A DNA stretch of 64,000 nucleotides from Aequorivita iocasae (GTDB taxonomy: Bacteria; Bacteroidota; Bacteroidia; Flavobacteriales; Flavobacteriaceae). The position numbers and the translations under genes are program-made. Of the stretch, positions 1 through 64,000 are shown piece by piece (position 1 is the stretch's first letter; each line of letters opens with the position of its first letter). The notes below the pieces were generated by a model that was not told the DNA's origin, did not search any database, and saw only the letters and a program-made list of their open reading frames with translations. The stretch is taken from contig NZ_CP068439.1 in the NCBI RefSeq assembly GCF_016757735.1, positions 372,001 through 436,000 on the forward strand, in the 5' to 3' direction.

Positions 1-828
1 AAACTTCACGGAAAGGAACTGAGCTACAACAACCTTTTGGACGTTGATGCAGCTGTAAATTTGATGAACGAGTTTAAGGGCGAAGCGCCAACTTTCGCAA
101 TTTTAAAACACAACAACGCCTGCGGAATTGCACAACGCGAAACCGCACAACAAGCCTATATGGCTGCTTTGGCGGGCGATCCAGTTTCAGCTTTCGGAGG
201 AATTTTAATCAGCAATGTTGAAATTGACGAAGCAACCGCAAACGATATCCACGAACTTTTCTGCGAAGTGGTAATTGCACCTTCTTTTTCTACAAAAGCA
301 CAGGAAATTTTAGAAGGAAAAAAGAATCGAATTTTGTTGGTTCAAAAAGAAATTGAACTACCTTCAACAACCGTTAGAACTTGTTTGAACGGCGTTTTGG
401 TACAGGATAAAGACAATATTACAGACAGTGCTGAAATTGTAACGCACGCCACAAACAATAAACCCAATTCCGAAGAGTTAGAAGACTTGTTGTTCGCTTC
501 AAAAATTTGCAAGCACACAAAATCAAACACTATCGTTTTGGCAAAGGGAAAACAACTTTGCGCCAGCGGAACCGGCCAAACCAGCCGCGTTGATGCATTA
601 CGGCAAGCCATAGAAAAAGCAAAAGCCTTTAATTTTAACCTTGAAGGTGCCGTAATGGCGAGCGATGCTTTTTTTCCGTTTCCCGATTGTGTAGAAATTG
701 CGGACAATGCAGGAATAACTGCTGTAATTCAGCCAGGTGGCTCTATTAAAGACGAACTGAGCATAGATTATTGCAACGCACACGAAATGGCGATGGTATT
801 TACAGGAACCCGTCATTTTAAGCATTAA
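1..828 (+). CDS. purH: Bifunctional AICAR transformylase/IMP cyclohydrolase, C-terminal part
   Basis: The reading frame is open from base 1, so the 5' part of the gene lies outside the window; 275 codons remain. The visible start LHGKELSYNNLLDVDAA is a typical PurH segment at the beginning of the AICAR transformylase domain, followed by the KHNNACG stretch, whose Lys-His pair belongs to the transformylase active site. The C-terminus ends in the usual TGTRHFKH. The enzyme carries out the last two steps of de novo IMP synthesis in the cytoplasm (formyl transfer from 10-formyl-THF, then ring closure). The cyclohydrolase domain is not visible. PurH directly upstream of mreB is an arrangement I know from other Bacteroidota. 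Any TTG or ATG inside this frame is not a true start. Confidence 0.96.
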   Translation, partial: KLHGKELSYNNLLDVDAAVNLMNEFKGEAPTFAILKHNNACGIAQRETAQQAYMAALAGDPVSAFGGILISNVEIDEATANDIHELFCEVVIAPSFSTKAQEILEGKKNRILLVQKEIELPSTTVRTCLNGVLVQDKDNITDSAEIVTHATNNKPNSEELEDLLFASKICKHTKSNTIVLAKGKQLCASGTGQTSRVDALRQAIEKAKAFNFNLEGAVMASDAFFPFPDCVEIADNAGITAVIQPGGSIKDELSIDYCNAHEMAMVFTGTRHFKH

Positions 829-835
829 ATTTTAT

Positions 836-843
836 TACATTTG
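836..843 (+). promoter_or_regulatory. Candidate -7 element (TAcaTTTG) upstream of mreB
   Basis: The octamer TACATTTG fits the Bacteroidota -7 consensus TAnnTTTG and lies about 50 bases before the mreB start, in the 63-base gap after purH. No convincing TTTG -33 element is seen 19-21 bases upstream, so support is moderate. Confidence 0.4.
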
Positions 844-891
844 TTAAAAACAAACCTTACACGTTAACCTTCAATACCACCAATTTAAACT

Positions 892-1920
892 ATGGGATTT
901 TTTGACTTCCTGACTGAAGAAATAGCCATTGACCTTGGTACCGCAAATACCCTGATCATCCACAACGATAAAGTTGTGGTTGATGCGCCGTCAATTGTTG
1001 CGCGCGACCGAACTACCGGAAAAATAATCGCCGTAGGCCGCGAAGCCGCGATGATGCAGGGAAAGACCCACGAGAACATTAAAACAATACGCCCTTTAAA
1101 AGACGGTGTAATTGCAGATTTTGACGCGAGTGAAAAGATGATAAATATGTTTATCAGCGATATTCCTGCATTAAAAAAGAAATGGCTGAAACCTTCGTTG
1201 CGAATGGTGGTTTGTATTCCCAGTGGAATTACCGAAGTAGAAATGCGCGCGGTTAAGGAAAGTGCAGAACGCGTTAACGGAAAAGAAGTTTATTTGATCC
1301 ACGAACCAATGGCGGCCGCCATAGGTATTGGTGTTGACATTATGCAACCAAAAGGAAATATGGTTGTAGACATTGGAGGCGGAACTACCGAAATTGCCGT
1401 AATCGCCCTTGGTGGTATTGTTTGCGACAAATCCATAAAAATTGCAGGCGACGTTTTCACAAACGATATTGTTTATTACATGCGCACCCAACATAATCTT
1501 TATGTGGGTGAAAGAACTGCTGAAAAAATAAAAATCCAGATTGGGGCGGCCACCGAAGATCTTGAGCTTCCACCAGATGAAATGGACGTACAAGGCCGAG
1601 ATTTGCTAACCGGAAAACCCAAACAGGTTCAAACTTCTTATAGGGAAATTGCAAAAGCTTTGGATAAATCCATTCTTCGCATTGAGGATGCTGTAATGGA
1701 AACCCTTTCGCAAACGCCTCCGGAACTCGCCGCAGATATATACAACACCGGGATTTATCTTGCAGGTGGTGGTTCGATGCTTCGCGGATTGGATAAAAGG
1801 CTCTCGCAAAAAACCGATCTTCCGGTTTATATTGCTGAAGACCCATTACGCGCTGTAGTTCGTGGAACTGGTATTTGCTTAAAAAACCTGAACAAATATA
1901 AAAGCGTGCTGATTAAATAG
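892..1920 (+). CDS. mreB: Rod-shape determining actin homologue MreB
   Basis: A protein of 342 residues, full length for MreB. It carries the actin-fold phosphate loop near the N-terminus (IDLGTANT, about residues 13-20), the second nucleotide loop VVDIGGGTTE (about 158-167) and the C-terminal adenosine motif GIYLAGGGSMLRGL. MreB forms filaments under the inner membrane that guide the elongation machinery (MreC, MreD, PBP2, RodA). All of those partners follow here on the same strand, after a 100-base gap before mreC, so the set is probably one operon with mreB as its first gene. The ATG start follows a short leader with a candidate TAnnTTTG promoter. Confidence 0.97.
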   Translation: MGFFDFLTEEIAIDLGTANTLIIHNDKVVVDAPSIVARDRTTGKIIAVGREAAMMQGKTHENIKTIRPLKDGVIADFDASEKMINMFISDIPALKKKWLKPSLRMVVCIPSGITEVEMRAVKESAERVNGKEVYLIHEPMAAAIGIGVDIMQPKGNMVVDIGGGTTEIAVIALGGIVCDKSIKIAGDVFTNDIVYYMRTQHNLYVGERTAEKIKIQIGAATEDLELPPDEMDVQGRDLLTGKPKQVQTSYREIAKALDKSILRIEDAVMETLSQTPPELAADIYNTGIYLAGGGSMLRGLDKRLSQKTDLPVYIAEDPLRAVVRGTGICLKNLNKYKSVLIK

Positions 1921-2020
1921 TTTTCAGAAAAATCATTTCACTGAAAAACTTAAATAGAATAATTGCCCATTTATGGCGTTGCTCCCATTAGAAAGCAGAA
2001 TATTTTAACCCCACAAAGCA

Positions 2021-2851
2021 ATGCAGCAGATTATATTTTTCTTCATTCGGAATAAAAATTTCCTGTTGTTTGCCGTGCTTTTTACAATTTCCGTAGGGCT
2101 CACTATCCAAACGCACAATTATCACAACGACAAATATATAAGCTCTGCCAATTTTATAACGGGAGGAATATTTACTTTCAGAAATAATATTGCTGATTAC
2201 CTGAATCTCGGCAAGGAAAATGAACAATTACTGCAGGAAAATTTAATGCTTCGGAAGAAATTGGATCAATTTAAGGAAGTAGTAAATGTTGAAAAACTGG
2301 ACAGCACCGTGCTTCCCAATAAATTCAACTATTTTACTGCGCGGGTAATCAACAATAACTATTCAAAAACCAAAAATCAGCTTACCCTTGATAAAGGCCG
2401 AAGCGATAGCTTAAAAATTGATTTGGGCGTAATTTCTTCAAAAGGAATTGTTGGTATTGTGAGCGATGTTTCGGAAAATTACGCAACCGTGCAATCTATT
2501 TTGAACACCGAAAGTAGAATAAATGCAAAGCATAAAAATTCGGGACATTTCGGCTCCCTAAAATGGGACACAAAAAAACCAAACGTAATTCAATTAGTAG
2601 ACATCCCGAGAATTGCACCGCTTGCAAAAGGTGACACTATTGTAACCAGTGGGCGCTCTACCATTTTTCCAGAGGGCATTTTAATAGGCACTATAAAAGA
2701 TTTTCAACTTGATAAAGATAACAATTATTATTATGTGAACATTGAACTTTTCAATGATATGACAAGCCTTGAACACGTATATTTAATAGAAAACAGCGAA
2801 GCAAAAGAAATTTTGGAACTGGAAAAAGGAGTGAAAGATGTCGAACAGTGA
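2021..2851 (+). CDS. mreC: Rod-shape determining protein MreC
   Basis: 276 residues. One N-terminal membrane span (about residues 13-30) anchors the protein, followed by a coiled-coil stretch rich in Glu and Leu (about 65-90) and the MreC beta-barrel domain with the recognisable segments LTLDKGRSDSLKIDLGV and GIVGIVSDVSENYATVQSIL. MreC is a periplasmic scaffold linking MreB/MreD to the PBP2-RodA synthase and activating it. Its 3' end overlaps mreD by 14 bases, which suggests coupled translation. Confidence 0.95.
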   Translation: MQQIIFFFIRNKNFLLFAVLFTISVGLTIQTHNYHNDKYISSANFITGGIFTFRNNIADYLNLGKENEQLLQENLMLRKKLDQFKEVVNVEKLDSTVLPNKFNYFTARVINNNYSKTKNQLTLDKGRSDSLKIDLGVISSKGIVGIVSDVSENYATVQSILNTESRINAKHKNSGHFGSLKWDTKKPNVIQLVDIPRIAPLAKGDTIVTSGRSTIFPEGILIGTIKDFQLDKDNNYYYVNIELFNDMTSLEHVYLIENSEAKEILELEKGVKDVEQ

Positions 2852-3347
2852 TATCCTTATAAATATTGTCCGTTTTGTACTGTTGGTTTTCCTTCAGGTA
2901 CTACTGCTCAACAATGTGAATCTTGCAGGCTACATCAATCCATATCTTTATATCTTATTCATACTTCTTTACCCTTTAGACGGGAATAAAGGACTTTTAA
3001 TTTTTCTCAGTTTTCTTTTGGGGCTTTCCATAGATATTTTTGAGGATTCCGGTGGTGTGCATGCCGCTGCATGCGCATTTATAGCGTACATACGCCCCGT
3101 GGTTTTAAAATACTCTTTTGGTGTAAGTTATGAATACAATAGCGTCAAAATCAAGAAAGCCGACCCTATGGAAAGGCTCACTTATATCGCTTCATTAGTC
3201 TTTATGCATCATTTTGTAATGTTTTCTTTGGAAATTTTCAGCTTTAAGCATATACTGTTACTGTTGAAATCTACGTTTTTTTCAGCCTTGTTCACCATTA
3301 TTGTTGTAATGTGCACAATGATACTTTTCAATAGAAAGTCCTCATGA
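2838..3347 (+). CDS. mreD: Rod-shape determining membrane protein MreD
   Basis: 169 residues, almost entirely hydrophobic, with about five predicted membrane spans. The family is weakly conserved in sequence, but size, hydrophobicity, the segment LLYPLDGNKGLLIFLSFLLGL and the position between mreC and the PBP2 gene identify it. It is an inner-membrane part of the elongasome. It overlaps mreC by 14 bases and the next gene by 4 bases (ATGA), so the three genes are very likely translated together. Confidence 0.93.
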   Translation: MSNSDILINIVRFVLLVFLQVLLLNNVNLAGYINPYLYILFILLYPLDGNKGLLIFLSFLLGLSIDIFEDSGGVHAAACAFIAYIRPVVLKYSFGVSYEYNSVKIKKADPMERLTYIASLVFMHHFVMFSLEIFSFKHILLLLKSTFFSALFTIIVVMCTMILFNRKSS

Positions 3348-5209
3348 GAAAAATAGTATTGATAGCATTGGTTTTGTTGAGCGGTGTGCTTTTTACCGCA
3401 AGACTTTTCTATCTGCAGGTTTATGATGCTTCTTCCGATTCGCTTTCACAAAATAGCGCTATAAAGGTAATGTATGATTATCCGCAGCGCGGCTATATGT
3501 TTGACAGAAATATGAAACTCTTGGTTTCCAACCAACCTTCATATGATGTGATGGTGATACCGCGCGACGTTAAACCGCTTGACACTTTGGAATTTTGCGG
3601 TCTGTTGAAAATTACAAAGGAAGAATTCAAGGAAATTCTTCATAAAGCACGAGTGTATTCGCCAAGATTGCCCTCGGTTGTAATTCCCCAACTCAACAAG
3701 GCAGATTATGCTTCCCTTTCAGAAAAAATGTACAAATACGAAGGGTTTTACATTCAGCGGCGTTCCCTTCGCGAATATCAAGTGGACCATTCGGCAAACG
3801 TAATGGGTTACATTGCCGAGGTAAACAACGCCATTATTGAAAAAAATCCGTATTACCAAATGGGAGAACTTATTGGTACCGCCGGTGTGGAAAAGGAATA
3901 CGAAGAAGTGTTGCGCGGCGTAAAAGGCGTGAAATATATTCAGAAAGATCGCTTCAACAGAGACATTGGACCCTACAAAGAAGGAATTTTTGACACTTTG
4001 CCCGAGCGTGGCCACGATGTACAATTGACCATTGATGCGGTGCTTCAAAAATATGGTGAAGAATTAATGATTCACAAACGGGGCGGTATTGTTGCTATTG
4101 AACCTGAAAGTGGTGAAATACTCGCTTTGGTAACTGCACCAAGTTATGACCCCTCACTATTGGTGGGGCGAGATAGGTCAAAGAATTTTACAAAATTGTG
4201 GTATGATACTATTAGCAAGCCACTTTACGACCGGGTTTTGATGGGTGAATATCCGCCAGGATCACCTTTTAAAACCTTAACGGCATTGATCGGTCTCCAC
4301 GAAAACGTTGTGGATACACTTGATACCTTTGCCTGTTATCATGGTTATCGCTATGGCAACCGAACTTTAGGCTGTCACTCCCACCCTAGCCCCCTTGCAA
4401 TGGTGGGCGGAATTGCAAATAGTTGCAATGCTTATTTCTGTAATGTCTACAAGCGTATTATCGATAAATATCCCAATCCACGTGAAGGTATTGATCATTG
4501 GCGCGAAGGGCTTTTGAGTTTTGGCTTAGGCGATTTTTTGGGTTACGATCTCCCAAGTGGGAAACGAGGTAATATCCCAACCTCAAAATATTATAACAAA
4601 ATTCACGATTTCCCAACCCACAACTGGTCTTCATTGGCAACAATCTCTAACGCTATCGGGCAGGGTGAGGTTTTATTGACGCCAATGCAAATGGCAAACT
4701 TTACCGCAGCCATAGCAAATAGAGGTTATTATTACACGCCTCACGTAATCAAAAATGTTATTGGTCCGGACACCATTCCGCAGAAATTTAAAGAAAAGCA
4801 TTACACTACTGTAGAACCCGAACACTTCAAGCCAGTTGTGGAAGGAATGTTTCAGGTATATCAACGAGGTACCGCCTCTTCCATTCAAGTTCCGGGAATA
4901 GAAATTTGTGGAAAAACTGGGACGGCAGAAAATTTTACAAAAATTAATGGCAAACGGGTTCAACTTACCGATCACTCCATTTTTGTAGCCTTTGCGCCAA
5001 AAGACAATCCAAAAATCGCCATTGCGGTTTTTGTGGAAAACGGCTATTGGGGTTCGCGATGGGCGGGACGGATTGCAGGCCTTATGATTGAAAAATATCT
5101 TAAAGGTGAAATAACCCGGACCGATATGGAAAAATATGTGCTGGAAGGCAGTTTGGAAGCAGAATACGCCAAACCCTACAGCGGACAACCTTTTTCAATT
5201 AACCGCTAA
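3344..5209 (+). CDS. mrdA: Penicillin-binding protein 2 (elongation transpeptidase)
   Basis: 621 residues, the usual length for PBP2. An N-terminal membrane anchor (about 4-22) is followed by the PBP dimerisation domain (RGYMFDRN...) and the transpeptidase domain. The three penicillin-binding motifs are visible: SxxK as GSPFK (after GEYPPG), SxN as NSCNAY, and KTG as CGKTGTAEN. PBP2 cross-links new peptidoglycan along the side wall as the partner of RodA. The start codon overlaps the mreD stop, and the stop codon shares one base with the rodA start. The SPFK form differs from the more common STFK in the non-catalytic middle residues. Confidence 0.96.
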   Translation: MRKIVLIALVLLSGVLFTARLFYLQVYDASSDSLSQNSAIKVMYDYPQRGYMFDRNMKLLVSNQPSYDVMVIPRDVKPLDTLEFCGLLKITKEEFKEILHKARVYSPRLPSVVIPQLNKADYASLSEKMYKYEGFYIQRRSLREYQVDHSANVMGYIAEVNNAIIEKNPYYQMGELIGTAGVEKEYEEVLRGVKGVKYIQKDRFNRDIGPYKEGIFDTLPERGHDVQLTIDAVLQKYGEELMIHKRGGIVAIEPESGEILALVTAPSYDPSLLVGRDRSKNFTKLWYDTISKPLYDRVLMGEYPPGSPFKTLTALIGLHENVVDTLDTFACYHGYRYGNRTLGCHSHPSPLAMVGGIANSCNAYFCNVYKRIIDKYPNPREGIDHWREGLLSFGLGDFLGYDLPSGKRGNIPTSKYYNKIHDFPTHNWSSLATISNAIGQGEVLLTPMQMANFTAAIANRGYYYTPHVIKNVIGPDTIPQKFKEKHYTTVEPEHFKPVVEGMFQVYQRGTASSIQVPGIEICGKTGTAENFTKINGKRVQLTDHSIFVAFAPKDNPKIAIAVFVENGYWGSRWAGRIAGLMIEKYLKGEITRTDMEKYVLEGSLEAEYAKPYSGQPFSINR

Positions 5210-6465
5210 TGGCAGGAGGCAGAACTTATGTACGCTTTGATTGGCTGATGATTTTTATGTACATCGCCCTTGTAATTATGGGGTGGGTCAACATCTACTC
5301 AGCATCCTTGAGTGACACTGCAAAAGGCTTTTGGGATTTTGACCAAATCTACGCCCGACAATTTATGTTTATTGGGTTTAGCATACTTCTGATTATATTT
5401 TTGCTTGCCATAGAATCAAAGTTTTACGAAAAATTCGCAAGTGTTTTTTATATCATTTCATTAGTTTCTTTGTTGGGACTTTTTGTTTTCGGAAAAAATA
5501 TTTCGGGTGCAACCTCATGGTATGCCTTTGGTAGTTTCAGTCTTCAACCCAGTGAATTTGCAAAAGCCGCAACTGCTTTGGCACTCGCAAAATATGTGAG
5601 TGACATTCAAACAAATATGCAGGAGCTGAAGCACCAAATTGCAGCTTTCACCATTATAGCCTTGCCTGCCGTTTTGATTGTTCCGCAACCAGATCCGGGC
5701 AGCGCCCTGATTTATGCTGCGTTTGTCTTTACACTTTATAGAGAAGGATTGCACGGGGTTTACCTTTTGTTAGGCTTATTTGCTGTCATGCTTTTTGTTT
5801 CTACACTTGCCTTTGGCGCGGTTTGGGTTGCAGTTGCAATTTTAATTATTGGCGGAATCATTTTTTTCAGAAATAGAAAAAAGCGCCCCAGTATTATAAA
5901 ATATGCCTTAATTGCCGTGGGATGTATTGCCTTTGCTTTTTCGGTGAGTTATATTTTCAACAATGTTTTTGAACAACGCCACCGCGACCGATTCAACATT
6001 GTTTTGGGAAAAGAAGTGGATGCCCGCGGAATAGGCTACAACACCCACCAAAGTGAAATTGCGATAGCAAATGGTGGCTGGCTTGGTAAGGGCTGGACAC
6101 AAGGCACGCAAACCAAAGGAAACTTTGTCCCCGAACAACACACCGATTATATTTTCAGCACCGTGGGCGAGGAATGGGGCTTTGTAGGAAGCATGCTTGT
6201 AGTTCTCCTTTTTGTAGGACTTATATTGCGGATTATTTTTAAAGCCGAAAAACAGAAATCGCAGTTTGGAAGGGTGTATGGGTATAGCGTTGCAGCAATA
6301 CTATTTTTTCATTTCTTTGTGAATGTAGGGATGGTTACAGGTATTTTTCCCACGGTGGGAATTCCTTTACCTTTCTTTAGTTATGGCGGTTCGGCACTCT
6401 GGGGCTTTACTATTTTGCTCTTTATTTTTGTAAAGTTGGATGGGGCGAATTATAGTTTTTCTTGA
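5209..6465 (+). CDS. rodA: Peptidoglycan glycosyltransferase RodA (SEDS family)
   Basis: 418 residues with about ten membrane spans. SEDS signatures are visible: NIYSAS in the first span, WYAFGSFSLQPSEFAKAA, the catalytic-Asp loop PQPDPGSALIY, and the C-terminal GIPLPFFSYGGSALW. RodA polymerises glycan strands from lipid II and works in a complex with PBP2, encoded immediately upstream with a one-base overlap. It is the last gene of the mre/mrd operon; the next gene differs in composition and has no evident link. Confidence 0.96.
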   Translation: MAGGRTYVRFDWLMIFMYIALVIMGWVNIYSASLSDTAKGFWDFDQIYARQFMFIGFSILLIIFLLAIESKFYEKFASVFYIISLVSLLGLFVFGKNISGATSWYAFGSFSLQPSEFAKAATALALAKYVSDIQTNMQELKHQIAAFTIIALPAVLIVPQPDPGSALIYAAFVFTLYREGLHGVYLLLGLFAVMLFVSTLAFGAVWVAVAILIIGGIIFFRNRKKRPSIIKYALIAVGCIAFAFSVSYIFNNVFEQRHRDRFNIVLGKEVDARGIGYNTHQSEIAIANGGWLGKGWTQGTQTKGNFVPEQHTDYIFSTVGEEWGFVGSMLVVLLFVGLILRIIFKAEKQKSQFGRVYGYSVAAILFFHFFVNVGMVTGIFPTVGIPLPFFSYGGSALWGFTILLFIFVKLDGANYSFS

Positions 6466-6530
6466 AAAATCAATCCTGATTGCTATCGTGAGAAATCACA
6501 AATCAAAGGTGAAGTTGAAAAAATATTTTT

Positions 6531-7019
6531 TTGGAAAAAACACATAAATACATTCAATCTATTGTCAATGCAATGAAAACCCTTCATAAAGGAAAAATTA
6601 GTTTTGTTGATAAAGGTGATAATTGGTCTGTAAATGTTGAAGTTGAATGGAACAAGAGGATTACAAAAACAACTATTAAATCAAAAAAAGTAGATTTAAA
6701 ATCTGATTTTGCTTCTTGTAAACTTTCGAAATCCAACTTTTTAACAAACCTGTCATACATTTTCTCTTCATATATTATCTCTCATAGATCTGAAGCCTAT
6801 AGTTTTTCTGGAACTAAAAGTGAATATTCTGAAGCAATCTTAATGAGTAAAGCCACTATACCTTTAATGGAGTCTAAAAATCCTGTTATCGGATTAGAAG
6901 GAAAATATTTAATTTTTTCTGGCGGAACGAGAAAAAAGGACATTTCAAGTTTATCTAATATCTTCAAATTGAATGAAGTATTAATGAAAGAAATTGATAA
7001 AAATAAGCTTAACAAATAA
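6531..7019 (+). CDS. Hypothetical protein, AT-rich orphan
   Basis: Up to 162 residues from a TTG at 6531; an ATG at 6573 would give 148 residues and may be the real start. I do not recognise the family. The protein is rich in Lys, Ser and Ile, with no signal peptide, membrane span or catalytic motif. Its base composition is visibly more AT-rich than the mre/mrd genes before it, which can indicate recent acquisition. It ends only 11 bases before the 3' end of the convergent nuclease gene. Coding is supported by an uninterrupted frame of ordinary amino-acid composition, not by similarity. Confidence 0.6.
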   Translation: MEKTHKYIQSIVNAMKTLHKGKISFVDKGDNWSVNVEVEWNKRITKTTIKSKKVDLKSDFASCKLSKSNFLTNLSYIFSSYIISHRSEAYSFSGTKSEYSEAILMSKATIPLMESKNPVIGLEGKYLIFSGGTRKKDISSLSNIFKLNEVLMKEIDKNKLNK

Positions 7020-7030
7020 TTACTGCTAAC

Positions 7031-7846
7031 TTACTTTCTCCCCCAACTTTTCAGATCTATCATTGATTCCAACTTATTTTCTATGGAATCTGGCAGTTGC
7101 GGAAAAAAATCGATTCCGGTTCTCGCTTCAATTTCATCAATGGAAACTGCATATTTGTAAAAAGATTCGCTTGAAGATTTATTCGGAATCAAAAAAGCAA
7201 TTGCTTTATAATTTCCATCAGAAGCATCCACCACTATTTTATAAAATTCAGTGGGAACCGATACATTTTCATAGCCGATGGTTTTCAAATTTCCTTTTAA
7301 AACTCCGCCCGTAACTATATAAACACCATCATATTTTTCTGCCCAATAGCGAACTTTCTGCTCCAGTCGGTTCCAGATTCCCGCATTAAAATCGTGATCC
7401 TGCGGACTTATATTACTGGTTAAAAACGTTTCATTATAAGCTTCAAAAGACATCCTCCTGTCGCCAGCGGGGCAAAGATGGCCACGATCGTAACCAGAGT
7501 TTTTATAATTGCGCCAATCTGCAGAATTTGTTTTTACACTTTTATCTTCAATAAAATAAGGCCTCTCAAATTCATTCTTAGTCAAATCGCTTTTTTTCAA
7601 TTCGTACGCCACCCACTCTGCCTCTTCATTTTCTTCGGAATAGGATAGTGTGAAATAGTTGTGTTTTACAACGGCTCCCGTGGTTGAAGTAGGAAGAAAC
7701 GAGTCATCAAATTCTTCAGAGGTATTATTTGTAGTTTTTGAAATTTCTGAAGTGGAAATGTTTTCTTCCCACAAAAAGTCGTCTGCATAATACAATGCAA
7801 CGGTTACGATGATAATTACTAAAGGGTAAATGTATTTTCGGTTCAT
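7031..7846 (-). CDS. DNA/RNA non-specific endonuclease (DRGH/EndoG family)
   Basis: 271 residues. An N-terminal hydrophobic segment (about 5-20) is a signal peptide or membrane anchor, followed by a Ser/Thr/Glu-rich linker. The nuclease domain has the family motif as GYDRGHLCPAGDR, whose His is the general base, and the Mg2+-binding Asn segment as SNISPQDHDFNAGIWNRLE. Such enzymes cleave DNA and RNA without sequence preference; the N-terminus places it outside the cytoplasm, so nutrient scavenging or degradation of extracellular DNA is likely. It starts 10 bases downstream of the permease gene on the same strand and may be co-transcribed with it. Confidence 0.92.
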   Translation of the reverse strand: MNRKYIYPLVIIIVTVALYYADDFLWEENISTSEISKTTNNTSEEFDDSFLPTSTTGAVVKHNYFTLSYSEENEEAEWVAYELKKSDLTKNEFERPYFIEDKSVKTNSADWRNYKNSGYDRGHLCPAGDRRMSFEAYNETFLTSNISPQDHDFNAGIWNRLEQKVRYWAEKYDGVYIVTGGVLKGNLKTIGYENVSVPTEFYKIVVDASDGNYKAIAFLIPNKSSSESFYKYAVSIDEIEARTGIDFFPQLPDSIENKLESMIDLKSWGRK

Positions 7847-7856
7847 TTAAATTCTG

Positions 7857-8963
7857 TTAAGCATTCCGAACATCCATTGCGTCCCGAAGTGCATTGCCAA
7901 TCAACATAAAAGCGGTAACCAAACTCATAATCGCCAAACCGGGAATTAGAGCCAAGTAAGGTTTCCCCAAAATGATATATGCATAATGATCTTTAATAAT
8001 CCCGCCCCAGCTTGGCATAGGCGGTTGGGCTCCAATTCCGAGAAAGGAAAGGCCGCTTTCAATGAGTATGGCTCCCGCAAAATTGGCAGCTGAAATAATG
8101 ATAACCGGCGCCATACTATTTGGCAATATATGTTTTATAATTATTCTGAGATCATTAAAGCCCAAAGCTCGGGCGGCGGTAACGTACTGCATCTGTTTTA
8201 CGCCCATTATCTGCCCGCGGACCACACGAGCAACTTCTACCCACATTGTTAAACCAACTGCAATAAAAACCTGCCAAAACCCTTTTCCGAGCGCTAAGGT
8301 GATAGCGATTACCAATAATAGCGTAGGGATCGACCAAGTAACATTAATAAGCCACATGATAGCTGCGTCTATCTTTCCGCCAAAGTAACCCGCAATAGCT
8401 CCGAGAGTGATTCCTATTACCAACGAAATAAAAACCGCAACAAACCCGATAGCCAATGAAATTCGGATCCCTATCAACATTCGGCTCAAAAGGTCGCGAC
8501 CGTACTTATCGGTGCCGAGAAGGAACTTTTTTTCAGAAATATATTTGTTGGGAATCTCCCCCGCTGAAGTTACATCTGGAAAAAGCGAAAGCGCAAAATT
8601 CTTTTGCAAGCCCTCTGTGCCATCGGGGGTATATTCTGTAATTTCAATGGAATTATTATTTAGTCTGTATTTTGAAATTGGAACCTCAGTGTCCGCATTT
8701 TTCTTTCCGAAAAAGAAAACCGATAGCTCCTGCTGCGCTTCCACTTTTGCAGGAATTGTAAGCATTTGTACAGAGAATCCCGGGTTCTTGGAATGAATGG
8801 AAAGATGCATCTGGTTTGCATTCTGCGAATTATCTGGAGCCAAGGCATACGCAAAAATCGCCACCAAAACACAAAGTGACAAAAAGCACAAACTGAAAAC
8901 GCCCCAAAAGTTTTTCTTGAACTTTCGGAGCGCTATCTTAGTTAATGAAGTAGTGTTTTTCAC
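7857..8963 (-). CDS. ABC transporter permease, OppC/DppC type
   Basis: 368 residues. A first membrane span (about 18-40) is followed by a periplasmic insert of about 100 residues and then the binding-protein-dependent permease domain with five spans. The EAA loop that contacts the ATPase is seen as ARALGFNDLRIIIKHILPN, and the C-terminal segment ESGLSFLGIGAQPPMPSWG is characteristic of OppC/DppC. The family imports oligopeptides or nickel together with an OppB-type permease, ATPases and a binding protein. None of these partners is nearby, so the other subunits must be elsewhere. Substrate cannot be read from sequence. Confidence 0.93.
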   Translation of the reverse strand: MKNTTSLTKIALRKFKKNFWGVFSLCFLSLCVLVAIFAYALAPDNSQNANQMHLSIHSKNPGFSVQMLTIPAKVEAQQELSVFFFGKKNADTEVPISKYRLNNNSIEITEYTPDGTEGLQKNFALSLFPDVTSAGEIPNKYISEKKFLLGTDKYGRDLLSRMLIGIRISLAIGFVAVFISLVIGITLGAIAGYFGGKIDAAIMWLINVTWSIPTLLLVIAITLALGKGFWQVFIAVGLTMWVEVARVVRGQIMGVKQMQYVTAARALGFNDLRIIIKHILPNSMAPVIIISAANFAGAILIESGLSFLGIGAQPPMPSWGGIIKDHYAYIILGKPYLALIPGLAIMSLVTAFMLIGNALRDAMDVRNA

Positions 8964-8967
8964 ACTT

Positions 8968-8975
8968 CAAATTTA
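8968..8975 (-). promoter_or_regulatory. Candidate -7 element (TAaaTTTG) for the permease gene
   Basis: On the minus strand the octamer TAAATTTG lies only 4 bases upstream of the ATG at 8963, which would predict a very short leader. No -33 element was found, so this may be chance in AT-rich DNA. Confidence 0.25.
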
Positions 8976-9025
8976 GTAAAATTTGGCGTGTTTCATTCAG
9001 AAACACACATTCGGTTTACATAATA

Positions 9026-11230
9026 CTAGTTTTTAATATCTGCAACTTTTCCGGCCTTGATGTTGTTGAGTTTTAAATCTTCAAGCACATGGACTGCTTC
9101 TTCAATATACATATCCTTACTTAGATTTTTATGCCATCTTTTACGTTTTTCAGAAAGTGTGGTATCCTTCTTCATCAATGCGGTTTCATAGGGTAAGGAT
9201 TCAAAAGTGAGCTGGTTGTCATATTCATCAATGGCATCAAAACGTTTTGTCTCCTGCTTGCGTTGCTCGATTTCGGCACTGTAAGTTTCAAAATTTAAAT
9301 TTACTTCTTTTTCATCCCTACGGGCCTTAATCCATCGCGCATCTTCATCAATCAACTTCAACTGATCGTTTTGTGCCATTCGTTCTTTACTTTTTTGGAT
9401 GGTTTCATCATAATCTATATAACCATCCCAAACATCATATTTTGCGGCATCAATTTTATCATAAGGAAGGGGATTGTCATAATCTCTCTCGCCTACATCT
9501 ATATAGCTGTAGCGGTCTGGCATAACCACATCGCTCTTAACACCCTCCAGTTGGGTGGAACCTCCGTTTACACGATAAAATTTCTGAGAAGTGATTTTCA
9601 AGGCACCCAAATCGCCCAAATCATTTTTACGAAGCCATTGGTTCAAATCAATTACGTTTTGAACCGTACCCTTACCATAGGTTTGCTTGCTTCCTATAAT
9701 GATGGCGCGTTTGTAATCCTGCATGGCTGCAGCAAGAATTTCGGAAGCCGAAGCAGAAAGTTCGTTCACCAAAATCACCAACGGTCCGTCCCAAACAATC
9801 TCGCTATCTTTATCCTCAAGCACTTCCTTATTTCCGTTTGAAGCTACTTGCACTACGGGTCCTTTTTTGATGAAAAGCCCAGCAATATCAACCGCTGTGC
9901 GCAAAGATCCTCCACCATTGTCGCGAAGGTCCAAAACCAAACCTTCCATTCCTTGTTCTTTCAAACGAAGAATTTCCTTTTTAACGTCGGTTGCAGCATT
10001 GCGTTCTTTGTAGTTTTCCATATCAAAGTAGAACTGCGGTAGGTTGATAAGCCCGAATTTGCGATCGCCTTTATCAATCAACGACGATTTTGCGTAGGTT
10101 TCTTCAAGTTCAACTACATCGCGGGTAATCACTTTATCAGAAATAGTTCCGTCCACGTTTTTAATGGTAAGTGTAACCTTGGTGCCTTTTGGTCCTTTGA
10201 TTAATTTTACGGCATCGTCAATGCGCATGCCCACAATGCTGACCGCATCTTTTTCATCTTCTTGTTTCACTTTTAAAATTACATCGCCTACTTCTACTTT
10301 CTCACTGCGCCAGGCTGGGCCACCACTTATGATTTCAATAATAGTGATGTAATCGTTCTTTTTTTGAAGCCTAGCCCCAATACCTTCCAACTTTCCAGAC
10401 ATACGAAGATCGAACCTGTCTTTATCGGGCGGCGCAAAATAATTGGTGTGCGGATCAAACTCTTCAACTATAGTATTTAAATAGATTGAAAAATAGTCCT
10501 TGCGTTCCAAATCTTTAGTAAAATCAAAATATTCATCCAGTGAACTTTTGGTTGTCTCGCGAGCTTTCTCTTCAAGCTCTGCCATTGATTTTCGCTCAAA
10601 AGGCTCATCTGCTGAGGCACTTTTTGCAGTATTTGAAACTTCGGAAGTATCCATTTCATCCTTTTTTTCGGTAGACGAAGTAATTCCCTTTTCGCGATTC
10701 TTTTGATCTTCCACCAAATCATAATATGAAGAAAGTGTCGTAAATTTCAACTGCTGTTTCCAGCGTGCTTTTAATTCTTTTATAGAATTTGCATACGTAA
10801 GATTATCATAATCAACATTTATGGTTTCATTTAAAGAAAAATCGAATGGTTTATCGAGCACTTCCGGATAAATTTTCTTTACATCTTCCATTCTTTCATT
10901 GAAACGCTCATAAACCAAATCAAAAAACGACAAATCCTTATTCTTGAGTTGATCGTCTATTTCTGTTTTATATTTGCTGAATTCCTCAATATCTGAAGCC
11001 AGGAAATATCTCTTTAACGGGTCGAGTCCGTTGATGAAATCTTTATAGACTTCTGCTGAAAATTCGTCATTGATATCTTTAGGGTCGTAATGCCCTTTTT
11101 GAAGGACATAAGTAATAAGGTCTATAAGTAGTTTATCCTTATCGGGATCGTTAAACTCCTTGGTCGTAAAACTGCAGGAAGCCACAGAAACGAAAACCGC
11201 CAAAAACAAAACTTTAAAATTCTTTTTCAT
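9026..11230 (-). CDS. prc: Carboxy-terminal processing protease (Prc/Tsp, S41A), lipoprotein
   Basis: 734 residues from the ATG at 11230, chosen over an ATG three codons upstream because it opens a typical lipoprotein signal (MKKNFKVLFLAV... ending VASC, Cys19). The order is an N-terminal helical region, a PDZ domain (about 245-330, with GPKGTKVTLTIKNV), the S41 protease domain, and a C-terminal DUF3340-like tail. The Ser-Lys dyad is in ELSASASEILAAAMQDY (Ser) and GSKQTYGKGTVQN (Lys). Tsp trims C-termini of periplasmic proteins and controls cell-wall hydrolases. The signal places it in the periplasm, tethered to a membrane. It is transcribed alone and diverges from surE. Confidence 0.94.
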   Translation of the reverse strand: MKKNFKVLFLAVFVSVASCSFTTKEFNDPDKDKLLIDLITYVLQKGHYDPKDINDEFSAEVYKDFINGLDPLKRYFLASDIEEFSKYKTEIDDQLKNKDLSFFDLVYERFNERMEDVKKIYPEVLDKPFDFSLNETINVDYDNLTYANSIKELKARWKQQLKFTTLSSYYDLVEDQKNREKGITSSTEKKDEMDTSEVSNTAKSASADEPFERKSMAELEEKARETTKSSLDEYFDFTKDLERKDYFSIYLNTIVEEFDPHTNYFAPPDKDRFDLRMSGKLEGIGARLQKKNDYITIIEIISGGPAWRSEKVEVGDVILKVKQEDEKDAVSIVGMRIDDAVKLIKGPKGTKVTLTIKNVDGTISDKVITRDVVELEETYAKSSLIDKGDRKFGLINLPQFYFDMENYKERNAATDVKKEILRLKEQGMEGLVLDLRDNGGGSLRTAVDIAGLFIKKGPVVQVASNGNKEVLEDKDSEIVWDGPLVILVNELSASASEILAAAMQDYKRAIIIGSKQTYGKGTVQNVIDLNQWLRKNDLGDLGALKITSQKFYRVNGGSTQLEGVKSDVVMPDRYSYIDVGERDYDNPLPYDKIDAAKYDVWDGYIDYDETIQKSKERMAQNDQLKLIDEDARWIKARRDEKEVNLNFETYSAEIEQRKQETKRFDAIDEYDNQLTFESLPYETALMKKDTTLSEKRKRWHKNLSKDMYIEEAVHVLEDLKLNNIKAGKVADIKN

Positions 11231-11387
11231 TATCCGCATAGTCGTGGTATTATTTTATGAGTGCCTAAATTATATAAAAAACTGTGCCATTAAAGTATAT
11301 TGGTACTAATTTTTTGTTAAACAGTTTTTTTCGGTCCTAAATCCAGAATTCTGTTTCCGAAGGCTGTCGGGACAGCATTAATAAATG

Positions 11388-11395
11388 TATTTTTG
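11388..11395 (+). promoter_or_regulatory. Candidate -7 element (TAttTTTG) upstream of surE
   Basis: TATTTTTG matches TAnnTTTG and lies 24 bases before the surE ATG, a plausible leader length. The -33 region has no clear TTTG. Confidence 0.4.
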
Positions 11396-11418
11396 TTTTT
11401 CAAAATTTAAAAGATTTT

Positions 11419-12195
11419 ATGTCCAAAAAAAGACCACTGATATTAGTAACCAATGACGATGGCATCAACGCGCCTGGTATCCGTACCTTAATTGATGTAA
11501 TGAATACATTGGGAGACGTTATGGTAGTTGCACCAGATTCGCCCCAAAGCGGAATGGGTCACGCCATAACTATTAACGATACATTGTACTGCAATAGTAT
11601 AAACGTAGTGAATGGTGATCCACACAAAGAGTACAGTTGCAGCGGAACGCCCGTAGACTGTGTAAAAATAGCTGTGAACGAAATTTTAAAACGAAAGCCC
11701 GATCTTTGTGTTAGCGGTATAAACCACGGAAGTAATTCATCCATCAACGTAATTTACAGCGGAACAATGAGTGCCGCTGTGGAAGCGGGAACGCTGGGTA
11801 TTCCATCCATCGGGTTTTCACTTTTGGATTATTCAATGGAGGCAGATTTCGGACCCGCAAAAAAGTTTGTAAAAGCCATTGCTCAGCAAACCATAAAAAA
11901 TGGCCTGCCAAAGGGCGTGGTGCTTAATGTGAACATCCCAAAATTAAATGCTTCAGAAATTAAGGGTATTAAAGTGTGCCGCCAAGCCAACGCCCATTGG
12001 GAAGAAAAATTTGATAAAAGAACCAATCCACTGGGTCGTGATTATTATTGGCTAACTGGCGAATTTGTAAACGAGGACAAAGGTGAAGATACCGATGAAT
12101 GGGCGCTCCACAATGGTTTTGTGTCCGTGGTTCCGGTACAGTTTGACCTAACGGCACACCACGCGATGAAAGAACTTAATACCTGGGATTTCTAA
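11419..12195 (+). CDS. surE: 5'/3'-nucleotidase SurE
   Basis: 258 residues, the normal length. The metal-binding N-terminus ILVTNDDGINAPGI with its Asp-Asp pair, the VAPDSPQSGMGHAIT segment and the CVSGINHGSNSSINVIYSGT stretch are all characteristic. SurE is a divalent-metal nucleoside monophosphate phosphatase acting on 5'- and 3'-nucleotides in the cytoplasm and has been linked to stationary-phase survival. It is followed after 10 bases by a small membrane protein gene, with coaD shortly after. Confidence 0.96.
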   Translation: MSKKRPLILVTNDDGINAPGIRTLIDVMNTLGDVMVVAPDSPQSGMGHAITINDTLYCNSINVVNGDPHKEYSCSGTPVDCVKIAVNEILKRKPDLCVSGINHGSNSSINVIYSGTMSAAVEAGTLGIPSIGFSLLDYSMEADFGPAKKFVKAIAQQTIKNGLPKGVVLNVNIPKLNASEIKGIKVCRQANAHWEEKFDKRTNPLGRDYYWLTGEFVNEDKGEDTDEWALHNGFVSVVPVQFDLTAHHAMKELNTWDF

Positions 12196-12205
12196 AAAGA
12201 ATAAA

Positions 12206-12493
12206 ATGAAACCACACATTAAAGAAGTTCTTATTGGTTTAGTAATCGGTTTGCTCGCAAATATGGCGGGCACCTATCTATACATTTTCTTTTTTTCTGA
12301 ACTTAGCCTGGAGTCAACATTACAGGCAGCACTGGAAAATGATTTTCTGGGAAGCTTGATTGCATTGGGCGCAATTTTAAATTTAATTGTATTTTTTATT
12401 CTTTTAAAAAAGAATCAATACTACCGTGCACGTGGTGTGGTTTTAGCTACCGTTATCGCCGCGCTTGCTATTTTGATTTCGAAATTTTTCTGA
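12206..12493 (+). CDS. Small three-span membrane protein of unknown function
   Basis: 95 residues with three hydrophobic segments (about 8-28, 45-65 and 75-93), separated by an acidic loop and a basic KKNQYYRARG loop. I do not recognise a named domain. It starts 10 bases after surE, on the same strand, and is likely co-transcribed with it. No signal peptide is apparent; it should be an inner-membrane protein. Confidence 0.75.
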   Translation: MKPHIKEVLIGLVIGLLANMAGTYLYIFFFSELSLESTLQAALENDFLGSLIALGAILNLIVFFILLKKNQYYRARGVVLATVIAALAILISKFF

Positions 12494-12548
12494 AAAGAAA
12501 ATTGTTTTAATATTAAGTCATTAACTTAGTAACCAAATATCATTAAAA

Positions 12549-12986
12549 ATGAAGCGCGCAGTTTTTCCCGGAACTTTTGACCCCATAACCCTTGGGCACG
12601 TAGATATTATAAAACGTGCGCTGCCGCTTTTTGATGAATTGATTATTGCCATTGGCGTGAATGCCGATAAAAAAACCATGTTTTCCTTGGAAGAGCGAAT
12701 CCAATTTATAAAAAACACGTTTGGTGATAATTCCAAAATTAAAGTAAAAAGTTATACAGGACTTACGGCAAATTTCTGCAAAAATGAAAAAGCACAATTT
12801 ATTGTTCGTGGGCTTCGCAACAGTATCGACTTTGCCTATGAACAGTCTATCGCACAAGCCAATGCAAAGGTTAACGGAGTAGATAGTATCTTTTTAATCT
12901 GCAGCCCGGAGTTTTCACATATTTCTTCTTCAATTGTTAGGGATATCGCAAGGCATGGGGGTGATTATCAAGACTTAATACCCTAA
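12549..12986 (+). CDS. coaD: Phosphopantetheine adenylyltransferase
   Basis: 145 residues. The nucleotidyltransferase fold is shown by AVFPGTFDPITLGHVDII, containing the TxGH motif that binds ATP, the substrate-binding FIVRGLRNSIDFAYE segment, and the ISSSIVRDIARHGGD motif near the C-terminus. CoaD catalyses the penultimate step of coenzyme A synthesis, 4'-phosphopantetheine to dephospho-CoA. It is slightly shorter at the C-terminus than most homologues (about 150-160 residues), but the missing part is the variable last helix, so the protein should be functional. Confidence 0.95.
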   Translation: MKRAVFPGTFDPITLGHVDIIKRALPLFDELIIAIGVNADKKTMFSLEERIQFIKNTFGDNSKIKVKSYTGLTANFCKNEKAQFIVRGLRNSIDFAYEQSIAQANAKVNGVDSIFLICSPEFSHISSSIVRDIARHGGDYQDLIP

Positions 12987-13013
12987 AAAAATTTAATTTC
13001 AGCGAATAATTCC

Positions 13014-13021
13014 TATCTTTA
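13014..13021 (+). promoter_or_regulatory. Candidate -7 element (TAtcTTTa)
   Basis: TATCTTTA, one base off TAnnTTTG, is 36 bases before the ATG of the next gene in the 71-base gap after coaD. It is preceded by AT-rich sequence with no exact -33 TTTG. Confidence 0.3.
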
Positions 13022-13057
13022 TGAGAACTAATTTTAACCAAATAAAGTTTTCAAGTT

Positions 13058-14152
13058 ATGGGGCAGGAAAACACTTCACAAGAAAAAGAAAAAAGATCAT
13101 CCATCTTAGATTCCGTCAGTAATTGGATTAAACTTGTAGCATTAATTGTTTTGGTAATGGAAGCTATTTTATTGCTCGCCATGACTCTCACTCCTGCTTC
13201 GGAACCTATATTTACCCTCTATCCTATCTTGATGCTCCTTTTGGCATTGGCTGTTTTGGCAGCACTATTTATGGATAGATTTCAGCACCGGAAGTCTGAT
13301 ATCGAAAAAATAAAAGCCACCACCGAGCTTCAACGAGTGCAGCAAACTGTTAAAGTGGATACTATGGAAATATCAGTAGATCCCGAAAAAAGCACTACCA
13401 AAGAACTGGAAACAGGGCTAAATATGTTTACAGATAATATGCTGCAGTTTTCTTTTAAAAAACCAGTTGGCGATGGATGGCATGCTCCAAAATTTATAAA
13501 ATATGCAGATTTTGTTCGTAGCACTTACTTTACAAATCTTCCGGATAACCAACTGGAAGAATTGATTACAGCAAATTCTCCCTACGGAAAACTATTTTTC
13601 AACGCAAAGATAGTATCAGTAGTTTTTGGGGAGCCTAAGGCTATTGAAATGGACGAAAATACATCTACCGAAAGCATTGAGGAATACTTGGTGAATATGG
13701 TAGAAAAGTTCAAAAAAGAAGGAACCGAAGTTTCCGAAGAAGAAATAAAAGACGCACGTGTAAAACTGAACCAAACCGAAAATGTATCAAAAATTGGTTT
13801 TGCGGTCGATTTCAAAATAATGGCGATGGATAAAAACGATATAGACACTCCTTTTCTGGACAGTAGCCTGCCCAATTTATTTCTCAATTTTGGATCGATT
13901 ATCAAAGAGCCCATTGATTCCCTCAAAACCGACGAGAACTCCCTTCTCTGGACCACAAAAAACAAGTTAAAAAATGTAACCTTAGATGGCGAACCCTATG
14001 CCAGTTTCAGTATATACCGTCTTTACAGGCTATTGAAAAACGACGATTATATCTACTTCTGTTCTGCGCAATGGTCACCACAAATTGAAGGCGCCCATTT
14101 TGCCTGGGATAGTCTCAAAAAATCGTTTGAGTCCTTCAAAATATTGAAATAA
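13058..14152 (+). CDS. Hypothetical protein with two N-terminal membrane spans
   Basis: 364 residues. Two hydrophobic helices (about 25-45 and 52-70) are followed by a basic stretch (DRFQHRKSDIEKIKATTE) and a soluble domain of about 270 residues, acidic in the middle. By the positive-inside rule the large domain is probably cytoplasmic. I do not recognise the family and see no catalytic motif. The gene stands alone between coaD and the convergent rpsT, with a hairpin terminator just after its stop. Confidence 0.75.
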   Translation: MGQENTSQEKEKRSSILDSVSNWIKLVALIVLVMEAILLLAMTLTPASEPIFTLYPILMLLLALAVLAALFMDRFQHRKSDIEKIKATTELQRVQQTVKVDTMEISVDPEKSTTKELETGLNMFTDNMLQFSFKKPVGDGWHAPKFIKYADFVRSTYFTNLPDNQLEELITANSPYGKLFFNAKIVSVVFGEPKAIEMDENTSTESIEEYLVNMVEKFKKEGTEVSEEEIKDARVKLNQTENVSKIGFAVDFKIMAMDKNDIDTPFLDSSLPNLFLNFGSIIKEPIDSLKTDENSLLWTTKNKLKNVTLDGEPYASFSIYRLYRLLKNDDYIYFCSAQWSPQIEGAHFAWDSLKKSFESFKILK

Positions 14153-14184
14153 AAAACCCTCTCAGTTTCCTGAAAGGGTTTTTA
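14152..14184. terminator. Bidirectional hairpin terminator
   Basis: An inverted repeat (aaaaaCCCT...AGGGttttt with a CTCAG/CTGA upper stem, one mismatch and loop tttc) begins right after the stop at 14152. The A-run on one side and T-run on the other suit termination of both the upstream gene and the convergent rpsT. Confidence 0.7.
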
Positions 14185-14205
14185 AATTTTTTTATTAAAA
14201 AGAAA

Positions 14206-14457
14206 TTATAGTGCAGCTACGTGCTTAGCCATGTTCGATTTTAAATTGGAAGCTTTATTCGAATGAATAATATTTTTCTTCGCCAATTTGTCGATCATAG
14301 AAACAACGCTTGGAAACATAGCCTCAGCTTCTTTCTTATCAGAAAGCTCTTGAAACTTCTTCATGGCGTTACGGGCAGTTTTGTGCTGGTAACGGTTACG
14401 CAAGCGCTTTGCCTCGTTGCTTCTTATTCTCTTTAATGCTGACTTGTGATTTGCCAT
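14206..14457 (-). CDS. rpsT: Small ribosomal subunit protein bS20
   Basis: 83 residues, very basic, with the typical bS20 start MANHKSALKRIRSNEAKRLR, followed by NRYQHKTARNAMKKF and the C-terminal helix with HSNKASNLKSNMAKHV. bS20 binds 16S rRNA early in 30S assembly. The gene lies 27 bases downstream of tRNA-Glu on the same strand, so the two may share a transcript that is cleaved by tRNA processing. Confidence 0.96.
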   Translation of the reverse strand: MANHKSALKRIRSNEAKRLRNRYQHKTARNAMKKFQELSDKKEAEAMFPSVVSMIDKLAKKNIIHSNKASNLKSNMAKHVAAL

Positions 14458-14484
14458 TGTGTTTTTCTTAAATTCTAATTTTTG

Positions 14485-14556
14485 TAGTCCGTAGGGGAAT
14501 CGAACCCCTGTTACCAGGATGAAAACCTGGCGTCCTAACCCCTAGACGAACGGACC
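14485..14556 (-). tRNA. tRNA-Glu (anticodon UUC)
   Basis: On the minus strand the sequence folds into a full cloverleaf of 72 bases. The acceptor stem is GGTCCGT/ACGGACT with a G-U first pair, the D arm is GTCTAGGGGTTAGGAC, and the anticodon stem-loop is CCAGG-TTTTCAT-CCTGG giving anticodon TTC. The T arm is AGGGG-TTCGATT-CCCCT. The discriminator base is A, and CCA is not encoded. It sits between proS and rpsT, all on the minus strand. Confidence 0.96.
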
Positions 14557-14637
14557 ATTTTTTATTTTCAAATGCGGATGCAAAAATACAACAATTTTTG
14601 AATGGCGCAAATCCTAAATAACTTTTTTCAAAAAAAA

Positions 14638-16113
14638 TTAATATGCCTTTGCGAAAAGTACTTTTCTTTCGGATGGCTTACCAGTAACAATGCACGTTCC
14701 CGAGGTACTATCACCTTCCAAAGGAATACATCTAATGGTCGCTTTTGTTTCATTTTTAATTCGCTCCTCGGTTTCGGAAGTGCCATCCCAATGGGCCAGC
14801 ACAAAGCCTCCTTTTTCATTTAAAACGGACTTAAATTCTTCATACGAAGCAACTTCAGTAGTATGCTCAGTTCTATATGAAGCCGCTTTTTGAAAAAGAT
14901 TTTCCTGAATTTCATCCATTAAAGAAATTACTTTATCTACAACATTTTCATTGGCTATAAACTCTTTTTGTAGCGTGTCTCTTCGCGCAAGTTCCACAGT
15001 CCCTTTTTCCACATCTTTTGGACCAATGGCTATACGGACAGGAACACCTTTCAACTCGTATTCATTAAATTTCCATCCCGGTTTGTGCGTATCACGATTG
15101 TCATATTTAACACGAATTCCTTTGGACCGCAATTTCTTCATCAAATCTAATGCAACTTCATTTACGGCATCAAATTCTTCATCTTTTCTGTAAATAGGCA
15201 CAATCACCACTTGATCTGGTGCTAAATTTGGAGGCAGCACCAAACCGTTATCATCACTGTGGGTCATAACCAAAGCACCCATCAATCGTGTAGACACTCC
15301 CCACGAGGTTGCCCAGACATAATCCAATGAACCATCTTGGGCCGCAAATTTCACATCAAATGCCTTCGCAAAATTCTGACCCAAAAAGTGTGAAGTGCCA
15401 GCCTGCAATGCTTTTCCGTCTTGCATTAAGGCCTCAATACAGTAAGTTTCAAGGGCGCCGGCAAAGCGCTCGCTCTCGGTCTTTGTTCCTTTTACAACTG
15501 GAATGGCCATATAATTTTCGGCAAATTCAGCATACACATTCATCATTTGTTCCGCTTCGGCTATGGCTTCATCTTTGGTGGCGTGCGCAGTGTGGCCTTC
15601 CTGCCAAAGAAATTCTGCGGTGCGTAAAAACAGACGCGTACGCATTTCCCAACGCACTACGTTTGCCCATTGGTTTATTAAAAGCGGTAAATCTCGATAA
15701 GACTGTATCCATTTTCGGTAGGTATCCCAAATAATTGTTTCTGAAGTGGGACGCACAATAAGTTCTTCTTCCAGTTTTGCGTCAGGATCAACAATTATCC
15801 CACTTCCATCTTCGGCATTTTTTAATCTATAGTGAGTAACAACGGCACATTCCTTTGCAAAACCATCCACATGGCTCGCTTCCTTACTGAAGTATGATTT
15901 TGGAATAAAGAGTGGGAAATAAGCATTTTGATGGCCAGTTTCCTTAAACATTCTATCCAATTCTGCCTGCATACGCTCCCAAATGGCATATCCGTAAGGT
16001 TTTATAACCATACAACCACGAACTCCTGAGTTTTCGGCAAGGTCTGCCTTGATTACCAGCTCATTGTACCACTTGGAATAATCTTCTGCTCTTGTTGTTA
16101 AATTCTTTGCCAT
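14638..16113 (-). CDS. proS: Prolyl-tRNA synthetase (short, eukaryote/archaeal-like type)
   Basis: 491 residues. This is the shorter ProRS type without the editing insertion of the E. coli form. Class II motifs are seen in the N-terminal half: [16 protein letters not shown] (motif 1 region), [20 protein letters not shown] (motif 2) and [19 protein letters not shown] (motif 3). An anticodon-binding domain follows from about residue 290 (VVIVPIYRK...), and the C-terminus ends in Tyr as expected for this type. It charges tRNA-Pro in the cytoplasm. It starts a minus-strand series with tRNA-Glu and rpsT. No Cys4 zinc site is evident in the C-terminal domain. Confidence 0.96.
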
Positions 16114-16215
16114 AGCCCGGTTTTTGGCACAAATGTTGTGTCTATGTTAAATGATTAGTTATTGTCCACAAAACTACTTATTTTTATGAAGTCCAACAAT
16201 AAAATTACCACAGAT

Positions 16216-17244
16216 ATGTCCTTTCAAAATATAAATATTAAACGTTTCAAGCCTTTAGCAATTATAGGCCTTTTCGCCTTTTTGTTAACTTCCTGTGGAA
16301 CACATAATAGTGGATACAATCAAAATGACGGCATTTATTCTTCTGGCAATAATTCTAATTCTGAAGAAGAATACACAGAAGAAGAGGTTTCAAACGAAAA
16401 AGCAAATTATTACCAACAATATTTCCGAAGCAAATCTGATGCATATTCCGACCTCCCAGAAAAAGGAGCAATTTTTACAGATATTGAAGCCTATTCCACT
16501 TCCGAACGATTAGATGAAGAAGGAAATATTATTATTGAGGAAAATTACGACTATGCGGAAGATGGTTACGGCCCTTGGGGTAGTAATGGAGAGGAAATAA
16601 CAGTAAACATCTATAACACTGGAGGCTTCGGCTATGGATATGGATTTTACCACAGGCCTTATTGGTACGGCGCATACTGGGGCGTTAATTGGGGCTATCC
16701 CTATTATGGATATTATAATCCCTATTGGGGAATCAGCTATGGATGGGGTTATCCTTACTATGGTTATGGCTACGGCTATGGATATCCTTATTACGGTTAT
16801 GGATATTATAACCCCCATTATTATAACTCTCACTACGATCATGTATCTTACAATCGTGGCAGAAGAAATACAGATTATACAAGAACCAACACACGCGGAA
16901 GGTCAAATAACGTTTCAACACGTAACTCCTATAGCAGGTCAGAATTATCAAGACGTGTAAATAGAAACAATGTACGTGCAAACAATACAACTACCCGAAC
17001 CACGCGAAGCAATGTTAGAACCACTCGATCCAATTCTAATGTAATAAGAAATACACGTTCAGGTTCAACACGCAACAATAGCTATTCGCAGCCTACACGA
17101 AGCAATTCCCGCAGCACACGCAATAGCAATTATTCTACACCAACCCGAAGTAGCTCATCCGGTTCCGTTAGAAGTTCTAGTAGCGGAAGTAGAGGAAGCA
17201 GTAGCGGCAGTAGAAGCGGCGGCGGAAGAGGTGGTCGCGGTTAA
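16216..17244 (+). CDS. Lipoprotein with Tyr/Gly-rich and Arg/Ser-rich low-complexity regions
   Basis: 342 residues from the ATG at 16216, chosen because it gives a standard lipoprotein signal ending LLTSC (Cys27). Starts at 16186 (ATG) and 16162 (TTG) would only lengthen the n-region. The mature part has an acidic Ser/Glu segment (about 35-60), then about 70 residues dominated by Tyr, Gly, Pro and Trp (repeats such as YGYGYPYYGYGYY), and then an Arg/Ser/Thr/Asn-rich tail ending in RSGGGRGGRG. No enzymatic domain is visible. The composition suggests a flexible, sticky surface protein; adhesive or matrix roles are inference only. Confidence 0.8.
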   Translation: MSFQNINIKRFKPLAIIGLFAFLLTSCGTHNSGYNQNDGIYSSGNNSNSEEEYTEEEVSNEKANYYQQYFRSKSDAYSDLPEKGAIFTDIEAYSTSERLDEEGNIIIEENYDYAEDGYGPWGSNGEEITVNIYNTGGFGYGYGFYHRPYWYGAYWGVNWGYPYYGYYNPYWGISYGWGYPYYGYGYGYGYPYYGYGYYNPHYYNSHYDHVSYNRGRRNTDYTRTNTRGRSNNVSTRNSYSRSELSRRVNRNNVRANNTTTRTTRSNVRTTRSNSNVIRNTRSGSTRNNSYSQPTRSNSRSTRNSNYSTPTRSSSSGSVRSSSSGSRGSSSGSRSGGGRGGRG

Positions 17245-17279
17245 ACTAATTCCCAAAATTATTTACAAGTTTTTAGACT

Positions 17280-18809
17280 ATGAATAAGATACTTTTCTTC
17301 ATTATAGCTGTATTAACATTGTCTGCTCTAAGCGCCCAAAACACAACAGACGGTCTAAGATACAGTACAGAACAAAATATAGGAACAGCTCGATTTACTG
17401 GACTTAGTGGAGCTATGGGTTCTTTGGGCGGTGACTTTTCAGCTATTAATGTCAATCCAGCGGGAGGTGCGGTTTTTTTGAATTCAAACTTGATGTTTTC
17501 TACAAATCTATTTGATGTAGAAAACGAAGCCAACTATTTTGGGAATTCTGAGAAAAGCATAACTGATGATATTAATTTTAATCAATTGGGCGGTATTTTT
17601 GTAATCAATAATTCAAATGGGGATGCGGCTTTCAGAAAGTTCACTATTGGCGTCAATTATGATGTTACCAAAAATTTTGAAAATGAAATGTATATTGCCG
17701 GTACCGGAAATACATCTATTGGGAGCTTCTTTTTGGAACAAGCCCAAGGCATTCCTTTAAATCTTTTGCAGTTACAATCTGGGGAAACCATTTCAAGCCT
17801 TTACAGATATTTAGGCGAAACTGAAGGTACAACTGCCCAAAATGCATTTTTAGGCTATCAAGCTTTTCTTTTTGACCCTTTGGAACCCAATGATTTGTCA
17901 AACGTTTCCTATACTTCAAATATTGCAGCTGGTAATTTTAACCAAGAATACCTTTATCTTTCACAAGGTTATAACAGCAAATTCTCTATAAACCTGGCCA
18001 CTCAGGTGGACAATAACCTATTTTTTGGGGTAAACATTAATACGTATACTATAGATTTTGACCAAAGTTCATTTCTTCTCGAAACCAATAACAACGCCGG
18101 TTCTACAGTAAACAGGGTTGGTTTTGAAAATAACTTATCTGTTAATGGAGCAGGAGTTTCCGCGCAGATTGGCGCTATTGCGAAGGTTGCTGAAAATTTT
18201 CGCCTCGGGCTAAGTTTTGATAGCCCTACGTGGTATCAAATTTCTGAAGAAACTACCCAATATCTTGAAAGCCGACGTCTTTTTGAAGGACAAGCAATCA
18301 CCGAAATAGTAAACCCAAGAGTAATCAATGTTTATGAAGACTATACTTTGAGAACCCCCGCAAAAGTAACCGCCAGTGCGGCATACGTTTTTGGTCAAAA
18401 TGGGTTAATAAGTTTTGACTATTCATATAAGGATTATAGCACTATAGATTTTAGCCCTGACCAGGATTATTTTGACCCTTTTTTCAGCGACCTTAATAAC
18501 ACTATAGAAAATACCTTGACCGGGGCAGCTTCTTATAAGGCGGGTGCAGAATATCGTATAAATCAATTGAGCCTTAGGGGTGGTTTTCATTATGAGGAAA
18601 CTCCTTATAAAAATAGTGAAATATTAGGTGAACTTATTGGATTTTCAGTAGGTGCAGGATACAATTTTGGTCGTTACACCTGTGATATTGCATACTCAAG
18701 AGCGGAGCAGGAAAGAAGCCAACAGCTTTATTCCGTAGGGTTAACTGATGCGGCTAATATAAATACCATATATAGTAATTTGGTGTTCTCCCTTGGTTAC
18801 CATTTTTAA
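17280..18809 (+). CDS. Outer-membrane beta-barrel protein, OmpP1/FadL-like
   Basis: 509 residues. A signal peptide ends in LSAQN (about residue 20). The mature N-terminus has the typical FadL/OmpP1 stretch GTARFTGLSGAMGSLGGD, followed by INVNPAG, and the rest alternates as amphipathic beta strands, ending in an aromatic residue (LGYHF) as barrel proteins do. In Flavobacteriaceae such proteins are annotated as hemin receptors or transport proteins; the actual substrate is unknown, with long-chain hydrophobic compounds the best-known case. It follows the Tyr-rich lipoprotein by 35 bases on the same strand, so the two may be co-expressed at the cell surface. Confidence 0.87.
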   Translation: MNKILFFIIAVLTLSALSAQNTTDGLRYSTEQNIGTARFTGLSGAMGSLGGDFSAINVNPAGGAVFLNSNLMFSTNLFDVENEANYFGNSEKSITDDINFNQLGGIFVINNSNGDAAFRKFTIGVNYDVTKNFENEMYIAGTGNTSIGSFFLEQAQGIPLNLLQLQSGETISSLYRYLGETEGTTAQNAFLGYQAFLFDPLEPNDLSNVSYTSNIAAGNFNQEYLYLSQGYNSKFSINLATQVDNNLFFGVNINTYTIDFDQSSFLLETNNNAGSTVNRVGFENNLSVNGAGVSAQIGAIAKVAENFRLGLSFDSPTWYQISEETTQYLESRRLFEGQAITEIVNPRVINVYEDYTLRTPAKVTASAAYVFGQNGLISFDYSYKDYSTIDFSPDQDYFDPFFSDLNNTIENTLTGAASYKAGAEYRINQLSLRGGFHYEETPYKNSEILGELIGFSVGAGYNFGRYTCDIAYSRAEQERSQQLYSVGLTDAANINTIYSNLVFSLGYHF

Positions 18810-18890
18810 TTTACTCCAAAACTTATTTTTTTGAACAATTGAAAATTGCACAAAAACTCCTGCAATTTTCACTACCAAAATGCTATTGCG

Positions 18891-18898
18891 TATCTTTG
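18891..18898 (+). promoter_or_regulatory. Promoter -7 element (TAtcTTTG) for folE
   Basis: TATCTTTG is an exact TAnnTTTG match, 24 bases before the folE ATG, in a 113-base gap. A near-match to the -33 element (TTTTC) lies about 20 bases upstream. Confidence 0.55.
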
Positions 18899-18922
18899 CA
18901 GGCTTATTACATAATTTATTAG

Positions 18923-19600
18923 ATGGATTTAGAGAAACAACTAAAAGAGATTGAAGCAATGGGGAATGATCACATAGGTAGTTCCACTGAAACGCCTATG
19001 CGCCCTGATGCTTTTGAGCTTAGTGATATTGAAAAAATTGCAAGCATCAAAAAAGACGTTCAAAACATTATGCATACTTTAGGACTCGATCTTAGTGATG
19101 ATAGCTTAAAAGGAACACCTACCCGTGTGGCAAAAATGTTTGTCCAGGAAATTTTTGGTGGGCTTCATCCAGACAGAAGACCCAAAGCCTCTACTTTTGA
19201 AAATAAATACAAGTACCAGGAAATGCTGGTAGAAAAAAATATTACCCTCTACTCTACCTGTGAACACCACTTGTTACCCATTGTCGGAAAAGCACATATT
19301 GCTTATATCTCTAATGGGACGGTAGTGGGACTTTCAAAAATGAATCGGATTGTAGATTACTACGCTAAAAGACCTCAAGTGCAGGAACGGCTTACAATGC
19401 AAATAGTGAAAGAATTACAGCAGGTTTTGGGCACTGAAGACGTAGCTTGTGTTATTGACGCCAAGCACCTTTGCGTCAATTCTCGTGGTATTCGCGATAT
19501 TGACAGCAGTACCGTAACCAGCGAATTTGGCGGTGCTTTTAAAAACGTTGAAACTCGTAGAGAGTTTTTGGATTACATAAAACTTGATACCGAGTTTTAA
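18923..19600 (+). CDS. folE: GTP cyclohydrolase I (type IA)
   Basis: 225 residues. After a variable N-terminal extension of about 40 residues the catalytic domain has [17 protein letters not shown], the zinc-binding [19 protein letters not shown] segment with the Cys-His-His ligands, and [12 protein letters not shown], supplying the second Cys, followed by [10 protein letters not shown]. It converts GTP to dihydroneopterin triphosphate, the first step towards folate. The conserved zinc Cys and His residues mark the type IA enzyme. cysS follows after 44 bases and may be co-transcribed. Confidence 0.96.
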
Positions 19601-19644
19601 AAACCGATTCCAAAGGAAAAATCGCTAACCTGAAATCCGAAAAA

Positions 19645-21120
19645 TTGAAACAGCACGAACTTTTTATTTACAATTCCCTTTCAAAAAAGAAAGAAAAATT
19701 CAACCCAATCCACAAAGACGCAGTGGGTATGTACGTTTGCGGCCCTACTGTTTATAGTAATGTGCATTTGGGTAACTGTCGTACCTTCCTTTCGTTTGAT
19801 TTGGTTTTTCGGTATTTAAAACATTTGGGCTACAAAGTACGTTACGTGCGCAATATTACAGATGCTGGCCATCTTGAAAACGATGGAGAAAGTGGTGATG
19901 ACCCAATTCTTAAAAAAGCACGAATTGAGCAATTGGAACCTATGGAAGTGGTTCAAAAATATACGGTAGATTTTCATACCATTATGGCAAAGTTCAATGC
20001 CTTGCCCCCAAGTATTGAACCCACTGCTACAGGCCATATTTATGAGCAAATACATATAGTTGAAAAAATAATTGAAGAAGGTTTTGCTTATGAAAAAAAT
20101 GGCTCCGTTTATTTTGACGTTTTAAAATTCAATGAAACAAACAATTACGGGAAATTGAGCGGAAGGCAACTGGAAGATATGATTTCCAACACCCGTGAGC
20201 TTGCTGCGCAGTCCGACAAGAAAAACCCTCAGGATTTCGCACTTTGGAAGAAAGCTGAACCTCAGCACATTATGCGCTGGCCATCACCTTGGAGCGAAGG
20301 TTTTCCGGGCTGGCACTTGGAATGTACCGCAATGAGTACTAAATACTTAGGCAACCAGTTTGATATTCATGGTGGGGGGATGGACTTAAAATTTCCGCAC
20401 CACGAGTGCGAAATTGCACAAGCAGAAGCATGCAACCACACTTCGCCTGTAAATTATTGGATGCACGCAAACATGCTTACGCTCAACGGTAAAAAAATGT
20501 CAAAATCTACCGGAAACTATATTCTTCCGAACGAAATGTTTACGGGCGAAAACGATATTTTGAGCAAGCCGTTTTCACCAACAGTCACAAAATTTTTTAT
20601 GTACCAAGCCCATTACCGAAGCATACTCGACTTCAGCAGTGAGGCTTTGGAAGCTTCTGAAAAAGGATTTAACCGTTTAATGGATGCCTATAGAATGCTG
20701 AATGAAATTAATACTTCAGAAAAAAGCTCTCTAGATATAAAAAGCTGGGTAAATGCATGCTATGAGGCGATGAATGACGACTTTAACAGTCCTATTTTGA
20801 TTGCGAACCTTTTTGAAGCGGTGAAATTCGTAAATTTATTAAAGGAAGAAAAAGAAACCATTTCCACTGATGATTTGCAATTGCTGAAACATACGATGGA
20901 CGGTTTTCTTTTTGATGTTATGGGCTTGGAAGACAGCGTTTCGGAAAATTCACAGGACGCTGAAAAACTTTCAGCGGCAGTGGAACTTCTTATTCAATTG
21001 AGAAATCAAGCACGCGCCAATAAGGATTTCGCGATGAGCGATAAAATTCGGGATGAGCTTTCGGCAAAAGGTATTCAACTAAAAGATGGAAAAGAAGGAA
21101 CTACCTTTTCCTTAAATTAA
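19645..21120 (+). CDS. cysS: Cysteinyl-tRNA synthetase
   Basis: 491 residues from a TTG start. No ATG or GTG lies upstream in frame before the folE stop, and the N-terminus [19 protein letters not shown] aligns with known CysRS starts. The catalytic domain shows the zinc Cys and HIGH-equivalent region [39 protein letters not shown] (zinc His/Cys) and the KMSKS loop as [10 protein letters not shown]. The C-terminal domain binds the anticodon. It attaches Cys to tRNA-Cys. The unusual start codon may keep expression modest. Confidence 0.96.
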
Positions 21121-21127
21121 ATTTTAC

Positions 21128-21361
21128 GTGAAAAATATACTTACATACCCTTTTGTTTTATTGATAAAAGGGTATCAACTTTTTATTTCTCCACTATTGC
21201 CATCAAGCTGTCGTTACACCCCTAGTTGTTCACATTATGCCGTGCAAGCTCTGCAAACACATGGTTTGCTAAAAGGTGGTTGGCTGGCAGCAAAACGCAT
21301 TGCAAGTTGCAATCCTTGGGGTGGCTCTGGCTATGATTCAGTTCCACCCAAAAACAAATAA
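21128..21361 (+). CDS. yidD: Membrane protein insertion efficiency factor YidD
   Basis: 77 residues from a GTG start, 7 bases after cysS. It has the short hydrophobic N-terminus and the family motif [17 protein letters not shown] with three Cys, followed by [24 protein letters not shown]. YidD is a small membrane-associated protein that assists YidC in inserting inner-membrane proteins. It usually neighbours yidC/rnpA; here it follows cysS and precedes lgt instead. Confidence 0.93.
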
Positions 21362-21368
21362 TAATATG

Positions 21369-21401
21369 TTTGAAATTACTTTTTCGCTTTTAGTATCTTT
21401 A
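21369..21401 (+). promoter_or_regulatory. Promoter for lgt (TTTG-N21-TAtcTTTa)
   Basis: TTTG at 21369-21372 and TATCTTTA at 21394-21401 are separated by 21 bases, close to the Bacteroidota -33/-7 arrangement, with the ATG of lgt 24 bases further on. Confidence 0.55.
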
Positions 21402-21424
21402 CGCTGCTTAATAAAACACCCGCT

Positions 21425-22354
21425 ATGCAATATTTAAGTTTTACCTGGAATCCTTCAGAAGGGATTGATCTTGGTTTTTTTATGATCCGTTTCTACAGCT
21501 TGATGTTTGTAGTAGCATTTACGCTTGGGTGGATTCTCACCAAAAAGATTTACGAACGCGAAGAACTGGCGCAAGAAAAACTGGACAGCCTTTTTATCTA
21601 TATGGTTGTAGCTGTTTTGGTGGGCGCACGGTTGGGCCACGTTATATTTTACCAGCCCGAGCTTTTTGTGGAAGACCCGCTTTCGGTATTTCTTCCTATT
21701 AGTACAGTTCCAGAATTCGAGTTTACTGGTTTTCAGGGTCTTGCCAGCCACGGCGCAGCTATTGCCATCCTCATTGCCATGTATTATTATACAAAAAACG
21801 TAATAAAAAAACCTTTTTTGTGGATCATGGATCGTATTGTTATTGCCGTAGCCGCTGGGGGAACTTTTGTGCGTATCGGCAATTTTATGAATTCTGAAAT
21901 AATAGGAAAGCCTTCAGGAGATTTCCCATTGGGTGTTCGTTTTGTTCACGAAGGCATTCGGAAACAAGAAGCAGTTCAAGCAACCGGAATTCAAAACCCA
22001 AATAAGGCATATGACGCTATTGTAAATAATCCACAGTTTTCGGAATTGCTGAATTCCATTCCTTTCCGCCATCCCGCACAACTTTATGAAGCAGCCGGTT
22101 ATGTGATTGTTTTTTTGGTTTGCTGGTATCTTTATTGGAAAACCGAACGCAGAAAACAGATTGGTTACATTTTTGGAGTGTTTTTGATCCTTCTTTTTAT
22201 GGTTCGTTTCTTGGTGGAATTTGTAAAAGAAAGCCAAGGTGGGTTTGAATCTGTACTTGGGTTACTTTCCACGGGACAATGGCTTAGCATACCTTTCATA
22301 CTTGCAGGAATCTACATCATGTGGAAAGCTTCAAAAAAACCAATGATTGAATAA
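21425..22354 (+). CDS. lgt: Prolipoprotein diacylglyceryl transferase
   Basis: 309 residues with about seven membrane spans. Family signatures include the N-terminal IRFYSLMFVVAFTLGW, VLVGARLGHVIFYQPE, the FQGLASHGAAIAI loop with the essential His, and the Lgt signature VRIGNFMNSEIIGKPS. The enzyme transfers diacylglycerol from phosphatidylglycerol to the lipobox Cys of prolipoproteins at the inner membrane. This window encodes several substrates (for example at 16216, 22429, 27761 and 40860). It has its own promoter and is followed 74 bases later by a lipoprotein gene. Confidence 0.95.
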   Translation: MQYLSFTWNPSEGIDLGFFMIRFYSLMFVVAFTLGWILTKKIYEREELAQEKLDSLFIYMVVAVLVGARLGHVIFYQPELFVEDPLSVFLPISTVPEFEFTGFQGLASHGAAIAILIAMYYYTKNVIKKPFLWIMDRIVIAVAAGGTFVRIGNFMNSEIIGKPSGDFPLGVRFVHEGIRKQEAVQATGIQNPNKAYDAIVNNPQFSELLNSIPFRHPAQLYEAAGYVIVFLVCWYLYWKTERRKQIGYIFGVFLILLFMVRFLVEFVKESQGGFESVLGLLSTGQWLSIPFILAGIYIMWKASKKPMIE

Positions 22355-22428
22355 AAATAAGGCCCATAATTCACGAATCTATTTTTAAAAAAATCATTTG
22401 CGAATTACCGGCAATAATATCTTCAAGA

Positions 22429-22926
22429 ATGAAAAAAATACTTATTTCCGCCGTACTTGCTGCGTCAATTCTTTCATTTTATAACTGTAAGGATAGTTCT
22501 ACTTCAGAGAATAAAAGCCTTACCAAAGAAATTACTTTTACCAAAGAAGGTGAGCTTCAGCTTTTTAAGGCGGAAAACGATTCCCTTATAGCTAGGCTGA
22601 ATATTGAAATTGCCGATGACGAATATTCAACCCAAACCGGGCTTATGTACCGCCATTCCATGGCTGAGGACCAAGCGATGCTTTTTATTTTCAATACCAT
22701 GCAGCCACGCTCCTTTTATATGAAGAACACGGAAATACCTCTGGATATTATCTATCTGAATGCAGACAAGCAAATTGTAAGTATTCAAAAAAACGCCAAA
22801 CCATTTGATGAATCTTCACTGCCTTCCGAAGCTCCCTCGCAATATGTTTTGGAAGTAAATGCAGGCCTTGCAGATAAATGGAAACTTGAAAAAGGCGACA
22901 AGATTTCTTTTAGCAGAAATAATTAA
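22429..22926 (+). CDS. DUF192 family lipoprotein
   Basis: 165 residues. The signal peptide ends in a lipobox-like SFYNC (Cys20). The DUF192 domain covers the rest, with the recognisable TQTGLMYRHSMAEDQAMLFIF, MQPRSFYMKNTEIPLDIIYL and YVLEVNAGLADKWKLEKGD segments. DUF192 is widespread and of unknown function; the fold is a small beta barrel. The protein should be attached to a membrane facing the periplasm. A strong terminator follows immediately. Confidence 0.92.
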   Translation: MKKILISAVLAASILSFYNCKDSSTSENKSLTKEITFTKEGELQLFKAENDSLIARLNIEIADDEYSTQTGLMYRHSMAEDQAMLFIFNTMQPRSFYMKNTEIPLDIIYLNADKQIVSIQKNAKPFDESSLPSEAPSQYVLEVNAGLADKWKLEKGDKISFSRNN

Positions 22927-22945
22927 TTTCTAATAAATTTTATGC

Positions 22946-22980
22946 AAAAAAAGACCTTTCCAAGTTGGAAAGGTCTTTTT
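22946..22980. terminator. Bidirectional intrinsic terminator
   Basis: A-run, perfect stem GACCTTTCC/GGAAAGGTC with loop AAGTT, then a T-run. It lies between the DUF192 gene and the convergent secDF and can serve both strands. Confidence 0.88.
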
Positions 22981-23003
22981 GTATAACTTCAAAAGATTTA
23001 AAA

Positions 23004-26000
23004 TTACGCCTCTAAAGCAGGGTCAACTTCTTCTTTCTTATCAATTAAATCCTCCACTTTTTTACGTTTCACCGTATCATACATAATAGGTGTCGCGATG
23101 AACAATGATGAGTAAGTACCTACTATAATACCTACAATTATTGCGAATAAAAGGCCACGGATAGATTCCGCGCCAAGGAAGAACATACTTAACAACACAA
23201 TAAGTGTGGTGAAAGAGGTATTCAATGTCCTACTTAAAGTGCTGCTCAAAGCCACATCAATAATACGGTTCATCTTCCAGCTTGGGTGTTCACCAAAGTA
23301 TTCACGAATACGGTCAAATACAATTACCGTATCGTTCAATGAGTATCCAATAACCGTAAGTATCGCCGCAATAAATGCCTGGTCAATCTCCATGCTGAAA
23401 GGCATAAACTTGTAAGTTAGTGAGAATACCCCAAGTACAATAAGCACATCGTGGAATACGGCCGCAACCGCCCCCAAACTAAATTGCCATCTTCTAAAAC
23501 GCAGCAAGATGTAAAGGAAAACCACAACCAATGAACCAAATACGGCCCAGAAGGAATCTTTCTTAATGTCATCTGCAATGGTAGGGCTCACTTTGTAGTA
23601 TTCCATTCTACCGATGTTTTTTCCTTCGCGATCGCCCACAAAGTCTTCGTAGGTCATATCTGCAGGCATATCTTTTTTAACGGTTTCAAAAACCATTCGC
23701 TCTATTTCTTCGTCAACCTCAGTTCCAGTTTCATCAACTTTATACTTGGTTGTAATCTTCAACTGGTTGTCGCCACCATAGGTTTTTGCTTCAGCACTTC
23801 CAAAAGTTTCTATAAGATTGTTCTGGATTTCCTGTGAATTTACATCCTTAGCAAAGCGAACGGTATAGGTTCGTCCACCCACAAAGTCAACACCTTGGTT
23901 TAGGCCATTGAAAAACAATGAAGAAACGCTTATCAAAATCATAATTGCAGAAATAACGTAGGCCATTTTGCGCTTCTTTAAAAAGGAAACGTGAACGTTT
24001 GTGAAAAGATTCTTTGTAAGTGAAGTAGCACATGGCAAGGACTTGCCGTTTTTCGTATAACTGTCAATAAACAATCTTGTAATAAAAATTGCCGTAAACA
24101 ATGAAGTGGCAATACCTATCAATAATGTAGTTGCAAATCCTTGAATTGGACCTGTTCCGAAAACCAAAAGAATCAAACCAGTTAAACCGGTGGTAATGTT
24201 TGCATCAAGAATAGAAGACAATGCATTGTTGAAACCATCTTTAATGGCATCTTTCTGCGCCTTCCCTTTTGCAAGCTCTTCCTTAATCCTTTCAAAAATA
24301 AGTACATTCGCATCTACCGACATACCTATAGTCAATACAATACCCGCAATACCAGGAAGCGTTAGCACGGCACCAAGACCCGCCAAAATTCCAAAGATGA
24401 AAAGAATATTCACCAACAAAGCAACGTCAGCAAAAACACCCGCTCTTCCATAATAGCCTATCATCCATAAAAGCACAATGAAAAGTGCAATTACGAAGGA
24501 CATAACCCCACTGTTTATAGCTTCGTGACCCAAAGTAGGACCTACCACCTCACCCTGGATAATTTCAGCCGAAGCAGGCAGTTTACCAGCGCGAAGCACA
24601 TTTGCCAAATCCTGACCTTCATTTACCGTAAAGTCACCTGAAATTTGGCTACGTCCACCAGCAATAGGGCCAGAGGTTACACCCGGCGCAGAGTACACAA
24701 TATTATCAAGCACAATAGCAATCTGGCTCTGGTTTTCATAAGCATTACCAGTCATCTGTTCCCACACCTTGGCACCTTGGCCATTCATTTGCATAGATAC
24801 CACTACGCGGCTCAAGTTGTCGTATTCCTGTCTTGCATCTACAACTACACTTCCCCCAAGTGGCGGAACATTGTCGCGGTTCGCTTTTAGTGCATAAAGA
24901 GCCGTTATTTCTTCGCCATTCAACTGCTCGCTAATTTCTGGCAAGCCCCAAACAAACTTTGCATAACGCAAATCATTCGGTAAAAGTGATTTTATCTGTG
25001 GGTTGCGAAAATAGTCATTGATAACTGAAGTATCTTTTAATCTAAAGGTAGCAATTACAGGGCTACCTTGATTTCCCAAAGAAACCATTTTGGAAAGAAT
25101 TGGGTTCGCTTTGTTATCATCCACAAGTGAATCATTAACGTCTTGACCCCCCAATAGTTTGCTCACGTCATCTTCTTCCGTTTTTGAAGAATCTGCAACT
25201 GCTTCAGTAGTATCTGCAGTTTTCACCGTTTCAGAAGCTGATTGTGCCATAGCTATTTCACCTGCTTTGGCATCGGCAGCTTGAAGGAAACCTGCTATTT
25301 CCTCAAATTTATAAACATCCCAGAATTCAAGTTGGGCAGTACTTTGAAGTAATTTTTTTACCCTATCCACATCTTTTGCCCCTGGAAGCTCCACAAGTAT
25401 TCTTGCAGATTTTCCCAATCGCTGGATGTTTGGCTGGGTTACCCCAAACTTATCGATACGCTTTCTTAAAACTTCAAAGGCAGAGGTAATGGACTCATCA
25501 ATTTTCTGCTCAATAACTGGTTTTACTTGCTCATTGGTCATCCCAATCTCTATCACATCTTCCAAATTCTTGTTGAAGAAAATATCTGGAGAGGCAAGTT
25601 CATTTTCACCAGGAAGGGCTTCAAAAGCCTTAAAGAAAGATTCCAAGTAAGTATCCTGGCTGTTTTTCTGAAGCTCTTTTGCATTTTCCAACGCTTGGTT
25701 GAATGCAGGATCTTTGGTATTGTTTGCAAGACCTTTCAATATATCCTTTACGGAAACTTCCAGAATTACGTTAATCCCCCCTTTAAGGTCAAGACCTTTA
25801 TTAAGCTCTTTTTCCTTAGCGGTATTGTAATCTATCCCCAAGAATACTGGGTTATTGGCCACAGAGTCCAGATAACGCGCTTCTGCGTTGTCACGTTCGT
25901 GGGGTTGGTCTTCTGAAAATTTGCTGTTCGCAAATTCCTTCGCGCTATCTTCTACTTTATTCGCTACGAACGTAAAAGAAAGTTGGTAAATACTCACCAA

Positions 26001-26045
26001 TCCAAATAGGATGGCAAATACGGTAACTAGTCCTTTGTTTTGCAT
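23004..26045 (-). CDS. secDF: Protein translocase subunit SecDF (fusion)
   Basis: 1013 residues joining SecD (about 1-640) and SecF (about 665-1000) in one chain. SecD features include GLDLKGGINVILEV, the P1 periplasmic domain, and the membrane block with EGQDLANVLRAGKLPA and SVDANVLIFERIKEEL. SecF features include NQGVDFVGGRTY and GYSLNDTVIVFDRIRE, followed by SRTLNTSFTTL. SecDF uses the proton gradient to pull exported proteins through SecYEG. Fusion forms are common in Bacteroidota. A low-complexity acidic insert (about 265-300, TVKTADTTEAVADSSKTEE) interrupts the first periplasmic domain. Confidence 0.96.
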   Translation of the reverse strand: MQNKGLVTVFAILFGLVSIYQLSFTFVANKVEDSAKEFANSKFSEDQPHERDNAEARYLDSVANNPVFLGIDYNTAKEKELNKGLDLKGGINVILEVSVKDILKGLANNTKDPAFNQALENAKELQKNSQDTYLESFFKAFEALPGENELASPDIFFNKNLEDVIEIGMTNEQVKPVIEQKIDESITSAFEVLRKRIDKFGVTQPNIQRLGKSARILVELPGAKDVDRVKKLLQSTAQLEFWDVYKFEEIAGFLQAADAKAGEIAMAQSASETVKTADTTEAVADSSKTEEDDVSKLLGGQDVNDSLVDDNKANPILSKMVSLGNQGSPVIATFRLKDTSVINDYFRNPQIKSLLPNDLRYAKFVWGLPEISEQLNGEEITALYALKANRDNVPPLGGSVVVDARQEYDNLSRVVVSMQMNGQGAKVWEQMTGNAYENQSQIAIVLDNIVYSAPGVTSGPIAGGRSQISGDFTVNEGQDLANVLRAGKLPASAEIIQGEVVGPTLGHEAINSGVMSFVIALFIVLLWMIGYYGRAGVFADVALLVNILFIFGILAGLGAVLTLPGIAGIVLTIGMSVDANVLIFERIKEELAKGKAQKDAIKDGFNNALSSILDANITTGLTGLILLVFGTGPIQGFATTLLIGIATSLFTAIFITRLFIDSYTKNGKSLPCATSLTKNLFTNVHVSFLKKRKMAYVISAIMILISVSSLFFNGLNQGVDFVGGRTYTVRFAKDVNSQEIQNNLIETFGSAEAKTYGGDNQLKITTKYKVDETGTEVDEEIERMVFETVKKDMPADMTYEDFVGDREGKNIGRMEYYKVSPTIADDIKKDSFWAVFGSLVVVFLYILLRFRRWQFSLGAVAAVFHDVLIVLGVFSLTYKFMPFSMEIDQAFIAAILTVIGYSLNDTVIVFDRIREYFGEHPSWKMNRIIDVALSSTLSRTLNTSFTTLIVLLSMFFLGAESIRGLLFAIIVGIIVGTYSSLFIATPIMYDTVKRKKVEDLIDKKEEVDPALEA

Positions 26046-26081
26046 GTTTATGTTTTTTGGTCAGATTTTTTTATAATCGCG

Positions 26082-26112
26082 CAAATATATGATTTGCAGC
26101 AATATCTGACAA
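26082..26112 (-). promoter_or_regulatory. Promoter for secDF (TTG-N20-TATATTTG)
   Basis: On the minus strand TTG at 26112-26110 and TATATTTG at 26089-26082 are 20 bases apart, matching the Bacteroidota consensus. The secDF ATG follows about 37 bases later. Confidence 0.65.
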
Positions 26113-26221
26113 TTATCGTGATTGTTTAAAAATTATTTTTTTGGCTTCGGAAATATCTGAGCCAAAATAATTGTTTAACCTGAAATAATTTTTCAGCTTA
26201 AAAATTTAATGGAAAGATTTT

Positions 26222-26836
26222 TTAAGATAAGGGGCCGGCACGCACCTCTGGTATTTTATGTGAAGCAGTATCTATTAAAAGCGAAATACTGCGATAGTTT
26301 TTAAAAGCAACATTTCCAAAGCATTTTTTAAAACTGAAAGTGGCTTCGGGAACACCCAAAGACATTATTGGATTTAAATATTGATCTGTTGTAGATTTAA
26401 TCTCTACAGGCAATCCTTGAAATCCAAGATCAATTCTTGAGTCTTTTTGGATTTTAAGGACATTTACTTGGTAGGCATTAGGATTTTCTGCGGAAGGAAA
26501 TTCAGCAGGAACATCTGTATTGCCACCAGACGTACTGCACGATTGAAAGTGAATAGGCGCCGCAAAGAGGTTTTTAATAATTGCAATATCTTTGGCGCTG
26601 TAATAGGTAACCTTTAGTGTTCCGTTTTGTATTTCAGATATTTGAAAATCTTCAACCCCAATTGATTTTAATTGGCTCGTAATATTGGAAATAGCTTGTT
26701 TGGCCTCAACTTCACTAACGGAGTTTGTGTGAAACTGTACCACAATTTCCTGATTGGGAAGGGTAGATTGCTCCCAGCTTACACCCACAAAAGCAAGGGC
26801 TATTAATAATAAGGGTATATACCATTTACAGTTCAC
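26222..26836 (-). CDS. Membrane-anchored hypothetical protein
   Basis: 204 residues from a GTG at 26836; the frame is open further upstream, but that part would run through the terminator hairpin and has no protein-like composition. One N-terminal hydrophobic segment (CKWYIPLLLIALAFVGV) is followed by a soluble periplasmic domain whose first part (EVEAKQAISNITSQLKSIGV, then GTLKVTYYSAKD) resembles a ferredoxin-like alpha/beta fold. I do not recognise the family. The GTG lies 4 bases after a perfect TATATTTG element, so the mRNA may be leaderless. It lies just downstream of the copper locus, separated from it by a terminator. Confidence 0.7.
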   Translation of the reverse strand: MNCKWYIPLLLIALAFVGVSWEQSTLPNQEIVVQFHTNSVSEVEAKQAISNITSQLKSIGVEDFQISEIQNGTLKVTYYSAKDIAIIKNLFAAPIHFQSCSTSGGNTDVPAEFPSAENPNAYQVNVLKIQKDSRIDLGFQGLPVEIKSTTDQYLNPIMSLGVPEATFSFKKCFGNVAFKNYRSISLLIDTASHKIPEVRAGPLS

Positions 26837-26840
26837 GCGC

Positions 26841-26848
26841 CAAATATA
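26841..26848 (-). promoter_or_regulatory. -7 element TATATTTG directly before a GTG start
   Basis: Minus-strand TATATTTG is followed by GCGC and then the GTG start of the gene ending at 26222. Transcription normally begins a few bases after this element, so little or no leader is possible. The same TATATTTG-N4-GTG arrangement occurs at 30276-30262. Confidence 0.5.
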
Positions 26849-26854
26849 AAAAAA

Positions 26855-26880
26855 TAAAGACTGTATTGCTACAGTCTTTA
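26855..26880 (-). terminator. Hairpin terminator of the copper locus
   Basis: A perfect 11-base stem TAAAGACTGTA/TACAGTCTTTA with a 4-base loop lies after the stop of the Met/His-rich lipoprotein gene. Read on the minus strand it is followed by a T-run, as expected of an intrinsic terminator. Confidence 0.8.
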
Positions 26881-26906
26881 AACAATATAAAAAACAATTC
26901 AAAAAT

Positions 26907-27761
26907 TTAGAACTCCAGTTCAAAATAAAGACTACTCTCAGGGTTTGCCTCCGTTACGTCCTCGCCCTTTAAAATTTCTCCATTTGCGTTCAACAGCTTC
27001 AAATTGATTCTCCAATACCCCGTCATGGTTAAGGACAGCTTTCCATCATACATTTTTGTTGCTGAACTATAAGTCATATCTTCATTGTTTGGCGAACTGT
27101 GGTTGCCCATACCGGGCATTCGTGGATCCACCGTTATTTTGAAGTTTTCAACTATTGGAAAACTCATCATATTCTCCATTTTGTAAAGTACGGCCTGTAA
27201 ATCGTTCACTGCTACTTTTGGATCTTTTGGATTCACATAAGCCAAAACATAACGGGTATCATCGCTGCCCATAAATACTTGAGTCTTGTTAAGTTCATCT
27301 GTTGGTAGCGAAACAGCTACCCGAAGGGCCTCCTCCTTTTGTTGCCCATTTAGGGAATAATTAAACACCACCTCCCAATATTCGGTGTCGTTACTGGCCA
27401 TCTGAAAAACAATATGCCCTTTGTAAACGGTACTTTCATCAGTATTGGTCAACATACTGTGCGGTGCGGAATGTTGCATCGTTTCCATATGCATTATTGG
27501 CATCCAGTTAGGCGCAGCATTTGCAACATAGGTATCACTGGCAAGGTTTTTTATTCTAATCAAAATTTCATTGTAACCTACTTCAAGGTTTTGCTTTTCT
27601 GAATAAATCTGAACGGTGTGGTCTGCAGCAGGAATTTCATAAATCATTGTCAAGCCTTCGACTGGATTTTGCTCCACAGTAGGATTTTCATCCTCACTTG
27701 AACAGCTTACAAATGAAACGGATAGAAAAAATATTGCCAATATATATTTTAGTGTTTTCAT
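26907..27761 (-). CDS. Met/His-rich lipoprotein, probable copper-binding partner of the TonB receptor
   Basis: 284 residues. The lipoprotein signal ends VSFVSC (Cys20). The domain from about 30 to 130 has the look of a YtkA/FixH-type beta-sandwich and carries a dense ligand cluster, WMPIMHMETMQHSAPHSM (residues 86-103: Met87, Met90, His91, Met92, Met95, His97, His101, Met103). A second half repeats the theme with DPRMPGMGNHSSPN (Met215, Met218, His221). Met/His clusters of this kind bind Cu(I)/Cu(II) in periplasmic copper proteins. It follows the TonB receptor by 15 bases in the same operon. Copper binding is inferred from residues and context. Confidence 0.8.
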   Translation of the reverse strand: MKTLKYILAIFFLSVSFVSCSSEDENPTVEQNPVEGLTMIYEIPAADHTVQIYSEKQNLEVGYNEILIRIKNLASDTYVANAAPNWMPIMHMETMQHSAPHSMLTNTDESTVYKGHIVFQMASNDTEYWEVVFNYSLNGQQKEEALRVAVSLPTDELNKTQVFMGSDDTRYVLAYVNPKDPKVAVNDLQAVLYKMENMMSFPIVENFKITVDPRMPGMGNHSSPNNEDMTYSSATKMYDGKLSLTMTGYWRINLKLLNANGEILKGEDVTEANPESSLYFELEF

Positions 27762-27776
27762 AATTTTTATTATTTA

Positions 27777-29816
27777 TTAATTAATTGAATAAGAGATTGT
27801 TAAGTATAAGTTTCTGCCTATACGTGGAATGTTGTTCCAGTCGGTATAAGTAGAATAGTTAGTGTCAAAAATGTTTTCAATTCCACCTTTTAGGAAAAGA
27901 TCGCTATCCTTTAAAAAGAAACGTTTTCCAAAGCTTACCGAAAGTGTAGCATAAGCGGCACTTTTGGTTTCTCCGTAAGCGGGATTATAATTTGTCTGTT
28001 CTCCAGCGCCATCAACTGAAAGCGATGCGGAAAATTGGTTTTTATAAAAATCGATTGCACTTCTATAGGAAAGTGGACTAATCAAAGGTAAATTTTCACC
28101 TTCATTGTCAACACCTCGGTGATACGAAACATTGCCAGACAATTTAAACGCATTTGAAATAGTATACCTTCCCGACAGTGAAGCGTTGAAAAGCTGCGCG
28201 TAATCCAGATTGGTATAAATCTTAACGCCCTGCGCACCAATAGTCATTGTGCTAAGCGATGGATCAACTAACCCAATGATATAGTTAAAAATGCGGAAGT
28301 AATTAGCACTGGCCGTAATTTCAAAAATTGGCTTTTTTAAGGTTACCGAAAAGTTGGCTTCCGCAGAGCTTTCTGTATTCAATTCTGGATCGCCAATGTA
28401 ATCGTGGTTGTCAAAACTGTTGAAAAGATAAAACCCATACCCTTCTGAAACGGAAGGGGCACGCTCACCATAGGAAAGTCCTCCGTTAAAGTGAAAGTCC
28501 TTCACCATTTTATGGTGTTGAGCTGAAAAACTTTTCAAAAAACGCGTATTGGTCCTGTCCATTTCCGGATAGAAAATTTTCAAACTATTCAAACCAAAAT
28601 CATCCGCTACCGTATTGGCATGGTACGCCAAACGTGTTGAAAGCTTTAAAGAATTTTTCTGAAAAGCAATATGATCTTCAGCATAAAAGCCAACATTTGC
28701 GGTGCGCACATCAGGCCACGTAAGCATAAACATCAACGGTTCATCCCCGTTGGTGGGATACATTGTCATTTCAGCATAACTCTTATTGTAAAACCCATCC
28801 CACTTCAAGAAAAAATGATTTTTTTCTTTGTTGAGATTTGCCTGCGTATAAAACCCAGCAGTTTCGCTCCTACCTGGCATATCCATGTGTATCGGCACAT
28901 CGGGACGCTTGGTGTCGTCCATTACGTGTTTTATGGTATTATAATACAATTTAGACTCCCAATTGCTTAAATTACCAAACAATGTATTCTGATTAAACCC
29001 CACCGAACCAATCACCGCCCGCGCCAAGGAAACGTCCATTGTCAAGGCAGGATAACCCACATCGTTCGCTTCATCATATATTAAGGTAGCAGAGATGGAT
29101 TTACCTTCAGCAAGTTTATAGCCTGAATTGATGGAGAAATTATACTTTTCAAACTGTGAAAATTTCACCTCTTCATCACCGCCCGCATAGTAATTATCGG
29201 CTTTGCGGTAAATACCATCCGTATTCAAATAAATCTTTTCATCAGAATAGTTTAGCTCACCCCCAAAAACACGCATGGTATTGTTGCTTTCAATGGCACT
29301 TTCCAAAGAACCGCCCCACCCTGTGGGTTTGAAATTACTTTTGTCCAATTTCAAATTGATGCCACCACCTATTGTATTGCCAAATGCTGCGCCCTGCTGT
29401 CCGGAACCAATTTGTGCTTCTGATAGGTTGGAAACATCAACGTAGGAAGTTATTGGATCCATTTTATCGGTACAGGCGCCAAAAATTTGCATACCATCAA
29501 TAGTTACCGCCAAACGCTCTGAAGCCATATCGTTCATTGTGGGCTCCCAGGCATAGGCCCCACGTTTTACCATGTTGATACTACGCGAAGATTCCAAAAA
29601 TTCATCTAAAGTTGATAATGGCTTTCGCTGTTTTTGATGGTCTAATTGTTTGCCCGCGGAAATAATGACCACTTCATTTAGCTGAATTAGTTTTAGACTA
29701 TCCGCCGGGGTTACTTGGGCGCGCACTTGGGGTATAAAAACGCCGCAAAACAATGCACACCAAAGGCCGCCTATAAGTATTCCCTTTAATGGGAACACAG
29801 GTATAAGTGCTTTCAT
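27777..29816 (-). CDS. TonB-dependent receptor, OprC/NosA copper-receptor type
   Basis: 679 residues. A signal peptide (to about residue 33) precedes a plug domain (about 45-155) and a 22-strand barrel ending in an amphipathic strand (YLTISYSIN). The plug contains RGAYAWEPTMNDMASERLAV and IDGMQIFGACTDKMDPITSY. The latter gives C115-x3-M119, and the barrel gives H297-x-M299 (KHVMDD). CxxxM together with HxM is the copper-site signature of Pseudomonas OprC and the NosA family. The likely role is high-affinity copper uptake across the outer membrane, powered by TonB. It is flanked in the same operon by a Cys-rich small protein and a Met/His-rich lipoprotein. Confidence 0.88.
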   Translation of the reverse strand: MKALIPVFPLKGILIGGLWCALFCGVFIPQVRAQVTPADSLKLIQLNEVVIISAGKQLDHQKQRKPLSTLDEFLESSRSINMVKRGAYAWEPTMNDMASERLAVTIDGMQIFGACTDKMDPITSYVDVSNLSEAQIGSGQQGAAFGNTIGGGINLKLDKSNFKPTGWGGSLESAIESNNTMRVFGGELNYSDEKIYLNTDGIYRKADNYYAGGDEEVKFSQFEKYNFSINSGYKLAEGKSISATLIYDEANDVGYPALTMDVSLARAVIGSVGFNQNTLFGNLSNWESKLYYNTIKHVMDDTKRPDVPIHMDMPGRSETAGFYTQANLNKEKNHFFLKWDGFYNKSYAEMTMYPTNGDEPLMFMLTWPDVRTANVGFYAEDHIAFQKNSLKLSTRLAYHANTVADDFGLNSLKIFYPEMDRTNTRFLKSFSAQHHKMVKDFHFNGGLSYGERAPSVSEGYGFYLFNSFDNHDYIGDPELNTESSAEANFSVTLKKPIFEITASANYFRIFNYIIGLVDPSLSTMTIGAQGVKIYTNLDYAQLFNASLSGRYTISNAFKLSGNVSYHRGVDNEGENLPLISPLSYRSAIDFYKNQFSASLSVDGAGEQTNYNPAYGETKSAAYATLSVSFGKRFFLKDSDLFLKGGIENIFDTNYSTYTDWNNIPRIGRNLYLTISYSIN

Positions 29817-29886
29817 TTTTGTAATAGTTTTGATAATTTTTAAGAATGGTTACTAAGAAATTTTCCCAAGCAACCTTTACTGAAAA

Positions 29887-30264
29887 TTATCCTAACTGTG
29901 GTGGATGAAAAATTTTTGAGGTAAAAAGGGAAGAATTCAAATGTGGCCTGTAGTCTATACTTTCAACAATAATGATTTCATCTGCCCAAGCAAATGCGTA
30001 TTCATCAATGTTTTCAGAAATAATAAATTGCGGAATCTCAGTTTTTGAAGTTTTGCTGTTAAAGGGATTATCATTTTCCGCTCCTGCTTCCTTTGCCAGC
30101 TCTTTAGACAGATGGCATTTTCCGTTACACTTCATTTCCGGCTTGTCTTTGTTTTCGCAAAGTACGTTAACTATATAGTCGTAATTCACTACATACTCTA
30201 CTACTGGCCATAAAGGTTTTGTGAGTACTATAAGGGAAGCTGCTATAAGAATTACGTTTTTCAC
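29887..30264 (-). CDS. Small Cys-rich membrane protein of the copper locus
   Basis: 125 residues from a GTG start; no ATG occurs in frame before the conserved part. A hydrophobic N-terminus (about 3-27, with KPLWPVVEYVVNYDYI) is followed by LCENKDKPEMKCNGKCHL (Cys36, Met44, Cys46, Cys50, His51), a plausible soft-metal site. The C-terminus is HPPQLG. I recall similar small proteins next to copper-type TonB receptors in Bacteroidota but know no assigned function. It is 70 bases upstream of the receptor and first in the operon. A metal-sensing, chaperone or maturation role is inference. Confidence 0.8.
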   Translation of the reverse strand: MKNVILIAASLIVLTKPLWPVVEYVVNYDYIVNVLCENKDKPEMKCNGKCHLSKELAKEAGAENDNPFNSKTSKTEIPQFIISENIDEYAFAWADEIIIVESIDYRPHLNSSLFTSKIFHPPQLG

Positions 30265-30268
30265 ACCG

Positions 30269-30276
30269 CAAATATA
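30269..30276 (-). promoter_or_regulatory. -7 element TATATTTG of the copper operon
   Basis: Minus-strand TATATTTG is followed by CGGT and the GTG start at 30264. This predicts a leaderless or nearly leaderless transcript for the first gene of the operon. No clear -33 TTTG is present, which would fit a promoter that needs an activator. Confidence 0.5.
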
Positions 30277-30555
30277 GCAAACCCACTAACCTTTGTAATA
30301 TGATATTTATCACCTAATAGAATATATTTAAGATAATTTAATCTGTAATACTAAAAAATAATTTTTCACTTTACATTATTTTAAAAAATTGTCAACTTTT
30401 CGCTGTTGATAAATTTTTATTAAACTGATTTGCAATATATTAACAATTGATTATTGACAACTTTAAATTTTAAATTTTAAATCAGGATTACTATTTCATT
30501 ATATTTACCTACTTTAAATTTCAAATTCAAAACAATCCAAAATTCATTTCAGAAT
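30277..30555. other. AT-rich divergent intergenic region
   Basis: About 280 bases between the copper operon and nrdJ. It is very AT-rich and contains a 7-base periodic run of TAAATTT at 30464-30482, with further TTTAAATTT-like words near 30512. Such A/T tracts suggest curved DNA or an upstream promoter element. TATATTTA at 30500-30507 is a possible -7 element for nrdJ. No cobalamin riboswitch signature is seen. Confidence 0.5.
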
Positions 30556-33108
30556 ATGCAAATAAAAACATCCATCCCCGCCCCCAAAACTTATACACAA
30601 GATGAAGCTTTCAATGCTTCTGTAGAATATTTTAAAGGTGATGATCTTGCCGCCCGAGTTTGGGTGAACAAGTATGCTCTGAAAGATTCTGAAGGCAATA
30701 TTTATGAAAAAACGCCGAATGATATGCACCGTCGTATCGCCAAAGAAATTGCCCGCATTGAACAACGTTATGCCAATCCCATGAGTGAAGATGAGATTTT
30801 TGAAGCAATAAAGGATTTTAAATACATCGTTCCACAAGGTAGTCCAATGGCGGGAATTGGCAATCCGTATCAAGTGGGTTCCCTTTCAAATTGTTTCGTA
30901 ATTGGCAACGAAGGCGATTCCGATTCCTACGGCGGCATAATGAAAATTGACCAAGAACAGGTACAATTGATGAAACGTCGCGGCGGTGTAGGCCACGATC
31001 TTTCGCACATTCGCCCCAAAGGCTCACCGGTGAAAAATTCAGCTTTGACCTCAACTGGCATTGTTCCTTTTATGGAGCGATATTCAAATTCAACCCGTGA
31101 AGTTGCGCAGGATGGGCGTCGTGGCGCCCTTATGCTTTCCGTTTCAATAAACCATCCTGACTCCGAAGATTTTATCGATGCCAAAATGGAGCAGGGTAAA
31201 GTTACGGGCGCAAATGTTTCCGTACGAATGGACGATACTTTTATGAAAGCCGTAAAAGACGAGAAAAAATATACCCAGAAATATCCAATTTTCAGCGAAA
31301 ACCCAAAGTTTTCAAAGGAAATTGAAGCTGGAAAACTTTGGAAAAAAATAGTGCACAACGCTTGGAAATCTGCCGAGCCAGGCATTCTTTTTTGGGATAC
31401 AATTATAAATGAGTCCGTGCCGGATTGCTATGCAGATTTGGGTTACAAAACAGTTTCCACAAACCCTTGCGGCGAAATCCCGCTCTGTCCTTACGATTCC
31501 TGCCGGTTGTTAGCGATAAATCTGTTTTCTTATGTAGAAAATCCGTTTACCGATAAAGCTGAATTCAATTTTGAACTTTTCAAAAAACACATTGGCATCG
31601 CCCAAAAAATTATGGACGATATTATTGATTTGGAATTGGAAAAAGTAGACGCGATTATCGCAAAAATTGACGCCGATCCACAAAGTGATGAAGTAAAAGC
31701 AGTGGAAAGAAATCTGTGGAAAAATATACAGAGAAAAGCTGAAGAAGGCCGAAGAACGGGAATTGGAATCACCGCGGAAGGCGACATGCTCGCCGCTTTG
31801 GGAATAAAGTACGGCAGCAAGGAAGGCAATGATTTTTCAGTTAAAATCCATAAAAATCTGGCAATTGAAACGTATCGTGCATCGGTTTATGCCGCAAAGG
31901 AAAGAGGTGCTTTCAAAATTTTTGATTCCGAAAGGGAAAAGGAGAATCCATTTATCCTTCGCCTAAAAGATGCCGATGAAAAACTGTATTACGATATGCT
32001 GGAATACGGCCGCCGAAACATCGCTCTTTTAACTATTGCGCCGACGGGAACTACCAGTTTAATGACGCAAACTTCTTCAGGAATTGAGCCTGTTTTTCTT
32101 CCGGTTTACAAGAGAAGAAGGAAAGTGAATCCAAACGATAAAAATTCCCGAGTTGACTTCGTGGATGAAGTAGGCGACAGCTGGGAGGAATACGTGGTTT
32201 TTCACCACCGTTTCAAGCAATGGATGGAAGTTAACAGTATTGCGACCGACAAAAATTACAGTCAGGAAGAATTGAACAAAATCGTAAAGAAATCGCCGTA
32301 TTACAAAGCTACTTCAAACGATGTGGATTGGCTGAGCAAAGTGCGTATGCAAGGCGCAGTGCAAAAATGGGTGGACCATTCCATTTCGGTGACCATCAAT
32401 TTGCCGAATGATGCTACTGAAGAATTGGTTGGAAAACTATACTTGGAAGCGTGGCAGGCAGGATGTAAAGGCGTTACCGTTTATCGCGATGGGTCGCGTT
32501 CGGGCGTTTTAATTTCCAATGAAGAAAAGAAAGAGGAAAGCACTGAAACGCTTACTACTTTCCCCACAAAACGTCCCGAAACTCTTGAAGCAGATGTTGT
32601 TCGTTTTCAAAACAGTAAAGACAAATGGATTGCCTTTATCGGTTTGATTGACGGAAAACCGTATGAGATTTTCACAGGTTTTGCAGATGATGAAGATGGA
32701 ATTTTGATTCCACGTTGGGTGAATAACGGTGTTATCATTAAAAACCGAAACGAGGATGGTACTTCGCGTTACGATTTTCAATATAAAAACAAAAGAGGCT
32801 ACAAAACCACCATTGAAGGGCTTTCGCATAAATTCAACCCCGAGTTTTGGAACTATGCAAAATTAATTTCCAGTACCCTTCGCCACGGCATGCCGATAGA
32901 AAAAGTGGTGGATTTGATAAACAGCCTGCAACTTGATAGCGAAAGTATCAACACTTGGAAAAACGGGGTTGCGCGCGCCTTAAAACGCTATGTTGCCGAT
33001 GGAACGGAAGCCAGAAAACAGAAATGTGAAAACTGCAATAGTACGTCGCTTATTTACCAGGAAGGTTGTTTGACTTGCAAGGATTGCGGGTCTTCTAAGT
33101 GCGGGTAG
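30556..33108 (+). CDS. nrdJ: Adenosylcobalamin-dependent ribonucleoside-diphosphate reductase (class II)
   Basis: 850 residues. The N-terminus has PMAGIGNPYQVGSLSNCFVIG (first active-site Cys) and the ten-stranded barrel follows, with RRGGVGHDLSHIRPKGSPVK, STNPCGEIPLCPYDSCRL (radical Cys region) and TIAPTGTTSLMTQTSSGIEP. The C-terminal 30 residues form a Cys-rich tail (CENCN, then CLTCKDCGSSKCG) that probably binds zinc and helps re-reduce the active site. The enzyme makes deoxyribonucleotides using a B12-derived radical and works with or without oxygen. It is transcribed alone. A class I enzyme, if any, is not in this window. Confidence 0.95.
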   Translation: MQIKTSIPAPKTYTQDEAFNASVEYFKGDDLAARVWVNKYALKDSEGNIYEKTPNDMHRRIAKEIARIEQRYANPMSEDEIFEAIKDFKYIVPQGSPMAGIGNPYQVGSLSNCFVIGNEGDSDSYGGIMKIDQEQVQLMKRRGGVGHDLSHIRPKGSPVKNSALTSTGIVPFMERYSNSTREVAQDGRRGALMLSVSINHPDSEDFIDAKMEQGKVTGANVSVRMDDTFMKAVKDEKKYTQKYPIFSENPKFSKEIEAGKLWKKIVHNAWKSAEPGILFWDTIINESVPDCYADLGYKTVSTNPCGEIPLCPYDSCRLLAINLFSYVENPFTDKAEFNFELFKKHIGIAQKIMDDIIDLELEKVDAIIAKIDADPQSDEVKAVERNLWKNIQRKAEEGRRTGIGITAEGDMLAALGIKYGSKEGNDFSVKIHKNLAIETYRASVYAAKERGAFKIFDSEREKENPFILRLKDADEKLYYDMLEYGRRNIALLTIAPTGTTSLMTQTSSGIEPVFLPVYKRRRKVNPNDKNSRVDFVDEVGDSWEEYVVFHHRFKQWMEVNSIATDKNYSQEELNKIVKKSPYYKATSNDVDWLSKVRMQGAVQKWVDHSISVTINLPNDATEELVGKLYLEAWQAGCKGVTVYRDGSRSGVLISNEEKKEESTETLTTFPTKRPETLEADVVRFQNSKDKWIAFIGLIDGKPYEIFTGFADDEDGILIPRWVNNGVIIKNRNEDGTSRYDFQYKNKRGYKTTIEGLSHKFNPEFWNYAKLISSTLRHGMPIEKVVDLINSLQLDSESINTWKNGVARALKRYVADGTEARKQKCENCNSTSLIYQEGCLTCKDCGSSKCG

Positions 33109-33145
33109 AAAGACATAGACCACTTTCGCTATAAGACGTAAGACT

Positions 33146-33180
33146 AACCCCAAAGTTTTTAAAAAACATTTGGGGTTTTA
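33146..33180 (+). terminator. Intrinsic terminator after nrdJ
   Basis: Stem AACCCCAAA/TTTGGGGTT with an A/T-rich loop, followed by TTTATT, 38 bases after the nrdJ stop. Confidence 0.75.
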
Positions 33181-33196
33181 TTATTATATTGAACAA

Positions 33197-33694
33197 ATGA
33201 AAAAACAATTATTCCCACTTGCCCTTTGGCTATTTTTTGGGTTTGTATTGATAAATGCTATTGATTCTGTATTAAGATTTATAATTAAAGCATATTTATA
33301 TTTCGGACTTTGGACGGAATTATCTTTTAATTTTCTTAAGTACTCAATCCCAGTATTAAGCACTATTATTTATGGAACAATAACTGTTTTAACTATAAAA
33401 TACATTAAACTTAGAACAGTAGATTTTAACATACGTGAAATAAAATTTTCCAAAAGGAAATATATTTTAGCCGTAGTTATATCAATTTTTATGGATCCCA
33501 TTACCAATAAGTTAAGTGGGGGGTTCGGTGAAAATATAGATAAGATGAATTTGGATTATGAGCTTTCTGAATTTTTGAATTTGTATGGTACCACTGAAGC
33601 TTCTTTAGGAGTAATTGGATGGCTTACAATTATAGTTTTATCAATTTATTTTTACAGAATTTACAAGAAAAGTGAATTAGAAACAAAACAATAA
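33197..33694 (+). CDS. Hypothetical multi-span membrane protein
   Basis: 165 residues from the ATG at 33197; the frame is open 27 bases further upstream, but that part overlaps the nrdJ terminator. Four hydrophobic segments are visible (about 6-27, 37-60, 85-100 and 135-155). No family is recognised. The composition is AT-rich and the gene stands alone between two terminators, with no evident link to nrdJ or mdh. Confidence 0.7.
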   Translation: MKKQLFPLALWLFFGFVLINAIDSVLRFIIKAYLYFGLWTELSFNFLKYSIPVLSTIIYGTITVLTIKYIKLRTVDFNIREIKFSKRKYILAVVISIFMDPITNKLSGGFGENIDKMNLDYELSEFLNLYGTTEASLGVIGWLTIIVLSIYFYRIYKKSELETKQ

Positions 33695-33731
33695 AAAAAG
33701 CCGACCCCGAAATTTCGGGGCCGGCTTTTTC
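33695..33731. terminator. Bidirectional intrinsic terminator
   Basis: A long hairpin: AAGCCG and CCCCGAAA pair with TTTCGGGG and CGGCTT (one A/C mismatch), flanked by an A-run and a T-run. It lies between the membrane protein gene and the convergent mdh. Confidence 0.9.
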
Positions 33732-33757
33732 AATGCTATAAATAATTCGCTTAAAGA

Positions 33758-34684
33758 TTATACTTCAAGCAAGTCATTGGTTTTTCTTACACCTTCAGCA
33801 CTTTCTTTCATATGCGCTTTTTCAGCATCGTTCAATTCAAGTTCTACAATTTTTTCGATACCATTTCGGCCTAAAATAACTGGAGCACCTATGCAGATAT
33901 CCTTCATTCCGTATTCGCCATCAAGCATTACGGAGCAAGGAAACATTTTCTTTTGATCGCAGGCGATCGCCTGTACCAAAGCAGAAACTGCCGCTCCCGG
34001 TGCGTACCAAGCGGAAGTTCCCAAAAGTTTTGTAAGCGTTGCACCACCCACTTTGGTGTCTTCCATCACTTGATTCAATCTTTCTTCAGAAATAAATTTT
34101 GTTACAGGAACGCTGTTTCTAGTAGCCAAACGAGTTAAAGGAACCATGCCGGTATCGCTATGGCCACCGATTACCATTCCGTCCACATCACTGATTGGCG
34201 CGCCCAATGCTTCTGCCAAACGGTATTTGAAACGTGCGCTGTCCAAAGCTCCGCCCATTCCGATGACACGATTTTTGGGAAGACCTGCGGTTTTATGAAC
34301 CAAATAGGCCATAGTATCCATTGGATTACTTACTACTATGATAATGGTATTTGGAGAATGCTTTACGAGATTTGAAGAAACGTCTTTTACAATTCCTGCA
34401 TTTATCCCTATCAATTCTTCACGGGTCATGCCAGGCTTACGCGGAATTCCACTTGTAATTACACAAATGTCGCTATCTGCTGTTTTTGAATAATCGTTTG
34501 TTACGCCTGTAATCTTGGTGTCAAAACCGTTTAGAGAAGCAGTTTGCATCAAATCCATCGCCTTTCCTTCGGCAAATCCTTCTTTGATGTCCAACAAAAC
34601 TACTTCGCTTGCAAAATTCTTGATGGCAATGTACTCTGCGCAACTTGCGCCCACAGCACCTGCCCCTACAACTGTTACTTTCAT
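33758..34684 (-). CDS. mdh: Malate dehydrogenase (LDH-like type)
   Basis: 308 residues. The N-terminal NAD-binding loop is VVGAGAVGASCAEYIA. Substrate-binding arginines are in ITSGIPRKPGMTREELIGIN, with VSNPMDTMAYLV and the catalytic His in GMVIGGHSDTGMVPLTR. The Arg residues in the active-site loop (PRKPGMTRE) indicate malate rather than lactate. It oxidises malate to oxaloacetate in the TCA cycle. Single-gene transcription, with a 9-base inverted repeat in the upstream region (34750-34770). Confidence 0.95.
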   Translation of the reverse strand: MKVTVVGAGAVGASCAEYIAIKNFASEVVLLDIKEGFAEGKAMDLMQTASLNGFDTKITGVTNDYSKTADSDICVITSGIPRKPGMTREELIGINAGIVKDVSSNLVKHSPNTIIIVVSNPMDTMAYLVHKTAGLPKNRVIGMGGALDSARFKYRLAEALGAPISDVDGMVIGGHSDTGMVPLTRLATRNSVPVTKFISEERLNQVMEDTKVGGATLTKLLGTSAWYAPGAAVSALVQAIACDQKKMFPCSVMLDGEYGMKDICIGAPVILGRNGIEKIVELELNDAEKAHMKESAEGVRKTNDLLEV

Positions 34685-34749
34685 ATTAATTGTTTATGGT
34701 TATTGTTTGTAATATATTTTTCCGAAGAAAATCGGAGTGACTTTTCAAT

Positions 34750-34770
34750 CTTTCAGAACCTTTCTGAAAG
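34750..34770. repeat. Inverted repeat upstream of mdh
   Basis: CTTTCAGAA and TTCTGAAAG are perfect 9-base inverted arms around a 3-base loop, 66 bases upstream of the mdh start. With no T-run after it, it may be an operator or a remnant terminator for an older transcript. Confidence 0.45.
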
Positions 34771-34825
34771 GCAGCACAAAAGTACCAATATCTGCTTAAA
34801 ATAATGATAATAAAGGGTTAAAAAC

Positions 34826-34866
34826 TAAAAAGCCCATTTCTAATTTTTCAGAAACGGGCTTTTTTA
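34826..34866 (-). terminator. Intrinsic terminator of gyrB
   Basis: Stem AAAAAGCCC-a-TTTC / GAAA-c-GGGCTTTTT with loop around TAATTTTTCA and one mismatch. On the minus strand it follows the gyrB stop by about 18 bases and has a T-run. Confidence 0.75.
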
Positions 34867-34883
34867 AAATTATTTATATTTCG

Positions 34884-36920
<2,037 letters not shown>

Positions 36921-37112
36921 TTATTAACAAAATACTGTGAAAAAAAGACAAGTTTTGCAGCTGGGAAAAGATACTTGGAATTTGGCGTAATAGTTGCACA
37001 CTAAAATTGGCCGAATAAACGTTTTATTATTTGGGTTTTTGACTTTGATGAAACTTTACAGTTAAAAAAACGTCTAATTTTTTAAATTTTAGAAATTCCA
37101 AAATATTTTCCT

Positions 37113-37655
37113 ATGAACAAAATATTTCTCGTTGCCCTTTTTCTCATTTCTTCATTAACCACTGAACGTGTGCAAGCACAGAGTTTTCCACAAATGGATG
37201 CCTCGCCAATGGATTTGGTAATGGCACGACCAGATAAAAACAGCCCACCTTTCGCAAGGGTTATTTACAGTCGCCCTCAAAAGAAAGGGCGAGACATTTT
37301 TGGCGATTTGGTACCATACGGCGAAGTGTGGAGAACTGGCGCCAATGAGGCAACCGAACTCACAATTTACACACCTTTAAAATTTGGAAAAACAATTTTA
37401 AACCCGGGGACTTATACCCTGTACACCATTCCAAACGAAGATAACTGGACGGTCATTATCAATAGCGATACCAATGTTTGGGGCGCTTATAGCTATAAAA
37501 AAGAAAAAGATATAGCTAGAATGGTGGTTCCCGTTAAAGACGCAGCTGCACCTATAGAATCACTTTCAATGATTTTTAGACCAGAAAGCAATGGAACTAC
37601 GCTTTTAATAGGCTGGGACAACGAGTATGTTGAAATACCCTTTAAAAAAGCCTAA
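37113..37655 (+). CDS. DUF2911 domain protein, secreted
   Basis: 180 residues. A signal peptide (to about residue 22, VQAQS) is followed by one DUF2911 domain with the typical SPMDLVMARP, RVIYSRPQKKGRDIFGDLVP, YGEVWRTGANEATEL and GTYTLYTIPNEDNWTVI segments. The domain is common in Bacteroidota, has no known activity, and is probably periplasmic. The gene is tail-to-tail with queE, 5 bases apart, so their transcripts must terminate within each other or be antisense at the ends. Confidence 0.9.
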   Translation: MNKIFLVALFLISSLTTERVQAQSFPQMDASPMDLVMARPDKNSPPFARVIYSRPQKKGRDIFGDLVPYGEVWRTGANEATELTIYTPLKFGKTILNPGTYTLYTIPNEDNWTVIINSDTNVWGAYSYKKEKDIARMVVPVKDAAAPIESLSMIFRPESNGTTLLIGWDNEYVEIPFKKA

Positions 37656-37660
37656 ATTAT

Positions 37661-38290
37661 TTAAGGGATATTTAAATATTTATGGGTTTGTAGCGAAACC
37701 TTCCATTTTGGGTTTTGCATCACGTAATCCACAATTAGCGGACTCATCTTTTCACGTTTGCTCCATTCTGGCTGCAAATAAAGAATACAATCTGGGCCTA
37801 CTTTGGCAGCTTGTTCTTCCGCAAAACGGAAATCATCGTTGTTGAAAACAATTACTTTCAATTCGTTTGCAACCTTATAAACTTCCTCAGTGGGAAGTTT
37901 CATTTTTTTTGGCGAAAGGCAAATCCAATCCCAAATTCCCGTCAGTTTATAAGCACCAGAAGTTTCAATATGGGTCTGCATTCCCTTTGCTTTCAACATT
38001 TCAGTCAAGGGGCCCATATCCCAAGTAAGCGGTTCGCCTCCGGTAATAACAATTGTTTTTGAATATTTTGCAGCGTTTCCAACAATTGCTTCAATAGCAG
38101 TTGGGGGGTGCAGTTCCGCATTCCAACTTTCCTTTACATCGCACCAATGGCAACCTACATCACAGCCACCCACCCGAATAAAATAGGCAGCTGTACCTTT
38201 ATGGAATCCCTCACCTTGTATAGTATAAAACTCTTCCATCAAGGGAAGCATTACTCCTTTATCCACTAATTGCTGCATTTCTTTTTTCAT
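37661..38290 (-). CDS. queE: 7-carboxy-7-deazaguanine synthase
   Basis: 209 residues from the ATG at 38290 (a TTG three codons upstream is less likely). The radical-SAM cluster is CDVGCHWC, a CxxxCxxC motif, preceded by FYTIQGEGFHKGTAAYFIRVGG and followed by VITGGEPLTWDMGPL. QueE converts carboxytetrahydropterin to CDG, a step towards queuosine in tRNA and related 7-deazaguanines. The other queuosine genes are not in the window. GTP cyclohydrolase I (folE, 18.9 kb) supplies the precursor. Confidence 0.94.
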   Translation of the reverse strand: MKKEMQQLVDKGVMLPLMEEFYTIQGEGFHKGTAAYFIRVGGCDVGCHWCDVKESWNAELHPPTAIEAIVGNAAKYSKTIVITGGEPLTWDMGPLTEMLKAKGMQTHIETSGAYKLTGIWDWICLSPKKMKLPTEEVYKVANELKVIVFNNDDFRFAEEQAAKVGPDCILYLQPEWSKREKMSPLIVDYVMQNPKWKVSLQTHKYLNIP

Positions 38291-38488
38291 AAGGGGCAAA
38301 GGTAGAAAAGACTATGGTGCATTTTAAACTTTAATTGTATTTTTTGAAAAAGGCGTTGTGGTATTTTAACCACCAATCTAGACCGCTAATCGAAAATTTA
38401 GAAAATAGATAAATCCAAGGGAGGGATTTTTTCGTAAATAATAATAAGTTCACCCAAAATATTGCATTGAAAAATTTATCCCTACAAA

Positions 38489-39211
38489 ATGACTTCAAAA
38501 AAACTACACTGGGCGTTACTTTTTGTACTCGCAATTTCCTATAATGGATTTTCTCAAGTTGGTATCGGGACTACCGGTCCAGATGCATCTTCAATTTTAG
38601 AAATTTCTTCAACAACCCAAGGCATACTCTTACCACGAATGATCACGGCCCAAAGAAATGCGATTGTTTCTCCGGCAACAGGATTAACACTCTATAACAG
38701 TACCACAAATCAATATCAATACAACATCGGGACGCCCGCTGCCCCCGTTTGGAATACGCTGGCAACTTCAAACGTGGGACAATCTTTTAAATATTCAAAT
38801 ACAGACATTACAACGAATGTCAATCCTGCAACGGCTGTTAACGTACCACTTTTTGGAACCTTAAACTGGAATGATAATAACAGCCTGTATGTAGTTTCAG
38901 GAAACCAAGTTACCATTATACAAGCGGGTCGCTACAGTGTAAATGTTAATATTGCTATTACTTCCACAGTACAGCGCGCCTCACCGGAAATACGTATTAC
39001 AGTGAATGGAACCGCTGTGGGCACCTATGGCTCTACAGGGTATATACGGTCTATGGGTTCCCATAATGAATCTTCCATTAATTTTACCGAAGTTTTACAG
39101 CTCAATGCAAATGATGTTGTGAGAATCACTGGTTCGCAGGGTGCATCTTCTGGCGCTGTAACAATGCGCAATGCAGGTTCTTCCAATGTATATATTGAAA
39201 AGAAATCGTAG
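38489..39211 (+). CDS. Secreted trimeric-type surface protein with C-terminal C1q/TNF-like domain
   Basis: 240 residues. A signal peptide (to about 22, NGFSQ) precedes the Bacteroidota motif VGIGTTGPDASSILEI, SSTTQGILLPRM and ATGLTLYNSTTNQYQYN, known from exported tail-fibre-like proteins. The C-terminal 130 residues form a beta-rich domain (GRYSVNVNIAI, EIRITVNGTAVGTY, VVRITGSQGA) like C1q/TNF jelly rolls, which trimerise. No T9SS sorting signal is seen. The role is unknown; surface binding is a reasonable guess. Confidence 0.82.
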   Translation: MTSKKLHWALLFVLAISYNGFSQVGIGTTGPDASSILEISSTTQGILLPRMITAQRNAIVSPATGLTLYNSTTNQYQYNIGTPAAPVWNTLATSNVGQSFKYSNTDITTNVNPATAVNVPLFGTLNWNDNNSLYVVSGNQVTIIQAGRYSVNVNIAITSTVQRASPEIRITVNGTAVGTYGSTGYIRSMGSHNESSINFTEVLQLNANDVVRITGSQGASSGAVTMRNAGSSNVYIEKKS

Positions 39212-39268
39212 ATAAATTTTATCATCTCGAAAATATATTTTCGCAAACGTTAATGCCTTATAATTTGT

Positions 39269-39276
39269 TACTTTTG
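39269..39276 (+). promoter_or_regulatory. -7 element (TActTTTG) upstream of the HerA-like gene
   Basis: TACTTTTG matches TAnnTTTG 15 bases before the ATG at 39292. The -33 region is not clear. Confidence 0.4.
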
Positions 39277-39291
39277 AATAAAATTTAAAAG

Positions 39292-40821
39292 ATGGCAGAT
39301 AAGCAGGCTTTTTTTGACTATATCAATAACGGATACACAACCAAGGGAGATTTTATAAATCTCGGTGCAGCGATGCTTAATGGCGAAACTGTAAAGGACG
39401 CTTATGTCAAAGTTCCATTAAAAACATTAAACCGTCACGGCTTGATTGCGGGTGCCACAGGGACCGGAAAAACCAAAACGCTTCAAATTATTGCTGAAAA
39501 CCTTTCTGAAAAAGGGATTCCCGTACTTTTGATGGACATTAAAGGTGACCTCAGCGGAATAGCCGAGCCCGGTACAACTAATGCCAAAATTGAGGAACGC
39601 CACGCTGCTATCGGTTTTTCTTACGAAGCTAAAAAGTTTCCAGCTGAAATTCTCTCTCTTTCAGATCAGGAAGGTGTTCGTCTTCGTGCCACTGTAAGTG
39701 AATTTGGCCCTGTACTGCTCTCTCGAATCCTTGATTTGAGCGATGTGCAGGCAGGTATCGTCTCGGTGATATTTAAATATTGCGACGACAACAAAATGCC
39801 GCTGCTAGATTTAAAGGATTTCAAAAAAATATTGCAATACACTACCGAGGAAGGCAAAGACGAATTTGCGGAAGAATATGGTCGAATTTCTTCATCATCT
39901 ACGGGGGCAATCCTTCGGAAAGTTGTGGAATTGGAGCAGCAGGGAGCCGATTTGTTTTTTGGCGAAAAATCCTTTGATACTGACGATTTGCTTCGCATTG
40001 ATGAAAACGGAAGAGGCTACATCAACATTATCCGCTTAACGGATATCCAAGACAGGCCCAAGCTCTTTTCAACTTTTATGTTAAGCCTTTTGGCAGAAAT
40101 TTACGCAACCTTCCCCGAACAGGGCGATAGCGGCAGACCTGAGTTGGTAATTTTTATAGATGAGGCACATTTAATTTTTAATGAAGCCAGTAGCGCTTTG
40201 CTCAATCAGATTGAAAGCATTGTAAAATTGATACGTTCCAAAGGGGTGGGACTTTATTTCGTAACCCAAAACCCAACCGACGTACCGGATGCAGTTTTAA
40301 GCCAATTGGGATTGAAAATACAACATGCCCTTCGAGCCTTTACGGCAAAAGACAGAAAAGCTATCAAATTGACTGCCGAGAACTATCCCCTTTCAGAATA
40401 TTATAAAACCGATGAAGTCTTGACAGCTTTGGGAATTGGCGAAGCATTGGTAAGTGCTTTAAACGAAAAGGGAATTCCCACACCCCTGGCCCGCACTATG
40501 CTGCGAGCGCCCATGAGCCGCATGGATGTTTTGACGGATGACGAATTAAAAAATTTATTGAAAACTTCGAAGTTAATACCAAAATACAATGAAGTCATAG
40601 ACCGTGAAAGCGCTTATGAAATGTTGACGGAAAAAATTGAAATCGCCAACAAGGAAGAAGCAAAGGAAAAAGCCCAAAAAGAAAAAGAAGCAGCACGAAA
40701 AAGCACCCCGAGCAGAAGTTCCTCCCGTCGAAGAAGCACTTCTAACCCTTGGATAAAAACACTTTCCAGCCCGACTGTAATACGCAGTGTTTTGGGTATT
40801 TTGGGAAAATTGATGAAGTAA
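39292..40821 (+). CDS. HerA-like ATPase (DUF853 family)
   Basis: 509 residues. Walker A is GATGTGKTKTLQ (about residues 57-66) and Walker B is VIFIDEAHLIF (about 285-295), with KSKGVGLYFVTQNPTDVP-type sensor region (RSKGVGLYFVTQNPTD). The C-terminal 60 residues are a charged coiled-coil and a Ser/Arg-rich linker. DUF853 proteins are hexameric FtsK/HerA-type motors; they are widespread and their cellular job is unsettled. No NurA-type nuclease or defence gene is beside it, so a housekeeping role is more likely than defence. Confidence 0.92.
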   Translation: MADKQAFFDYINNGYTTKGDFINLGAAMLNGETVKDAYVKVPLKTLNRHGLIAGATGTGKTKTLQIIAENLSEKGIPVLLMDIKGDLSGIAEPGTTNAKIEERHAAIGFSYEAKKFPAEILSLSDQEGVRLRATVSEFGPVLLSRILDLSDVQAGIVSVIFKYCDDNKMPLLDLKDFKKILQYTTEEGKDEFAEEYGRISSSSTGAILRKVVELEQQGADLFFGEKSFDTDDLLRIDENGRGYINIIRLTDIQDRPKLFSTFMLSLLAEIYATFPEQGDSGRPELVIFIDEAHLIFNEASSALLNQIESIVKLIRSKGVGLYFVTQNPTDVPDAVLSQLGLKIQHALRAFTAKDRKAIKLTAENYPLSEYYKTDEVLTALGIGEALVSALNEKGIPTPLARTMLRAPMSRMDVLTDDELKNLLKTSKLIPKYNEVIDRESAYEMLTEKIEIANKEEAKEKAQKEKEAARKSTPSRSSSRRRSTSNPWIKTLSSPTVIRSVLGILGKLMK

Positions 40822-40859
40822 TTCAGAAAAAATTATAATTTAAAATAACTAAAAAATAA

Positions 40860-41426
40860 ATGAAAAAGACACTTTTAATAATTGGAATAGTTTCACTTGC
40901 TTTTGTTCAATGTGGAAAGGATAGCGATCCTTTTCTGATTAAAAACGGTTCTATTGGGAACTTAAACAAGGAGATAAAAATAAAGCAAATAGATTCCATT
41001 TTTGCGGAAGATTCTATTGTAAAAATAAATTCATCACCCAACTCTTTGGAAACGCAAGGAGAAGTTGAAATTTATGAAAAAGGTGGTAAAAAACTTCTAT
41101 TGTTATCGCCCGATAATGAAAACGATCCAAATTCAACCATAACCAATGTACAAGTTTTCGATTCGCGCTATAAAACTGAAAAGGGTCTTACAACTGCAAG
41201 CACTTTTAAAGACGTAAAGGCCAATTATACCATTGATAATATTGAAACCACGATAAATTCGGTAGTAATCTTTCTGAAGGAAACTGATGTTTATTTAACT
41301 ATTGACAAAAAAAGCCTTCCTGAAGAGCTTCGCTACAATATGGACCTTGAGGTTGAAGCCAGCCAGATTCCCGACAATGCTCCTATTAAATACTTTATGA
41401 TTGGCTGGGACGTTGCTCCCGAATAA
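40860..41426 (+). CDS. Hypothetical lipoprotein
   Basis: 188 residues. The signal peptide ends in AFVQC (Cys18) and is followed by GKDSDPFLIKNGSIGNL. The mature region is beta-rich with no recognised domain; part of it (FLIKNGSIGNLNKEIKIKQID) resembles proteins found only in Flavobacteriaceae. It should be anchored facing the periplasm. It follows the HerA-like gene by 38 bases on the same strand, but a functional link is not evident. Confidence 0.78.
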   Translation: MKKTLLIIGIVSLAFVQCGKDSDPFLIKNGSIGNLNKEIKIKQIDSIFAEDSIVKINSSPNSLETQGEVEIYEKGGKKLLLLSPDNENDPNSTITNVQVFDSRYKTEKGLTTASTFKDVKANYTIDNIETTINSVVIFLKETDVYLTIDKKSLPEELRYNMDLEVEASQIPDNAPIKYFMIGWDVAPE

Positions 41427-41516
41427 TTTAATGCTGTAAAGATTTTGTTAAGGTTCATTATGGAATGAAGCTTTTCCTTTAATTTTAATCCAATTAACCA
41501 TCAAATTCAATTAATT

Positions 41517-41702
41517 ATGATTAAGATTTTAGGTTTTATTTTAACCATTGCCGGCGGAATAGGCCTCGTAATGGGAATACTTGGAGTATTCGGAAGCATG
41601 GAAGTAGGCATAAGTCCTTGGGCCATGGGAATACTTGGAATAGTTTTCTTTTTTGCAGGCATCGGTTTACTCAAAAACAGAAAAGATACTGATCAAAATT
41701 AA
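41517..41702 (+). CDS. Small two-span membrane protein
   Basis: 61 residues forming two hydrophobic helices (about 4-25 and 34-53) rich in Gly, Ile and Met, with a short basic C-terminus (KNRKDTDQN). No family is recognised. A separate ATG after a 90-base gap and a terminator just downstream suggest an independent small gene. Confidence 0.65.
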   Translation: MIKILGFILTIAGGIGLVMGILGVFGSMEVGISPWAMGILGIVFFFAGIGLLKNRKDTDQN

Positions 41703-41713
41703 ATAGTAACTGC

Positions 41714-41742
41714 AAAAGCCCTTTGTTTCACAGAGGGTTTTT
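41714..41742 (+). terminator. Intrinsic terminator
   Basis: Stem CCCTTTG/CAGAGGG (one G-T pair) with loop TTTCA and a following T-run, 12 bases after the stop of the small membrane protein gene. Confidence 0.6.
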
Positions 41743-41760
41743 CATTTAAAACAAATTGTT

Positions 41761-42000
41761 ATGCCAAATCCTAGAATTAAAAACGAAGATCAATACGAAG
41801 CCCTTCGCGATAAAGGTTATAGTAAGGAAAAATCGGCCCGAATCGCAAACACATCCAACTCAGGAAAGAAAGGAGGAAGCTCAAAACCCTATGAAGAGTG
41901 GACCAAAGATGAGTTATACGATCAGGCAAAAAATGTAGGTATTGAGGGCCGTTCAAAGATGAACAAAAAAGAATTGATCCACGCATTACGCAATAATTGA
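41761..42000 (+). CDS. Small basic protein with Rho-N/SAP-like domain
   Basis: 79 residues. The N-terminal half (NEDQYEALRDKGYSKEKSAR, IANTSNSGKKGG) matches the DUF7218-type family, and the C-terminal half (WTKDELYDQAKNVGIEGRSK, MNKKELIHALR) is a Rho-N/SAP-like helix-extended-helix fold known from nucleic-acid-binding proteins. Its job is unknown; DNA or RNA binding is likely. Its stop TGA overlaps the next ATG by one base, indicating translational coupling to the VOC protein. Confidence 0.85.
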   Translation: MPNPRIKNEDQYEALRDKGYSKEKSARIANTSNSGKKGGSSKPYEEWTKDELYDQAKNVGIEGRSKMNKKELIHALRNN

Positions 42001-42428
42001 TGGGCACTACCCTACAACCCTTCCATCTTGCCATTCCAGTTGATAATCTGGAAAAGTGCAGGCTATTTTACAGAGATGTACTTGAGCTTTCAGAAGGGCG
42101 CAGCAGTGACCATTGGGTAGATTTTGACTTTTTTGGCCATCAGCTTGTTATCCATTTAAAAGAGAAAAACACGGGAGATAAAGAAGCCGTGAATGCTGTA
42201 GATGGCAAAGCTGTGCCAATTCCCCATTTTGGCGTTGTACTGGATATGCAGACCTTTAAGGAATTTTCTGAAAAACTAATCCAAAAAAACATTACCTTCA
42301 TCATTGAACCATATATTCGCTTTGAAGGACAAGTGGGAGAACAAGCAACCATGTTTTTTAAAGATCCAGCAGGCAACGCCTTGGAATTTAAAGCATTTGC
42401 AGATATTACACAACTATTCGCCAAATGA
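42000..42428 (+). CDS. VOC (glyoxalase/dioxygenase) superfamily protein
   Basis: 142 residues from the ATG at 42000. The fold is a single VOC domain: FHLAIPVDNLEKCRLFYRDV, GHQLVIHL, PHFGVVLDM and the C-terminal MFFKDPAGNALEFKAF. Candidate metal ligands are the His after the first strand (FHLAI), His in HQLVIH, His in PHFG and Glu in LEFKA. The substrate is not known. It overlaps both neighbours, by 1 base upstream and 4 bases downstream, so three genes are probably one unit. Confidence 0.9.
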   Translation: MGTTLQPFHLAIPVDNLEKCRLFYRDVLELSEGRSSDHWVDFDFFGHQLVIHLKEKNTGDKEAVNAVDGKAVPIPHFGVVLDMQTFKEFSEKLIQKNITFIIEPYIRFEGQVGEQATMFFKDPAGNALEFKAFADITQLFAK

Positions 42429-43465
42429 CCAAACACATTCCTGCACAAATAATCCGACAAATATTCGTCATCTTGCTCATTTTACTGATGGGCAGTCTTA
42501 TTTTTAGGGAACTTCTTCCCTATTTAACCGGAGTTTTGGGAGCTGTGACCATTTACGTTTTAATGCGGAAATGGATGGCAAAATTAGTAAACACAAAAAA
42601 ATGGAACCCTTCGCTTGCGGCAGCATTATTAATGTTCCTTTCGTTTGTGGGAATTCTTATTCCCATTGCTGGAATTATCTTAATGCTTACCAACAAAATT
42701 GGGGATGCCGTCCAGAATTCTGCAGCAGTTATAAAAGCCCTTAAAGAACAACTTGCAAAAATTGAAGATACAGTTGGCTACGATCTTACATCACAAATAG
42801 ACCCTTCGGCTATTACTGGCTGGCTTTCAGACAACCTTCAGAATTTGGCAGGAGGAACTTTCAATGCATTTATTGCTATTGGGTTAATGTACTTCATGCT
42901 TTATTACATGTTTATAAACCGAAACGATTTAAGAGATTCGTTAAAAGAATATATCCCAATGCATCGAGGAAATTTAAAGGAGATTGGGGTTGAGGTTCAA
43001 GCCATGGTTCGCTCAAATGCACTGGGTATTCCCTTAGTGGCGGTTGCTCAAGGAATTGTAGCACTGATTGGTTTTTTAATTTTTGGAATTGAAGACCCCT
43101 TCTTTTGGTTTGTTATTGTCACCATTGGCAGTATGATCCCTTTCGTTGGAACACTCGTGGGTATTCTTCCCGTTTTTGTACTCACACTTTCAACAGGGCA
43201 CAGTTTTCAGGCTTGGGGAATTCTTATTTACGGTTTTGTGGTTGTGGGTTCAACAGATAATATAATTCGGCTGTATGTGCTTAAAAAATTGGACAATGTG
43301 CACCCTCTTGTAACGCTTATTGGTGTTATTGTAGGCGTACCCTTGTTTGGTTTTATCGGGCTAATTTTTGGTCCATTGCTTATCAGCCTTTTTATGGTTA
43401 TAGTACGTATTTATAGGAAAGAGTATGGAAAAGAAGATACCACCCTTGATGAAGAACATTTGTAA
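42425..43465 (+). CDS. AI-2E family transporter
   Basis: 346 residues with about seven membrane spans. It shows the family pattern: an N-terminal hairpin, a cytoplasmic or periplasmic helical stretch (about 90-130), and the C-terminal GSMIPFVGTLVGILPVFVLT and HPLVTLIGVIVGVPLFGFIGL segments. Members have been linked to autoinducer-2 export and to Na+/H+ exchange; substrate cannot be decided here. Its ATG overlaps the VOC stop by 4 bases, and a DCC-family gene follows 13 bases later. Confidence 0.92.
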   Translation: MTKHIPAQIIRQIFVILLILLMGSLIFRELLPYLTGVLGAVTIYVLMRKWMAKLVNTKKWNPSLAAALLMFLSFVGILIPIAGIILMLTNKIGDAVQNSAAVIKALKEQLAKIEDTVGYDLTSQIDPSAITGWLSDNLQNLAGGTFNAFIAIGLMYFMLYYMFINRNDLRDSLKEYIPMHRGNLKEIGVEVQAMVRSNALGIPLVAVAQGIVALIGFLIFGIEDPFFWFVIVTIGSMIPFVGTLVGILPVFVLTLSTGHSFQAWGILIYGFVVVGSTDNIIRLYVLKKLDNVHPLVTLIGVIVGVPLFGFIGLIFGPLLISLFMVIVRIYRKEYGKEDTTLDEEHL

Positions 43466-43478
43466 AACTTCATACTGA

Positions 43479-43964
43479 ATGTTTTCCAAAATTGAAAAAA
43501 CCGCCTTCCCTCCTTCAGAAAAACCTGTGATGGTCTGGGATGGCAACTGTGGCTTTTGCCACTATTGGATAACACGATGGAAATCTAAAACGGGAGATAG
43601 AATTAATTACAAAGCTTTTCAGGAGGCAGCTGATCAATTTCAGGACATTCCTTTAAAGGAATTCAAGAAAGCTTCCCTTCTTATTGAGCCCAACGGGTTG
43701 GTGTATAGTGGCCCAGATTCTGCATATAGAAGTTTTACTTATTTTGAAGATGAAGCTTCACGTTGGCATACTTGGTATATAAAATCTGCATGGTTCACCT
43801 TTTTGAGCGATCACGCCTATAATTTTATTGCCAAAAACCGAAATACCATGTTCGTTATTACAAAGATATGCTTCGGAAAAGATCCCACAGCTATAAAACC
43901 TTATTGGTTCATAATACTCCTTTTTATATTCACCCTAATTATAGGTTACTTTAAATTTTTATAA
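43479..43964 (+). CDS. DCC family thiol-disulfide oxidoreductase-like protein (DUF393)
   Basis: 161 residues. The DUF393 hallmark is VMVWDGNCGFCHYWITRW, where CxxC gives a thioredoxin-like redox pair (Cys24/Cys27 region). A C-terminal hydrophobic helix (about 143-160) anchors it in the membrane. Function of the family is not established. It starts 13 bases after the AI-2E gene on the same strand and is likely part of that operon. Confidence 0.9.
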   Translation: MFSKIEKTAFPPSEKPVMVWDGNCGFCHYWITRWKSKTGDRINYKAFQEAADQFQDIPLKEFKKASLLIEPNGLVYSGPDSAYRSFTYFEDEASRWHTWYIKSAWFTFLSDHAYNFIAKNRNTMFVITKICFGKDPTAIKPYWFIILLFIFTLIIGYFKFL

Positions 43965-44022
43965 CAAAATTTTAAAAGTATTGGCAGTTTGAATGCGTAT
44001 TTTTAGGATATAAAAAAAATAT

Positions 44023-44463
44023 ATGCTTTTCAGAAAAAAGAAAGAAAAACAACCTTCCAACATTTCCATGATGGACAATAAAGTAAATGATGACTTTGTA
44101 GCGGAAAAAGTTACAAAAATAAAGGACGAAGATGTTGAATTAGTGATGGATAATGAAGAAGCCATTTCCCAAAAACTGAGCAACGCCAGTCCTTTAAGAA
44201 AATATGCCGAGCTGGGAAAAATTATGTTCGCAATGTTGAAAGACGTTAAAAAAGGCAATTATCCAAACGTGCCATGGTTTACTATTGCTTCCATTGTGGT
44301 GGTGCTATTGTATATTTTCAATCCTTTAGACTTGGTTCCAGATTTCATCCCCGGAATAGGTTATATTGATGATTTGGCAGTACTTTCCATCGGGATGGGA
44401 TGGATAGAAACCGACCTGCATAAATATTTGGATTGGCGATTGGCAAATGGTGAAAACGCCTAA
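44023..44463 (+). CDS. DUF1232 (YkvA-type) membrane protein
   Basis: 146 residues. After a charged N-terminal region of about 75 residues it has the DUF1232 core: ASIVVVLLYIFNPLDLVPDF, IPGIGYIDDLAVL and the final amphipathic segment. Function is unknown; the core is one or two membrane helices. Its stop codon overlaps the folD stop by 3 bases (44461-44462 shared), tail-to-tail, so the two mRNAs are complementary at their 3' ends. Confidence 0.9.
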   Translation: MLFRKKKEKQPSNISMMDNKVNDDFVAEKVTKIKDEDVELVMDNEEAISQKLSNASPLRKYAELGKIMFAMLKDVKKGNYPNVPWFTIASIVVVLLYIFNPLDLVPDFIPGIGYIDDLAVLSIGMGWIETDLHKYLDWRLANGENA

Positions 44464-45338
44464 GCTCTGCGTTGTTCCCGTGCCAGAAGGGTGTTTTTAA
44501 GGAGCATGGCTATGGTCATAGGCCCCACGCCACCTGGAACGGGCGTTATGAACGAGGCTTTTTTACTTACATTTTCAAAATCAACATCGCCAGTAATAAC
44601 GTAACCTTTGGGATGGTTTGCATCTTCAACTCTGGTAATGCCCACATCAATAATAACCGCATCATCCTTTACCATTTCGGCCTTTAAAAAATTGGGAACT
44701 CCCAATGCTGAAATTATAATATCGGCTTGGGTAGTTATTTGTGCAATGTTTTTTGTGTTGCTGTGCGTAAGTGTTACCGTGCTATTTCCGGGCCATCCTT
44801 TACGGCTCATCAAAATACTCATCGGGCGCCCCACAATATGGCTTCTTCCAATAACTACGGTATGTTTTCCTTTGGTATCCACGTCATAACGCTGCAGTAA
44901 TTCAAGAATCCCGAAAGGGGTTGCGGGAATAAAGGTGCTCATATCCAAAGCCATTTTTCCGAAGTTTTCAGGATGAAAACCATCTACATCCTTTGAAGGA
45001 TCTACAGTAAGCAATACTTTTTGGGTATCAATCTGTGGAGGCAAGGGAAGCTGAACGATGAAGCCATCAATATTGTCGTCTTCGTTGAGTTCTTTGATCT
45101 TTTTTAATAATTCTAATTCACTGGTAGTATCAGGCATTTTAACCAATGTGGACTCAAAACCAACCCGCTCGCATGCCTTAACCTTGCTTCCAACATATGT
45201 AAGACTAGCCCCATCATTTCCAACAATAATAGCTGCTAAATGTGGAACTTTTTCACCACGCGCTTTCATTTTATCAACCTCGGCAGTGATTTCGTTTTTT
45301 ATGTCGTTACTTACTTTTTTCCCGTCTAGTATTGTCAT
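44460..45338 (-). CDS. folD: Bifunctional methylenetetrahydrofolate dehydrogenase/cyclohydrolase
   Basis: 292 residues. Signatures are AAIIVGNDGASLTYVGSKVK (catalytic Lys in YVGSK), GFIVQLPLPPQID, VDGFHPENFG, the NADP-binding VIGRSHIVGRPMSIL, and PVPGGVGPMTIAMLLKNT. The enzyme interconverts 5,10-methylene-THF and 10-formyl-THF, the latter being the formyl donor for PurH at the start of the window. It lies downstream of ffh on the same strand; the gap between them is filled by a decayed IVS-like element. Confidence 0.96.
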   Translation of the reverse strand: MTILDGKKVSNDIKNEITAEVDKMKARGEKVPHLAAIIVGNDGASLTYVGSKVKACERVGFESTLVKMPDTTSELELLKKIKELNEDDNIDGFIVQLPLPPQIDTQKVLLTVDPSKDVDGFHPENFGKMALDMSTFIPATPFGILELLQRYDVDTKGKHTVVIGRSHIVGRPMSILMSRKGWPGNSTVTLTHSNTKNIAQITTQADIIISALGVPNFLKAEMVKDDAVIIDVGITRVEDANHPKGYVITGDVDFENVSKKASFITPVPGGVGPMTIAMLLKNTLLAREQRRA

Positions 45339-45345
45339 ATTTATT

Positions 45346-45373
45346 AGTTTTCAGTCGCAGTCGCAGTTTTCAG
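45346..45373. repeat. Left inverted repeat of the IVS-like element
   Basis: The arm runs from AGTTTTCAGTCGCAG through a duplicated TCGCAG to TTTTCAG. Without the extra 6-base copy it matches the reverse complement of 45784-45805 at 20 of 22 positions, including a perfect TCAGTCGCAGT core. It begins 8 bases from the folD start codon. Confidence 0.75.
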
Positions 45374-45387
45374 TGGTAAAATTTTGA

Positions 45388-45765
45388 TTAATTATCTTCT
45401 TTATCAACGCCAAACTTATCTGGATTATTTATCATATAATTGATTAGTTTTCCTATTTCAACATTCTCTTATGACAATCCTTTATAAATACTCTCATTTA
45501 TATATTCACAAGAAAAAGCATAATCTAACCATACACTTGTTTCTGAATTTTCGCCATCAAAATCTGTCAGTTTACTAATGAAATGTTGCGGATATTTTCT
45601 TTTCCGATATGCTTCAGCAATATTTGCAGAAACAGAGCGCGAACTCCTTCATATCTGGTCTGTTAATGAATATTTTTCTTCCTTTGGAAATGATTTTGAA
45701 ACATTATAGATCGCCATTGCCAAATCGAACGACTTTTGATAAGATATTAATTTTTTAAAATCCAT
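45388..45765 (-). pseudogene. Four-helix-bundle (23S rRNA IVS / S23-type) protein, broken by two stops
   Basis: One continuous frame of 126 codons on the minus strand, ATG at 45765 to TAA at 45388. It translates as a recognisable four-helix-bundle protein: MDFKKLISYQKSFDLAMAIY, SFPKEEKYSLTDQI, then RSSRSVSANIAEAYRKRKYP, followed by EYINESIYKGLS and ENVEIGKLINYMI. The frame is interrupted by TGA at codon 39 (45651-45649), where the family has Arg, and by TAA at codon 99 (45471-45469). There is no frameshift, so decay is recent. The family is best known from intervening sequences in 23S rRNA genes; free-standing copies are frequent in Bacteroidota. It is framed by inverted repeats. Confidence 0.9.
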
Positions 45766-45783
45766 ATTTATTTAAAATCAAAG

Positions 45784-45805
45784 CTGACAACTGCGACTGA
45801 GAACT
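45784..45805. repeat. Right inverted repeat of the IVS-like element
   Basis: CTGACAACTGCGACTGAGAACT, here read from 45784 in shorter form CTGACAACTGCGACTGAGAA, is the reverse-complement partner of 45346-45373. It ends 3 bases before the ffh stop codon. Confidence 0.75.
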
Positions 45806-45808
45806 TGA

Positions 45809-47137
45809 TTAACGCATCCGCCCCATAGCCTGCATCATCTTTCTTCCGCCGCCACCTTGCATCATCTTCATCATTTTGCTCATTTGGTCAAACTGTTTTA
45901 AAAGCTGGTTTACTTGCTGTACGCTTGTTCCGCTACCCTTGGCAATTCGCTTTTTTCGGCTTCCGTTTATAATTGCTGGTTCTGTTCTTTCCTTCGGAGT
46001 CATTGAATGGATAATTGCCTCAATTCCTTTAAAAGCATCATCGTCAATATCAACATCTTTCAAGGCTTTTCCGGCGCCGGGAATCATTCCCACCAAATCT
46101 TTCATACTTCCCATTTTCTTAACCTGCTGTATTTGGTTCAGGAAATCATCAAAACCAAATTGGTTTTTCGCAATTTTCTTTTGAAGTTTTCTGGCTTCCT
46201 CTTCATCAAATTGTTCCTGCGCACGTTCCACAAGCGAAACAACGTCTCCCATCCCCAAAATACGGTCGGCCATACGGGCCGGGTGAAACACATCAATGGC
46301 GTCCATTTTTTCACCGGTACCGATGAATTTAATAGGTTTATCAACAACACTTTTAATGGAAATGGCAGCACCCCCGCGGGTATCACCATCCAGTTTAGTA
46401 AGTACGACACCATCAAAATTTAGCCGATCGTTAAAAGCTTTTGCGGTATTCACTGCATCCTGCCCTGTCATTGCGTCCACCACAAAAAGGGTTTCCTGGG
46501 GGTTGATTGCTTTATGAACATTTGCAATTTCGGTCATCATCGCTTCGTCTATGGCGAGACGACCAGCTGTATCCACAATTACAACATTAAAGCCATTTTG
46601 CTTTGCGTGTGCAATTGCGTTTTGTGCAATCTGTACCGGGTTTTTATTTTCGGGTTCGCTGTAAACCTCAACGCCTATTTGGTCACCGACAACGTGCAAT
46701 TGGTTAATCGCCGCCGGACGGTAAATATCACAGGCTACTAAAAGTGGTTTTTTTGTTTTTTTTGTTTTAAGGTAATTCGCAAGTTTTCCGGAAAAAGTAG
46801 TTTTACCACTACCCTGCAGACCAGACATTAAAATAACCGTTGGCGCACCACTCAAATTGATTCCAGCAGTTTCGCCACCCATCAATTCGGTAAGTTCGTC
46901 TTTTACCAACTTCACCATCAATTGGCCGGGCTGCAAAGTGGTAAGTACGTTTTGCCCCAGTGCCTTTTCCTTTACGGTATTGGTAAATTCTTTTGCGGTT
47001 TTAAAGTTAACGTCGGCGTCCAAAAGGGCGCGGCGTACTTCCTTTAAAGTTTCGGCTACGTTTACCTCGGTGATGCTGCCGTGACCTTTCAGTACGTGCA
47101 ACGCTTTGTCCAGCTTATCGCTTAAATTATCAAACAT
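45809..47137 (-). CDS. ffh: Signal recognition particle protein Ffh (SRP54)
   Basis: 442 residues. The N domain is followed by the G domain with GLQGSGKTTFSGKLANYL (P-loop), ACDIYRPAAINQL, DTAGRLAIDEAMM and TKLDGDTRGGAA. The C-terminal M domain is Met-rich, ending in MSKMMKMMQGGGGRKMMQAM, and binds both signal peptides and 4.5S RNA. Ffh delivers nascent membrane proteins to FtsY and SecYEG. It has a near-perfect promoter and is followed by the IVS-like element and folD. Confidence 0.97.
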   Translation of the reverse strand: MFDNLSDKLDKALHVLKGHGSITEVNVAETLKEVRRALLDADVNFKTAKEFTNTVKEKALGQNVLTTLQPGQLMVKLVKDELTELMGGETAGINLSGAPTVILMSGLQGSGKTTFSGKLANYLKTKKTKKPLLVACDIYRPAAINQLHVVGDQIGVEVYSEPENKNPVQIAQNAIAHAKQNGFNVVIVDTAGRLAIDEAMMTEIANVHKAINPQETLFVVDAMTGQDAVNTAKAFNDRLNFDGVVLTKLDGDTRGGAAISIKSVVDKPIKFIGTGEKMDAIDVFHPARMADRILGMGDVVSLVERAQEQFDEEEARKLQKKIAKNQFGFDDFLNQIQQVKKMGSMKDLVGMIPGAGKALKDVDIDDDAFKGIEAIIHSMTPKERTEPAIINGSRKKRIAKGSGTSVQQVNQLLKQFDQMSKMMKMMQGGGGRKMMQAMGRMR

Positions 47138-47162
47138 ATTCTTGCTTTCTTTTGTAGAGTTG

Positions 47163-47193
47163 CAAAGATAACATTCTGCAGGGGAGTATCAAA
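47163..47193 (-). promoter_or_regulatory. Promoter for ffh (TTTG-N19-TATCTTTG)
   Basis: On the minus strand TTTG at 47193-47190 and TATCTTTG at 47170-47163 are 19 bases apart, an exact fit to the Bacteroidota consensus; the ffh ATG follows 25 bases later. Confidence 0.75.
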
Positions 47194-47244
47194 AAATAAG
47201 TAGGCTGCGTTTATGGATATAATTATGCTCTAAAACAAAAGGTT

Positions 47245-48345
47245 TTATTTTAAAGGAATTTTTATAAAAGTGATAACCGCCGTATTACCTTTAGTGTTTT
47301 CAACTATCAACTCCGCACGATTTCCGTAGAGTGTTTTCAATCTATCCTGCGTATTTTTTAACCCAGTCCCCTGCTGAAGCAATTCTTCAAAAGACTGTTT
47401 TAAAGGTTGACCGTTATTTTCAATTTCGATATAAAGAAAGTTCTCCTTTTTGAAAATTTTCAGCATTACATGTAGTTCCGTAGAATTATATCCGTAGCCG
47501 TGTTTCAAGGCGTTTTCAACCATTGGCTGCAACAGCATATGTGGCACAAGTTTGTCCTCAACGTTTTTTTGAATATCTTTTTCTATGGAAAGATGGTCTG
47601 AAAACCTGACCGAAATAATGGAAATGTATTTATCGAGAATATCCAATTCCTTTTTAAGGGGAATTAAATTCTCATCCTTAAATTCCAGAATATCGCGGAA
47701 GAGATCGCCAAAATCAGCAATCAGGTTTTGTGTTTTTTCTTTGTCTATTTCCACCAATGCTGAAATACTATTGAGGGTATTGAATATAAAATGCGGATGC
47801 AGCTGCGCCTTTAGCATATTGAGTTTTGCGTTCGCCAAATGGGTTTCAACCTGTGCTTTTTGAACTTCAATATTGCGCACTTTTTTGATGTAGTAATACA
47901 CATTGATTATTCCAATCATCGCGAAGTATATCAGAAAATTCACCTCCACCACAGCCACAAAATGGTTAAAGGAAATATATCGGGAGGCTTCGGCAAAGGA
48001 AGCTTTACCTATCAAAAAAGTTATAACAGCAGTTACAAAAAAGATTACGTAGCCAATAAAAAATGAAAAGAACACATGCACCCAAATTATTTTTTTCCAT
48101 CCGCTTGCGCCCCATTTTTCAAACATCAATTTGGTGAGATAGCTGATGAAGGCCATAAAAACTATCACAACAATCCAATCAACAAAAACGCCGTAATTAA
48201 ACAATTCTCCCCAACTTAAAGGCCCATAGCTGGTTGTGCCCTGCACTTTCCAATAACTTTTTTTGAATTGTACTAGCACCACCACTATTGTATAAAAAAT
48301 AGCAAGGTATTTTAGCAGCTGTATGTCGATGTACTTTTTCAGCAT
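47245..48345 (-). CDS. LytS-family sensor histidine kinase
   Basis: 366 residues. Four membrane spans occupy about residues 10-155, with no extracytoplasmic sensor domain of note. The His_kinase domain has the family H-box AQLHPHFIFNTLNSISALVE (phospho-acceptor His in HPHF), then the N-box MLLQPMVENALKHGYGYN and the G-box GTGLKNTQDRLKTLYG. It pairs with the LytTR response regulator encoded 4 bases downstream. The stimulus is unknown; kinases of this type sense membrane or metabolic state in other bacteria. Confidence 0.92.
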   Translation of the reverse strand: MLKKYIDIQLLKYLAIFYTIVVVLVQFKKSYWKVQGTTSYGPLSWGELFNYGVFVDWIVVIVFMAFISYLTKLMFEKWGASGWKKIIWVHVFFSFFIGYVIFFVTAVITFLIGKASFAEASRYISFNHFVAVVEVNFLIYFAMIGIINVYYYIKKVRNIEVQKAQVETHLANAKLNMLKAQLHPHFIFNTLNSISALVEIDKEKTQNLIADFGDLFRDILEFKDENLIPLKKELDILDKYISIISVRFSDHLSIEKDIQKNVEDKLVPHMLLQPMVENALKHGYGYNSTELHVMLKIFKKENFLYIEIENNGQPLKQSFEELLQQGTGLKNTQDRLKTLYGNRAELIVENTKGNTAVITFIKIPLK

Positions 48346-48349
48346 CTTT

Positions 48350-49129
48350 TTAAATTCCCAGCTTATTTTGAAATTCCTTTCGGTAGCTTTTGCTTACACG
48401 GAATTGTGAACCATCTTTCATTTTCACGTCAATCTCGCCGAAATTTGAGTGGATTACTTTGTCTAAAAAAGCTGTATTGATTATAGTTGAGCGGTGAATG
48501 CGGAGCATTTGCCTGCTTTCCATTTCGTTGATTACATTTTGTAGTGAATCGCGAAGTACATGCTTTTTGTCCGCTGTACAGATTTCCACATAGCTGCCCG
48601 AGGCGAGAATGTATTGTATTTCCGAATAGGGAATAAAAGACACCGTATTTCCTGTTTTTACAGGAAGTTTGCTTTTTGGAGCCGTACTGCTCTTTTCCGA
48701 TTTTTCTGTTTCTATATACTGCAACAACTCTTGGAATTTTTGTTCCAAACTATTTTTAGTTTCACTTTTAAATTGTTCTTTGGCGCGAATTACCGCTTGC
48801 TCAAAACGCTCTTTTTTAAAGGGTTTCAATAAATAATCCAAAGCAAAGGCATCAAAGGCTTTTACGGCATAGGTGTCAAAAGCTGTCACGAAAATAACTT
48901 TTGGTTTTTTGTTTGTTTTAAGCTTTTTCAAAACGTCAAAACCATTCATGTCCTTCATCTGTATGTCCAAAAAAATAAGGTCGGGCTGTAATTCCTCGAT
49001 ACTTTCAATAGCCTCTTTTCCGGTTTTGCATTGGCCAAGCAATTGTAAAGCATCCATTTCCGCTACCAAAGTGAGCAATCGCTTTCTGGCCAAGGGTTCA
49101 TCGTCAATTATTAGGCAACTTATTTTCAT
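48350..49129 (-). CDS. LytTR-family response regulator
   Basis: 259 residues. The receiver domain (1-120) has the acidic pair IDDEP, the phospho-acceptor Asp in DLIFLDIQMKDMNGF and Lys in YLLKPFKKERF. The LytTR DNA-binding domain (about 155-259) has VSFIPYSEIQYILASGSYVE, LRIHRSTIINTAFLDKV and the C-terminal RVSKSYRKEFQ. It is encoded first in a two-gene minus-strand unit with the LytS-type kinase. Target genes cannot be read from the window; autoregulation or control of the divergent FG-GAP gene is possible. Confidence 0.93.
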   Translation of the reverse strand: MKISCLIIDDEPLARKRLLTLVAEMDALQLLGQCKTGKEAIESIEELQPDLIFLDIQMKDMNGFDVLKKLKTNKKPKVIFVTAFDTYAVKAFDAFALDYLLKPFKKERFEQAVIRAKEQFKSETKNSLEQKFQELLQYIETEKSEKSSTAPKSKLPVKTGNTVSFIPYSEIQYILASGSYVEICTADKKHVLRDSLQNVINEMESRQMLRIHRSTIINTAFLDKVIHSNFGEIDVKMKDGSQFRVSKSYRKEFQNKLGI

Positions 49130-49454
49130 TGAATTAGGACATGTATTTGGAATTGGAAAGTAAATGTAGCAAACCTATCATTTATTTGCGCAGAATTATT
49201 TTTTACCAACTCTAAATAACAGCTAGTCACAACCAGATTTCTGCCTTTCAAATCAATAATAAAGTAGTTCACATCTTTCTGAAAACTATATAACTTCAAT
49301 TCTACCAGCAAACACCTCAAATTTTTAAAACAATTTTTAGGCACTTCAAAACAAGATTTTTCCATTCACAACATTGCTGTAAATCTTAAAGCAGGTTCCC
49401 TTTAATTTCACTTTGAAAGTTGACAGCCTCAGTAAATAATTAAAATTCAATAAT
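49130..49454. other. Divergent intergenic region, no gene recognised
   Basis: 325 bases between the response regulator and the FG-GAP gene. A minus-strand frame (49126-49365) has no protein-like features. I see no clear TAnnTTTG element for either side. The region ought to contain both promoters. Confidence 0.5.
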
Positions 49455-51197
49455 ATGACAAAATCAATACTTTTATTCAGCCTTGCCGCTTCCCTTTCCT
49501 TTATCGAAAAAGCCGAGGCGCAATCTTTTGAGAAAACCACTTTTGAAGCTATTACCACAACTCCCTCCGCTTCGCGAAGTGCCAATTTTATTGATGTAAA
49601 TGGCGATGGGTGGGATGATATTTTTTTCACAAATGGGCCAACTGCCGGGCAAAATAATATGCTTTACATAAACAACGGCGATAATACTTTCACAACCGTA
49701 ACTGCGGACGATATTGTTTTGGACAACGACCGTTCAGACGGCGCCAGTTTTGCAGATGTAGACAATGATGGCGATCTCGACGCTGTGGTTGTAACCTACG
49801 GCAGAAACGGGGTGGGCAAGAAAAATTATTTTTATCGAAATAATGGGGACGGCACTTTTCAATATGAGCCCAGCAACGCTATTGGAATTCCGTTGACTTA
49901 TTCCGAAATGGTGAATTGGATAGACCTCAACAACGATCAGTTTTTGGATGCGTACATCACGAATAGCATTGTTTCCACCCGCAATCTTTATTTTGAAAAT
50001 CAGGGCGACGGTTCTTTTGAAGCGGTAACAGGTTTATCAATTACCAGTGAAACGCTTGCCTCACGCTCCATAAACTGGATAGATTACGACGGCGATGGCG
50101 ATAGCGATTTGTTTGTTGCGAATGAAAACAATACTAACAATTCTCTTTTCAGAAATGATGGCCCCGATAATTTTACACAGATCACCAACCTTCCCATCAA
50201 TCAAAGCGGAAAGAATTCCGCAGGCAGTTCGTGGGCAGATGTGGACAATGATGGCGATTTTGATCTTTTTGTCGCCAATTGGGGCGGGCAGAACAACCAG
50301 CTCTTCATCAATGAAAATGGCACTTTTGTAGAACAAATTAACTCAGCAATTGCAGCTGAAACCGGCAGTTCTTTTGGTTCCGCTTTTGCCGATGTGGATA
50401 ATGACGGCGATTTGGACTTATTGGTTTGCAATGCATATTTTCCGGGGCAGGAAACAAATTCCCTATTTATAAACGATGGCAACGGAAACTTTTCAAAAGA
50501 CAACAGCAGTAGTTTGGCAAACCACCAAGGAAACACTTTTGGCTGCGCCTTTGGCGACTATAACAACGATGGTTGGTTAGATGTAATTTTGGCAAATACG
50601 CTCGATGAAAACCAAAGCAATTCCCTTTTCAAAAATACGGGAAGCGGGAATAACTGGATAAAAATCCGTTGCGTTGGCAACCCTTCAAACGGCTCCGCTG
50701 TTGGGGCTAAAGTTCGGATTAGGGCTACCATTAACGGAAACGAAGTTTGGCAAACTCGCCAAATAGAAGCCGCAAGTGGGTACTGCAGTCAAAACAGCTA
50801 TACCAATCATTTCGGTTTGGGCGATGCTTCAAATGTTGATGAAATTCAAATCCATTGGCCATCGGGAGCCGTGGAAACTTTTACGGATATTAACGAAAAC
50901 AATACATATTTGGTGATTGAAGGCAATGGAATTCAGTTGGGCACAACTACTCAAATTAAATATGGCTACGTAATTTATCCCCTGCCTGCGGAGGATATTT
51001 TGGTTGTTAATTTCCCAAAAAATGAATTAAACTCAAAAGTTGAGATTTTTGATTTAAATGCTAGAAAAGTAAAAGAAGACACAAACAACCATGCAGTTTC
51101 CCTGAAAATGGATATTAGTTACTTAAATGCGGGAACCTATATTTTGAAAATCACCAATAACGTACAAGTCACCTCCCAAAAAATAATTATTAAATAG
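49455..51197 (+). CDS. FG-GAP/VCBS repeat protein with ASPIC-UnbV domain and T9SS sorting signal
   Basis: 580 residues. A signal peptide (to about 22) precedes about seven FG-GAP/VCBS repeats, each with a calcium-type motif such as FADVDNDGDLDAV, WIDYDGDGDSDLF and WADVDNDGDFDLF. An ASPIC/UnbV domain follows (about 395-475: NWIKIRCVGNPSNGSAVGAK, AASGYCSQNSYTNHFGLG). The last 80 residues are a type A T9SS C-terminal sorting domain (YPLPAEDILVVNFPKNE, LNAGTYILKITNN). The protein should be secreted and attached to the surface, folding as a beta-propeller that may bind ligands or integrin-like partners. Confidence 0.93.
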   Translation: MTKSILLFSLAASLSFIEKAEAQSFEKTTFEAITTTPSASRSANFIDVNGDGWDDIFFTNGPTAGQNNMLYINNGDNTFTTVTADDIVLDNDRSDGASFADVDNDGDLDAVVVTYGRNGVGKKNYFYRNNGDGTFQYEPSNAIGIPLTYSEMVNWIDLNNDQFLDAYITNSIVSTRNLYFENQGDGSFEAVTGLSITSETLASRSINWIDYDGDGDSDLFVANENNTNNSLFRNDGPDNFTQITNLPINQSGKNSAGSSWADVDNDGDFDLFVANWGGQNNQLFINENGTFVEQINSAIAAETGSSFGSAFADVDNDGDLDLLVCNAYFPGQETNSLFINDGNGNFSKDNSSSLANHQGNTFGCAFGDYNNDGWLDVILANTLDENQSNSLFKNTGSGNNWIKIRCVGNPSNGSAVGAKVRIRATINGNEVWQTRQIEAASGYCSQNSYTNHFGLGDASNVDEIQIHWPSGAVETFTDINENNTYLVIEGNGIQLGTTTQIKYGYVIYPLPAEDILVVNFPKNELNSKVEIFDLNARKVKEDTNNHAVSLKMDISYLNAGTYILKITNNVQVTSQKIIIK

Positions 51198-51303
51198 GAA
51201 ACGTACCGTTCCTAAGTGTTGGTTAGTTAGTAAGCGTGTTGGATTTCCCTTATGGTAATTCAGCACGTTTTTGGTATCTTCACTTCCCTAAAAACCAAAT
51301 TAA

Positions 51304-51756
51304 ATGAAAATAGTACGCACAGATTCCACAAACAAAGACTTTATGATGCTGGTAAAACAGCTGGATGCAGATCTTGCCGTCCGCGATGGCGATGACCATC
51401 CGTTTTACGATCAATTCAATAAAATAGATTCCATAAAATATGCAGTGGTGGCTTATGACGAAAACAATACGGCCGTGGGTTGCGGCGCGATAAAACAATT
51501 TGAGCCAAAGGTGATGGAGGTTAAACGGATGTATGTGCCAGTAGAACAACGCGGGAAGGGAATTGCCGTGGAAGTTTTAAAAGAACTGGAAATTTGGGCA
51601 ATGGAATTGGGCAATTCAAGATGTGTTTTGGAAACTGGCATCAAACAGCCAGAAGCCATTTCGCTTTATAAAAAAAGTGGTTATAGATTTATTGATAATT
51701 ACGGGCAGTATGCCGGAGTAGAAAATAGCGTTTGTTTTGAAAAACTATTAAATTAA
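51304..51756 (+). CDS. GNAT family N-acetyltransferase
   Basis: 150 residues. The acetyl-CoA site is VKRMYVPVEQRGKGIAVEVL (RxxGxG/A as QRGKGIA), followed by the motif-B part ETGIKQPEAISLYKKSGY. It acetylates an amine of unknown identity. The gene precedes an amino-acid permease gene by 7 bases, which may hint at an amino-acid-related substrate, but this is only inference. Confidence 0.9.
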   Translation: MKIVRTDSTNKDFMMLVKQLDADLAVRDGDDHPFYDQFNKIDSIKYAVVAYDENNTAVGCGAIKQFEPKVMEVKRMYVPVEQRGKGIAVEVLKELEIWAMELGNSRCVLETGIKQPEAISLYKKSGYRFIDNYGQYAGVENSVCFEKLLN

Positions 51757-51763
51757 TAAAGCT

Positions 51764-53044
51764 TTGAAAGAATCCTCCGACTCTATAAAACTAAAAGACG
51801 CAATAGCCATAGGCATAGGCGGCATGGTTGGCGGGGGAATTTTTGCAGTTTTGGGCTTGGCCGTTTCCCTTGCGCAAGGCGGTACGCCCGTGGCATTTCT
51901 TATGGCAGGAATTATTGCCCTTTTTACGGCTTACAGTTATTCCAAATTATCGTTGTCATTTCCAGACAGAGGCGGAACGGTACGATTTGTAAATGAAGGT
52001 TTTGGAAGAGGTATTTTTAGCGGAGGAATCAATAATGTACTCTGGATAAGCTACATTATTATGCTTTCGCTTTATGCCAGTGCCTTTGGATCTTACGCTC
52101 CAAATCTAATCTCTGTAACTGGCTCCACTGAAATAGATACCCACATTTTTGTAAGTGGGGTTATTTTATTGGCTACTGTAATAAATTATTACAGTTTAAA
52201 AGTAGTTGGCGAAATAGAGAGCCTTGCCGTTTTTGTAAAACTTTTTATACTTCTTGCATTTACAGGTATAGGTATTTATGGGTTGTTTGGAAATGTAAAC
52301 GTTTCGCAATTAAACCCTATTCATTGGGAAAGTCCGCTGCAACTTCTTACAGGCGGAATGGTAATTTTCGTGGCATACGAAGGTTTCGAACTTATTGCCA
52401 ATGCCGTCCCGGACTTGGAGAATCCAAAAAAAAATGTTTGCCGTGCCTATTTTATTTCCGTGGGCTTTGTTGTTTTACTCTATATTCTTATTGCCCTGGT
52501 AACCGTTGGCTCGTTAAGTTTTGATAAAATTGCAAGCGCCAGGGATTATGTTTTGGCAGCCGCCGCAAAACCGATGATTGGGCAGATTGGGTTTACCATT
52601 ATGACGATTGCAGCATTGATTTCTACCTTTTCGGCAATAAATGCAAGCCTATACGGAGGGAGCCGCGTAAGTTATGAACTCGCCGAAGATGATGAATTGC
52701 CACACTCGTTTACAGACCAATTTTGGAATAAGCCAATCGGTCTGCTAATTACAGTAATACTTACCCTGCTTACTGCAAACTTTCTCAATCTGGAAAGTAT
52801 TTCAACCTCGGGCAGCGCTGGCTTCTTGCTTATTTTTGCAGTTGTAAATTATGTGGGTTTTCGCAAAGCAAAAAAGATAAATGCCAGCAAAACCATAAGC
52901 TTGCTAGGAGCCATTTTTTCTGCCATTGCCTTTATTGTTCTAATTATTCAGAAATCCACCTCAAATCTTTTGGGCGTCACCATTTCCATGGCAATCATTT
53001 GCTTTTGTTTTATCGTGGAATGGATTTATAAAAAAACAGCCTAA
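51764..53044 (+). CDS. APC family amino-acid permease
   Basis: 426 residues from a TTG start, 7 bases after the GNAT stop. It has about twelve membrane spans and the APC substrate-binding helix GIGGMVGGGIFAVLGLAV near the N-terminus, plus VIFVAYEGFELIANAVPDLE in span 6. It imports amino acids, probably by cation symport or exchange; specificity is not readable. An AT-rich gap with an inverted repeat separates it from arsR. Confidence 0.9.
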   Translation: MKESSDSIKLKDAIAIGIGGMVGGGIFAVLGLAVSLAQGGTPVAFLMAGIIALFTAYSYSKLSLSFPDRGGTVRFVNEGFGRGIFSGGINNVLWISYIIMLSLYASAFGSYAPNLISVTGSTEIDTHIFVSGVILLATVINYYSLKVVGEIESLAVFVKLFILLAFTGIGIYGLFGNVNVSQLNPIHWESPLQLLTGGMVIFVAYEGFELIANAVPDLENPKKNVCRAYFISVGFVVLLYILIALVTVGSLSFDKIASARDYVLAAAAKPMIGQIGFTIMTIAALISTFSAINASLYGGSRVSYELAEDDELPHSFTDQFWNKPIGLLITVILTLLTANFLNLESISTSGSAGFLLIFAVVNYVGFRKAKKINASKTISLLGAIFSAIAFIVLIIQKSTSNLLGVTISMAIICFCFIVEWIYKKTA

Positions 53045-53080
53045 AAAAATAAGCAATAAAAAAAGATTCTTTTTTATTGA

Positions 53081-53126
53081 AATTCCATTGCACTATAATT
53101 ATTTAATCGTAATATTGCAATGAATT
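53081..53126. promoter_or_regulatory. Candidate ArsR operator (inverted repeat) upstream of arsR
   Basis: AATTCCATTGCA (53081-53092) and TGCAATGAATT (53116-53126) are inverted copies with one bulged base, 23 bases apart, just upstream of the arsR ATG at 53139. The right arm overlaps a TAATATTG sequence that resembles a -7 element, so a bound repressor would block the promoter. Confidence 0.45.
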
Positions 53127-53138
53127 AATATAACGACT

Positions 53139-53471
53139 ATGGGAATTACTAAAACTGAAATATTTACCGATCAGCAAAACCAAGTGGCAACGTTCGCAAA
53201 AGCCTTTGGGCATCCTGCCAGAGTAGCTATTCTTCAGCATCTATTCAAGATAAATGCCTGCATTTGTGGCGATTTAGTAGAAGAAATTGGCCTAGCCCAA
53301 CCCACAATTTCACAGCATTTAAAGGAGTTGAAAAATCTGGGATTGATAAAAGGAAATATCGAAGGAACCAGTATTTGTTACTGCATTCATCCGGAAAATT
53401 GGACCGCAATGAAAACGGTGATGAACCAATTTTTAAATCAAGATTTAGAAAATAAAACAAACTGTTGCTAA
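53139..53471 (+). CDS. arsR: ArsR-family metalloregulatory repressor
   Basis: 110 residues. The winged helix has HPARVAILQHL, then the recognition helix GLAQPTISQHLKELKNLGLI. Candidate As(III)/Sb(III) ligands are Cys41 and Cys43 (ACICGDL), Cys80 and Cys82 (SICYCIH) and the terminal pair Cys109-Cys110 (KTNCC). ArsR proteins leave DNA when metalloid binds. It is the first gene of a five-gene operon ending in an ACR3 pump, with spacings of 19, 1, 15 and 1 bases. A candidate operator lies upstream. Confidence 0.92.
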   Translation: MGITKTEIFTDQQNQVATFAKAFGHPARVAILQHLFKINACICGDLVEEIGLAQPTISQHLKELKNLGLIKGNIEGTSICYCIHPENWTAMKTVMNQFLNQDLENKTNCC

Positions 53472-53490
53472 TTTTTTAAAAACACATACT

Positions 53491-53958
53491 ATGAAACTTT
53501 CAGAAATAAAAAATCATTTAGACTCTTTGGAGCAAATCACTTTTATGCTTCCCAATGGCGAGTTGGTACCCACACATTTCCACGTTACCGAAGTGGGCAA
53601 GATCACAAAACACTTTATAGATTGCGGCGGCACGGTGCGCCACGAGGAAGTGGCCAATTTCCAGCTTTGGAATGGCGATGATTACAACCACCGTTTACAT
53701 CCGGAAAAACTTCTACATATCATTGAACTTTCAGAAAAAATACTTGGTCTTGAGGATTTGGAAATTGAGGTTGAATATCAAGCCGAAACAATAGGCAAAT
53801 TTAGACTTGACTTTGACGGAAAAAACTTTTTGCTAACCACAAAGCAAACCGATTGCCTCGCTAAAGAAAAATGCGGAGTTCCTGCTGCAAAACCCAAACG
53901 GCAATTAGCGGAAATAACTGATGAACCCTGTTGCTCGCCCGATGGCAATTGTTGCTAA
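53491..53958 (+). CDS. DUF6428 family protein of the arsenic operon
   Basis: 155 residues. The domain begins LSEIKNHLDSLEQITFMLPN, with LVPTHFHVTEVG and a conserved DCGGTVRHEEVANFQLW. The C-terminus is a Cys-rich tail: Cys122, Cys128, Cys147, Cys148, Cys154 and Cys155 (EPCCSPDGNCC). I know this family from ars operons of Bacteroidota; its function is not known to me. The tail resembles the CC end of ArsR next door and could bind arsenite or pass it on. Confidence in the family is moderate to high and in metal binding lower. Confidence 0.85.
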   Translation: MKLSEIKNHLDSLEQITFMLPNGELVPTHFHVTEVGKITKHFIDCGGTVRHEEVANFQLWNGDDYNHRLHPEKLLHIIELSEKILGLEDLEIEVEYQAETIGKFRLDFDGKNFLLTTKQTDCLAKEKCGVPAAKPKRQLAEITDEPCCSPDGNCC

Positions 53959-53959
53959 T

Positions 53960-54448
53960 ATGAAACTGATTGAAATTTCAGAAAAGAACTATCCCGAAGT
54001 CGCTAGAATTTACGGCGAAGGTTTACAAACGGGTACAGCAACTTTTGAAACCACCATCCCAAGTTGGGAAAAGTGGGACGCCGGGCATCTCTCTTTCGGA
54101 AGAATTTTGGCAGTGGAAGAAGACATACCTTTAGGTTGGGCAGCACTCTCGCCTGTTTCCAGCCGCTGTGTTTACGGAGGTGTAGCTGAAGTAAGTGTCT
54201 ATGTTGCAGACAGTGCAAGAGGAAAAGGGGTGGGCGAATTTCTTTTAAAAAAACTAATTGAAATAAGCGAAGCCAACAATATTTGGACCTTGCAATCGGG
54301 AATATTTCGAGAAAATATAGCCAGTCATAAATTGCATTTAAAATGCGGCTTTCGCGAAGTGGGATATAAAGAAAAAGTAGGGCAACTCCACGGGGTGTGG
54401 AAAGACAACGTGCTTTTGGAACGCCGCAGCAAAATAGTTGGAATTTAA
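53960..54448 (+). CDS. GNAT acetyltransferase, PAT/ArsN-like
   Basis: 162 residues from the ATG at 53960, 1 base after the DUF6428 stop; an upstream in-frame ATG overlaps DUF6428 and is less likely. It has the phosphinothricin-acetyltransferase start ISEKNYPEVARIYGEGLQTG, TATFET, the acetyl-CoA loop VADSARGKGVGEFLLKKL, and the C-terminal GFREVGYKEKVGQLHGVWKD. In ars operons such enzymes (ArsN1) acetylate arsinothricin and so detoxify an organoarsenical antibiotic. The context supports that role; substrate remains inferred. Confidence 0.88.
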   Translation: MKLIEISEKNYPEVARIYGEGLQTGTATFETTIPSWEKWDAGHLSFGRILAVEEDIPLGWAALSPVSSRCVYGGVAEVSVYVADSARGKGVGEFLLKKLIEISEANNIWTLQSGIFRENIASHKLHLKCGFREVGYKEKVGQLHGVWKDNVLLERRSKIVGI

Positions 54449-54463
54449 AAAAATCAATCGCAA

Positions 54464-55081
54464 ATGAAATTATTGGCACCAATCCAAGAATATATTGAGA
54501 AGTTGGAAACTGAAAGCCTTTCCGAGGAAAGAAAATCTATTCTGCAACCCCTTATTGCTTATATAAATTCCAAAGAGCAGGAGAAAAAAGCTATCCAATT
54601 AAACTTTATTTGCACACACAATTCCCGCAGGAGCCATTTGGCGCAGCTTTGGGCGAAGACCACGGCGGAATATTTTAAAATTCCAAATATACAGTGCTAT
54701 TCCGGCGGGACGGAAGCTACTGCTGTTTACCCAATGATTATTGAGACTTTGGAAAACACGGGCTTTGAGATTTCAAAAGAAGGCGACAGCAAAAACCCTG
54801 TTTATAGTATAAAATATGCTTCTGAAAAAGCTCCCATTCTTGCCTTTTCAAAAAAATATGACGACGTGGCAAATCCCACAAAAGATTTTGCTGCGATCAT
54901 GACCTGTTCCCAAGCCGATGAAGGCTGTCCCTTTGTGGCAGGATCTGAAAAGCGGATTGCTATAATGTACGAAGACCCTAAAATTTCTGACGGCACACAC
55001 CAGCAAAAAGAAGTATATGCAGAACGCAGCCAGCAGATTGCAACCGAAATGAAATATGTATTCTCAAACATAGATCTCTAA
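54464..55081 (+). CDS. Arsenate reductase-like low-molecular-weight phosphatase
   Basis: 205 residues. An N-terminal extension of about 45 residues is followed by the LMW-PTP fold with its P-loop [15 protein letters not shown] (CX5R, Cys50-Arg56), [16 protein letters not shown] and the C-terminal [21 protein letters not shown] type arsenate reductases turn arsenate into arsenite via a Cys relay; candidate later Cys are in [10 protein letters not shown]. It lies directly upstream of the ACR3 efflux gene (1 base gap), fitting arsenate reduction and extrusion. Confidence 0.88.
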
Positions 55082-55082
55082 A

Positions 55083-56135
55083 ATGACCGCTACCAAGAAG
55101 TTAAGCTTTTTAGACAGTTACCTTACCCTTTGGATTTTCATTGCCATGGTCTTGGGCGTGGGCATTGGTTATTTTGCGCCCAACTTTCCAGAGCTTTTGA
55201 ACACTTTTAGCAGTGGTAGCACAAATATCCCCATTGCCATTGGGTTGATTTTAATGATGTATCCGCCATTGGCGAAAGTGAACTATTCCCTTTTGCCGAA
55301 AGTTTTTAGAAATACAAAGATTCTTTCCATTTCCCTAATTCTGAATTGGATTGTTGGCCCTGTATTGATGTTTGTTTTGGCAATCATCTTTCTCAGCGAC
55401 CATCCGGAATATATGATCGGCCTTATCTTGATTGGGCTGGCGCGTTGCATCGCCATGGTTTTGGTCTGGAACGATCTTGCCGAAGGCAGCAGTGAGTACG
55501 GCGCCGGTTTGGTTGCGCTGAACAGTATTTTTCAGGTTTTTGCCTATAGTTTTTACGCCTGGCTTTTTATTACCGTGCTTCCGCCCTATTTCGGGTTTGA
55601 AGGCGCCATAGTGGATATTTCCATAGCTACCATAGCCGAAAGTGTTGCTATTTATTTGGGTATTCCCTTTGTGATGGGAATATTGAGCAGATTGGTTTTA
55701 GTTAAGTTAAAAGGTGAAGCATGGTATTCGCAGCGATTTATCCCCGCAATTTCACCATTAACGTTGATTGCGCTTTTATTTACCATTGTAGTTATGTTTT
55801 CGCTGAAAGGAGAACTAATAGTGGAAATACCGATGGATGTTTTGATTATCGCAGTGCCATTGCTTATCTATTTTACGTTGATGTTTATCATAGGCTTTTT
55901 CTTTACAAAGGCTATGGGAGGATCGTATGACAAGACTGCGGCGGTAGCTTTTACTGCTGCCGGTAATAATTTTGAATTGGCCATTGCCGTGGCCATTGCC
56001 GTTTTTGGATTGAACTCCGGGCAGGCCTTTACAGGGGTTATTGGCCCCTTGGTGGAAGTTCCTGCCCTTATTTTATTGGTGCGGGTTTCTTTTTGGCTGC
56101 GGAAGAGGTATTTTGGTGAGTATGTGAATCTGTGA
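55083..56135 (+). CDS. Arsenite efflux permease, ACR3 family
   Basis: 350 residues with about ten membrane spans. Family features are ANIP-type segment [19 protein letters not shown], the conserved Cys in [18 protein letters not shown] (the arsenite-essential Cys of ACR3 proteins), [14 protein letters not shown] and [20 protein letters not shown]. It expels arsenite across the inner membrane using the proton gradient. It is the last gene of the ars operon; no ATPase partner (ArsA) is present. Confidence 0.93.
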
Positions 56136-56423
56136 GTTAATTTTTTTACTATTCTAAATAGCTCGAAATGAACTCTCAACTCCCCTTCAACAAGTCTATT
56201 TGGGTAGGTTGCGCGGGTGAGCTTGATTGCTGGCGTGGTAGCTAATGGAATTAATTGTTTATTGCCAATTGTTACAGGTTAATTGATAATTATTATATTT
56301 GGTATTCTCCCCGATTAAAATGCGCACTGTTACGGTTTTCCGTAAAAGGTGCAATTGCATTATTGATACATTTGAAGATAAACAATATAATCTTATAAGG
56401 GCGGATAAATGTAATAGCCACCT

Positions 56424-56446
56424 GGCGCGCTTTTGCAAAGCGTGCC
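56424..56446. repeat. Strong GC-rich hairpin
   Basis: GGCGCGCTTT and AAAGCGTGCC form a 10-pair stem (one G-T pair) around a 3-base loop TGC. It has no T-run, so it is not an obvious terminator; it may be part of a structured RNA or a protein-binding site. Confidence 0.6.
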
Positions 56447-56724
56447 CATCTATAAAAGCATTTACAATGCGGCTTCCATCCTGAACGCATACAACCCAAT
56501 CCCTCGCACATTTTTGTAACGTTTCCTCCAAGGACGCTTCTTACGCACATTTTATCTCCTACCCATTAAGTTTATATAGTAATTTTTGAGATCGCAAATC
56601 CCACATATACAAGGCCTTTCTAAAAAAAGTGCTTCCAAAATCTAATGAAATGTCGAAAAGCCTATTTTTTTTATTATATTAGTAATTCCTTCCGTTCCCA
56701 TTCAAAATCACTCAAGCTATCCCT

Positions 56725-56823
56725 AAGCCGACTGCATGCCGTCTGCAAGCCGACAGTAAGCCGATTGCATGCCGACTCCATGCCGACCACAATCCATAGA
56801 TACTCCATAGACACTCCTAGTAT
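56725..56823. repeat. 11-base tandem repeat array
   Basis: Six consecutive 11-base units with the core A(A/T)GCCGAC: AAGCCGACTGC, ATGCCGTCTGC, AAGCCGACAGT, AAGCCGATTGC, ATGCCGACTCC and ATGCCGACCAC. They are followed by three more degenerate units (AATCCATAGAT, ACTCCATAGAC, ACTCCTAGTAT). The period is close to one turn of the helix, so every unit faces the same side of the DNA. The block is upstream of the DUF4386 gene. Confidence 0.8.
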
Positions 56824-56982
56824 ATCCCCACTATACCCCAGAGGAGGCTAGGACTAGGTAGCCAAGAAAATCTCCCATTTGCAAATTTACATACGCAACC
56901 TCCCATAGCAATTGCCCATTATGGTATTTTAATTAGTTTTAAGTATTTTAGACCTGAAAACCAACCAACTAATTAAAAAATT

Positions 56983-57612
56983 ATGAAGTCCAGAAATGTA
57001 TCGCTACTCGCTGGGGTGAGCTATCTAATCATTTTCTTTGCCGCTATCTTTGCCAATTTCTTTGTCCTGGAATCCATACTTCAGGCCCCCGTGGAGACCA
57101 TTCAGCAAAATTCCCTTACCGTCCGTTTTGGTATCGTGGCCTTTTTGGTAACCGTGCTTTTTGATGTAGTAATTGCCTGGGCTCTTTTTGAGCTTTTCAA
57201 AAACCATCCCTTATCGCGTTTAAGCACCTATTTTAGATTAATGCATGCTGCCATTATGGGAGTAGCCATATTTGCACTTCCGCTGGCCTTAAACAAAAAT
57301 ACGGCTGAAGAGATTCTGTATCAAGCAGAAATATTCAATACCATTTGGCTTATCGGTCTTTTCTTTTTCGGAATGCATTTAATCCTACTGGGCAAAATCA
57401 TAAAAAGCCCTTTTGTAATTTCAATTTTTCTGATGATTGCCGGCGCCATGTATATGATCGATACACTTGCCCATTTTCTACTTGAAGATTACGCCTCGTA
57501 TGCTACCATTATGTTGACTTTGGTAGCCGTGCCAAGTATTTTTGGGGAAATGGCTTTTGCTGTATGGCTCTTGGTTAAAGGCGGAAAAAGTGAAACTGTA
57601 CGTATGAAATAG
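56983..57612 (+). CDS. DUF4386 family membrane protein
   Basis: 209 residues with six membrane spans. The family pattern is clear: RNVSLLAGVSYLIIFFAAIF, ANFFVLESI, VRFGIVAFLVTVLFDVVIAW and the GLFFFGMHLILLGKII segment. DUF4386 proteins have no assigned function. The gene has a leader of unusual content (11-base repeats about 160 bases upstream) and is followed by a DUF5996 gene after 18 bases. Confidence 0.9.
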   Translation: MKSRNVSLLAGVSYLIIFFAAIFANFFVLESILQAPVETIQQNSLTVRFGIVAFLVTVLFDVVIAWALFELFKNHPLSRLSTYFRLMHAAIMGVAIFALPLALNKNTAEEILYQAEIFNTIWLIGLFFFGMHLILLGKIIKSPFVISIFLMIAGAMYMIDTLAHFLLEDYASYATIMLTLVAVPSIFGEMAFAVWLLVKGGKSETVRMK

Positions 57613-57630
57613 AAATTTAAAACTTAACCA

Positions 57631-58557
57631 ATGAATTCCGAAAAAATACCCGACCTTCCGTTTGAAAAATGGAACGACACTCGCCTAACGCTGCATATTA
57701 TATTGCAAATTATTGGCAAGACCCGGATGGCCTCCACCGCAAGAAAAAACCATTGGTGGAATATAACCCTCTACGTTTCCCCAAGGGGTTTCACTACTTC
57801 CCCTATTCCTGTAAAAAATGGAGGGGAGAGTGTAGAAATAACGTTTGATATACCCAAAAGAGCAGTAGCAATTACCCAAAGTGAGGAAGAGGAAATTGTA
57901 ATTTCCTTAAAGGAAAACCCTACCATTGCTGATTTTTATTCTGAATACCTGTCAAAATTGAAAGGAACCGGATTGCACTTTGATTTTGTAAAAAAACCGT
58001 TTGATCTGGAGGTTAAAAAACCTTTTAGCCAAATTACCGAATACCATCATTACGATTGGGATTACATAGAAAAGTTTTGGAAAATAATGAAGTGGAACAA
58101 CAGCATTCTCCAGGAATTCAGCGGCAGGTTTTATGGAAAAAGTTGCCCGGCACATATTTACTGGCATCATTTGGACTTGGTAGTTACCCGATTTTCCGGA
58201 AAGAAATTACCCCCAATGGATGCCTCAGCCAGGATTTTGGAAAAGGATACTTACAGCCATGAACAAATAAGCTTTGGCTTTTGGGCGGGCGATCCAAACG
58301 TTCGGGAACCTATGTATTATTCCTATACCTATCCTTCTCCCAACGGAATTGACGAGGAAATTTTACAACCTGAAGGTGCAAAATGGCAGGACAGCAACGG
58401 CAGCCCCATGGCCTTGTTAAGCTATGAAACGGTAAAAAATTCAAACAACCCCAGAAAGGCCGTTTTGGATTTTCTGGAAAGTGCCTACCAAGCCGGCGCG
58501 AAACGTGCCAACTGGAACATCGCGGAACTTACCGTACCGGATTTGGATAAACTATAA
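57631..58557 (+). CDS. DUF5996 family protein
   Basis: 308 residues. The typical N-terminus LPFEKWNDTRLTLHIILQII, GKTRMASTARKNHWWNITLY and VSPRGFTTSPIP are present, with the later RFYGKSCPAHIYWHHLDLVV, TRFSGKK and YSYTYPSPNGID. The family has many conserved His, Trp and Arg residues in a cytoplasmic protein and no characterised activity. It is co-directional with the DUF4386 gene and ends 15 bases from the convergent helicase gene. Confidence 0.9.
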   Translation: MNSEKIPDLPFEKWNDTRLTLHIILQIIGKTRMASTARKNHWWNITLYVSPRGFTTSPIPVKNGGESVEITFDIPKRAVAITQSEEEEIVISLKENPTIADFYSEYLSKLKGTGLHFDFVKKPFDLEVKKPFSQITEYHHYDWDYIEKFWKIMKWNNSILQEFSGRFYGKSCPAHIYWHHLDLVVTRFSGKKLPPMDASARILEKDTYSHEQISFGFWAGDPNVREPMYYSYTYPSPNGIDEEILQPEGAKWQDSNGSPMALLSYETVKNSNNPRKAVLDFLESAYQAGAKRANWNIAELTVPDLDKL

Positions 58558-58571
58558 ATTCAGGCAGAAAA

Positions 58572-59852
58572 TTACCTTCTGCCCCTGCCCCTATTGGAAC
58601 TGTTGTTAGTGCTCTTGGCGTGGGTATTCACCTTCGTTCCAGTATTGCGTCCACGGCTGTGGCGCTGTGCTTTTTGTTGTTTCTTTTCTTCCTCGGCGGC
58701 TTTTACGTCGGCCATGGTCTCTGTGGGTTGAAAATTGGGAAGGGTTTTCGGCTGAAGACGTTCCCCTATCAGTTTTTCAATATCCTTTAAATAACCAACC
58801 TCATCAAGGCTTACCAAAGAAAGTGCTTCGCCGCTGGCTCCAGCCCTTCCGGTACGGCCAATTCGGTGTACATAATCTTCGGAAATATTTGGCAATTCAA
58901 AATTGATAACGTGCGGCAATAACGGAATATCCAAACCACGCGCGGCTATATCGGTCGCAACCAAAACCCGGACTTTCCCTTCCTTAAATCCTGATAGCGC
59001 CCTGGTACGCGCACCCTGACTTTTATTTCCGTGGATGGCTGCTGAAGTAATTTTCGCCTTTTCAAGTTTTTCACTCAAACGGTTGGCGCCGTGTTTGGTT
59101 CGGGTAAAAACCAAAACCTGTTGCCAGTTTCCTTCGGAAATAAGTTTTATTATTAAGTCTGTTTTTTGGGCTTTATCGACTCTGTAAACAGTTTGTTCAA
59201 TTTTTTCGACGGTTGTATTTTCAGGGGTGGCTTCCACCAAAACGGGATGTTGCAGAAACTCGTTGGCAAGTTTTTTTATTTCCTTTGAAAAAGTTGCGGA
59301 GAACAAAAGATTTTGTCTTTTATTCGGAAGCAAGGCAAGTATCTTTTTAATATCGCGCAGAAAGCCCATATCGAGCATTCTATCGGCTTCGTCCAATACA
59401 AGTATTTCTACTTTTGATAGTGTCAGGGCTCGTTGATCTACCAAATCGAGCAAGCGGCCAGGGGTGGCTACTAAAATATCCACTCCATTTCGCAATGCTT
59501 TAATCTGTGGGTTTGCGCCCACGCCCCCAAAAATAACGGTAGAGCGAAGGTCTGTAAACTCACTGTATTCCTTAAATTCATCCTGCACCTGTGCGGCGAG
59601 TTCGCGGGTTGGGGTAAGTATCAAGGCACGAACGGGGCGCTGGCGCAATGTGGGCTGATTATTTAAAATTTGTAGCAAAGGCAAGGCAAACCCGGCGGTT
59701 TTTCCGCTCCCGGTTTGGGCCGAGGCCAGTACATCTTTTCTTTCTAAAATTAAGGGAATTGCTTTTTGTTGAATTGCCGATGGCGTTTCGTATCCTTTTT
59801 TGCTGATTGCTTTCAGCAGGGCATCGGACAGCCCAAGTGATTTAAATGACAT
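58572..59852 (-). CDS. DEAD-box RNA helicase, RhlE type
   Basis: 426 residues. All helicase motifs are visible: the Q motif ([13 protein letters not shown]), motif [16 protein letters not shown], Ia PTRELAAQV, Ib TPGRLLDL, motif [14 protein letters not shown], motif III SATF, and in domain 2 [15 protein letters not shown] (V) and [10 protein letters not shown] (VI). A basic tail ends SSNRGRGRR, typical for RNA contact. RhlE-type proteins help ribosome assembly and RNA turnover, often needed in the cold. It is transcribed alone. Confidence 0.95.
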
Positions 59853-60049
59853 ATATTTATTTAAGTTGTAAGACCGCTGCGCTTGGAGATAGTATATCGC
59901 GGCGCTTTTAGAATTCGGTCTTTTTTAAAAACCATTAAAACTAAGAAGACGGTTTTAATAAGTGGCGAAGGTACGGCTAATTTTCTGCGTGGAGGCATTT
60001 ATATTCACATTGATGAGCACAAGGCAACTGAATATATAATTAATCTCAC

Positions 60050-60057
60050 TATCTTTA
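60050..60057 (+). promoter_or_regulatory. Candidate -7 element (TAtcTTTa)
   Basis: TATCTTTA, one base off TAnnTTTG, is 30 bases before the ATG of the TPR histidine kinase. Confidence 0.35.
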
Positions 60058-60086
60058 TAAACAACTAACAACCAATCCGTACACTA

Positions 60087-61964
60087 ATGAAACGACTATT
60101 ACTCCTAGTAGTACTAGCTTGCGTTTCGTGGAGCAGTCTTCCCCAAGCTTCTTCCAAAACACAAGAAGACACGCTTAAAACTTCCGCTTCGGAAATAGTT
60201 CCAATAGTTGAAGATACCCTTCAGCAATACGATAATTTCAAAAAAACGATTCAGCTTTCCAAAAAAAACAAGGAGTTTAAAACGCTGGGCGAAGCCTATA
60301 TTGGTTTGGCGCAATGGCACGAGGACCACACCGTGCTGGATTCTTCCATCGTTTATTTGAAAAAGGCCATTTCGGTGTATGAAAAACAGGAAATGACCAA
60401 AGAATTGGCCGAAACCTACCTTTTGTTGGTAACCAACTACAGCGGCACCGCTGAATATGACAAAGGATCAGAAACCGTTTTTAAAGCCTTGGCACTTTAT
60501 GAAAAATTGGGCGATCAGCAGGGCGTTGCACAGTGTTATACGAAAATATGCGACCTGCTTTATTATTCAGACAGCTATGCCGAAGGCGCCGATTATTGCA
60601 AAAAGGCAATAGCCATTCAAGAAAAATACGGCTATGAGGAAGACCTAGCCCTCTCCTATCGCCGGCTCGCCGAAAACCAATTATTTTTGGGCGATCTGGA
60701 TGAAAGCTTGGCAAACATGAACCAAGCCATCAATCTTTATAAAACAATTGGTGAAACGGGCCCGCCAATTTTAGCCTGCTATAACGGCCGCGGAAACATC
60801 TATAAATATATGGAGCGTTATCAGGAAGCCATTGAAGATTATAACCGTTGTTACGAAGGCGCAAAAGCCATTGGGCTGGAACGCTATATGATGCCCCCAA
60901 CGGCAAACATTGGGCACGTGTATTTATTACAAGGAAAATATGCCGAAGCCCTACCCTATAATCTTAGGGCTATTGAGATTATGAAACGCATAGGCAATTC
61001 CAAAAATCTTTGGGAAAACTACATGCACGTTTCCAACATTTATAAGGAATTGGGCGACTATAAAAGCGCCCTGGAATACCACGAGCTTTATGAGCAAGGG
61101 CATACGGAATATCTAAACACCATTATTGCCCGAAAGGATAGCGAACTGCAGGTAAAGTACGAAACGGCACAAAAGGATTTGGCAATTTTGGACAAGGAGG
61201 CAAAAATTGCACAACAACGAAAAACCCAATGGCTCTACATTGGTATTGCGGGATTGCTGGCTATTTTTCTCTTTGGAATGTATTTTACGTTGAAAAACAT
61301 CCGCAAAAAAAGAAAGTCGCTGGCTATTTTAAATAGTGAACTCGATGCAAAAAATAGACAGAACGAATTGCTGCTAAAAGAAATTCACCACCGTGTAAAA
61401 AACAATCTGGAAATGGTGAAAAGCCTTATCGCCCTGCAATCGGCAAAACTTGAGGACGGCGCCAGCAAAGAAGCCATGCTCGCCAGCCAAAACCGGGTAC
61501 AGAGTATGGGTATTATTCACCAAAAACTGTATCAAGGTGAAAATTTGGGCAGCATTGAAATGAAGGATTATTTTATGAATTTAAGTGAAGGCGTTTTGGA
61601 CACTTTCAATGCTGAGGAAAAAGTGAAAATTGAATGTGCGATGGACAACCTCAACTTAGATGTGGATACCGCCGTGCCCATCGGCCTTATCGTCAATGAA
61701 CTTTTAACCAATGCGCTAAAATATGCTTTCCCCGAAGGGGTAAAGGGAGAGATAAATATTAGCCTTGCCCAAAAAGACAACGATCTTTTATTAAAAGTTT
61801 CAGACAATGGCATTGGCAAAACAGGAGGCTCACAGCCCAAAGGAACAGGTTTTGGCACCCAATTGATTCAGCTATTGACCCAACAACTGAACGGCACCAT
61901 TTCCGAAGACCATAAAAATGGAACAGCAGTGTCTTTCAACTTTAAAAACTTTAAAGTCGCTTAA
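60087..61964 (+). CDS. TPR sensor histidine kinase (HisKA_2 type)
   Basis: 625 residues. A signal peptide or anchor (about 1-22) is followed by six or seven tetratricopeptide repeats (about 45-365, e.g. YQEAIEDYNRCYEGAKAIGL and YAEALPYNLRAIEIMKRIGN), then a membrane span (about 382-402), a short coiled coil, and the kinase. The phospho-acceptor is in ELLLKEIHHRVKNNLEMVKS (HHRVKNNL, HisKA_2), and the ATPase domain has NELLTNALKYAFPEG and GTGFGTQLIQLL. The TPR domain is periplasmic and probably senses a protein or peptide. Its stop shares a base with the response regulator start. Confidence 0.92.
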   Translation: MKRLLLLVVLACVSWSSLPQASSKTQEDTLKTSASEIVPIVEDTLQQYDNFKKTIQLSKKNKEFKTLGEAYIGLAQWHEDHTVLDSSIVYLKKAISVYEKQEMTKELAETYLLLVTNYSGTAEYDKGSETVFKALALYEKLGDQQGVAQCYTKICDLLYYSDSYAEGADYCKKAIAIQEKYGYEEDLALSYRRLAENQLFLGDLDESLANMNQAINLYKTIGETGPPILACYNGRGNIYKYMERYQEAIEDYNRCYEGAKAIGLERYMMPPTANIGHVYLLQGKYAEALPYNLRAIEIMKRIGNSKNLWENYMHVSNIYKELGDYKSALEYHELYEQGHTEYLNTIIARKDSELQVKYETAQKDLAILDKEAKIAQQRKTQWLYIGIAGLLAIFLFGMYFTLKNIRKKRKSLAILNSELDAKNRQNELLLKEIHHRVKNNLEMVKSLIALQSAKLEDGASKEAMLASQNRVQSMGIIHQKLYQGENLGSIEMKDYFMNLSEGVLDTFNAEEKVKIECAMDNLNLDVDTAVPIGLIVNELLTNALKYAFPEGVKGEINISLAQKDNDLLLKVSDNGIGKTGGSQPKGTGFGTQLIQLLTQQLNGTISEDHKNGTAVSFNFKNFKVA

Positions 61965-62740
61965 TGGATAAGGTCGTGAAAATATTGATCGTCGAGGATG
62001 AAATGGTAATCGCCGCCAATATTTCTTTACAATTAAGCGAATTGGGCTATGAAGTAACAGGCATTTTGCCCCGTGGCGAAGAAGCGCTTTCCCATATAAA
62101 AATTGACACCCCGGACATTGTTCTTTTAGACATCAGGCTAAAGGGCAAAATGGACGGTATTGAAACTGCACATGAAATCCAAAAACAATACAACATTCCT
62201 ATCATCTATCTCACGGCAAACGCCGATGAGGAGCATTTTAACCGCGCCAAGGAAACGCATCCCTATGCTTTTATCTCAAAACCTTTTAAAAAACTGGATT
62301 TACAGCGTGCCATTGAGTTGACGGTAGATAGAATATCAATTGAAAACACTTCAGAAAAAAATAATGGCAGCGCAAACGGCAACGGCAACAATTTTATTAA
62401 TAGTGAAAACGCAACAGATTTTATATTGAACGACCGCATCTTCGTGCGCCATAATGAAAAGATGCTGAAAATAGATATTAAGGATATCTACTATATTGAA
62501 GCCGATCGGAATTACTGCCGCATTTTTTCACAAGACAGGGAATATCTATTGGTGATGACCTTAAAAGATATTGACGAAAAACTTCCGCAGAACCATTTTT
62601 TAAGAATACACCGCTCTTACATTATCAATATTTCCCAAATAGACGAAGTGGCCGGCACCCACGTAGTTATTTCGAAAAAAGCCATCCCCATGAGCAAGGC
62701 TATGCGGGCAGAACTTCTTAAGAGACTGCAAACCATTTAA
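61964..62740 (+). CDS. LytTR response regulator paired with TPR kinase
   Basis: 258 residues. The receiver (1-120) has ILIVEDEMVIAANISLQL, the phospho-acceptor in DIVLLDIRLKGKMDGIE and FISKPFKKLDLQ. A linker rich in Asn, Gly and Ser (about 125-145) leads to the LytTR domain (FVRHNEKMLKIDIKDIYYIE, LRIHRSYIINISQIDEV, IPMSKAMRAELLKRL). One-base overlap with the kinase gene ties them as a pair. The receiver type (DIRLKGxMDGIE) is the one usually seen with HisKA_2 kinases. No target is evident, though the secreted lectin gene downstream is a candidate. Confidence 0.93.
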   Translation: MDKVVKILIVEDEMVIAANISLQLSELGYEVTGILPRGEEALSHIKIDTPDIVLLDIRLKGKMDGIETAHEIQKQYNIPIIYLTANADEEHFNRAKETHPYAFISKPFKKLDLQRAIELTVDRISIENTSEKNNGSANGNGNNFINSENATDFILNDRIFVRHNEKMLKIDIKDIYYIEADRNYCRIFSQDREYLLVMTLKDIDEKLPQNHFLRIHRSYIINISQIDEVAGTHVVISKKAIPMSKAMRAELLKRLQTI

Positions 62741-63006
62741 ATTTTTTTACTGTTTGCACCAAGACAATTGGAGCCACAACTCTTAAATTATTATAAATGA
62801 AATACTTAATAATGATTTATAACAATCCGTCGTGTAAGCAAACGTCGTGTGCTCAATCTTAATTTTTCTTGTTCGGCAAACAAAAACATCCCTTCGGACA
62901 GAAATTGACCTTCTTCGTCCTAAATCGTTTTTAATATTCTCTGATTGTCAGTTATTTAGATGCTCTCCCCAGAACATTTATTTTCAACTAACCAAAATTT
63001 TCAATC

Positions 63007-64000
63007 ATGAAACCAATTAATGAAACTTTAGCTTACATTATATCACCACCATCATTTAATGTAAAATTTGGGATAGCTTTTGTTACCGCAATACTGTTTC
63101 AATTTACAGGTATTGCCCAACAACAATGGACCCCTTTGGATCCCAGTAATATTGCCCAATTAAAACCTACCAAACAAAGCAGTGTTCATAATGGTGGAGC
63201 CGCAAACCGAGCCGTAGATGGCAATACGGACGGCAATTGGGGCGCCATAAGTGTAACGCATACCCAAGGAGAGGACAGCCCGTGGTGGGAAGTAAATCTA
63301 CTCGCAAAATATAAGATTTCTTCTATTACCATATATAATCGTACAGATTGTTGCCCAGAACGGCTGAAAAATTTTACAATCAGAGTTTCGGACCAACCCT
63401 TTAGCGGAAACTACGGCGGTGAAGTTTTTGGCCAAGAACCCCAATGGTTTCAAGGAAATAAAACTTTCTCTGGCAACATGATAGGCCAATACATTCGCAT
63501 ACATTTAAACGGTCGAGATGCATTAAGTTTGGCTGAAGTAGTTGTAAGGGGCGAACCCGTGCTAGTACTAAATGATGGCGTGTGGACTGAACCTGCAGTC
63601 GGCAAAGATGAAAACCTTGCCCTTGGCAAAAAAACAAGACAATCGAGCACCCATGAATTCGGAGTTTCCAATAGAGCAAATGATGGCGTTACCGAAGGCC
63701 ATTGGGGAAATGGCTCTGTAACCCATACCCAAGGGGAGTCAAGACCTTTTTGGGAAGTAGATTTAGGCAAGAAATTTCTTGTAGATGAAGTTAAGCTTTA
63801 CAATCGTACCGATTCCTATAGTGACAGATTAAATAATTTTAATATTTGGGTCACCAACAGACCGTTCGACCAAACTACGGGTCGTATAGTCCCTTTTGCT
63901 GAAGAGCCCACAAACTTTCTTCCCGAAACAAATAAATCATATACAGGCAAAAAAGTAGGACGTTATGTTCGTGTTCAGCTTAAAAATTCGAACGCCCTTA
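63007..64000 (+). CDS. Secreted protein with tandem fucolectin/F5-8C-like domains, 3' end outside window
   Basis: The frame starts with ATG at 63007 and stays open to the window edge (331 codons seen). A signal peptide region (about 20-37, IAFVTAILFQFTGIAQ) is followed by two repeats of a fucolectin/tachylectin-4-like domain: first with KPTKQSSVHNGGAANRAVDG, SPWWEVNLLAKYKI and YNRTDCCPERLKNF, then with KKTRQSSTHEFGVSNRANDG, PFWEVDLGKKFLV and YNRTDSYSDRLNNF. Such domains bind fucose or other sugars and often sit on secreted glycan-degrading enzymes or adhesins. The downstream part is needed to name the protein. Confidence 0.88.
   Translation, partial: MKPINETLAYIISPPSFNVKFGIAFVTAILFQFTGIAQQQWTPLDPSNIAQLKPTKQSSVHNGGAANRAVDGNTDGNWGAISVTHTQGEDSPWWEVNLLAKYKISSITIYNRTDCCPERLKNFTIRVSDQPFSGNYGGEVFGQEPQWFQGNKTFSGNMIGQYIRIHLNGRDALSLAEVVVRGEPVLVLNDGVWTEPAVGKDENLALGKKTRQSSTHEFGVSNRANDGVTEGHWGNGSVTHTQGESRPFWEVDLGKKFLVDEVKLYNRTDSYSDRLNNFNIWVTNRPFDQTTGRIVPFAEEPTNFLPETNKSYTGKKVGRYVRVQLKNSNAL

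Follow-up and report, generated by a model that had tools for sequence, protein, structure and literature searches.

In REP-RAYT systems, a gene lies between lineage-specific inverted repeats and is accompanied by gene-less copies, and in diversity-generating retroelements the protein Avd, a pentameric four-helix-bundle homologue of S23, works together with nucleic acid. To our knowledge, S23 has no known catalytic activity. The intervening sequences (IVSs) of 23S rRNA genes, in which an S23-family gene occupies the loop of a terminal inverted repeat, have been described as possible mobile or selfish elements of unclear function (PMC4990558, available in part). According to the accessible portion of the same paper, the S23 family has no known function, the X. 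campestris S23 protein forms a homopentameric torus, RNase III cleaves an rRNA IVS, and the Coxiella IVS has a terminal stem of 28 bp, with GACAGAT heptamers preceding the start of S23p.

Heptamer repeats are the other described system to be considered here. In the available parts of the respective papers, TAACTGA heptamers are reported from Beggiatoaceae, Cyanobacteria and Bacteroidetes, with an abstract stating that their horizontal transfer has no evident mechanism (PMC4679880), and GGGAATC from Xanthomonas and GGGGA(C/T)T from Nostoc, with the remark that heptamer repeats are over-represented in bacteria and lack a detailed literature (PMC4692102). As far as these portions go, such repeats resemble the arms described below in being seven bases long, mostly intergenic, often near start or stop codons and sometimes in inverted pairs, and they come from groups in which S23 genes occur. 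The accessible text of PMC4679880 makes no mention of S23, intervening or four-helix, nor does that of PMC4692102 mention four-helix or XCC0516. Among the open-licence literature searched, no paper linking IVSs or S23 genes to heptamer repeats was found, and the available portions of the open-licence IVS literature searched held no description of lineage-specific heptad arms.

The element studied here fills the gap between ffh and folD (45346–45805) in a 64,000-nucleotide window, i.e., the whole stretch of DNA that was analysed, which belongs to a single-contig genome of 3.35 Mb, and it consists of a minus-strand S23 (PF05635) gene between inverted arms. The decayed gene (45388–45765) runs from an ATG at 45765 to its own TAA, codon 126, and its frame is broken on the minus strand by a TGA at codon 39 (45649–45651) and a TAA at codon 99 (45469–45471), just as a preliminary description of the locus had claimed. 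The assignment to the S23 four-helix-bundle family made there held as well, the frame giving a full-length match to PF05635 (23S_rRNA_IVP) that scores 106.7 bits (cut-off 33.8) and covers positions 1–105 of 106. Both neighbours lie on the minus strand too, ffh upstream (45809–47137) and folD downstream (44460–45338). With ffh ending at 45809 and folD starting at 45338, the 5′ arm (45784–45805, minus strand; AGTTCTCAGTCGCAGTTGTCAG on the gene strand) begins 3 nt past the ffh stop codon and the 3′ arm (45346–45373, minus strand; CTGAAAACTGCGACTGCGACTGAAAACT on the gene strand) stops 7 nt short of folD, so that the element does nearly touch both genes, as had been noted. The S23 frame lies in the 410 nt that separate the arms, the other listed frames there being at most 49 aa long, and no transposase is found in that frame list. 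The element is not inside 23S rRNA, and in the whole window Rfam matched only a tRNA, away from the element.

The two arms (45346–45373 against the reverse complement of 45784–45805) are identical at 20 of 22 positions when the six bases TCGCAG are set aside. This earlier count was reproduced, and the reading of the six bases as a duplication was given up, TCGCAG being a single repeat of an array with a short period. Read on the gene strand, the 5′ arm is AGT TCT CAGT CG CAGT TGT CAG, its CAGT cores spaced 2–3 bases apart, and in the 3′ arm ACTG/CAGT cores recur every 6–7 nt. A simple 22-mer was rejected as a description of the arms, which are repeat arrays.

The genome contains relatives of the broken frame, for which the preliminary description had proposed to search: 17 PF05635 rows correspond to 16 copies, the window gene being one of them, because one copy is split (L013/L017), and 15 copies were scored after the split one was left out. 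The arm score was the best inverted match of the 5′ flank against the 3′ flank, with flanks crossed between copies as the null. Own pairs reached a median of 16.5 against 9.0 for crossed pairs, 14 of the 15 copies exceeded the cross-pair 95th percentile, in line with the earlier expectation of arms around other S23 genes, and 11 matched their own partner best; matches in direct orientation had a median of 10.0, with 2/15 above the percentile. Scores of at least 14 were found at 13 of the 15 copies versus 2.2% of 370 other genes sampled from the same genome. A chance inverted repeat was ruled out by these cross-pair and control-gene tests.

The repeat differs from copy to copy, and the left and right arms of each copy agree; heptads of this genome include GTGAGAC, GACAAAA, GTTTAACT, TGAGCTA, TAGTATTGAG and GGATTGTT. 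The exact core CAGTCGCAGT, which had been expected beside other four-helix-bundle genes, is absent at the other 15 copies because each has its own heptad. Four elements (L001, L012, L009 and L006; G000:C1 1754890–1766238) with four different heptads are crowded into some 11 kb of a single gene cluster, which, to judge from the neighbours, looks like a phenylacetate (paa) operon.

The comparison was extended to the genus with 122 loci among the matches listed (15 from the same genome, 27 from a family search and 80 by coordinates; two folD-site loci, L081 and L082, were left out), which represent 44 junctions, each defined by both neighbours; removal of loci that lacked a neighbour, or whose flanks were short or contained N, gave 118 and then 116. 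Of these last, 99 exceeded the 95th percentile of pairs from other junctions and 17 did not. In a 29-locus genus set, inverted matches were above the cross-pair 95th percentile at 19 loci and below at 10, with the direct-orientation control also above it at 12; in a 29-locus phylum set the inverted matches exceeded the cross-pair percentile at 17 (12 did not) and direct ones at 5. Within junctions (n = 19), own arm pairs scored 16.3 versus 14.1 for arms mixed among orthologues, a difference equalled in 0 of 5000 permutations, and own pairs were no better than mixed ones at roughly half of the 19, those with conserved arms.

The arms are arrays of some four to five repeats with a period of seven. 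In the 5′ arms of 45 non-redundant genus elements (44 with an arm match), identity was 0.543 at lag 7 and 0.523 at lag 14, as against 0.26–0.34 at other lags, and 74% of 236 arms had a heptad score above the 95th percentile of coding sequence. A clear repeat run was present in 95 left and 89 right arms of 118, with a median length of 30–31 nt, i.e., four to five heptads. The CAGT dialect of the window copy keeps a looser period of 6–7 nt, CAGT plus 2–3 bases.

S23 genes mostly read in the same direction as the genes around them. By gene borders taken from a simple open-frame rule, which may be wrong in single cases, 113 of 118 genus loci were co-oriented with both neighbours (by junction, 35 sense, 1 antisense and 4 other), and 49.5% of control genes had both neighbours on their own strand. 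The bias was weaker outside the genus, with 20/26 phylum loci in sense; it was seen at 67 of 78 named loci (3 antisense) and at 11 of 14 annotated plasmid loci (2 antisense). At most loci the arms begin beside the stop codon of the gene upstream and leave some bases free ahead of the following start codon; distances of 80 to several hundred bases occur as exceptions.

The same junction was found filled, gene-less or empty in different species. Among 28 genus genomes, the present one included, the folD–ffh site holds an open S23 frame in 10, an interrupted full-length one in 4 (including the window copy), what was read as a remnant in 4, a gene-less repeat array or hairpin in 5, and a short gap of 58–59 nt in 5. 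The latter supply the empty site that the preliminary description had proposed to look for, and the outcome that would have spoken against it, relatives with an intact gene and no repeat arms, was not encountered, since repeat arms flank the open S23 frames at this site. Array lengths at folD–ffh differ between species. The short gap (L029, L036, L039, L053, L054) contains a different palindrome, of the TGTCACCTCGAGCGCAGTCGAGAGG type. A second site surrounds what we take, from its sequence, to be a thiolase-like gene, which is present in 27 genomes, 26 of which were analysed (L195 was left out). Downstream of it there were 14 S23 genes (two weak or broken), 7 gene-less arrays and 5 bare gaps of 18–26 nt; upstream, 13 S23 genes and 9 gene-less hairpins, each of one of three heptad families, and in 4 genomes (L200, L203, L205, L210) an unrelated CCTCCCC...GGGGAGG hairpin. 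Empty and filled sites compared by eye showed no clear target-site duplication. The mobility claimed in the preliminary description thus gained strong comparative support from the filled and empty states of these sites, from junctions occupied by more than one lineage, and from related proteins that have the same arms at other junctions; movement itself went unseen, neither a transposition event nor an excision product appearing at the sites compared.

Gene-less arrays carry the repeats of S23 arms. Nineteen such arrays were picked by eye from the folD–ffh and thiolase-like-gene sites, and 17 of them scored higher against an S23 arm than the best (15) of 300 genome pieces of 85 bases drawn at random, a count that stands for fewer independent events because some arrays exceed 85 bases and several are orthologous. 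For at least 7 of the 19, a matching S23 arm (score of at least 14) occurred in the same genome among the S23 copies fetched. CAGT arrays, counted with overlapping matches, numbered 0 to 281 per genome; 25 of the 28 genus genomes had more of them than of a reversed-pattern control, and three had none. These three (G009, G012, G027) are among the four genomes whose folD–ffh S23 was read as an old remnant. The median count was 83 in the 17 genomes with a CAGT-lineage S23 versus 19 in the 11 without (Mann-Whitney p 0.002, uncorrected for kinship), and some genomes had many arrays despite having no such gene (97 in G010, 62 in G011). A hairpin census over 459 kb, made up of the window and 395 kb sampled from the genome, gave 2 and 1 hairpins outside masked runs at two stricter settings, which missed a known hairpin; the looser setting gave 13, against 2 and 3 in shuffles, only a weak count in view of the 3 of 15 positive controls that it missed. 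The census also returned a candidate gene-less short-period hairpin at 30438–30556 of the window.

Whether the arms belong to the site or to the gene could be read from a tree of 125 S23 proteins, which had few columns for its rows and left 28 of 120 inner branches open. Most listed junctions form a single clade. At junctions c0, c2 and c9 the proteins are separated by well-supported branches, so that the label must have changed at least 2, 3 and 2 times, respectively; c1 is also split and is compatible with one origin. Different S23 lineages at one junction have different heptads, and related lineages at separate junctions have similar ones: TAGTATTGAG occurs at c0 and c3, GACNTAA at c0 and c2, GTGAGA/GTGAAA at c10 and c17, and AGAGAAGA-like repeats at c2 and c18. 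For pairs from different junctions, arm similarity rose from 5.2–5.5 at 20–50% protein identity to 6.4 at 50–60%, 10.8 at 60–80% (132 pairs) and 16.7 at 80–100% (only 9 pairs). Pairs from the same junction followed a close curve (5.4–5.8 at 30–50%, 7.7 at 50–60%, 10.9 at 60–80%, 18.2 at 80–100%), and because the curves are close, protein kinship rather than site predicts the arms. The overall correlation was weak, with a Mantel rho of 0.145 against a maximum of 0.090 in 500 permutations, and some related lineages have unlike arms (identity 75% with similarity 7.1, 65% with 7.2, 66% with 6.2 and 64% with 5.1). CAGT arms surround each of the three genes of the CAGT lineage that were found outside the folD site (G006, G007, G015; the G007 gene has a stop), and three more distant genes, at 46–49% identity to that lineage, have other heptads. 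Judged from these comparisons of sequences across 28 genus genomes, the repeat follows the S23 protein lineage and not the site.

PF05635 was present in 28/28 genus genomes, in 90 of 118 genomes of a phylum sample and in 0/14 control genomes. The best 80 of at least 588 confirmed loci from one scan, referred to as named loci, were mostly labelled Bacteroidota, the few metagenome-assembled genomes (MAGs) labelled as other phyla being possibly misbinned. Their arms scored 11.3 and 10.3 on the two sides at lag 7, 5.9 and 5.6 at lag 8 and at most 4.0 at other lags; 49 of the 80 exceeded the cross-pair 95th percentile and 31 did not. Plasmid records of S23 numbered 27, of which 25 were cyanobacterial, and 9 of 16 fetched loci (mostly from Cyanobacteria) passed the cross-pair 95th percentile, TTAGCTT and GGGAACA being examples of their heptads; the other 7 did not. 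On cyanobacterial plasmids, S23 lay in two records between cas6 and cas4 and in a third between cas10 and a gene of the cmr3 family (L321, L328, L332). In Azospirillum lipoferum, one of these 9 plasmid-set loci, an S23 gene with arms of GGACGGA/TGACAGA units lies within a 23S rRNA gene, the Rfam match RF02541 spanning the S23 gene. It is thus a true IVS whose arms are of the same kind, with a heptad similar to the GACAGAT of Coxiella, and it bears out the likeness to rRNA intervening sequences drawn in the preliminary description. The elements of the genus differ from IVSs in lying at junctions of protein genes instead of in rRNA and in having gene-less relatives. In the available part of PMC5524665, Table 5 lists, among "phage elements" of Flavobacterium columnare, a four helix bundle gene flanked by genes for guanylate kinase and nicotinate-nucleotide adenylyltransferase; this gene is perhaps an S23 element and not phage.

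Where intact, S23 is under purifying selection, as follows from median dN/dS values of 0.034–0.109 in seven orthologue sets; at fixed sites, such values are equally expected of a gene useful to the host. The copy L001 had sequence matches in PDB only to 2gsc and 2rld, each with five chains per entry. The former is XCC0516, a locus tag that we take to denote Xanthomonas campestris. With a five-fold protein and four to five heptads per arm, about one heptad per subunit is suggested, and S23 would bind the arms, probably as a ring of five.

The element in the window is probably one instance of a mobile insertion element, made up of an S23 gene and two inverted heptad arms that its own S23 would recognise, and is itself best read as a dead, decayed copy. 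The architecture, the seven-base period, the agreement of arms within copies, their link to lineage, the filled and empty sites, the sense bias and the conservation of the protein were all established by comparing sequences, and from them we infer the movement. Each lineage's S23 is predicted to bind its own heptad, and with such lineage-specific recognition gene and arms would travel and diverge together. The symmetric arms mean that each DNA strand starts with the same heptads, like transposon ends. Elements would settle in the gaps between genes of one operon, in sense direction, and be read through from the operon, the orientation being simply explained if, as we suppose, S23 is promoterless and depends on read-through; some would have settled in 23S rRNA as the known IVSs, and hairpins without a gene would be non-autonomous derivatives. 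The mobilising enzyme is missing from this account, with neither a Y1 transposase nor a reverse transcriptase detected in the genome; S23 would drive the movement, and, if the elements do move, the cutting and joining would fall to host replication or repair enzymes, or the chemistry to an unrecognised activity.

Alternatively, the element could be a host cassette for regulation or RNA processing that spreads rarely, by ordinary recombination. Its arms would form an RNA stem in the transcript of the operon, a target for RNase III cleavage or for binding by S23, and the cassette would tune expression between the neighbours. The sense orientation inside operons and the strong purifying selection on S23 would suit such a role, as would the RNase III cleavage of an rRNA IVS cited above and the predicted RNA of the window copy, in which the arms are paired (z −2.12). 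Selection on an RNA stem was, however, unsupported: stem mismatches showed no excess of G-U over A-C in the non-redundant genus elements (57 vs 65) or in 61 named loci (84 vs 91), and all genus loci gave the opposite imbalance (119 vs 168; p 0.0045, loci non-independent). Further points against the cassette, which is unlikely, are the varying occupancy of fixed junctions, the occurrence of different lineages at a single junction and the symmetry of the arms, which resembles that of transposon ends. Much less probable still is a passive origin, with slippage expanding repeats near small genes, template switching keeping the arms complementary and S23 a bystander. Array lengths do vary between species at one site and arm sequences do differ among many orthologues, as it would predict, but such arms occur at only the 2.2% of control genes given above, the period is seven both in the genus and at the named loci, heptads recur in cyanobacteria, and the arms track the S23 lineage across sites.

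The least probable reading makes S23 the cargo, either of REP-like hairpins that depend on a Y1 transposase (RAYT) or of retroelements mobilised by a reverse transcriptase. The architecture does resemble that of REP-RAYT and REPIN systems: a gene between lineage-specific inverted repeats, with gene-less arrays of the same repeats elsewhere. The gene is nevertheless S23 in place of a Y1 transposase, and in this one genome, which has 16 S23 copies, no match to PF01797 (Y1 transposase) or PF00078 (reverse transcriptase RVT_1) was found at E 0.001. The searches themselves work, with 5 and 3 of 14 control genomes positive, respectively, and the lack of a detected reverse transcriptase likewise separates this genome's elements from the Avd-containing retroelements.

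S23 elements stand a fair chance of being a class of their own beside the IVS elements. A wider proposal, put forward tentatively and somewhat doubtful as a whole, is that they form a class of mobile DNA able to do without a transposase or reverse transcriptase of its own, in which a ring-forming protein reads a lineage-specific seven-base code on arms like transposon ends, and of which the rRNA IVSs and the heptamer repeats of cyanobacteria, xanthomonads, Beggiatoaceae and Bacteroidota would be footprints; lineage-specific heptad arms may explain both. The find extends beyond the copy in the window to a widespread element, S23 genes being common in the phylum. Joining S23 genes to heptamer repeats makes both testable: each S23 protein would predict the sequence that it binds, each orphan heptamer family would predict an S23 lineage, and the filled, solo and empty sites would serve as natural panels for the study of a mobile element that has no evident transposase.
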